A stretch of DNA of 27,917 nucleotides from a virus. A model generated the notes under the pieces. The model saw only the letters and a list, made by a program, of their open reading frames with translations. It made no database searches and was not told the DNA's origin. Position numbers and translations under genes: made by a program. Of the stretch, positions 1 through 27,917 are shown piece after piece (position 1 is the first letter of the stretch; the number at the start of each line of letters is the position of its first letter). Location of the stretch: positions 1-27,917 of IMG/VR virus record IMGVR_UViG_3300050821_000915. One strand, 5' to 3'.

Positions 1-25
1 AGTTCGACTCTAGGTGGGAGCACCA
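1..25 (+). tRNA. 3' end of a tRNA, cut by window start
   Basis: Only the T arm and acceptor 3' strand remain. The T loop TTCGACT is at 3-9, its 3' stem at 10-14, the acceptor strand TGGGAGC at 15-21, discriminator A22 and encoded CCA at 23-25. The missing 5' acceptor strand should read GCTCCCA or close to it. The amino acid cannot be told because the anticodon lies outside the window. Confidence 0.8.
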
Positions 26-27
26 TT

Positions 28-35
28 AATAAATA
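28..35 (+). promoter_or_regulatory. late-promoter-like octamer AATAAATA
   Basis: One-base variant of the T4 late promoter core TATAAATA, lying between the partial tRNA and tRNA-Leu. It is supported only by recurrence of this octamer in other gene gaps of the window. Confidence 0.25.
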
Positions 36-50
36 CGACTACCAATCAAT

Positions 51-136
51 GCGTTTGTGGTGGAATTGGTAGACACAACAGTCTTAGAAACTGTCGGTTA
101 ACAGCCATGTAGGTTCGACCCCTATCAGACGCACCA
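51..136 (+). tRNA. tRNA-Leu (anticodon UAG)
   Basis: A complete class II tRNA of 86 nt. The acceptor stem pairs GCGTTTG with CAGACGC. The anticodon arm is ACAGT-CTTAGAA-ACTGT, giving anticodon UAG for CUA codons. A long variable arm of about 15 nt follows, then a T loop TTCGACC and an encoded CCA. CUA is usually rare in GC-rich alphaproteobacteria, so the gene probably supplements host decoding. Confidence 0.93.
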
Positions 137-152
137 TTTAAGGAGTTTTATT

Positions 153-362
153 ATGTTTGGTTTCGGCAAGAAGAAGCCAGTTGATGTAGAATATCCAGTT
201 ATCATTACGGCAAAGGATGTCATATATTCCCCATTAACACCTTCTGAGTTCTTCATGGCGAACCATGATCAAATTCATGCGGGCCGCATAGAGTGGCACG
301 CATTTATTCAGCTTCAAATTGGTCTTATGGACCAGATGGCTGACTTAATAAATAAGGACTAG
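153..362 (+). CDS. hypothetical protein, 69 aa
   Basis: A small protein with no recognised domain. The N-terminus (MFGFGKKKP) is short and basic, and the rest is mixed with several aromatic residues. A strong Shine-Dalgarno AAGGAG at 140-145 sits 7 nt before the ATG, so the start is well supported. It lies between tRNA-Leu and the tRNA-Arg-like element and is probably co-transcribed with both. The stop ends 3 nt before the acceptor strand of the downstream element. Function unknown. Confidence 0.75.
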   Translation: MFGFGKKKPVDVEYPVIITAKDVIYSPLTPSEFFMANHDQIHAGRIEWHAFIQLQIGLMDQMADLINKD

Positions 363-365
363 CAT

Positions 366-447
366 CCACATGTACGCCCCTCCGCTACGAACGGAGCCAA
401 AGCTAACTGGAGGTAAGATGCAGGTTCGACTCCTGTCGTGTGGGCCA
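366..447 (+). tRNA. tRNA-Arg(ACG)-like element lacking a D arm
   Basis: Seen directly: acceptor strands CCACATG (366-372) and CGTGTGG (437-443), then G and CCA; a T arm with loop TTCGACT; and an anticodon arm CTCCG-CTACGAA-CGGAG (380-396), whose loop is the usual tRNA-Arg(ACG) loop. Only 7 nt (TACGCCC) separate the acceptor and anticodon stems, so there is no room for a D arm. About 23 nt (397-419) separate the anticodon and T stems. It may be a decayed or rearranged tRNA-Arg, or a functional armless tRNA. A CCTCC/GGAGG pairing (379-383 with 409-413) competes with the anticodon arm. Confidence 0.55.
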
Positions 448-465
448 ATTTTGGAGTTAAAGGAC

Positions 466-507
466 ATGAGTATTCCTAAAGATGGTATCGAGAAGCATCA
501 TAACTAG
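466..507 (+). CDS. possible 13-aa leader-type peptide
   Basis: ATG at 466 follows AAAGGA and runs 13 codons (MSIPKDGIEKHHN) to a TAG just before tRNA-His. The ribosome binding site is good, but nothing else supports translation. It contains two adjacent His codons immediately upstream of tRNA-His, which may be chance. Confidence 0.25.
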   Translation: MSIPKDGIEKHHN

Positions 508-512
508 CAAAT

Positions 513-589
513 GCTAGGAATGTTGTAAGTAGTACGCATGATTGGCTGTGAACCAATCGGTGAAGGTGCAATTCCTTCTCCTAGTACCA
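513..589 (+). tRNA. tRNA-His (anticodon GUG), atypical
   Basis: The acceptor stem pairs GCTAGGA (513-519) with TCCTAGT (579-585), with G1.U72 at the end, discriminator A73 (586) and encoded CCA. The anticodon arm ATTGG-CTGTGAA-CCAAT gives GUG. The base before position 1 is T, so the G-1 usual in tRNA-His is not encoded. This combination (no G-1, A73) is known for a group of alphaproteobacteria. The D arm is poorly formed and lacks the GG pair. The T loop is TGCAATT instead of TTCRANY, so D-T loop contacts must differ from normal. Confidence 0.75.
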
Positions 590-590
590 A

Positions 591-652
591 TTGAAGGGGT
601 GTGAAGACCGCAAGGCAGCTTCATTAAATGGTCGTACCAGCCCCAATTTTTT
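591..652 (+). other. unexplained structured segment with T run
   Basis: After tRNA-His the sequence has nested complementary pairs: GGGG (596-599) with CCCC (641-644), TGAAG with CTTCA, and GACC (606-609) with GGTC (630-633). A T6 run follows at 647-652. TGAAG overlaps GACC by one base, so those two inner pairs are partly exclusive. It could be a weak terminator of the tRNA transcript, a small RNA or a decayed tRNA. No reading frame of interest covers it. Confidence 0.3.
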
Positions 653-659
653 AAAGGAC

Positions 660-688
660 TTGACAAACTTCAAAACGTGTGTTATATA
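660..688 (+). promoter_or_regulatory. sigma-70-type promoter
   Basis: TTGACA at 660-665, 17-bp spacer, then TATATA at 683-688. The predicted transcript starts near 695, giving a leader of about 27 nt before the ATG at 722. Confidence 0.7.
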
Positions 689-721
689 AGCCCCTTACGG
701 TATGTACCGATGGAGACTCAT

Positions 722-907
722 ATGAAACACACAGTGTCGTATACAGAGAAGGACAAGAGAAACGTCCTAATCGAGAGAACTAGAGAGTTTCCAGACGTGT
801 CTTCGGCTTGCACATTCGTTAGAGAAATCAAGAGCAAGTCGATTACAATTCCGGTTATGGATACAGTAGGCGAAGAAGGAGTTTATATTGGACCAGTTAC
901 CCGCTAA
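722..907 (+). CDS. hypothetical protein, 61 aa
   Basis: A small, charged protein without a recognised domain. I place the start at the ATG at 722, preceded by GGAGA at 712-716. The longer frame back to a GTG at 677 would overlap the -10 box of the promoter at 660-688. It is the first gene of that promoter's transcript. Its 3' end overlaps the next gene by 20 nt and contains that gene's Shine-Dalgarno, so translation of the two is probably coupled. Function unknown. Confidence 0.65.
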   Translation: MKHTVSYTEKDKRNVLIERTREFPDVSSACTFVREIKSKSITIPVMDTVGEEGVYIGPVTR

Positions 908-1157
908 CGAGTGGCCTTCGAAGGAAAGCCTTATGGATTTTCATAATGATGTCAGTTTAGCAATAACGAAGCTTCAGAACGCAAATAAGGATGTTCAACT
1001 TCCTGCCGTCTGCGGTTCTGCCCTTCAGCTTATGTTGAACTTTCCTCATTCGTGGATGGTTCAATCTGGTACGCATGGTCGCTTTGTTGAAGCCATGACA
1101 GACCAAGCCAGGGAATTCGTTGAGTTGAAGGCGAAGGCAGACGCGAGCCTTGGGTAA
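888..1157 (+). CDS. hypothetical protein, 89 aa
   Basis: Starts at TTG 888 with an ideal AAGGAG at 876-881, 6 nt upstream. The protein is mostly predicted helix and has no motif I recognise. It overlaps the previous gene by 20 nt and the next one by 8 nt, so these small genes form one operon. The minus-strand reading of 957-1265 is a shadow. Function unknown. Confidence 0.65.
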   Translation: MDQLPANEWPSKESLMDFHNDVSLAITKLQNANKDVQLPAVCGSALQLMLNFPHSWMVQSGTHGRFVEAMTDQAREFVELKAKADASLG

Positions 1158-1398
1158 ATTAATTGCAATTTCCTCCCATCCTAAGTGGAAGGGAAAGTCC
1201 GTAGACGTACCTAAAGATGATGATCCACTTGTTGTAAAGAATTTGAGCAAGCTGGACACCATCAAAGGGTTCCTGTCACCGGAAGATTATTTAGAGTTCA
1301 TCGAGGCGTGCGTGGACGTGAATGTTTATAACGACGCAGAAGATGATATTGCAGATATGGTAGATTTCTTTTATGATGATAAGAGAATTGCCCTGTAA
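1150..1398 (+). CDS. hypothetical acidic protein, 82 aa
   Basis: An acidic small protein, with Asp/Glu runs near residues 21-25 and 62-77, that begins MGKLIAISSHPKWKGK. The start is a TTG at 1150, overlapping the upstream stop by 8 nt. No clear Shine-Dalgarno was seen, so initiation probably depends on coupling to the previous gene. No domain is recognised. Confidence 0.6.
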   Translation: MGKLIAISSHPKWKGKSVDVPKDDDPLVVKNLSKLDTIKGFLSPEDYLEFIEACVDVNVYNDAEDDIADMVDFFYDDKRIAL

Positions 1399-1407
1399 TT
1401 TTGGAAG

Positions 1408-1424
1408 TGTCGAATAGTTCGACA
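1408..1424. promoter_or_regulatory. perfect palindrome, probable operator
   Basis: TGTCGAA-TAG-TTCGACA is a perfect 7-bp inverted repeat with a 3-bp spacer, ending 20 bp before the ATG of a small HTH protein. Position and shape suggest an autoregulatory operator. As RNA it would form a hairpin upstream of the Shine-Dalgarno. Confidence 0.5.
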
Positions 1425-1444
1425 TAATGAGAAGGAGAGAGAAT

Positions 1445-1660
1445 ATGAGTACAGCAAAGCGTAATAAGAAGATCGTTGCCGGTCTTCGCAGTGGAGAGAC
1501 CTTCCGTGCAGTTGCCTCAAAGGTTGGCGTCCATCATCGCACAGCGCAGCGCGTTGCGGATCGTGTGGGAGCTTACAGTGCCCGTTCGAAGGAAGCTCTT
1601 CCGAGCGACTTCAACACGAAGGGCGTCAGGGTGTTCCGCAAGTTCAATCCTGCGTTCTGA
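1445..1660 (+). CDS. small helix-turn-helix DNA-binding protein, 71 aa
   Basis: Residues 17-41 (GETFRAVASKVGVHHRTAQR onward) read as a resolvase/homeodomain-like HTH: a scaffold helix, the GV turn and a recognition helix rich in His, Arg and Gln. The protein is very basic, as expected for a DNA binder. An in-frame ATG at 1427 exists, but AGAAGGAGAGA at 1429-1439 sits properly for the ATG at 1445. A perfect palindrome at 1408-1424 just upstream is a natural candidate for its own operator. It is probably a phage transcription regulator; the target genes are unknown. Confidence 0.65.
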   Translation: MSTAKRNKKIVAGLRSGETFRAVASKVGVHHRTAQRVADRVGAYSARSKEALPSDFNTKGVRVFRKFNPAF

Positions 1661-1688
1661 GATTAACACTAACTAGGAACCTACTACG

Positions 1689-1865
1689 ATGAGCAAGGCT
1701 GTTCGTTTCGACCCCAAAGATGTAAATTGGGGAAATACGCGTCCGCAAGAAGAAGAAGTCTACGTCCCTACCAAGGATGACGTTCACGGGAAACGTAACC
1801 ATAAAAATCATTCCCGTGACAAGAACAAAAAGGACAAGAAATTCGAAGACGGTTATTGGAATTAG
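1689..1865 (+). CDS. small highly charged hypothetical protein, 58 aa
   Basis: ATG at 1689 opens a 58-codon frame ending with TAG at 1863-1865. The C-terminal half is very rich in Lys, Asp, His and Asn (HGKRNHKNHSRDKNKKDKK), so it is probably disordered and may bind nucleic acid. AGGAAC at 1675-1680 is an acceptable ribosome binding site. It follows the HTH gene by 28 nt and is probably in the same transcript. Its stop lies 2 nt before the next promoter's -35 box. Confidence 0.6.
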   Translation: MSKAVRFDPKDVNWGNTRPQEEEVYVPTKDDVHGKRNHKNHSRDKNKKDKKFEDGYWN

Positions 1866-1867
1866 CC

Positions 1868-1900
1868 TTGACATTGGAATAGGTTTCTGCTACATATAAG
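1868..1900 (+). promoter_or_regulatory. sigma-70-type promoter for the structured RNA
   Basis: TTGACA at 1868-1873. The best-spaced -10 is TACATA (1891-1896, 17-bp spacer), and a better box TATAAG follows at 1895-1900 but 21 bp away. The -35 is perfect and the -10 region AT-rich. The predicted start is near 1903. Confidence 0.55.
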
Positions 1901-1902
1901 CT

Positions 1903-2085
1903 CTTCGGAGGGCAGTAGCTCAAACGGTTCTGTTATCTTTCCGTGGTGTAAAAGAGAAACTGGTGGAGATGTGTTATAGGGTGACCTATAGCCTCCCGTT
2001 CTCGGACGTAAACCGAGCGTTGGCGTAAACGGCGAAAGAGGGTCTGCCAGAGGACTTTTAACCCTCTAGGCAGACCCTTAATCTA
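1903..2085 (+). ncRNA. structured RNA or long leader with alternative pseudoknot/hairpin
   Basis: About 180 nt with no supported reading frame, directly behind a promoter. Visible elements: outer stem GGAGG (1907-1911) with CCTCC (1992-1996); ACGG (1924-1927) with CCGT (1941-1944); TATAGG-GTGA-CCTATA (1975-1990), a perfect stem with a GNRA tetraloop; CTCGG with CCGAG (2001-2017); CGTT with AACG (2018-2031). The 3' end can fold two ways. One is a 10-bp hairpin AGGGTCTGCC (2039-2048) with GGCAGACCCT (2069-2078). The other is an H-type pseudoknot, AGAGGGT (2037-2043) with ACCCTCT (2061-2067) plus CTGCC with GGCAG. It ends about 20 nt before the ATG at 2099. It may be an independent RNA or a cis-regulatory leader. 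No known family was recognised. Confidence 0.55.
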
Positions 2086-2098
2086 TTATGGAGAAATT

Positions 2099-2308
2099 AT
2101 GTCAACACCAAAAGATATTGTTCAAGACGCAGTTGAATTCTATCATGATTTGAAGGCTATTTGTGGCCTCGATTGTGATGAGGAACTTTTTAACAAGTAC
2201 ATTGCAGAAGGCTTTAGTGCTGAGCAAGCGAAGGATATGGTGATTTATATCAGTTGTCTGAGTTCAGAGCTTATCCGCATCAAGCATCGCAATGACTTCA
2301 TTAATTAG
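2099..2308 (+). CDS. hypothetical protein, 69 aa
   Basis: A small, mostly helical, acidic protein with four cysteines and no recognised domain. TATGGAG at 2087-2093 lies 5 nt before the ATG, a firm start. It is the first gene after the structured RNA at 1903-2085, so any cis regulation by that RNA would act on it first. It overlaps the next gene by 17 nt. Function unknown. Confidence 0.7.
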   Translation: MSTPKDIVQDAVEFYHDLKAICGLDCDEELFNKYIAEGFSAEQAKDMVIYISCLSSELIRIKHRNDFIN

Positions 2309-2717
2309 TCCTGGCATTTACGTCTCTCCAGAGAAGTACTGGCAGAACATTCCGCCCCCTCCCGTCATGGATACGGTAGAGGATGTTGCGAAAGCCATAG
2401 AAGAAGCCTGTCATAGTTATGTCTATGCCATGAATAATGACGCGACCTATTGGCACATGAAGGAGACTATGACTTCATTGTTGCATATGGCCTACGCTCA
2501 TGGTCACAGATTTGCAGACAGATTTGGTAATCCAATTGAAAACGTTGAAGACGTTGACGTTCAGGTCTACATAGAGGGCCACAATAGCTTCGTTAACTTC
2601 CTGCCAACGCAGGATTATGTGAAGAGACGAATGGAGAAATCGCTTGGAACTTACGAAAGACTTATCAGGGCTATATTCGCCAACCCACAGATGGAACGCT
2701 TCGACCCCTGCATTTGA
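2292..2717 (+). CDS. hypothetical protein, 141 aa
   Basis: Begins with a short Pro-rich segment (NIPPPPVMD near residues 19-27) and continues as a helical protein. No domain is recognised. No Shine-Dalgarno is visible before the ATG at 2292. The 17-nt overlap with the upstream gene suggests coupled translation. Its last 74 nt overlap the start of the peptide deformylase gene in another frame. Function unknown. Confidence 0.65.
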   Translation: MTSLISPGIYVSPEKYWQNIPPPPVMDTVEDVAKAIEEACHSYVYAMNNDATYWHMKETMTSLLHMAYAHGHRFADRFGNPIENVEDVDVQVYIEGHNSFVNFLPTQDYVKRRMEKSLGTYERLIRAIFANPQMERFDPCI

Positions 2718-3153
2718 TATCGTTCCCGTTGCGGAAGAGATGGTCAAGCTAATGCATGACAAGAAGGGATTCGGCCTCGCTGCTAATCAGGTTGGTCTGC
2801 CTTGGTCATTTTTCGCCATGAGAGGCGGACAAGAAAACTTCTTCATGATCAATCCTAGGATTGTGAACGCAGAGGGTGAGATGCTGGAAGACCTTGAGGG
2901 TTGCCTCTCCTATCCTGGCCTCGCTATCAAGCAGGAACGCTTCCTGAGCGTCCGTGTTCGTTTCATGGGACCGAATGGCGAGACCTACACGAAAGTCTTC
3001 ACAGGGCTCTCTGCACGCATCATACAGCATGAGATGGATCACCTTGAGGGTCGTCCTTGGTGGCACGTCTCGAAATTAAAGTTTGACATTGCCAAGAAAA
3101 AGGCGCATACTAGAGGATGGGATTATAAGTCTTTGACTTTCAAAGGGGTCTGA
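2644..3153 (+). CDS. def: peptide deformylase
   Basis: Removes the formyl group from N-terminal formyl-methionine of nascent proteins; acts in the cytoplasm at the ribosome with Fe or Zn. All three family motifs are present: GFGLAANQ at 42-49, EGCLS at 85-89 with the metal-ligand Cys87, and HEMDH at 129-133 with ligands His129 and His133 and catalytic Glu130. The 169-aa length is normal. The start is a TTG at 2644 with GGAG about 8 nt upstream, overlapping the previous gene by 74 nt. Phage deformylases are known in marine T4-like phages. It probably helps process phage proteins made in bulk. Confidence 0.9.
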   Translation: MELTKDLSGLYSPTHRWNASTPAFDIVPVAEEMVKLMHDKKGFGLAANQVGLPWSFFAMRGGQENFFMINPRIVNAEGEMLEDLEGCLSYPGLAIKQERFLSVRVRFMGPNGETYTKVFTGLSARIIQHEMDHLEGRPWWHVSKLKFDIAKKKAHTRGWDYKSLTFKGV

Positions 3154-3154
3154 T

Positions 3155-3367
3155 ATGGAAGATACTCGAACATATGAAGAACTTCAAAAGTCTAACGAAC
3201 GATTGACGGAAATCCTTCGTCATTTGATCCCCGACCGTCTTCCCGGTGTTTTCTTCATTTGTGGCCACGTTGGACCATATGATCGCAACGGATTGCCCGA
3301 GAGAGTGATGCTATGTCCGTCCTATGGGTCAGATGTAGTGGAAATTTATGAAAGAATGAAAGTTTAG
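3155..3367 (+). CDS. hypothetical protein, 70 aa
   Basis: Starts one base after the deformylase stop, with AAAGGGG about 6 nt upstream. Residues 1-25 look like a helix or short coiled coil (EELQKSNERLTEILRHL). A segment with Cys and aromatics follows. No domain is recognised. It is probably translated from the same message as the deformylase. Confidence 0.65.
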   Translation: MEDTRTYEELQKSNERLTEILRHLIPDRLPGVFFICGHVGPYDRNGLPERVMLCPSYGSDVVEIYERMKV

Positions 3368-3407
3368 CATATTTTCAGTTCAGATTGTTCTGCTGAGATG
3401 TTTAAGA

Positions 3408-3431
3408 GTGACGGGAGTTCGTCACAGGAGG
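3408..3431 (+). promoter_or_regulatory. hairpin at the DNA polymerase ribosome binding site
   Basis: GTGACG (3408-3413), loop GGAGTT, CGTCAC (3420-3425), followed at once by the Shine-Dalgarno AGGAGG (3426-3431). T4 gp43 is known to repress its own translation by binding an RNA hairpin next to its ribosome binding site. This hairpin sits in the equivalent place but with a different sequence. Confidence 0.5.
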
Positions 3432-3435
3432 AATT

Positions 3436-5940
3436 ATGGAATTTTACACGAGTGTTGATAGTCGCAACGACCAGTTGTATGTCTGTGGTTATCGAGATGG
3501 TAAGAAATTTAAGGAAAAGATAGCTTATCAACCTTACCTCTTCCTTCCCACAACCGACTTACCTAATCAAAAATCCCCCTACAGAACAATTCATAATGAA
3601 CCCGTAGCTCGTCAGGATTTCAGGACGATATCCGAGGCACGTCAGTTCGTGGGAATGCGTCAGAAGACTAAGAATTCAAAGACTTATGGTATGACGGATT
3701 ACAAGTTCGTCTACCTTTACGACAAATATCCTGGGGAGATTGATTTCGACTTCTCCCTCCTGAACGTCATCTCAATCGATATCGAGAACGACTCAGCGGG
3801 TGGCTTTGCTGATCTGGACACTGCCGACAAAGAGATCAACGCCATTACTCTCGCCAAGAAGCAAGATGGCCGTATGCGCTCGATCACCTTCGGCTTTTAC
3901 GATTATTCACTGGAGAGTGAAGATACCATTTACATCAAATGTAAGGACGAAGTAGAGCTTCTAAATAAGTTCCTCCGTGTCTGGCGTTCTAAAGCATGGC
4001 TTCCAGATATCATCACTGGCTGGAACAACAAGTTCTACGATATTAGATATATCGTCAACCGCATGAAGCGTCTTCTACCAGAAGGTGAGTTCCACAAACT
4101 TTCTCCATTCAACTGGGTAGCCGAGGAGACCGTCCGACAACGCGACGGTAAGGAATTCATTGGTTACAACATTTTTGGTGTAAGGATCATCGACTACTAC
4201 GAGGCGTACAAGAAGTACGCTATTGGTGAGCGTGAGAACTATAAACTTGATTTCATCGCTGAATATGAATTAAAGGAGAAGAAAACTGACTATAGTCAGT
4301 ATGGTTCTCTCGCGAAGTTGTATGATCAGAACAAGGAACTTTTCTACACGTATAATATTCAGGATACTATCCTGATCCTACGCCTAGAAGAGAAAATTCA
4401 CTTCATCGAGCAGATCGTTATTCAGGCTTATGTCTGTAAGGTCAACTATGATAATTTGCTCAAGACTGTTAAAGCGTGGGACGTTTTGATCCATAATTAC
4501 TTAATGGATCGTGGTATGGTGGTTCCATTCTTTGAAGAGTCAGATGACACGACTACGATCATGGGAGGCTTTGTGAAAGAGCCAATTCCCGGTCTCTATA
4601 AAAATGTTGGATCACTTGATTTCACGTCTCTATATCCTTCGATTGCTATGACATTCAATATTTCGCCTGATACTTTCCAGGGCAAAACTACCAAGCTCTT
4701 CTCAGTTGAGACCCTTGATGGTGTGATGATGCCAAAATATACTGATGCCCTAGAAGAGAAGAATCTCGCCCTGACTTCCAATGGGTGTTTCTTTAGACGC
4801 GAGAAAGAAGGTTTCTTCCCTGCGATTATGAAACACTTCTTTGCTGAACGCAAACGTTTCCGCGTGCTGGAAGCTCAAGCTCGTAAGGTTTATGAAGAAG
4901 ATAAAGCTGACTCGAATGCTCATAATATCTACATGAGATATAAGAATATTCAGACCGCCTATAAGCTTCTGAATAATTCAGGCTATGGTGCTATGGCGAA
5001 CACATGGTTTCGATGGTTCGATAATCGTCTGGCCGAGGGCATTACGTCAACTGGTCAGTTAGCGTCGAAGTATGTGGCAGAACATCTCAACATTTACCTT
5101 AATAAGGAATTGAACACAGAGAAGTACGATTACATTGTTTATCAGGATACAGACTCGGCTTATATCTCGTTTCCGAATGTCGTATTTCCTAATGCGACCC
5201 CTCAGGATATTGTGGAATACATGGAAAGAGTAGTACAGCCAGAGGTTGCCCGTATCTGTGTAGAATTCTGCCGTAAGATGCACGCCTTCGATAACAAGCT
5301 CGACATGAAGCTGGAGAAGGTCTGTATGCAGGCGTTCTTCATTCGCAAGAAGCGTTACGCTCTGAACATCTCATATGACGAAGGTATCTTTCATGAAAAG
5401 CCTAAGTTAAAGGTAACGGGACTTGAGACTGTGCGCTCAAGCGTACCTAAAGTCACTAGAGATGCTATGAAGAGCATATTTGAGATGATATTCGATGGTA
5501 AGCAGAATGAGATACACTTATTCATCGAGGAGTTCAGGAAGAAGTTTTACAAGATGGGCTTCGATGAGATTGGTGCCTCGACCAGCGTCAATGACATTGG
5601 TCTTTATTCTGATGAAGTTAATCTCTATCGTCGTTCGACGCCAGTTCAGGTCAAGGGTGCGATCTTTTATAATCGATATCTCAAGGAAATAGGGCTTGAC
5701 AAGTCCTGCGAAATGATTTATAACCATGACAAGGTTAAATACTGCTACCTCCATCCCGAGAACCCGACCAAGCAGGGAGTGATTTCTGTTAAGTCGGATT
5801 ACCCGAGGAATTGGGGATTAGAAAAATACATTGATTATGACCATCAATGGGAGAAGACATTTCTGAAACCCATTGAGGCTGTTTTTGGCGTCGTGAAATT
5901 CACGTCTGCGAAAGAGCCTGACCTGAACGAGATGTTTTGA
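3436..5940 (+). CDS. 43: family B replicative DNA polymerase (T4 gp43 type)
   Basis: The replicative polymerase with 3'-5' proofreading. Exonuclease motifs: SIDIEND with Asp115 and Glu117, ITGWNNKFYDIRY (Exo II), and YNIQDT (Exo III). Polymerase motifs: SLDFTSLYPSI with Asp395 (A), KLLNNSGYGAMAN starting at Lys510 (B), YQDTDSAYIS with Asp571 and Asp573 (C), and a KKRY segment at 638-641. Its 834 residues compare with about 900 in T4, with no missing motif. AGGAGG 4 nt before the ATG gives a strong start, and a hairpin directly upstream may allow autoregulation. It should work with the UvsX, RNase H and PhoH encoded downstream. A promoter-like TTGACA-17-TATAAC lies inside the gene at 5696-5724. 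Confidence 0.97.
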   Translation: MEFYTSVDSRNDQLYVCGYRDGKKFKEKIAYQPYLFLPTTDLPNQKSPYRTIHNEPVARQDFRTISEARQFVGMRQKTKNSKTYGMTDYKFVYLYDKYPGEIDFDFSLLNVISIDIENDSAGGFADLDTADKEINAITLAKKQDGRMRSITFGFYDYSLESEDTIYIKCKDEVELLNKFLRVWRSKAWLPDIITGWNNKFYDIRYIVNRMKRLLPEGEFHKLSPFNWVAEETVRQRDGKEFIGYNIFGVRIIDYYEAYKKYAIGERENYKLDFIAEYELKEKKTDYSQYGSLAKLYDQNKELFYTYNIQDTILILRLEEKIHFIEQIVIQAYVCKVNYDNLLKTVKAWDVLIHNYLMDRGMVVPFFEESDDTTTIMGGFVKEPIPGLYKNVGSLDFTSLYPSIAMTFNISPDTFQGKTTKLFSVETLDGVMMPKYTDALEEKNLALTSNGCFFRREKEGFFPAIMKHFFAERKRFRVLEAQARKVYEEDKADSNAHNIYMRYKNIQTAYKLLNNSGYGAMANTWFRWFDNRLAEGITSTGQLASKYVAEHLNIYLNKELNTEKYDYIVYQDTDSAYISFPNVVFPNATPQDIVEYMERVVQPEVARICVEFCRKMHAFDNKLDMKLEKVCMQAFFIRKKRYALNISYDEGIFHEKPKLKVTGLETVRSSVPKVTRDAMKSIFEMIFDGKQNEIHLFIEEFRKKFYKMGFDEIGASTSVNDIGLYSDEVNLYRRSTPVQVKGAIFYNRYLKEIGLDKSCEMIYNHDKVKYCYLHPENPTKQGVISVKSDYPRNWGLEKYIDYDHQWEKTFLKPIEAVFGVVKFTSAKEPDLNEMF
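5696..5724 (+). promoter_or_regulatory. possible intragenic promoter
   Basis: TTGACA at 5696-5701 and TATAAC at 5719-5724 with a 17-bp spacer, inside the polymerase gene. It could drive tRNA-Tyr and the genes after it, but the sequence is also constrained by coding. Confidence 0.35.
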
Positions 5941-5941
5941 C

Positions 5942-5949
5942 GATAAATA
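5942..5949 (+). promoter_or_regulatory. late-promoter-like octamer GATAAATA
   Basis: A variant of the T4 late core TATAAATA in the short gap between the DNA polymerase stop and tRNA-Tyr. Confidence 0.3.
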
Positions 5950-5956
5950 TCCACAC

Positions 5957-6041
5957 GGGAGAGTTTCCTTAGCGGCAACAGAGGAAGACTGTAAATCTTC
6001 TGGTTAATCCTTCGTAGGTTCGAGTCCTACCTCTCCCACCA
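5957..6041 (+). tRNA. tRNA-Tyr (anticodon GUA)
   Basis: A class II tRNA of 85 nt. The acceptor stem pairs GGGAGAG with CTCTCCC. The anticodon arm GAAGA-CTGTAAA-TCTTC gives GUA. A long variable arm follows, as expected for bacterial tRNA-Tyr, with T loop TTCGAGT and encoded CCA. It stands alone between the DNA polymerase gene and the gene at 6066. Confidence 0.93.
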
Positions 6042-6065
6042 TTCTCTTGAAAGGAGAACTTCATC

Positions 6066-6560
6066 ATGGCAAAAGTACGCGTATATCCCACAATCGAGCA
6101 TATCAAGGAAGTGACTGCATTCAAGACGACCAAGCAAGCAGAGGGGGCTCTTGAGACCCTGATCTGGCTTGATCAGGGAGCACCGCATAAGTTCGACGGT
6201 CTCAAGGGAAACTATAAGTTCGCCATGGACCATTTCATTACGCCAATCGAGGAAACTCAGTTCGACGGCATTAGGGGCGCACCTGCTTGCGGCACGGCTT
6301 GCTGCATCGCTGGAGCGATTTGGTCTTTTGCACATAACATGAATGGTAACAAGCCTGACCCTGATAACGATATGACCAATTTTTTTCCTACGGACCCCGA
6401 CAGTGATGCCGATTATCCCGATCTTCAAGAAGACTTACAGAACCTCTTCTATGCCGACAACGTTTACGACCTTAACGAAATCACTGCCAAAGAAGCGGCA
6501 AAGACACTTCGAAAGTACCTCAAGAAGGGTAAAGTCGATTGGAGTCACTTGGAGGACTGA
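6066..6560 (+). CDS. conserved-looking hypothetical protein, 164 aa, with CGTACC motif
   Basis: The protein has a compact Cys motif, ACGTACCIAGAIW, near residues 74-86. An acidic stretch (DPDNDMTNFFPTDPDSDAD) and a Lys-rich C-terminal helix follow. The CGTACC-IAG pattern recalls a small family of phage and bacterial proteins of unknown role, but I cannot name it. AAGGAG with a 9-nt spacer supports the ATG. It sits just after tRNA-Tyr and 3 nt before the HD hydrolase gene. Function unknown. Confidence 0.7.
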   Translation: MAKVRVYPTIEHIKEVTAFKTTKQAEGALETLIWLDQGAPHKFDGLKGNYKFAMDHFITPIEETQFDGIRGAPACGTACCIAGAIWSFAHNMNGNKPDPDNDMTNFFPTDPDSDADYPDLQEDLQNLFYADNVYDLNEITAKEAAKTLRKYLKKGKVDWSHLED

Positions 6561-6563
6561 TTT

Positions 6564-7136
6564 ATGCAGCCCAGCAGTTATATACGAATGAATTCAGGTC
6601 GAAAGTTCTATTTCGATGACATTCAGAGAAACGTTATTCATGTTACTGATATCGCAAATGGACTTGCAGCGTCTGCCCGCTTCGGTGGGCAGATGGACTT
6701 GGATAAGTTCTATTCGATTGCTGAGCATTGCATCAACGTCTCCTATTTCGTTCCTCCAGAATTTGCTTTCTGCGGTCTCATGCACGACGCCGCAGAAGCA
6801 ATTATGGGCGACATGGTTACTCCTCTCAAGAACCTGAGTCCTGATTTTAAAAAGATGGAGAGGGAGATTGATTCTTATATTGCTTGGAGATTTGGCTACC
6901 AATATCCATTTCCGACTGCGGTGAAGCAGGTTGATTTCGATATGTTCATCACCGAATATCACACAGTCTTCAAGAATCGTCTCATCAATTTTCCTGGCGA
7001 GGAAGATGTTGCTGAGTTTGAGAATTGTATTCCAAAATATCAGGGACAGGTCAAGTTCCATTTTTATAATCCTCAGGATGCTTATACGGCATTCTTAAAG
7101 AGATATTTGGAGTTGACTGAATTTTTTGGAGACTAG
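6564..7136 (+). CDS. HD-domain phosphohydrolase (YfbR-like)
   Basis: Metal-dependent HD phosphohydrolase, probably a 5'-nucleotidase or dNTP/dNMP hydrolase for nucleotide salvage. Metal-binding residues follow the family pattern: His55 in SIAEHC, His74-Asp75 in GLMHDAAEA, Glu78, and a second Asp near the end (VDFDMFI). The MGDMVTPLK stretch at 81-89 matches the usual GD..xPLK of this group. Its 190 residues are a normal length. It could shape the nucleotide pool together with the deaminases at 10972 and 20173. The substrate cannot be decided from sequence alone. Confidence 0.85.
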   Translation: MQPSSYIRMNSGRKFYFDDIQRNVIHVTDIANGLAASARFGGQMDLDKFYSIAEHCINVSYFVPPEFAFCGLMHDAAEAIMGDMVTPLKNLSPDFKKMEREIDSYIAWRFGYQYPFPTAVKQVDFDMFITEYHTVFKNRLINFPGEEDVAEFENCIPKYQGQVKFHFYNPQDAYTAFLKRYLELTEFFGD

Positions 7137-7141
7137 TGAAT

Positions 7142-7327
7142 ATGCTTGATAAAGACCTTATCAATGCGATGATGAATGCCTTGCGTGTCATTGCGCCTGA
7201 TTATTACGGTGATCGTACCATAAGGATGGATGCGGTCTTCGTTATCGATAGGCTCGACAGTATCGGCTGGCAGATCATCAGAAAACCACCGCCAGCACCC
7301 GAGACCGTAGGAGTGATAATTGGTTGA
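7142..7327 (+). CDS. hypothetical protein, 61 aa
   Basis: Starts at ATG 7142, with GGAG at 7128-7131. An in-frame GTG at 7136 is possible but lies only 4 nt from that Shine-Dalgarno. A helical N-terminal half is followed by a Pro-rich end (KPPPAPETV). No domain is recognised. It overlaps the next gene by 8 nt. Confidence 0.6.
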   Translation: MLDKDLINAMMNALRVIAPDYYGDRTIRMDAVFVIDRLDSIGWQIIRKPPPAPETVGVIIG

Positions 7328-7559
7328 GACAATCACAGAGACCCCCTTCATGAGGGATCAGGCTGCATCTGAGGATTATGCCGTCCCCAAAGTTATATAT
7401 TGCGATTGCGTCCTTTCTCATAACGGTCTAGGACTTATAGGTCGCATTTGTGACTGTATGGGCGACGAGAATAAGCCAGGAAAAAGTTGGAGTTGGTGCT
7501 ACTGGCCAGCCTGTAGTTGCGGTCGAGATAAATGCGAACCATGGCGTGATGAGCAATAA
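7320..7559 (+). CDS. hypothetical Cys-rich protein, 79 aa
   Basis: TTG start at 7320 behind TAGGAG at 7307-7312. The second half carries C-x-C, C-x-C, C-x4-C-x-C and a final Cys (YCDC, ICDC, CYWPACSC, DKC), eight cysteines in about 45 residues. That suggests a zinc or other metal-binding fold, although no named zinc finger fits. Tryptophans cluster in the same area. Function unknown. Confidence 0.6.
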   Translation: MVETITETPFMRDQAASEDYAVPKVIYCDCVLSHNGLGLIGRICDCMGDENKPGKSWSWCYWPACSCGRDKCEPWRDEQ

Positions 7560-7562
7560 ATA
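7555..7562 (+). promoter_or_regulatory. late-promoter-like octamer AATAAATA
   Basis: Overlaps the stop codon of the Cys-rich gene and lies 27 nt before the next ATG. It is a variant of the T4 late core. Confidence 0.3.
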
Positions 7563-7588
7563 AGACGTGCATTAATGGAGAATATATA

Positions 7589-7852
7589 ATGGCTGACGAA
7601 GCAGGTATTGAGGATTTCGGTTTCTCAATGACAACCGAAGAAAGCATCAAGAAGTCCGAGAAGGATAGTGCTCAAGCAATTCAGGACGAGGTTACCAAAG
7701 CTCAAACGAAGCTTCGAAAGGTCAAGGATAAGATTTGGCCTTTGCTTGTGGGCCTCAAGAAGGATGCTCATCTTGAGGTGATCAAGTGGCCTAATAGAGT
7801 CGAAGTGATCGACAAGCTTATGCAGGATATCACCACAATCATCGCAGAGTAA
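7589..7852 (+). CDS. small conserved T4-like phage protein, 87 aa
   Basis: The pattern is an acidic N-terminus containing DFGFSM, a helical Lys-rich middle, then KIWPLLVGLKK and IKWPNRVEVIDKL. From memory this resembles a small coiled-coil-type protein conserved in marine T4-like phages (DFGFS at the start, PLL..L.K and WPNR toward the end). I am not certain of the match, and no function is known to me. GGAG about 9 nt upstream supports the ATG. It lies upstream of the membrane protein and uvsX. Confidence 0.7.
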   Translation: MADEAGIEDFGFSMTTEESIKKSEKDSAQAIQDEVTKAQTKLRKVKDKIWPLLVGLKKDAHLEVIKWPNRVEVIDKLMQDITTIIAE

Positions 7853-7856
7853 AGTC

Positions 7857-8057
7857 ATGTGGAATTTCTTCAAAAGTCTCTTCAGAAGGAAGAGAATCAA
7901 GCCGCATATACACAAGGATCAGTATGCCAATATCTGGGATATTTACTACACCCGCGAGATGAAGACTCTTTACATGTACTGTCACGATCCTGTTAAAGCA
8001 AGATATTGGGCGAAACAGTGTTGGGAATTGCCTGAGTACCTAAAGACAGGAAAATAA
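7857..8057 (+). CDS. hypothetical basic protein, 66 aa
   Basis: Begins MWNFFKSLFRRKRIK, an aromatic stretch followed by Arg/Lys that could sit at the membrane surface. It then has several Tyr, Trp and Cys residues. No clear domain and only a weak ribosome binding site. The stop is followed at once by the GTG start of the membrane protein, so the two are probably translated together. Confidence 0.6.
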   Translation: MWNFFKSLFRRKRIKPHIHKDQYANIWDIYYTREMKTLYMYCHDPVKARYWAKQCWELPEYLKTGK

Positions 8058-8861
8058 GTGCTTCTAACTACCGTTCTATTCCTAGCGGCTTTGTCGATTA
8101 GTTGTGTGTCTGCATTTTATTCCATAACAGGGTTAACGGCAATCTTCCCAGGAGCCGTAATGGCTGTTATCGTGCTTGGTGTGGTGCTTGAAATTGGCAA
8201 GTTATCAGCGGTTGCCTTCCTACACCAACATTGGTGCAATGCAGCATTTTTAGTCAAGACATATCTTGTAATCGCGATTTTGACGCTTATGTTAATCAAC
8301 AGTATGGGCATTTTCGGCTTACTGTCGAAGGCTCATATCGGTCAGGAAGTCGCCAACGCGGGCCAGATCAGTCAAATTCAAATCGTGCAGGAAAAGATCA
8401 CCAGTGAAAAATCTACCATCGCAGACTTCGATACCCAAATTGGGAACCTTGATAGGGCAATCGCTAAGCTTACTGAGACAGGCAGAGCAGGCCAAGCACT
8501 TAACCAGCTATCAGCACAACGAAAAACTCGTGACAACCTCACGAAAGAGAAGCTGGCACATCAATCCACTCTGGATGCGTTAAACGAGCAAGAAGTCAAT
8601 AAAGATAGTGCAAACAAGCTCTTGGAGGCAGACTTTGGACCTCTACAATATCTGGCTGACTTTATATATGGAAAGGCAGACGCGACCCAGTTGGAGAACA
8701 CGGTACGCTGGATTATTACTATTATTGTCTGCGTTACCGACCCTCTTGCTGTTATTCTACTTGTGTCTGCTTCTTTTTCATTGAGCACAGGAAGAAAACG
8801 CTTGACATCTGGACCCGAAGGGGATATGATGTTCATTCATGACGAATTTTTTAAGGAGTGA
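8058..8861 (+). CDS. coiled-coil membrane protein, 267 aa
   Basis: Four hydrophobic segments are visible: about residues 3-24, 26-48, 63-89 and 215-241. A coiled coil of about 100 residues (roughly 105-195, rich in Gln, Lys, Glu, Leu) lies between the third and fourth. The features FYSITGL..IFPGA, LEIGKL and VTDPLAVILLV recall a membrane protein family common in T4-like marine phages. Its role is unknown to me. GTG start abuts the upstream stop. The 3' end contains the uvsX promoter. It may act in the inner membrane, for example in superinfection exclusion or lysis timing, but that is a guess. Confidence 0.75.
   Translation: MLLTTVLFLAALSISCVSAFYSITGLTAIFPGAVMAVIVLGVVLEIGKLSAVAFLHQHWCNAAFLVKTYLVIAILTLMLINSMGIFGLLSKAHIGQEVANAGQISQIQIVQEKITSEKSTIADFDTQIGNLDRAIAKLTETGRAGQALNQLSAQRKTRDNLTKEKLAHQSTLDALNEQEVNKDSANKLLEADFGPLQYLADFIYGKADATQLENTVRWIITIIVCVTDPLAVILLVSASFSLSTGRKRLTSGPEGDMMFIHDEFFKE
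8802..8830 (+). promoter_or_regulatory. sigma-70-type promoter for uvsX
   Basis: TTGACA at 8802-8807, 17-bp spacer, TATGAT at 8825-8830, inside the end of the membrane protein gene. The predicted start near 8837 leaves a leader of about 26 nt before the uvsX ATG. Confidence 0.7.
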
Positions 8862-8862
8862 C

Positions 8863-9861
8863 ATGGCTAGTATAATTGATAGGTTGAAGAAGAATTCGAC
8901 AATTGAAGAGACTGCATTACTCGAACAATCCATCCTTTGGGAAGATAAGGACATAATCAGTACATCAATTCCTGCACTTAATGTGGCCTTGTCAGGCAAT
9001 TTGACAGGCGGCATGGGACCGGGACTTCTCCAGATTGCTGGTGCCTCGAAGAGGTTCAAGACCAAGTTTGCCATTGTCATTGCTGAAGCCTTCCAGGCTA
9101 TGTTCCCCGATGGTGCCATCCTATTTTACGATACTGAATTCGGTTCACCCAAGCCTTACTGGGACAATATCAAGCGAGACAACGTTCTTCATTCGCCTGT
9201 GGCGAACCTTGAGGTTATGACCCATGATCTTGCGACACAGTTCGAAGGCATTGGGGCCAAGGATCGTGTCCTCGTCATCGTTGACTCATTAGGTAATGCT
9301 CCCTCGATTAAGGAAGCAACAGACGCTTTGAAGGGCGGCAGCACCCCAATCGACATGACCAGAGCGAAGGCTATTAAGTCGATGTTCCGTATCATTGGTC
9401 CGTCCATTGGCATGAAGAACATCTATATGATCGTAATTAATCATACCTACAAGACCCTTGAGATGTATGCTCGCGAGGTTGTAGGTGGCGGCACAGGAAC
9501 GGAGTATAATTCGAATGGTATATGGATTATTGGTGCAGAAAAGAATACTGAAGGCGAAGGAAAAGACAAAGAACTTGTCGGCTTCGACTTTAAGATTAAA
9601 GTTGAAAAGTCGCGTTTTGTCAAGCAGGATAGGAAAATTCCTATCACTGTTTCGTTCGACAGCGGCATAGACAAGTGGTCTGGCATTCTGCCAATGGCTT
9701 TAGACTTGGGATATGTCGTTAGACCAACTAACCAGACTTACGCGTTTGCTAATGCGAAGGAAAAGACTTGGAAGCTCAAGGAAATGGATGATGCTTTCTA
9801 TACGCATCTGATGGATAACACCGACTTCCCGTTGGCTGTACAGAAGGAATATACCCTATGA
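8863..9861 (+). CDS. uvsX: UvsX-type RecA recombinase
   Basis: RecA-family strand-exchange ATPase used in recombination-dependent replication and repair. The phosphate-binding loop is GASKRFKT (60-67), the UvsX form of Walker A (GPSKHFKS in T4) rather than the classical GxxxxGKT. FYDTE at 88-92 supplies the catalytic Glu, VLVIVDS at 136-142 is Walker B, and VINHTYKT matches the L2-side conserved segment. At 332 residues it is somewhat shorter than T4 UvsX (about 390). An AAGGAG just before the ATG at 8863 decides the start over the in-frame ATG at 8839. A near-perfect promoter lies directly upstream. No UvsY or UvsW is seen here. Confidence 0.95.
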   Translation: MASIIDRLKKNSTIEETALLEQSILWEDKDIISTSIPALNVALSGNLTGGMGPGLLQIAGASKRFKTKFAIVIAEAFQAMFPDGAILFYDTEFGSPKPYWDNIKRDNVLHSPVANLEVMTHDLATQFEGIGAKDRVLVIVDSLGNAPSIKEATDALKGGSTPIDMTRAKAIKSMFRIIGPSIGMKNIYMIVINHTYKTLEMYAREVVGGGTGTEYNSNGIWIIGAEKNTEGEGKDKELVGFDFKIKVEKSRFVKQDRKIPITVSFDSGIDKWSGILPMALDLGYVVRPTNQTYAFANAKEKTWKLKEMDDAFYTHLMDNTDFPLAVQKEYTL

Positions 9862-10250
9862 AGAAGTTGTCGCTTACGAAGAAAGTACCTACGTTCAAAG
9901 CATTTCTTTGGGATGGTACTCTTGAGTCCTATCGAGCATTGATAAAAGAAATTGAATCACGTTCCCATATCGAGTTCCATATGAATGATGTTTATAGTTG
10001 GTTAACTGTTGAAGATAAATTTGGCAGTGGCATTAATCCTCCAAGGAACATGGTTATGGCCGAACAATATATTCTGTTCAGTGATCAAGGTCTTGAGATT
10101 TTAAGTGAGGAACAGCTTAAGAAGAGGTTCGACGTTGTTGTCGAAGAGAAGGTCTACACTGGTTCTTTATCTGGTGGACCTTTGGATGCGTGGAATAAGT
10201 CGGAGATTTTAGGCGATGTTGCCTTTGCAAAGGAGAATGAAAATGAGTGA
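9858..10250 (+). CDS. hypothetical protein, 130 aa
   Basis: Starts inside the uvsX stop (ATGA overlap) and ends overlapping the gapR start by 8 nt, so it is in the uvsX-gapR transcript. It begins [20 protein letters not shown] and contains a long helical, acidic C-terminal half. The KAFLWDGT opening followed by [21 protein letters not shown] reads like a small mixed alpha/beta phage protein. No named family is recognised. Confidence 0.7.
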
Positions 10251-10518
10251 CGTGAATGATACGGCAGGAGAAGTAATGCCGACTGCCGAAGTGAACGCAG
10301 GCCACTTGAAGGCTTTCATCGAGCGCATTGAGCGTCTTGAGGGAGAGAAGACTGCCATTGCCCAGGACATCAAAGATATCTATGGCGAAGCGAAGGCTGT
10401 TGGCTTTGACACCAAGATCATCAAGAAGGTCGTCGCTCTTCGTAAGCTCGACCGTGACGAGCGTAACGAGATTGAGACTATTCTCGATCTCTACCTCGCC
10501 GCTTTGGGCATGGATTGA
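10243..10518 (+). CDS. gapR: GapR/DUF2312 nucleoid-associated protein
   Basis: A homologue of GapR, the alphaproteobacterial protein that clamps overtwisted AT-rich DNA ahead of replication and transcription forks and stimulates topoisomerases. The core [20 protein letters not shown] plus [20 protein letters not shown] and the end [14 protein letters not shown] match the DUF2312 family closely over its full length (91 aa here, about 89 in Caulobacter). The ATG at 10243 has GGAG about 8 nt upstream; the longer frame from 10216 lies inside the previous gene. Its place behind uvsX suggests a role in phage DNA replication topology, or interference with host GapR. Confidence 0.93.
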
Positions 10519-10521
10519 GAC

Positions 10522-10552
10522 TTGACAGACCCTTTATAGTCTGTTATAAATA
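10522..10552 (+). promoter_or_regulatory. promoter for tRNA-Asn (sigma-70 type plus late octamer)
   Basis: TTGACA at 10522-10527, 17-bp spacer, TATAAA at 10545-10550. The -10 extends to a perfect TATAAATA (10545-10552), the T4 late core. It shares TCTGTTATAAATA with the tmRNA promoter. Confidence 0.75.
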
Positions 10553-10565
10553 ATTTATCGAATAT

Positions 10566-10640
10566 TGGAGTGTAGCTCAATGGTAGAGCGCCTCGCTGTT
10601 AACGAGGATGTTGTAGGTTCGAGCCCTACCTCTCCAGCCA
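10566..10640 (+). tRNA. tRNA-Asn (anticodon GUU)
   Basis: A class I tRNA of 75 nt. The acceptor pairs TGGAGTG with CTCTCCA, with one U-U mismatch at 6-67. D arm GCTC..GAGC, anticodon arm CCTCG-CTGTTAA-CGAGG giving GUU, T loop TTCGAGC, discriminator G and encoded CCA. It lies about 14 nt after a strong promoter. Confidence 0.93.
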
Positions 10641-10667
10641 TTAATATATTTGAATAGGACGTAAATT

Positions 10668-10970
10668 ATGAGATGGTTTTGGCAAAAAAAGACTGATGAC
10701 TGCCTTGCTTATGTCAAGGCAGTTCTGTTTCCACCAATCATTCGTAAGACTGCGGATGGTACGGAGTTCTTCGTGGATCGTGCGGTTGACTCCAATCTTC
10801 AGACGGTCTATCACGACCTTCAGGAAGGTCACTGCGATGAGATGACGTTCAATACACTTCAATTCGTCATCGACCAGTTGCAGAAGGTTCGCAACCGTTA
10901 CGATATTCACTATCCGATTAAGTCCGACCAGACGACTACACTCTATATGGTGAGTGCGAAAGACGAGTAA
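10668..10970 (+). CDS. hypothetical protein, 100 aa
   Basis: Begins MRWFWQKKTDDCLAYVKAVL, with a helical central part. ATG at 10668 follows AGGA by about 8 nt. It ends 1 nt before the deaminase ATG at 10972. No domain is recognised. It is probably transcribed from the tRNA-Asn promoter. Confidence 0.65.
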   Translation: MRWFWQKKTDDCLAYVKAVLFPPIIRKTADGTEFFVDRAVDSNLQTVYHDLQEGHCDEMTFNTLQFVIDQLQKVRNRYDIHYPIKSDQTTTLYMVSAKDE

Positions 10971-10971
10971 T

Positions 10972-11370
10972 ATGTTCATTTTTGAACACATGTTCCACGA
11001 GGCTCTTCATAATGAGGGGTTTGGTAAGGCACGAATGTCAGCGGTCGTAAAGGTGGGTGATACGAAGGTAATGGGATATAATAGCAAGAAGTCTCATCCC
11101 TTCCAGAAGCGTTTCGCAAAGGATGATTCCTGCATCTATCTACATGCCGAAATTGACGCCATCAAGAATTACCTCAAGTTTACTAGAGATATTGACTCGC
11201 TGCGCGATGCTGAACTTTATATCATGAGGGTTAAACGTGATGGTCGTAATGGTCCATGGATTACTGGCTTGTCTAAGCCTTGCGTAGGATGTCTACGAGC
11301 TATCGCGACGTTTGGTATTCCACACGTCTACTACACAGAGAATAATGCAAAGGAATTCACGTGTCTGTGA
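10972..11370 (+). CDS. cytidine/deoxycytidylate deaminase-family zinc enzyme, 132 aa
   Basis: The zinc-deaminase signature is present: His58 and Glu60 in YLHAEIDAI, and Cys104 and Cys107 in KPCVGCLRAI. The N-terminal part (MSAVVKVGDTKVMGYNSKKSH) is the usual first strand. The enzyme hydrolyses an exocyclic amine of a base or nucleotide; the substrate (dCMP, cytidine, guanine or another) is not decided by these motifs. I use ATG 10972, which overlaps nothing; the frame could extend to GTG 10954. A second, longer family member is at 20173. Confidence 0.82.
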   Translation: MFIFEHMFHEALHNEGFGKARMSAVVKVGDTKVMGYNSKKSHPFQKRFAKDDSCIYLHAEIDAIKNYLKFTRDIDSLRDAELYIMRVKRDGRNGPWITGLSKPCVGCLRAIATFGIPHVYYTENNAKEFTCL

Positions 11371-11561
11371 TGAGAATTATATACTATATTGAAGAAGGTT
11401 ATTATGGCCTTTATTCTTTATGTAGTATCGGCATGATAGGTCAAGAAGATAATCTTCATACTCGTGGTACGTTAGACGAATGTGTAACTTGCTATGAAGC
11501 AATTAAGGAAGGGATGCCTGAATTCTCTACCAGATTAATCAATCCGTTCCTTAATAAATAA
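11361..11561 (+). CDS. hypothetical protein, 66 aa
   Basis: GTG start at 11361 with AAGGAA 5 nt upstream, overlapping the deaminase stop by 10 nt. An ATG at 11370 is possible but too far from the ribosome binding site. The protein has several Tyr, Ile and Cys residues and no recognised domain. It ends just before tRNA-Gln. Confidence 0.6.
   Translation: MSVMRIIYYIEEGYYGLYSLCSIGMIGQEDNLHTRGTLDECVTCYEAIKEGMPEFSTRLINPFLNK
11553..11560 (+). promoter_or_regulatory. late-promoter-like octamer AATAAATA
   Basis: Overlaps the end of the preceding gene and lies 11 nt before tRNA-Gln. It is a variant of the T4 late core. Confidence 0.3.
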
Positions 11562-11571
11562 TCATGCCTTT

Positions 11572-11645
11572 TGGGAGGTCTTCTAATGGTAGGAAGAACG
11601 GCTCTGACCCGTTTAATGTTGGTTCGAGTCCAGCCCTCCCAACCA
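11572..11645 (+). tRNA. tRNA-Gln (anticodon CUG)
   Basis: A class I tRNA of 74 nt. The acceptor pairs TGGGAGG with CCTCCCA. The anticodon arm AACGG-CTCTGAC-CCGTT gives CUG. T stem GTTGG/CCAGC with loop TTCGAGT, discriminator A and encoded CCA. Confidence 0.9.
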
Positions 11646-11663
11646 AAATTCATGAGGTTCATC

Positions 11664-11846
11664 ATGTGTGTTGTTGTGAATTTACATTTATATCGTGAGG
11701 CCAAAAAGGATATGGAATATATCCAGAAACGTCTCGAAAAGGAAAAGTTAAAAAGCTGGACCGATTTTTTAGAGTGGAAGCCAGCCGAGGCAGCTATGCA
11801 GAAAATACTTGATAATTTAAAGGCTGGTAGCCAACTTGCCGCTTGA
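11664..11846 (+). CDS. hypothetical protein, 60 aa
   Basis: ATG at 11664 is preceded by GAGG at 11655-11657 and nearby bases; an ATG at 11652 is the alternative. Reading further upstream would run through tRNA-Gln. The protein is helical and basic in its middle (KDMEYIQKRLEKEKLKSW). No domain is recognised. Its last codons overlap the -35 box of the next promoter. Confidence 0.55.
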   Translation: MCVVVNLHLYREAKKDMEYIQKRLEKEKLKSWTDFLEWKPAEAAMQKILDNLKAGSQLAA

Positions 11847-11871
11847 CAAGTTTATTGTGCTGTGCTAACGT
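11843..11871 (+). promoter_or_regulatory. extended -10 promoter for the kinase operon
   Basis: TTGACA at 11843-11848, 17-bp spacer, TAACGT at 11866-11871, with TG one base upstream of the -10 (TGCTAACGT). The -10 is weak but the extended TG and exact spacing compensate. Confidence 0.5.
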
Positions 11872-11892
11872 GAGTTTATGATGGAGATTGAC

Positions 11893-12375
11893 ATGAACCC
11901 GTATCTGTGGATTGGAGTTGGACTCCCCGGCGTTGGGAAGTCCAGTTGGATCGAGAGTAACATTGCAGTGAAGACTACTCAGGAAATTCTTGTGCTTAGC
12001 ACAGACTCTCTGATAGAAAGTTATGCTGCGATGATTGGAAAAACTTACACTCAGGTTTTCTCGAATTACATCGAGCAGGCGACTGCCATCTTCTTCGCTC
12101 AGGTTCATACCGCTTTCGCGATTGATCGTAACATTTTCATTGATCGCACGAACTTGACTATTAAGTCGCGTAAGCGTCTCTTGGATATGGCTCCAAAGAA
12201 CTACAAGAAGATTGCTATCGTATTTACGTGTGACAAGGAAGTCCACGAGGTGCGATTGCAGATGCGTCCAGGCAAGACGATCCCGAAGGGGGTTCTCCAG
12301 TCCATGGCTGACACTTTCGTCTACCCGACCGTTGAGGAAGGATTTGACGACGTACAGGAGATTGTAACAGGATGA
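11893..12375 (+). CDS. P-loop kinase of the polynucleotide kinase/AAA_33 type, 160 aa
   Basis: Walker A GLPGVGKS at residues 10-17 directly follows the first strand (MNPYLWIGVG). FIDRTNLTIKSRKRLLDMAP matches the (V/I)D.TN.....R...L segment of T4 Pnk-like and predicted small-molecule kinases. GGAG 6 nt before ATG 11893 favours that start over ATG 11878. It lacks the C-terminal phosphatase domain of T4 Pnk, so RNA repair is uncertain. It could phosphorylate a nucleotide, a polynucleotide 5' end or a sugar. It heads an operon with a membrane peptide, a nucleotidyltransferase and a glycosyltransferase. Confidence 0.82.
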   Translation: MNPYLWIGVGLPGVGKSSWIESNIAVKTTQEILVLSTDSLIESYAAMIGKTYTQVFSNYIEQATAIFFAQVHTAFAIDRNIFIDRTNLTIKSRKRLLDMAPKNYKKIAIVFTCDKEVHEVRLQMRPGKTIPKGVLQSMADTFVYPTVEEGFDDVQEIVTG

Positions 12376-12527
12376 GCTTCGTTCTTATTTGTCTTGCCAT
12401 CCTGTTTTTTTTCCTATTCCTTGATGCGGTATTGCGTCAAGTGTCTTGGGGAGACCCCGATATCTTCATGCCAATCATTGGCGTAATAAGTTCATCCTCT
12501 CTAGCATGGGCATTGTGGCCAAAATGA
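12372..12527 (+). CDS. small membrane protein, 51 aa
   Basis: ATG at 12372 overlaps the kinase stop (ATGA), with AGGAG about 10 nt upstream. Residues 2-19 (SFVLICLAILFFFLFLDA) form a clear membrane helix. A second weak hydrophobic stretch (MPIIGVISSSSLAWALW) closes the protein. It ends TGA at 12525-12527, overlapping the next ATG by ATGA. Tight coupling on both sides supports it as a real gene. Function unknown. Confidence 0.6.
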   Translation: MSFVLICLAILFFFLFLDAVLRQVSWGDPDIFMPIIGVISSSSLAWALWPK

Positions 12528-12943
12528 TAACAGGCGTCACATTCGGAGCTTTCGATCTTCTTCATACGGGACATGTCATGTTCCTGAAGGAAGCAGCGCG
12601 TCAATGCGATCTATTGACGGTTGGTCTTCACCTCGATCCCTCTGTTGAGAGACCTGAGAAGAGTAAGCCAGTACAGAGCATTTTCGAGCGTTACACTCAA
12701 CTGGAAGAACTCCGTAGCGTGAGCACTGTTATGCCGTATGAGACGGAGAAGGATTTAGACTACATCCTTCGTAACTACCGATACGACAAACGTTTTCTTG
12801 GTAGTGACTATCGACAGGCATTCGATGAACGCAAGGTTGGCTCGCAGAATACCTGTATGTTAATCCGAACTGAAATCGTTTTTATCACACGATTTCATAA
12901 CTATAGCTCCACAGAATTAAGGGAACGAATTAAGAATGGCTGA
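12524..12943 (+). CDS. cytidylyltransferase-like nucleotidyltransferase, 139 aa
   Basis: Transfers a nucleotide from CTP or ATP to a phosphorylated sugar or alcohol. GVTFGAFDLLHTGH (4-17) is the HxGH motif of the superfamily, and YSSTELRERI near the C-terminus is the family's SST.LR.RI motif. The length fits TagD (glycerol-3-phosphate cytidylyltransferase) or the adenylyltransferase half of HldE/RfaE. A longer frame from 12446 runs through the membrane peptide gene and is not used. Neighbours (glycosyltransferase and GHMP kinase of heptose type) favour a nucleotide-sugar substrate. Confidence 0.88.
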   Translation: MITGVTFGAFDLLHTGHVMFLKEAARQCDLLTVGLHLDPSVERPEKSKPVQSIFERYTQLEELRSVSTVMPYETEKDLDYILRNYRYDKRFLGSDYRQAFDERKVGSQNTCMLIRTEIVFITRFHNYSSTELRERIKNG

Positions 12944-13967
12944 CAATTATGACTTGATGGAAGTAAACGAAATTAACAAGAATGCCAATGGTGGCACTGA
13001 ATTGTTCATGCGTTTCCTCTATAGCGGCATCATTCCGCGAGAGTTGCTTGAGAATGTCCAGATTATTCCTGGCCGCATTACAGACCTTAAGGAAGGCAAG
13101 ATCAGAATTTTGACCTTGCATGATCTTCCGCAGGAGCCTGAGTTCCAGAAGCTCTCTGATGCTTCCTTCCGCAAGAAGATACACCGCACAGTCTTCATTT
13201 CGAACTGGCAGCAGCAGCAGTTCATTAATTTCTTGAAGTTTCCTTACGATATGTCGAACCTCGTGATCGAGAGTGGCATTTATCCATCTGACGTTGTGGA
13301 TAAGCCTGAGTCGTCCGACACTATCCACATCGCATACTTCACGACGCCACATCGTGGTTTACATGTTCTCCTACCCGTTTTCACCAAGCTTGCAGAGACC
13401 GACAAGAACATCAAGCTGCATGTTCATTCGTCATTTGCGGCCTATGGTCGTCCGCAGCAGGATGAGCAGTTCGAACCTCTGTTCAAACAGTGCCGCGAAC
13501 ATCCGCAGATCGAGTACTACGGTTTCACACCGCATGACGAATTGCTTGAGAAGATGAAGAGCTATCATATCTTCGCGTACCCATCAGTGTGGCCTGAGAC
13601 CGCTTGTAGAGCCATGCTAGAGGCCATGAGCGCGAAGTTGCTATGCATCCATCCAAACCTTGCAGCCCTGTCAGACACGTCTGGAAGCCTGAATTTGATG
13701 TATCAGGGATCGACCAATCCCCAGGAGCAGTTGAACGCATTCTTCTCAGCCTTGAGCGGCGGAATTAGCATCGTTCGCGAGAACAGTCAGTCCTTGCAGG
13801 ATCACCTGAGTTTCAATAAGCACTACGTCGATTGGCGTTATAACCCTGAGGTTATTGCAAAGAAGTGGATTGGCCTTCTGGTTGATTTGCATAAGCAATA
13901 TGAAAGTGTCGAGAGCCGCAAGGTTTCAACCGACCAAATTTGGGTTGTCGATACAAACAAGAGGTGA
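12936..13967 (+). CDS. glycosyltransferase (GT-B fold, GT4-like), 343 aa
   Basis: Moves a sugar from a nucleotide-sugar donor to an acceptor. YFTTPHRGLHVLLPVFTKL near residues 133-151 starts the donor-binding half. YPSVWPETACRAMLEAMSAK near 215-234 carries the E-x7-E type motif of GT4 enzymes. It overlaps the nucleotidyltransferase gene by 8 nt. Possible acceptors are phage DNA bases, as in T4, or the cell surface; the sequence does not say. The N-terminus is short for a GT-B enzyme and holds NANGGTELFMRFL, a typical nucleotide-side glycine segment. Confidence 0.88.
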   Translation: MADNYDLMEVNEINKNANGGTELFMRFLYSGIIPRELLENVQIIPGRITDLKEGKIRILTLHDLPQEPEFQKLSDASFRKKIHRTVFISNWQQQQFINFLKFPYDMSNLVIESGIYPSDVVDKPESSDTIHIAYFTTPHRGLHVLLPVFTKLAETDKNIKLHVHSSFAAYGRPQQDEQFEPLFKQCREHPQIEYYGFTPHDELLEKMKSYHIFAYPSVWPETACRAMLEAMSAKLLCIHPNLAALSDTSGSLNLMYQGSTNPQEQLNAFFSALSGGISIVRENSQSLQDHLSFNKHYVDWRYNPEVIAKKWIGLLVDLHKQYESVESRKVSTDQIWVVDTNKR

Positions 13968-13970
13968 GTT

Positions 13971-14261
13971 ATGGCTGTCAAGAGAGTTACGGATACGGTT
14001 TATGTAGGCAAGTTCATCACCTTCGATAAGAGGGATTATACGCACCTAAACGCAGCCAATCCTTATTTTTGGGAAGTGACCAACACGAAGGATGGCACTC
14101 GTCTTGGTTACATCGAGTGGTTTAAGAAGTGGAAGAAATTCTCCTTCTTTAATTACGAAGAGTCCTGCGTGTTCGAAGAGATTTGTCTTACCGACATTGC
14201 GGACTTCCTTATCTCCATGACGAAGGAAAAGAAAACACTTGACAACATTGATCCGTACTGA
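13971..14261 (+). CDS. hypothetical protein, 96 aa
   Basis: ATG at 13971 with AGAGGTGAG about 3-5 nt upstream. The protein is rich in aromatics and Lys (IEWFKKWKKFSFFNYEE) and reads as a small beta-rich fold with a C-terminal helix. No domain is recognised. It lies in the glycosyltransferase operon, and its last codons include the -35 and part of the -10 spacer of the following promoter. Confidence 0.65.
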   Translation: MAVKRVTDTVYVGKFITFDKRDYTHLNAANPYFWEVTNTKDGTRLGYIEWFKKWKKFSFFNYEESCVFEEICLTDIADFLISMTKEKKTLDNIDPY

Positions 14262-14267
14262 TATAAA
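14239..14267 (+). promoter_or_regulatory. sigma-70-type promoter at the GHMP kinase start
   Basis: TTGACA at 14239-14244, 17-bp spacer, TATAAA at 14262-14267. The predicted start site, about 7 nt past the -10, falls on the ATG at 14274. Confidence 0.65.
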
Positions 14268-14273
14268 CGCTCA

Positions 14274-15290
14274 ATGATAGTAACCAAGACACCAGTACGC
14301 ATTTCATTATTCAGCGGGGGATCAGACCTTCCAGCCTTTTTCCGTAAGGAAGACGGTGCAGCCCTGTCTGTGACCATCGACAAGTATATCTATGTGATGG
14401 TCCATCCGACCTTCAATCCTGGCATTCGCCTGAAGTTTGATCAGGTCGAACACGCCGAAAAGCTTGATGATGTCAAGCATATCATTACACGAGAGGCATT
14501 GAAATATGTCTATGGTCCAAATCTCTACAGTGGTTGGGAAATCGCTTCCATATCTGACGTTAGCTATAATGGCTGCGGTCTTGGTACTAGCTCCGCATTT
14601 ACTGTGGGGCTTCTTAACTCACTTCTCTCAAAGCCTGAATACCATAATTCACAATTGGCTAATGACGCTTGCACAATCGAAATTGTGAACTGCGGTTTTC
14701 CTATAGGAAAGCAAGATCAGTACGCGGCTGCTTTTGGCGGAATGAACCTCTTCAATTTCGAGAAGAGTGGTCGTGTCCGAGTAACCAAAGCTAATGGACA
14801 GTGGACTGATCACTTTCAAGAGAAGCTGATTATGTTTTACACTGGCATTGAGAGAGATGGCAATATCATCCTCAAGGATCAGTCGGCATCAATGAACGAT
14901 CCTATCAAGTTTGCTCATGTTCAGAAGAACCGCGATAGAGCTTTCGAAGCGATGCGTTACATGTTCGATGGCGATTATGACGCGGTTGGTGATTTGTTCA
15001 ATCAGTCCTGGGCTGAGAAGAAGCAGATTTCGAAGGGCATTTCAAATACTGTTCTTGACGACATGTATAACATCGCTATGGTTAATGGTGCCCTTGGGGG
15101 TAAATTACTTGGTGCAGGCGGTGGTGGCTTCTTCCTTTTTTATGTTCCCACTCCTGAAGATAGAATGAGGCTCGTTCACGCTTTCGAAGTATTTAAGACT
15201 CGCTTCGGTCAACTAACTATGGTTAAGGAACTTCCGTTCAAATTTTCATACGAAGGCAGTAAGGTGATATATAATGACCGAGAAACTTAG
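14274..15290 (+). CDS. GHMP-family sugar kinase, heptose kinase-like (HddA type)
   Basis: ATP-dependent sugar kinase. The opening TKTPVRISLFSGGSDLPAFF is characteristic of D-glycero-D-manno-heptose 7-phosphate and related fucose/heptose kinases. NGCGLGTSSAF (100-109) is the GHMP phosphate-binding motif 2, and LGGKLLGAGGGGFFLF near 286-301 is motif 3. Its 338 residues are a full length. No Shine-Dalgarno precedes ATG 14274, and a strong promoter ends 6 nt before it, so the message may be leaderless. With the nucleotidyltransferase at 12524 it could make an activated heptose or similar sugar for the glycosyltransferase at 12936. Confidence 0.9.
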   Translation: MIVTKTPVRISLFSGGSDLPAFFRKEDGAALSVTIDKYIYVMVHPTFNPGIRLKFDQVEHAEKLDDVKHIITREALKYVYGPNLYSGWEIASISDVSYNGCGLGTSSAFTVGLLNSLLSKPEYHNSQLANDACTIEIVNCGFPIGKQDQYAAAFGGMNLFNFEKSGRVRVTKANGQWTDHFQEKLIMFYTGIERDGNIILKDQSASMNDPIKFAHVQKNRDRAFEAMRYMFDGDYDAVGDLFNQSWAEKKQISKGISNTVLDDMYNIAMVNGALGGKLLGAGGGGFFLFYVPTPEDRMRLVHAFEVFKTRFGQLTMVKELPFKFSYEGSKVIYNDRET

Positions 15291-15525
15291 TTTTACGCCT
15301 GTTGAAGGTCATGTGGTTATTGACTTCACCAACAAGAAAACGAAGATCACGCCATATAGAGCAATCGATATTGCACTGCGTATTCTGTCGAAGGTAGAGT
15401 GGAAGGTTCTGGAGGATTACTTCCATCCTGTCTATATCGCCATGTTCGAAGACAAGAAGGCAAACGCAACTGTTCCCAAGAACGACAACGGCGACGATGA
15501 GCCACCAGAACCTGAGGCTGCATAA
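15274..15525 (+). CDS. hypothetical protein, 83 aa
   Basis: Overlaps the GHMP kinase by 17 nt, with AAGGTG about 8 nt before the ATG. A mixed N-terminal domain is followed by a disordered acidic, Pro-rich tail (NDNGDDEPPEPEAA). No domain is recognised. Confidence 0.65.
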   Translation: MTEKLSFTPVEGHVVIDFTNKKTKITPYRAIDIALRILSKVEWKVLEDYFHPVYIAMFEDKKANATVPKNDNGDDEPPEPEAA

Positions 15526-15755
15526 TGGCAATGGAACTTCCTGAAGCCCTTGAAAAGATTGCAGACGCTTTGAATGCATGGGATGGCAAAGCTGACACGA
15601 TTAACATCGATCCGCTGCCGATCATTGTTCTTTTCGTCGCATGGGATAAGTCCAGAAAACAACTTACTGAGTCGCTGAATTTGGCTAACAATATTCTTAA
15701 TACATTCTCTGAGTCCAATAAGAGCATTCAGGAAGCGTTGCATGATAATAGTTGA
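15525..15755 (+). CDS. hypothetical protein, 76 aa
   Basis: Starts in the upstream stop (TAATG), with GAGG about 7 nt before. Helical throughout, with a hydrophobic patch IDPLPIIVLFVAWD in the middle that is too short and charged to be a clear membrane segment. It overlaps the RNase H gene by 14 nt. Function unknown. Confidence 0.65.
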   Translation: MAMELPEALEKIADALNAWDGKADTINIDPLPIIVLFVAWDKSRKQLTESLNLANNILNTFSESNKSIQEALHDNS

Positions 15756-16587
15756 CTTCTCAGGTACTATTGTCGCCGCTATCATGGCTAATATTCGTTA
15801 TCAAGAATATGCAGGTGATATTGCAGAGCCCATTAGTGAAGATCGCATTCGTTGGTCTGTATTATCTTCACTGAAGAACTATAACACTAGGTATAAGGCC
15901 GAATACGGCAAGATGGTTATTGCCTGTGATGGGCAAAATTATTGGCGTAAAGAAATCTTCCCCTACTACAAGGTCAGACGAAAGATAGATCGAGATGCGA
16001 GTACCATCGACTGGACTCATGTCTTTAGTATTATCAAGACTATCAGGGAAGAGATTAAGAAGTATCTTCCATATCCAGTAATAGAAGTTGAACGTGCCGA
16101 AGGCGATGACATCATTGCTACTTTGGTAGAGATGGAAACTGCTTCGAAAGATAAGGTCTTAATCATCTCAAGAGATAAAGACCTTAAGCAGTTACAGGTT
16201 TATCCTTGGGTGAAGCAGTATAATCCTGTTGATAAGCGATGGGAAGAGGCTGTAAATCCTAAAGAATTCCTCGCTGAGCATATTTTGATTGGTGACGTAG
16301 GGGATTCAATCCCAAACGTCTACTCGCCTGACAATTCTATTGCTCTAGGTCAGCGTCAGTCACCTGCTACAGCCAAGCGAAAAGCTCTTGGTAAAGCTGG
16401 TGCCCTTAACCCTGAGCGTTATGAATTGAATGAGAAATTGATCGATTTATCGTTTATCCCAAGCGACGTAACATGGGAAATTCTTGCTGAATACGAGAAA
16501 CAAATAAATAAACCAAAGGGTAAGTTATTGTTTTATTTGATGTCTAACAGTTTAGACACACTAGCTTCCTCAATACAGGATTTCTGA
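15742..16587 (+). CDS. rnh: RNase H, T4 Rnh type (FEN-1 family 5' nuclease)
   Basis: Removes RNA primers from lagging-strand fragments with its 5'-3' exonuclease. The acidic metal ligands of the T4 enzyme are all in place: Asp5, Asp63 (ACDGQNYWRKEIFPYYK), Glu120 and Asp122 (EGDD), Asp145 and Asp147 (ISRDKD), and Asp185 and Asp188 (GDVGDS). The final residues LDTLASSIQDF resemble the T4 Rnh C-terminus. Its 281 aa compare with about 305 in T4. AGGAAG 6 nt before the ATG supports the start. It overlaps the preceding gene by 14 nt and the next by one base. Confidence 0.94.
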   Translation: MIIVDFSGTIVAAIMANIRYQEYAGDIAEPISEDRIRWSVLSSLKNYNTRYKAEYGKMVIACDGQNYWRKEIFPYYKVRRKIDRDASTIDWTHVFSIIKTIREEIKKYLPYPVIEVERAEGDDIIATLVEMETASKDKVLIISRDKDLKQLQVYPWVKQYNPVDKRWEEAVNPKEFLAEHILIGDVGDSIPNVYSPDNSIALGQRQSPATAKRKALGKAGALNPERYELNEKLIDLSFIPSDVTWEILAEYEKQINKPKGKLLFYLMSNSLDTLASSIQDF

Positions 16588-16781
16588 TGATTGCAAAGTG
16601 GTTACAGGAGCTAGAAACGAAGGGTGCAATATACGATTACAAAATCGGTTTCGATGATGTTACGCAAGAGTATGTTGTAGACTATTATGCAACTAAGACA
16701 ATACCTTTCTTCATTATTGAATTTAGTATTGATCCCAATACTCAAGAAGTTGTTTTTAAAGGAGACACAAATGCAAACTAA
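16587..16781 (+). CDS. hypothetical protein, 64 aa
   Basis: Starts in the RNase H stop (TGATG) with AGGA about 8 nt upstream. A small, probably beta-rich protein (YVVDYYATKTIPFFIIEFSI). It overlaps the next gene's start by 11 nt. No domain is recognised. Confidence 0.6.
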   Translation: MIAKWLQELETKGAIYDYKIGFDDVTQEYVVDYYATKTIPFFIIEFSIDPNTQEVVFKGDTNAN

Positions 16782-17274
16782 AACAAGAACGGTTTCAGAA
16801 GTTCTGGCCGATGTATCTAAAATACGCACCCGACAGGGCCGCATCGACGCATTGCGAGCGAATGACTCGCCGCTACTGCGTGATATCGTTCGTGTTGCGT
16901 ATCATCCCGCAATGATCTGGTTATTGCCAAAAGGCATTCCTCCATATACGCCAAATCCAATGCCTTTTGATGCGTTTGGCATTTTGACGAAGGAAGAAGA
17001 TCGCCTTAGGGAATTCATCTTCGGTATGTCACCAAACCAAAATACCATGCCTCAGAAGAAGCGTGAGAAGTTGTTCATCGACTTGCTCGAAATGGTGCAT
17101 CCAGATGATGCTCGCTTGCTTTGCTACGTCAAGGACAAGCGAATTCCTTATCCGTTTCTGACTTACACCCTATGTCAGGAAGCATTTGCATTCACTGACC
17201 TTCTTCCAGAAAGAGGCCCAAATTCATGGCTTGAGGAAGACGACCGCAAGAAGGCCGACGAACCACAGGAGTAA
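16771..17274 (+). CDS. conserved T4-like phage protein, 167 aa (DUF6433-like)
   Basis: The pattern R-x2-AL-RAND (residues 22-30), YHPAMIWLLPKGIPPYTPNP, a Leu-Arg-Glu-Phe segment, KREKLFIDLLEMVHPDDARLL and a C-terminal EAFAF recall a protein family widespread in T4-like marine phages (I believe DUF6433), role unknown. The AAAGGAG 5-6 nt before ATG 16771 sets the start; an earlier ATG at 16687 lies inside the previous gene. It follows RNase H and precedes PhoH, so it is probably an early gene near the replication set. Confidence 0.75.
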   Translation: MQTKTRTVSEVLADVSKIRTRQGRIDALRANDSPLLRDIVRVAYHPAMIWLLPKGIPPYTPNPMPFDAFGILTKEEDRLREFIFGMSPNQNTMPQKKREKLFIDLLEMVHPDDARLLCYVKDKRIPYPFLTYTLCQEAFAFTDLLPERGPNSWLEEDDRKKADEPQE

Positions 17275-17277
17275 ATT

Positions 17278-17538
17278 TTGGCTTATTATAATTTTCGTAA
17301 TACATTAACCAATGTGGAGAGTGTCGAGGAAATGGCAATCTCTGAATTGGATGGATATATCGAGGCAAATCCTCATATGCATCAGCTACCTAGCACTGGC
17401 ATTCGTGTATCTTATGCTGGTTATGGCGTGCATGTTGATGATGGGTTTCGTAGTGTTTTGAAGAAGATCAAGAAGGACTATCCTCGCTCGACTATTGAGC
17501 TTCCTGGCATTAAGGTAAACGGCAAGAAGAAGTCTTAA
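17278..17538 (+). CDS. hypothetical protein, 86 aa
   Basis: TTG start at 17278, with AGGAG about 6 nt upstream. Basic C-terminus (GIKVNGKKKS). The central HQLPSTGIRVSYAGYGVHVDDGFRS looks globular. No domain is recognised. It lies 3 nt after the preceding gene and shares its transcript. Confidence 0.6.
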   Translation: MAYYNFRNTLTNVESVEEMAISELDGYIEANPHMHQLPSTGIRVSYAGYGVHVDDGFRSVLKKIKKDYPRSTIELPGIKVNGKKKS

Positions 17539-17543
17539 TCTCT

Positions 17544-17571
17544 TTGATAAATATTTTCGGGTATATATAAT
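17544..17571 (+). promoter_or_regulatory. promoter upstream of phoH
   Basis: TTGATA at 17544-17549, 16-bp spacer, TATAAT at 17566-17571, a perfect -10. A GATAAATA octamer (17546-17553) overlaps the -35. The start near 17578 gives a leader of about 27 nt. Confidence 0.6.
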
Positions 17572-17604
17572 ACAGCGAAAGCTATCAAAGAATAAGGAGT
17601 TGTC

Positions 17605-18345
17605 TTGGACCGTCATCCAGCATCAACCAAGAGAAGAAAAAAGACTTCAGCTATGCTTAAGAAAGTGATACCCGCCACCCCAAATCAAGAGAAGATATTC
17701 ACTGCCTTCGATGAAGGCAAGAACGTCTTTGTGCATGGCTGTGCAGGTACAGGTAAGACCTTCGTGGGTATGTATTTGGCCCTCGACTCTGTAATTAATG
17801 AATGTGACTTCCAGAGATTGATTATCGTTAGATCAACCGTGCCTTCACGTAGTCAGGGCTTCTTGCCTGGAAAGGAAAACGAGAAGAACGAGATTTACGA
17901 AATTCCTTATGACTCAATGGTCAACAAGATGTTCGATGATCTTCCTCGTAGTGCCACAAGCAACAAATACAAAGATTTGAAGAATAACAACACGATTGAG
18001 TTCGTGTCAACTTCATATCTGCGTGGCATGACATGGGAAGACGCTGTTATTCTGGTGGACGAAGTTCAGAACATGAACGATGAAGAAATCCACACGGTCA
18101 TCACTCGCGTGGGCGACAACTGTCAGTTGATCGTCTGTGGTGATAGTGACCAGAACGACCTTATGTATCTCCGCGAGGAAAGTTGCATCGAAACATTGCC
18201 ATTAATCATCGAGAAGATGCCTTCTTTCGAGACTATCCAGATGACGGTTGATGATAACCAGAGAAACGCTTTGGTGGGTGAGTGGATCGAGGCTCGCCGC
18301 ACGATTACTCTTCCTGAGCCGTGGTTCAAGAGAAGAAACAAGTAA
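17605..18345 (+). CDS. phoH: PhoH-like ATPase
   Basis: P-loop ATPase of the PhoH family, related to RNA/DNA helicase N-domains and common in marine phages; its role in infection is not settled. Walker A GCAGTGKT (45-52), RSTVPSRSQGFLPG near 76-89 (the family's R..V..G...GFLPG), Walker B VILVDE (148-153), and CGDSDQ near 178-183 (motif III). Its 246 aa are typical. TTG at 17605 has AAGGAG 5 nt upstream; ATG 17653 is a shorter alternative. A promoter lies just upstream. Confidence 0.93.
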   Translation: MDRHPASTKRRKKTSAMLKKVIPATPNQEKIFTAFDEGKNVFVHGCAGTGKTFVGMYLALDSVINECDFQRLIIVRSTVPSRSQGFLPGKENEKNEIYEIPYDSMVNKMFDDLPRSATSNKYKDLKNNNTIEFVSTSYLRGMTWEDAVILVDEVQNMNDEEIHTVITRVGDNCQLIVCGDSDQNDLMYLREESCIETLPLIIEKMPSFETIQMTVDDNQRNALVGEWIEARRTITLPEPWFKRRNK

Positions 18346-18353
18346 AGGATTGA

Positions 18354-18839
18354 ATGGACTGGACATATATGGGGGTGCCGTATACCGACACTCCCACTGA
18401 CTATACTGGATTTGTCTATCATATAACGTTTGCTACAGGGCAGAAGTACATAGGCAGGAAAATCTTTTGGTCCGCCAAGAAAAAGGTGGTCAAGGGAAAG
18501 GTGCGTCGTCTCAAGGTCGAGTCCGATTGGAAAAAATATTACGGCTCGTCTGATTACATAAAAAGCCTCTTGACAACCGGCAAGGAAGATGCTATAAGGT
18601 CCATTGTCAGGCTTTGTAAGTCGAAGAGCGAAATGTCTTATTACGAGAGCAAATTGATCTTTGAGACAGATGCTCTGCTTAAGCCTGACTACATTAACCG
18701 ATGGATCACTTGCCAAATCAATGGCAAGAATTTGGAGTATTTGAATAAAAGTGAACCGCCAAACGATACAAATCAGGCCAGCCCCATTAAATCCGACGCC
18801 TATCGACAAGCTGTCGAGAGCATTGTGTCAGACGTTTAG
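18354..18839 (+). CDS. GIY-YIG nuclease, SegE-like, 161 aa
   Basis: A single-domain endonuclease candidate. FVYHITF at 20-26 stands for the GIY strand, KYIGRKIFWS at 31-40 for YIG with catalytic Arg35. SDWKKYYGSS (57-66) and YYESKLIFE with Glu98 complete the SegE-type pattern. SegE-like enzymes in T4 are free-standing homing endonucleases that promote spread of their own region. ATG 18354 has AAAGGA 5 nt upstream. No intron surrounds it, so it is free-standing between phoH and the vWA gene. A promoter-like sequence lies within it at 18570-18598. Confidence 0.8.
   Translation: MDWTYMGVPYTDTPTDYTGFVYHITFATGQKYIGRKIFWSAKKKVVKGKVRRLKVESDWKKYYGSSDYIKSLLTTGKEDAIRSIVRLCKSKSEMSYYESKLIFETDALLKPDYINRWITCQINGKNLEYLNKSEPPNDTNQASPIKSDAYRQAVESIVSDV
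18570..18598 (+). promoter_or_regulatory. possible intragenic promoter for downstream genes
   Basis: TTGACA at 18570-18575, 17-bp spacer, TATAAG at 18593-18598, inside the GIY-YIG gene. It could drive the vWA gene independently of the nuclease. Confidence 0.45.
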
Positions 18840-18858
18840 CGGAGACGCAGACCGCTTG

Positions 18859-19077
18859 ATGGATGGTCTTTATACCATGCCATACGAACAAATAACGGTT
18901 GCCCTTAATCCCGACAACATATATTTCTTCGATAACATGGCAGTTGGTCCTGAAGGTCAGCAGCAGCCTCAGATTAAGCATTTCCGTTTCTGGGGTTACC
19001 AAGCAGAACCCTTCATGGAAGAGTTGATTAATAATGAATTACGCATTTCCGATCTCATAAAGGAGACTTCATCATGA
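18859..19077 (+). CDS. hypothetical protein, 72 aa
   Basis: I use the ATG at 18859, with GGAG at 18840-18843 rather far upstream (15 nt). The frame stays open back to a GTG at 18751 inside the nuclease gene, so the true start is uncertain. FFDNMAVGPEGQQQPQIKHFRFWG is a plausible beta-hairpin region. No domain is recognised. The stop overlaps the vWA start (ATGA), so the two are coupled. Confidence 0.5.
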   Translation: MDGLYTMPYEQITVALNPDNIYFFDNMAVGPEGQQQPQIKHFRFWGYQAEPFMEELINNELRISDLIKETSS

Positions 19078-20072
19078 CAATTCGTGCAGGTATCGTTTGC
19101 GACCATTCTGTTTCTATGCGTTCAATCGTGAACGGAGCCAGGAAGGACTACAATTCAATCATTGAGTCGCTGAAGGGTAACCCCGAGAAGATTTACGTTT
19201 CTCGTATCGAGTGCGGCAGATTGAACGTCCTTGGCCGTCGTGCAAAGGTGAAAGTTGACTTCTCTAATATTTGGGTCGAAGGACTGGCCAACATTGGTGA
19301 CTATATCGCTGATGGTCAGTCAACTCCCCTTTGGGACTCAGTTAACACTGGCATCACTACGATCCTGAATAATTCCATGCCGACTGATACTTGCATCCTC
19401 ATGGTCATCACTGATGGCGAGGAGAATTCATCCGTCGAGACAAACATCTATGAATTGAAGAGACGCATCGAACAGCTTCAGAAGACGGATCGTTGGACCT
19501 TCGTGTTCCGTGTTCCTGTCGGTCATAAGTACTCGATCACCAAGCTTGGCATTCCTGAGGGCAACGTCGTTGAGTGGGAGCAGAATGAGACTGCATTTGC
19601 AGCTTCGACAATGCAACAGACTTCTGCGTTGCGTTCATATCTTGGCGACGTTTCACGCGGCGTGACTTCAAGTCGTTCGTTCTATGACACGTCCGCTCTT
19701 GAAGCTCTTCGTCCTGCCGATTTACGTGCAGAGCTTGACGACATTACGACCAAGGTTCGCACTGAGTCTGTTTGGACCGAGGACGAGGGCACCCAAATTC
19801 GTGACTTCTGCTTGAAGTCGTTTGGCGAGTTTGAAGTTGGTCATGCGTACTACCAGTTGGACAAGCCTGAGAAGGTTCAAGCTTCGAAGAAGCTCATCAT
19901 CAAGCACAAGAAAAAGGGCAAGTACTACGCGGGCGACGTTCGCTCGACCTTGAGCCTGCCCGCTGGAGAAATCAAGCTGAAGCCAGCCGATCACCCCGAC
20001 TACGAGGTTTTCGTTCAGTCAACCTCCGTCAATCGCAAGATGACGAAGAAGACGAAGGTTGTGTATATCTGA
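19074..20072 (+). CDS. von Willebrand factor A domain protein, 332 aa
   Basis: The metal-ion-dependent adhesion site is complete: Asp10, Ser12 and Ser14 (CDHSVSM), Thr84 in DGQSTPLWD, and Asp114 in VITDGEEN. The vWA fold fills about residues 3-180. The remainder carries a helical acidic stretch (ALEALRPADLRAELDDI) and a Lys-rich beta region (KKLIIKHKKKGKYYAGDV). There is no signal peptide, so it is cytoplasmic. vWA domains usually mediate protein-protein binding, often with MoxR-type ATPases; none is visible here. AAAGGAG about 8 nt before the ATG gives a sure start. The role in infection is unknown. Confidence 0.87.
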   Translation: MTIRAGIVCDHSVSMRSIVNGARKDYNSIIESLKGNPEKIYVSRIECGRLNVLGRRAKVKVDFSNIWVEGLANIGDYIADGQSTPLWDSVNTGITTILNNSMPTDTCILMVITDGEENSSVETNIYELKRRIEQLQKTDRWTFVFRVPVGHKYSITKLGIPEGNVVEWEQNETAFAASTMQQTSALRSYLGDVSRGVTSSRSFYDTSALEALRPADLRAELDDITTKVRTESVWTEDEGTQIRDFCLKSFGEFEVGHAYYQLDKPEKVQASKKLIIKHKKKGKYYAGDVRSTLSLPAGEIKLKPADHPDYEVFVQSTSVNRKMTKKTKVVYI

Positions 20073-20173
20073 TGGCTAAGATTTTACTAATTCTTGCCTT
20101 GACCTTTGCTTTGGCCTCTTGCGCCCATGATCCTGGCACTCCGTGTGCTGGCCAATTCATGTGTGTGAATTAA
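20072..20173 (+). CDS. tiny lipoprotein, 33 aa
   Basis: ATG at 20072 overlaps the vWA stop by one base and runs 33 codons to TAA at 20171-20173, which overlaps the next ATG (TAATG). The protein has a textbook lipoprotein signal: Lys at position 3, a hydrophobic core (ILLILALTFALA) and the lipobox LASC with Cys17. The mature part would be only 17 residues, with two more Cys. It could be an entericidin-like toxin, a lysis accessory or an exclusion factor; the sequence does not decide. Coupling on both sides supports translation. Confidence 0.55.
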   Translation: MAKILLILALTFALASCAHDPGTPCAGQFMCVN

Positions 20174-20778
20174 TGGGCAACCATTACGACGGCTTGGAAG
20201 TCAACGGTGATCGCGTCTTCTATAACGATAAGGAAGATCACATGGACTGCTATCAATATGGGGTCGTTCCGAACCCGAATCGATATCAGGTAGCTCCTAC
20301 TCCGCGCTTCGATGCTGGCCTGGACAAGTGGGACAAGCGTTTCATCAAGCTGGCCAAGGAAGTCTCAGGATGGTCCAAGGACGGCACAAAAGTTGGGGCA
20401 GTACTCACACGCCCCGACCACTCTTTAGTCAGTGTGGGCTTTAATGGGCTCGTTCCAGGCATGGACGACAGCCACTTCCTTCTCGACCGAGAATTCAAGA
20501 ACCTCTGCGTCCGCCATGCTGAAGAAAACGCGATCTGGTTTGGACGACACGAGCCTTCCATGGCAGGTTATATAATGTACCTCTATGGCTGGCCAGGACC
20601 ATGCGGAAAGTGTGCTGCGGCAATCGCTATGGCAGGCTTGAGTCGCGTTGTGGGTGTATATGAGAACGACGCCAAGACTGACTGGGATAAATCAATCCAA
20701 GCCGCCAGCGTCACCCTACAAGCCCGCAATGTTACGCTTGAAGCATACAAGTGGTCTTGGATTAATTTCAAGGAGTGA
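20173..20778 (+). CDS. dCMP deaminase-like zinc enzyme, 201 aa
   Basis: Zinc deaminase signature: His115-Ala-Glu117 in VRHAEENAIW, and Cys144 and Cys147 in GPCGKCAAAI. GTKVGAVLTRPDHSLVSVGFNG at 71-92 is the N-terminal core of the dCMP deaminase family. The first 45 residues are extra and carry no motif. dCMP deaminase makes dUMP for thymidylate synthesis; T4 gene cd encodes the same activity. I start at ATG 20173, coupled to the lipoprotein stop; an upstream GTG/ATG frame at 20143 lies within the lipoprotein gene. No thymidylate synthase is in this window. Confidence 0.88.
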   Translation: MGNHYDGLEVNGDRVFYNDKEDHMDCYQYGVVPNPNRYQVAPTPRFDAGLDKWDKRFIKLAKEVSGWSKDGTKVGAVLTRPDHSLVSVGFNGLVPGMDDSHFLLDREFKNLCVRHAEENAIWFGRHEPSMAGYIMYLYGWPGPCGKCAAAIAMAGLSRVVGVYENDAKTDWDKSIQAASVTLQARNVTLEAYKWSWINFKE

Positions 20779-20781
20779 ACC

Positions 20782-21006
20782 ATGAGTTACGTTGAAGATC
20801 GTGAAAGAATGGCTGAAGAAGCTAATTTGATACCAATGGCTGCTGATGATGTTCTGAATGTGGTTTCATTCATTGTCTGGCATGAGCCAAACGACCTTTG
20901 GGGCGGAACTAGATGTTATGAGGCATTTGGGTCTTTCTGCCGTCTCGTTGGAATTAAAGACCCCGCTCGCCTCTATGAAATTGTGCGACCATCAGAAAGT
21001 GCTTGA
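20782..21006 (+). CDS. hypothetical protein, 74 aa
   Basis: Strong AAGGAG about 6 nt before the ATG. A helical small protein with a Trp-rich centre (VSFIVWHEPNDLWGG). The end overlaps the -35 box of the tmRNA promoter by four bases. No domain is recognised. Confidence 0.68.
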   Translation: MSYVEDRERMAEEANLIPMAADDVLNVVSFIVWHEPNDLWGGTRCYEAFGSFCRLVGIKDPARLYEIVRPSESA

Positions 21007-21033
21007 CAGGGCCAGAGGCTTCTGTTATAAATA
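21003..21033 (+). promoter_or_regulatory. tmRNA promoter (sigma-70 type plus late octamer)
   Basis: TTGACA at 21003-21008, 17-bp spacer, TATAAA at 21026-21031, which extends to a perfect TATAAATA (21026-21033). The -10 region TCTGTTATAAATA is identical to that of the tRNA-Asn promoter. The predicted start is near 21038. Confidence 0.8.
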
Positions 21034-21037
21034 TCCC

Positions 21038-21344
21038 CGTAGACGTTGATATAACGTAAATAGCTGGTTTGGACTGGGGGGCGGTACCCCACGAGTCCAC
21101 CTAAGCATATAGAGGTGTTGTACCCCTCGTTAATCTAGAGCTAAGGTGTATGCTTAAGTGGGCTCGAAATAGGATCGACAGGCCACGTGAAGAGGTTGTG
21201 GAGTTTACCGTGCGGAAGCCACGTTAGCGCAACAAACGTTAGATGCAAACGATAATGCACCAATCGAGATGGAGTTCGCACTAGCTGCGTAAGCCTTCTT
21301 AGGAGTTTTGCTGGTTTTCTTGGCAACAGAATAAACCAGCTTTT
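21038..21344 (+). ncRNA. ssrA: circularly permuted (two-piece) tmRNA
   Basis: Rescues stalled ribosomes and tags the product for proteolysis. Gene order is permuted, as in alphaproteobacteria: the 3' acceptor part comes first, then a spacer, then the 5' part with the tag frame. Seen: T-arm stem TGGGG/CCCCA (21075-21091), acceptor strand CGAGTCC (21092-21098), A and CC; then acceptor strand GGGCTCG (21160-21166) followed by AAATAGGATCGACAGG, the tmRNA D-region signature. The acceptor stem has the G3.U70 alanine pair. CAGGCCA (21179-21185) pairs with TGGTTTG (21065-21071) as P2. The tag frame 21245-21292 reads ANDNAPIEMEFALAA then TAA. A small hairpin ACGTT/AACGT opens the transcript. Odd points: T loop GGCGGTA is not canonical, and CCT rather than CCA is encoded. 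Confidence 0.9.
21310..21344 (+). terminator. intrinsic terminator of the tmRNA
   Basis: GCTGGTTT (21310-21317) pairs with AAACCAGC (21333-21340), followed by TTTT and an AT-rich stretch. The same GCTGGTTT occurs at 21063-21070 in the acceptor part, so the 3' strand could pair with either copy. Confidence 0.65.
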
Positions 21345-21359
21345 AATTTTGGAGATGAG

Positions 21360-21824
21360 ATGTCTGACTACGACTCGACGGAAGACACCAAAAGGCATAT
21401 TGAAGACGTGCAGAACGAAATCTTTCGCTTCAATGCGAAGATGTTCGTCCGAGCCACAGAACATGATAAGTCAAAGCTTCAGTCTCCCGAGAAGGAATAT
21501 TTCGACAAATACACTCCACTTTTGAAGGAGTTGGTCTATGGTTCAGATGAATATAAGGCTTCGTTAGCTGCTCTGAAACCTGCCCTCGACCATCATTACG
21601 CCAACAACTCCCATCATCCCGAGCATTATGAGTTTGGGATATATGACATGTCATTATATGACATTATAGAAATGTTCTGTGATTGGAAAGCTGCCGTTAA
21701 AAGAAATAAGGACGGCGACATTCGTAAATCGTTGGACTATAATAGAATTCGCTTTCAAATGAGCGATCAATTGTACCGTATTTTTGTCAAAACACTAGCA
21801 GAAGAGGAACTTCATAATGATTAA
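21360..21824 (+). CDS. DUF5662-like protein, 154 aa
   Basis: The pattern EHDKSKLQSPEKEYFDKYTP (residues 33-52), then a long helix and HHYANNSHHPEHYE, then MSLYDIIEMFCDWKAA matches what I recall of DUF5662, a phage and bacterial family. It has His/Asp residues placed as in a metal-binding helical fold. Its activity is unknown. GGAG before the ATG is good. It is the first gene after the tmRNA terminator, with no clear promoter of its own. It overlaps the next gene by 8 nt. Confidence 0.75.
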   Translation: MSDYDSTEDTKRHIEDVQNEIFRFNAKMFVRATEHDKSKLQSPEKEYFDKYTPLLKELVYGSDEYKASLAALKPALDHHYANNSHHPEHYEFGIYDMSLYDIIEMFCDWKAAVKRNKDGDIRKSLDYNRIRFQMSDQLYRIFVKTLAEEELHND

Positions 21825-22326
21825 GGCTCTATTACTCGCTACCGTTATCGCTTGGCCGTTCACGGCTATTGCTCAGGACGCACCCGCTGCACCAGCAGTT
21901 CCCCATGCTACCGCCGAAATGGTCGCAAAGATAGTCGGAAAGATGTGTCTGAAGGATGTTTCAGTAGAGTTAGGTAAGTCCCTGACCACAGAATTCACTC
22001 TTGTGATGGCTTTCGATACACCATTTGCTGATAATGCCTTTGCTCGAAATATGGTATTGGAGTCAACGAAGGACGAAGACGGTGCAAAGGAAGTGTTCGT
22101 GTTGTCAACCATTTTCATGGACAAGCAAGTTGTCACTCAATGCATCAGCACCTTTGGCGGCTATGAGATTAAGGCTGTCGAGACGATGAAGCAGAAGTGG
22201 AAGAGTGATCCACCCAAATTGAGCACGCTTAACCCTGACGAGAAATCTTCAGTCGCCCCCTTGACAACTCCTCCTGCTGCTGGTACAACTACTACTCCGA
22301 AGTTCGATAATAACCCCGACGAGTAG
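21817..22326 (+). CDS. exported protein with signal peptide, 169 aa
   Basis: Residues 1-20 form a signal peptide (MIKALLLATVIAWPFTAIAQ) with a likely cut after Ala19 or Gln20. The mature protein has an Ala/Pro-rich start, a core domain with two cysteines (near residues 44 and 108) that could form a disulphide in the periplasm, and a disordered Pro/Thr-rich tail (PPAAGTTTTPKFDNNPDE). AGAGGAAC about 7 nt before the ATG supports the start. It shows faint similarity to the exported protein at 22653, with the same Cys spacing and Arg-Asn then Ser-x-Phe pattern. Function unknown. Confidence 0.7.
   Translation: MIKALLLATVIAWPFTAIAQDAPAAPAVPHATAEMVAKIVGKMCLKDVSVELGKSLTTEFTLVMAFDTPFADNAFARNMVLESTKDEDGAKEVFVLSTIFMDKQVVTQCISTFGGYEIKAVETMKQKWKSDPPKLSTLNPDEKSSVAPLTTPPAAGTTTTPKFDNNPDE
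22261..22289 (+). promoter_or_regulatory. possible promoter, extended -10
   Basis: TTGACA at 22261-22266, 17-bp spacer, TACAAC at 22284-22289, with TG placed as an extended -10. It lies inside the tail of the exported protein gene and would serve the gene at 22330. Confidence 0.4.
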
Positions 22327-22329
22327 GTC

Positions 22330-22620
22330 ATGGCTGAGCCAGAACCATTCTTCACAGAAATACCCTCTGGCATTCAGGTGACAGAGGCTTACAACTGGTA
22401 CGGCACATGGAAGTCATGGGCCGACAGCCAGAAGTACATTGTCGAATGGCTGACAGCACAGAAAAGACCAGACGACGCCGCCAAGGTAAAGGCACTCCCA
22501 CAGCATGAAATCTCGTGGGTCTCAGGTTGGATATGTAGACTACAGAGTAAAGGATCGAAACTCGATAAGGGAACTATTGCTTATCGTGATAAATGGCTAA
22601 ACGAGTTTTGTAATAAATAA
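22330..22620 (+). CDS. hypothetical protein, 96 aa
   Basis: ATG 3 nt after the upstream stop, with GAGTAGG as a weak ribosome binding site. Many Trp residues (YGTWKSWADSQ, EISWVSGW, DKWLNEF) and a mostly helical pattern. No signal peptide or domain recognised. It lies between two exported protein genes. Confidence 0.65.
   Translation: MAEPEPFFTEIPSGIQVTEAYNWYGTWKSWADSQKYIVEWLTAQKRPDDAAKVKALPQHEISWVSGWICRLQSKGSKLDKGTIAYRDKWLNEFCNK
22612..22619 (+). promoter_or_regulatory. late-promoter-like octamer AATAAATA
   Basis: Overlaps the preceding stop codon and lies 33 nt before the ATG at 22653, a spacing like that of the late-type site at 27083-27094. Confidence 0.35.
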
Positions 22621-22652
22621 ATCATACAAACTGTAATCGAGGGTTGTAAATA

Positions 22653-23252
22653 ATGTTCAAGTTTCTAGTTCCATTTCTTTTAGCAACTACTTTGGCTTAT
22701 GGTCAAGAAGCTCCTAATTTGGATAAGCTTCATAATCATTTCGACAACTTTGCTCCTGACTGGGATGGCTCACTTCAAACGGTTTCGCCAGTTATTGCAA
22801 AGGCTGCTCCATTGCCGGTTGCAACGCCCTCCATGGGCAACAAATGCACCACAGACGACCTAAAGGTTGTCTCGGATTACTTCCACTCATTCGGTTACAC
22901 AGCCCTCCTTGAGGCTAATGACAAGACTCGCGACAACGTTCGAAACGAGGTCATGTATAACATCAACGACAATTCGATCCTTGCCCTATCTCTTTTCTTT
23001 GAGAAGCCTCTGAATTCAGAAGACAACAAGCTCACAAAGATTTGCACTGAATTCCAAGGCGTGAAGACAGAGGGAGATGGACCCACATTCAAGAAGTTTG
23101 TTATGGGTCAGAAGATGTCTGAAATGAATGATGCCTTGAATGAGGCAGATCAGTACAAGCGCGACCTTGCTGCTGGCAAAAAGGGCGAAGAACACAAAGA
23201 GCCCTATCAGGGCGATCCAAGCAAAGTCGATTTCTACATACCGACGCATTAA
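22653..23252 (+). CDS. exported protein with signal peptide, 199 aa
   Basis: Residues 1-17 form a signal peptide (MFKFLVPFLLATTLAYG) with a likely cut before QEAP. A linker of about 40 residues precedes a core with two cysteines (near residues 65 and 131), then a charged C-terminal helix (KKGEEHKEPYQGDPS). The core resembles that of the exported protein at 21817, so the pair may be diverged duplicates. GAGGG lies about 10 nt before the ATG. Periplasmic or secreted, function unknown. Confidence 0.7.
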   Translation: MFKFLVPFLLATTLAYGQEAPNLDKLHNHFDNFAPDWDGSLQTVSPVIAKAAPLPVATPSMGNKCTTDDLKVVSDYFHSFGYTALLEANDKTRDNVRNEVMYNINDNSILALSLFFEKPLNSEDNKLTKICTEFQGVKTEGDGPTFKKFVMGQKMSEMNDALNEADQYKRDLAAGKKGEEHKEPYQGDPSKVDFYIPTH

Positions 23253-23262
23253 TTATATAATT

Positions 23263-23356
23263 GCGTCCATAGTTTAATGGCAGAACGCACGCCTTATAAG
23301 CGTGGTATGCTCTAGATTGGAGCGCGGTCTAGGTTCGAGTCCTAGTGGACGCACCA
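23263..23356 (+). tRNA. tRNA-Ile(UAU)-like with a long variable arm
   Basis: The acceptor pairs GCGTCCA with TGGACGC, then A and encoded CCA. D arm GTTT-AATGGCA-GAAC, anticodon arm CACGC-CTTATAA-GCGTG giving UAU (AUA codons), T stem CTAGG/CCTAG with loop TTCGAGT. The variable region is 24 nt with its own stem GCTC/GAGC, as in class II tRNAs. tRNA-Ile normally has a short variable loop, so this is unusual; total length is 94 nt. Confidence 0.82.
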
Positions 23357-23363
23357 TTATCCC

Positions 23364-26300
23364 TTACTGGAACGGCCCGATAGATGGAGTTGTTCCCCAA
23401 GCATTTCCACCAATATCTGTAATAGGCTGCTGAGCACCAAGCTGCGTACCTGCTGACTTGATGCCAGGATTATAATCTGGTCCCTCATAGGTGTAGGCAC
23501 TCTGAAGGTGAGGTACAGAGTTGTCTGGCAGTGTAGTTGATATCGTTGCTACGTACACGCCAGCATTACAGAATGGCTGTGTAGGCCCACTGAAACATGC
23601 AGTGTTTGCCACATAATATCCATTACCTGCAACCGTCGTAAGAGGAAGATTATAAAACTCGTAGAGAACACTTACTAGCGATGACGATGCTGCCCCTACG
23701 CCTGTCGTTGGCGTAAAGCTTGCATTTGGACGAGAGTTCATAATGCCGTTTGCGCCCACTGTACACGTACCCAAGTTAGGGAATGCGTTGACGATGCAAG
23801 GATTAACTAGAGGTGACGTATAGTTCTGAGCTACCCACTGCGCTGGTAATAATGGATTGTATGCTACGAACAAAGAAGATACGCCAGATACGTTTGAACG
23901 CCAATCTGTTTGAGTCCAAATGTTCAAACCAATATATGATCCTGCTTGTGATCCATTCAATAAGGTGTTCGTTCCGGTTTGACCTACAGTCTGTCCGCAA
24001 TAGTATTGAGAATTTCCAGAGGAACCAAGTGGCAAGAATGAAAGACTGATATTCGTCTCCATCGTGACTTGATCAGCGGTGCATAGATTTGGAATTTCTC
24101 CACGAGCGTCACGTGACACGCCGTTACCGATATTATTAGCTAATAGCCCATAGAGTGGGTTAATTCCATTGCCAAATACGGCACCTGACCCAAATCCTTT
24201 TGGTTGATTGCCTAGTCCAATCGCTGAACTAATTTCGATGTTATGAACGACTACGTCGTAGTAGCCATCAATATTAATACCGTTCGTACTAGCGATGACG
24301 ATATTGTCTGCGATGTAATCTCCCCAGTGATTATTCTCTGTAGTGTTAATTCCTTGGAACTCACGCGGGAAGTAGTTTGATATATCACTGAATTGATAGA
24401 ATTCGTTTTCAATAACAGCATTATTGTAATACAAGTCAGTACACTGGGCACCCGATCCGCAGATTCCTGCGTCACCACGACCATTGGTATCGCCAAACTG
24501 TAGAGCGTCTTGGTGAGCCCAAATTTCGGTTGGATCAGAATAGTAGTTATGGATTACCCAGACTCTGTTAGTTGAGTATATATCCATTCCGTCGCCAGAA
24601 ATCCATTTAATTTTGTTGTTATAAACAATACTGTTTTGAACGTCTCCCAAGGCAATGCCGACATATGACTCACGAATAATGCTGTCTTTTACAGACATAC
24701 ATGTTGCGCCCTGTAGAAGGTTTGGATGAGAAGGATTATAACTTCCAGCAGCGTTTGGACCACCTTGGAAATATATGGCTGTTTCTGCACCACCATCCCA
24801 ATCGATACTATTCCAAGCTCCAGCAGGAACTATTTTCATCTGATCAGTAAATGTTGCATTTTCTCCGGTTAGTGCTCTTGTAGTGCCTGCATATGCGGGA
24901 GCACCTGTTCCACACCCACCAGTAGCAATATTAACACCGGCTGCTTTATAAACTGGATCACAGCCAGGAATATTTTTAGGACCAGCACCTGAGATGGTTG
25001 CTCCGTTTACTGGGTTTACATATGCCACTGAAGGGCAACCCGTAGCTGCATCATTAACAGGATCACATGGACCTATTGTGATAGAAGGTGTGCCAAGGTC
25101 AGACCATGGTCCTGATGCTCCCCACCAAAGAATGTGATTAGAAGGACCATACATGACCATATAGGCTATATTTGGAGCAGCAGGTGGGATTGTTCCTACG
25201 CCATTCCATGAATTTGCTGTAGCTCCTGTTATGCTTGATATGTCGAATTGAAGGTTGGAACCAGCAACGGGATATGTTATAGCAATGGCACTAGAGAAGT
25301 TCGTATATGTTCCGCCAGATAGGTTTGTATCACTTGAGGCTTTGAATGCTGCAATTATGTTTGTGACAGTGTTACTAAGCGCAGCCCCGATATTAATCTG
25401 ATTGCCCGTTGCTCCACTAGCTACGAACGTGAACGTTTGACCGTCAGCAACAATCGTATTGCCTATGGCTGGCTGAGCAGTGAACCAGATTGCCGCAGAA
25501 TTTTTGGTCCATGTTAATACAGACTGAGCGGCATTAACGGATGGTTCCATAAGCCAATAACCAGTCAGGTCGTTGCTGTTAGGCATTGTTTGGTTGGTAG
25601 TCTGTGTGCCTCTGTAAGTTAGACCAGTTAGGCTTGAAGCTAACAATGCGTTTACGAATACGCCTGAACTTTGATACTGAGCCGCATTCAAACCATTGAT
25701 GGCTATAACCTTAGACCCACTAGGAATTCCTGTTGATGGTCCTGCCGTTATTGCTCCATTATGGAAGAACCCCGGTGACCAAACATAGTATCCCATAGGA
25801 GGAATACTAGGAGTTGTTAGTGTTGTTGAACCTGCTGATGCGGTTACAGCGAGAATTGGTGGGTCTTGTGATGCGGTAAATGAGATAAGAGGTGATGCGG
25901 TTGGTGGCGTGCCATCAGACGTTCCGCCCGTCATTGGGTAACCAGAATGCACCCATGAATCACCAGAATGTCCGAGCCACTGTGAAACCATAATATCTTC
26001 GAATATCATGTCAAGGCCACTTGCCTTAACCAAGTTACCGTTACGGAAGTTCTCGACGTTAAAGCTCTTTAATAGGAAGCCCTCTGAACCATTTTGGAAG
26101 TTGATGGTCTGGAGAAGTGGTCTTGAAGTTGCAGCAGGGTCCATCATAATCCATGTGAAGACTCTAGCTGCTCCTGCGGTTCCATCTACGGTACTATAGA
26201 TGGCATTAGACGAATTCAAGACACCTAGAGGATTTGATGTGTTTCCTGGCTCAATATAGATAGTGTCTCCGGGTGCAATTGTTGCTCCAAATCCGAAGAG

Positions 26301-27044
26301 AGGACTTGATGCATAACCAGTTGTGCCATTGAAGATAGCAGAAATGTCTTTGAAAGGATGACCAGCACGTCCCTGACTGCCAGTAGGCACACCTGCTGCT
26401 ATTTGTGCAGTTTGAGTTGTTCCGTTAATAGGATCGAAATAGAAGACATGTGCCTGACTACCAGTGGTAGCGGTGTTTGTTGGGACCGCAGGAGGAATCG
26501 TGCAGCCTGGAAAGATCGCATGTCCATTCTGAAGGAAGTTTGCAGGCGAAACAGGAAGGGTACCGGCTCCTAGGGCAGGTGGGGCTGGACCTCCATTGTA
26601 ACTCTCTAGGCTAGGGGGCGTAGTGGGTGCAGAGGCTTCGATAGGGCCGAACCAGTGACTTGTCACCGTGGATGCTCCAGCCGCATTTTGGGCCGTTACG
26701 TCAACCTCTACAGCCTGCCCGAGGACGCCATTGGTTGACGTATTGAGACTTAGGGTAGCGGCTGTACCGAGCGTGCTTCCGCCAACGTAATGCCAGTTGT
26801 AGGTGTAATTTGTGGGTGAATTATCCCAACGTCCTACGTCAGCCGTTAGCGATACGGTAGTGCCAACAGTAGGATAATCAGTACCAACAATTTGTGGAAT
26901 GAGGGTATTGAAGGGGGTAGAAGTCGAAATAGCTCCACCAGAGAATCCCAAAAGAATTCCATGTGAATTTGTATAATCGACAATCCCCGAGAGGCCAAGT
27001 GTTAACGCAACTATAATTGTGGCCCAAAAATATCCAAACTTCAT
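23364..27044 (-). CDS. large secreted beta-helix protein, 1226 aa
   Basis: The only clear minus-strand gene. Residues 1-25 form a signal peptide or anchor (MKFGYFWATIIVALTLGLSG). About 48-135 read as an Ig-like beta domain (TVSLTADVGRW...YTYNWHYVGG). FYFDPINGT onward starts a right-handed parallel beta-helix, with rungs such as MIFEDIMVSQW near residue 345 and VKDSIIRESYVGIALG near 785. Between them, about 525-610, lies a domain with TIVADGQTFTFVASGATGNQ, a repeat unit I have seen in phage structural proteins. Long low-charge Ser/Thr/Gly/Asn tracts are typical of spike or depolymerase proteins. No catalytic residues were recognised. A signal peptide is unexpected in a phage tail spike. It has a palindromic late-type promoter upstream. 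Confidence 0.85.
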   Translation of the reverse strand: MKFGYFWATIIVALTLGLSGIVDYTNSHGILLGFSGGAISTSTPFNTLIPQIVGTDYPTVGTTVSLTADVGRWDNSPTNYTYNWHYVGGSTLGTAATLSLNTSTNGVLGQAVEVDVTAQNAAGASTVTSHWFGPIEASAPTTPPSLESYNGGPAPPALGAGTLPVSPANFLQNGHAIFPGCTIPPAVPTNTATTGSQAHVFYFDPINGTTQTAQIAAGVPTGSQGRAGHPFKDISAIFNGTTGYASSPLFGFGATIAPGDTIYIEPGNTSNPLGVLNSSNAIYSTVDGTAGAARVFTWIMMDPAATSRPLLQTINFQNGSEGFLLKSFNVENFRNGNLVKASGLDMIFEDIMVSQWLGHSGDSWVHSGYPMTGGTSDGTPPTASPLISFTASQDPPILAVTASAGSTTLTTPSIPPMGYYVWSPGFFHNGAITAGPSTGIPSGSKVIAINGLNAAQYQSSGVFVNALLASSLTGLTYRGTQTTNQTMPNSNDLTGYWLMEPSVNAAQSVLTWTKNSAAIWFTAQPAIGNTIVADGQTFTFVASGATGNQINIGAALSNTVTNIIAAFKASSDTNLSGGTYTNFSSAIAITYPVAGSNLQFDISSITGATANSWNGVGTIPPAAPNIAYMVMYGPSNHILWWGASGPWSDLGTPSITIGPCDPVNDAATGCPSVAYVNPVNGATISGAGPKNIPGCDPVYKAAGVNIATGGCGTGAPAYAGTTRALTGENATFTDQMKIVPAGAWNSIDWDGGAETAIYFQGGPNAAGSYNPSHPNLLQGATCMSVKDSIIRESYVGIALGDVQNSIVYNNKIKWISGDGMDIYSTNRVWVIHNYYSDPTEIWAHQDALQFGDTNGRGDAGICGSGAQCTDLYYNNAVIENEFYQFSDISNYFPREFQGINTTENNHWGDYIADNIVIASTNGINIDGYYDVVVHNIEISSAIGLGNQPKGFGSGAVFGNGINPLYGLLANNIGNGVSRDARGEIPNLCTADQVTMETNISLSFLPLGSSGNSQYYCGQTVGQTGTNTLLNGSQAGSYIGLNIWTQTDWRSNVSGVSSLFVAYNPLLPAQWVAQNYTSPLVNPCIVNAFPNLGTCTVGANGIMNSRPNASFTPTTGVGAASSSLVSVLYEFYNLPLTTVAGNGYYVANTACFSGPTQPFCNAGVYVATISTTLPDNSVPHLQSAYTYEGPDYNPGIKSAGTQLGAQQPITDIGGNAWGTTPSIGPFQ

Positions 27045-27082
27045 TTTATCTGAACTCTAGCTCCCTCTGGTATGCTCTATCT

Positions 27083-27094
27083 TATTTATAAATA
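27083..27094. promoter_or_regulatory. bidirectional late-type promoter core (palindrome)
   Basis: TATTTATAAATA is a perfect 12-bp palindrome that contains the T4 late core TATAAATA on both strands (plus 27087-27094, minus 27083-27090). It lies between the divergent beta-helix genes. Predicted starts would give leaders of about 32 nt for each gene. Confidence 0.6.
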
Positions 27095-27131
27095 CTCTGG
27101 ACAGGTCTCCACGATTGCTAGGGAAAAAAAA

Positions 27132-27917
27132 TTGAAAACTACTACTAAACTCTTTCTATCGTTGATGTTTCTTTTCTGCTTCTGCGGTGGGGCCTTCGCT
27201 GTGCCCTACCTTCCTCCACAGCCTCAGGTATACAACTTTTGCAACACTCCTAATTACGCATCTACAACTCATAATACGTGGTATTTCGATATTGTTAACG
27301 GTAGTGATACGACCGGAAATGGCACTCAGGGAAACCCTTGGCAACATCCACAGACTATCTTCTCGACCGTCAACAGCGTTGGACCACGCCTTAATAGTCT
27401 GAACGGCTCTGGTACCATCCAGGCAGGCGACGTTGTTCTATTAGAGAATGGCAATTATGGAACACTTGTTATAGGCACTCCTGGCTCATTAGATAATCAG
27501 ACCAACTTCCTAACTATCTCAGCCGATGCTACAGCAACGAATGTCGTATTCACGAAGGTCACCATTAATCCTTTCTCTAAGCTTTACTTCTATGGGTTTA
27601 CGGTATCAGCTAATGGAACTGGTAATAACACAACGGATGCACTCATTCTGTTTAGCGATGGTGGGCTTTCATTCCCTATCACGGATGTTATCTTTAATGG
27701 CATGACCGTGAATTCGCAGAGTAGTCTCGTTGGATGGACTCAGGTACAGTGGACGGCGAATGCTAATAATGGATTCTCCGTAATTGCTTCAACAATTCCT
27801 AGTATAAGTTGCACTGCCATCGAAAACAGCAATGTCTATAATGTCTTGGCTGGAATGCAGTTCTTTGTTCAAAGTGGTCTCCTTCTCGGAAATAATATCT
27901 ACATGACTGGAGATTAT
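27132..27917 (+). CDS. secreted beta-helix protein, N-terminal part, cut by window end
   Basis: An open frame of 262 codons without a stop from TTG 27132 to the window end. AGGGA lies 7 nt before the TTG. A clear signal peptide (KTTTKLFLSLMFLFCF to GGAFA) is cut before VPYLPP. The segment YFDIVNGSD, GNPWQHPQTIFS and GTIQAGDVVLLENGNYGTL has the same order as FYFDPINGT, GHPFKDISAIF and TIAPGDTIYIEPGN in the minus-strand protein, so they are related. Beta-helix rungs follow (VVFTKVTINPFSKLYFYGF). Probably a second secreted or spike-like polysaccharide-interacting protein. An ATG at 27165 inside the signal peptide is a less likely start. Confidence 0.8.
   Translation, partial: MKTTTKLFLSLMFLFCFCGGAFAVPYLPPQPQVYNFCNTPNYASTTHNTWYFDIVNGSDTTGNGTQGNPWQHPQTIFSTVNSVGPRLNSLNGSGTIQAGDVVLLENGNYGTLVIGTPGSLDNQTNFLTISADATATNVVFTKVTINPFSKLYFYGFTVSANGTGNNTTDALILFSDGGLSFPITDVIFNGMTVNSQSSLVGWTQVQWTANANNGFSVIASTIPSISCTAIENSNVYNVLAGMQFFVQSGLLLGNNIYMTGDY

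Follow-up and report, generated by a model that had tools for sequence, protein, structure and literature searches.

The window analysed here, the whole 27,917-base stretch of an IMG/VR virus contig, contains a tmRNA gene located 3' of a deaminase gene and 5' of a DUF5662 gene. The phage behind this contig is T4-like, with a T4-like family B DNA polymerase nearest to those of the Sinorhizobium phages phiN3 and phiM12 (37% identity), a PhoH protein and a weak match to the C-terminus of UvsX, and its hosts are probably alphaproteobacterial. ARAGORN called six tRNA genes in the contig, and a peptide deformylase at 2644–3153 (PF01327, E = 7.1e-32) is a further translation-linked gene besides the tRNAs and the tmRNA.

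Positions 21039–21340 match 2 Rfam covariance models, tmRNA_permuted (RF04321; 111.1 bits against a cut-off of 47, E = 3.6e-21) and alpha_tmRNA (RF01849; 103.2 bits against a cut-off of 50, E = 1.9e-27), and ARAGORN independently called a permuted tmRNA over the same positions with the tag peptide ANDNAPIEMEFALAA. This agreement, far beyond chance, confirms a circularly permuted, two-piece tmRNA of the alphaproteobacterial type. The first-pass annotation had proposed such a phage-encoded gene and named a search with the alphaproteobacterial covariance model as a check on it, and the RF01849 match bears the proposal out. The elements it had listed, namely acceptor strands in permuted order, a G3.U70 pair, a D-region, a P2 pairing across the two pieces and a tag frame, were all found (Table 1). 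One helix in the outer P2 region deviates from the alpha model, and no further RNA family reached its Rfam gathering score near the gene. When the two pieces were cofolded as free RNAs, their energy was about that of shuffled sequences (z about −0.1), a value that ignores tRNA-like constraints and was obtained with a first piece six bases too long. Free cofolding was dropped as a test because the unconstrained fold misses the tRNA-like domain and the first piece was overlong.

Table 1. Features of the permuted tmRNA gene in window coordinates, with GOLLD RNAs of related phages in the coordinates of their own sequences
Feature	Position	Strand	Remarks
Promoter TTGACA-17-TATAAA, sigma-70-type	21003..21031	+	perfect match
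Acceptor piece (3' tRNA-like piece)	21039..21101	+	P2 strands, T-arm, acceptor 3' strand; RF04321 match begins at 21039
Outer P2 helix, 6 bp	GTAGAC 21039-21044 / GTTTAC 21203-21208	+	covariance alignment
P2 helix, 7 bp, joins the two pieces	TGGTTTG 21065-21071 / CAGGCCA 21179-21185	+	
T-arm TGGGG-GGCGGTA-CCCCA	21075..21091	+	covariance alignment
Acceptor 3' strand CGAGTCC + ACC	21092..21101 (CGAGTCC 21092-21098)	+	
Intervening segment, predicted excised, 58 nt	21102..21159	+	end helix TAAGCATATA/TGTATGCTTA
Messenger piece	21160..21340	+	acceptor 5' strand, D-region, P2, PK1-like hairpin, tag frame, 3' hairpin
Acceptor 5' strand GGGCTCG	21160..21166	+	pairs 7/7 with 21092-21098, G3.U70
D-region AAATAGGATCGAC	21167-21179	+	followed by AGG
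PK1-like hairpin CGTG...CACG, first helix between P2 and tag	21209..21223	+	fits RF04321 model
Tag frame ANDNAPIEMEFALAA + TAA, resume codon GCA	21245..21292	+	ARAGORN
3' hairpin GCTGGTTT...AAACCAGC, GGCAACAGAA in loop	21310..21340	+	RF01849 alignment
GOLLD RNA (RF02032)	L002 894-1357, L004 844-1277, L006 737-1204, L007 844-1277		

Promoter, 3' end and conservation of the gene

Two other phage contigs, L128 and L368, carry the tmRNA gene 3' of the same deaminase gene as the window; in L128 it is likewise followed by a DUF5662 gene, and the L368 contig stops about 90 bases past the tmRNA gene. The first-pass annotation had credited the gene with a promoter and a terminator of its own. As a sequence the promoter is real, being a perfect match whose −35 and −10 hexamers are both kept in the 2 relatives, with a diverged spacer between them. 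Transcription is predicted to start at about 21039, 8 bases past the −10 hexamer, where the outer P2 helix begins. Perfect TTGACA-17-TATAAW matches occur 3 times in the window, upstream of the tmRNA, of tRNA-Asn and of an ORF at 14274, and matches with up to 2 mismatches occur 17 times against 6.3 expected. The one before the ORF at 14274 reaches to within 7 bases of the start codon and may be a chance match. The tRNA-Asn match (TTGACA-17-TATAAA at 10522–10550) has TCTGTTATAAA in common with the tmRNA promoter, which suggests that stable RNAs of the phage share a promoter type.

The terminator fares less well. A hairpin (stem 21310–21317/21333–21340, 15-nt loop) followed by a T-rich run at 21341–21349 is present, but that hairpin is already contained in the alpha_tmRNA model and belongs to the mature RNA, and neither L128 (TTAATTATG) nor L368 (TTAACAATG) has the T-tract. 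The case for a dedicated terminator is accordingly weak, and none is established. A terminator scan left the hairpin unflagged, its loop limit of 8 shutting out a 15-nt loop.

The mature pieces themselves are closely conserved. Between the window and L128, the acceptor piece is identical at 63 of 63 positions and the messenger piece at 179 of 181 (242 of 244 mature bases), compared to 75–93% identity in 8 flanking protein genes. The 2 changes in L128 are G21182A, by which a G.U pair in P2 becomes A-U and the pairing improves, and C21186T, just outside P2. L368 is more distant, with 59/63 identical positions in the acceptor piece (94%) and 156/170 aligned positions in the messenger piece, up to CAACAGAA (92%). 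Its T-stem, TCGGG/CCCGA, differs from that of the window by one compensatory pair (G-C to C-G), and its tag, ANDNAPVEFEYALAA, keeps length, frame and ends, with 4 synonymous changes and 3 conservative replacements among the 7 changed codons. The ClpXP-type ALAA ending pointed out in the first-pass annotation is present before the stop in the window and conserved, together with the frame, in L368.

The intervening segment, by comparison, differs in sequence among all 3 genes and is 58 nt long in the window, 121 nt in L128 and 95 nt in L368. Its ends nonetheless pair in all 3 genes to form a helix of 9–13 bp, and the observed helix length was reached in 19, 0 and 47 of 2000 shuffles, respectively. 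This closing helix may hold the tmRNA precursor together. The retention of mature pieces, promoter hexamers and tag frame while the intervening segment turns over is strong evidence for selection on a functional gene. Outside the group formed by the window, L128 and L368, 22 other contigs have a DUF5662 relative, and none of them contained a tmRNA scoring above the cut-off; the gene is thus characteristic of this lineage. A further contig, with a polymerase 86% identical to that of the window (L225), is without the tmRNA; it is 20.7 kb long and probably stops short of the locus.

Covariation in the acceptor stem was assessed over 159 permuted genes from phages and Alphaproteobacteria. The stem consists of standard or G.U pairs only in 158 of the 159 genes, and G3.U70 is present in every one. 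Pairs 1, 2, 3 (the G.U) and 7 do not vary at all, and compensatory covariation is seen at pairs 4, 5 and 6; C4-G69 and U5-A68 of the window sit at these covarying positions. The 3' end is less ordinary. In the window the acceptor piece ends A73-C-C and the next base is T, so that CCA is not encoded, and the same ACC-T is found in L128 and L368. CCA is encoded in 86 of 88 sampled bacterial genes, the terminal A missing in the other 2, as well as in nearly all other phage genes and in all 6 tRNA genes of the window. With the terminal A not encoded, the window tmRNA needs one extra maturation step.

Relatives in phages and Alphaproteobacteria

Two-piece tmRNA is the ribosome-rescue RNA of Alphaproteobacteria and was first described in Caulobacter. 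The window gene shares with alphaproteobacterial ssrA the G3.U70 acceptor, T-arm, D-region, cross-piece P2, ANDN tag start and 3' GGCAACAGAA hairpin. In a sample of 289 alphaproteobacterial genomes, 263 had an RF01849 match above the cut-off; the window scores 103 bits, whereas the best 150-odd bacterial genes among the matches listed score about 240–313. The window gene also differs in its lengths, with 29 bases from tag stop to ACAGAA (bacterial median 55.5, phage-set median 25.5), an intervening segment of 58 (31 and 80) and a tag of 15 residues (12 and 14), a comparison biased by a viral set mostly chosen by exact GAAATAGGATCGAC match and a bacterial set drawn mostly from better-scoring genomes.

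In the first-pass annotation, phages were mentioned as carriers of one-piece tmRNAs only, but two-piece genes are on record in the literature and turned up in our own searches. A 2022 survey (PMC9004378) describes a two-piece tmRNA in the marine phage Melnitz and puts the number of two-piece genes in phage genomes, the majority of them marine or aquatic, at 53, and 79 bacteriophage sequences are included in a 2025 tmRNA database paper (PMC11915505). Six named phages gave permuted tmRNAs above the cut-off here: Ruegeria phages DSS3_MAL1, DSS3P8 and vB_RpoS-V10, Rhodobacter phage RcXuper, Phaeobacter phage MD18 and Sinorhizobium phage Phosso, of which DSS3_MAL1 alone has the tmRNA annotated in its record. 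Many more came from an IMG/VR scan with a single 14-base motif. ARAGORN matches in L308 and L336, with tags ANKIVSFRRTAVAV and ANNIVSFRRTAVAV, look like false positives and were left out. The window tmRNA is thus a fresh example of an already known kind of phage gene and not a discovery.

Melnitz is a T4-like myophage whose tmRNA is, like that of the window, phage-encoded, permuted and of the alphaproteobacterial type, but it is reported to come with a glutamine riboswitch (PMC9004378) where the window has a plain sigma-70-type promoter. The 6 named phages share with the window the permuted gene form and the Rfam families; they differ in genome context and in encoding CCA in place of the ACC-T of the window. 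In Phosso (469 kb), the permuted tmRNA is unannotated and spans about 600 nt (L003 1495–2097), with the tag ANDNVSTKVALAA and an intervening segment of about 400 nt; it was found by Rfam and missed by ARAGORN. In the Ruegeria and Phaeobacter phages, a GOLLD RNA lies less than about 300 bases 5' of the permuted tmRNA (Table 1), with a tRNA-Arg inside it in L002 and L006.

The first-pass annotation had set the middle of the tag apart from the host type. Taken as something special this does not stand, as the 83 non-redundant bacterial tags sampled vary among themselves equally. Tags of the form AP[IM]E[ME] do occur at 7 other phage loci compared to 0 of the 83 bacterial tags, with APMEM in the 5 named phages other than that of Sinorhizobium, and when 84,980 bacterial and archaeal species were scanned for AP[IM]EM, in one spelling of the first two codons, no match came up. 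The sole match of the corresponding viral scan was a chance one inside a protein gene (L163). A phage-specific motif as a discovery was toned down, because EMALAA endings are found in bacteria too and the bacterial scan covered one codon spelling; AP-[IM]-E-x is an oddity that recurs in phage tags. Elsewhere among the viral genes, the tag predicted for the permuted tmRNA at L098 3691–4257 is unusually long, at 29 residues (ANDNASNVFSFVDFSNARKYVNEDFALAA). Permuted tmRNAs of the alphaproteobacterial type whose tags resemble those of phages were also found in MAG bins assigned to Neomarinimicrobiota, Muricauda and Bacteroidetes (L176, L177 and L178), and one of these tags, ANDNYAPEMAMAA, is that of the viral contig L114. 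These 3 are probably phage contigs that were wrongly binned with bacterial genomes.

Probable ribosome rescue with host factors

No SmpB gene was found in the window, a genome fragment, in the 6 complete phages with a permuted tmRNA, or in 8 further viral contigs, 3 of them with an ARAGORN-called permuted tmRNA. Given its absence from the window and the 6 complete phages, host SmpB is most likely used. We consider it highly probable that the phage has here a working copy of the two-piece ssrA of Alphaproteobacteria, engaged in ordinary trans-translation through host factors. Its transcription, processing, charging and tagging, and the benefit to the phage, we infer along the following lines. 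The strong sigma-70-type promoter would give a precursor from about 21039, and pairing within it, in P2, in the acceptor stem and between the ends of the intervening segment, would bring the permuted halves close to one another. Host RNase P and 3'-processing enzymes would cut out the 58-nt segment to leave pieces of about 63 and 181 nt, the 3' end, ACC-T in the gene, being completed by the host CCA-adding enzyme. After charging by host AlaRS via G3.U70, host SmpB and EF-Tu would place the tmRNA on ribosomes stalled at broken mRNA, where ANDNAPIEMEFALAA would be read up to the TAA stop, recycling the ribosome and sending the product to ClpXP-type proteases. During lytic infection, a surge of truncated mRNA may in this way be offset by the phage tmRNA.

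The same molecule could serve other ends. It might act mainly in proteolysis or sabotage, in that tags added to host proteins translated from broken host mRNA would free their amino acids for use by the phage, as put forward for Melnitz (PMC9004378). The kept ALAA ending of the tag agrees with this, but the biochemistry would be that of rescue, sequence does not separate the two, and there is no sign of selectivity for host proteins, making this quite unlikely as the main role. Inhibition of host trans-translation by a tmRNA-like decoy that occupies SmpB has a reported parallel in molecules consisting of the tRNA-like domain only, such as that of mycobacteriophage DS6A (PMC4131195; PMC11915505), and could be read from a conserved tRNA-like domain in a phage without its own SmpB. 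The messenger half and tag frame, needless for a decoy, are intact and conserved here, unlike in DS6A, and we regard this role as very improbable.

An origin by recent capture of a host gene, a functionless decaying remnant, or bacterial DNA misassembled into a phage contig has in its favour that phage ssrA genes ultimately resemble bacterial ones and that mobile elements are known to integrate at ssrA. The gene nevertheless occupies the same place in 3 phage contigs and is conserved above its flanking genes, and its RF01849 score, far from those of the best bacterial genes listed, argues against recent capture; we hold any of these origins to be extremely improbable. At the other end of the scale, phage two-piece tmRNAs might form a class with a function of its own, separated long ago from host ssrA, with longer AP-[IM]-E-x tags, a shortened post-tag region and, in the window lineage, an un-encoded terminal A by which the CCA-adding enzyme would control maturation; tagged products would then go to another adaptor or protease than those carrying the host tag. 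This we consider unlikely.

Ordinary trans-translation with host factors is our preferred reading, and under it the locus offers a clean, conserved case in which lytic phages would bring the ribosome-rescue RNA and rely on host SmpB. The 3 related genes mark the parts under selection, namely the mature pieces, the promoter, the tag ends and the closing helix of the excised segment, and the ACC-T end and the recurring tag motif may represent small, testable differences between phage and host trans-translation.
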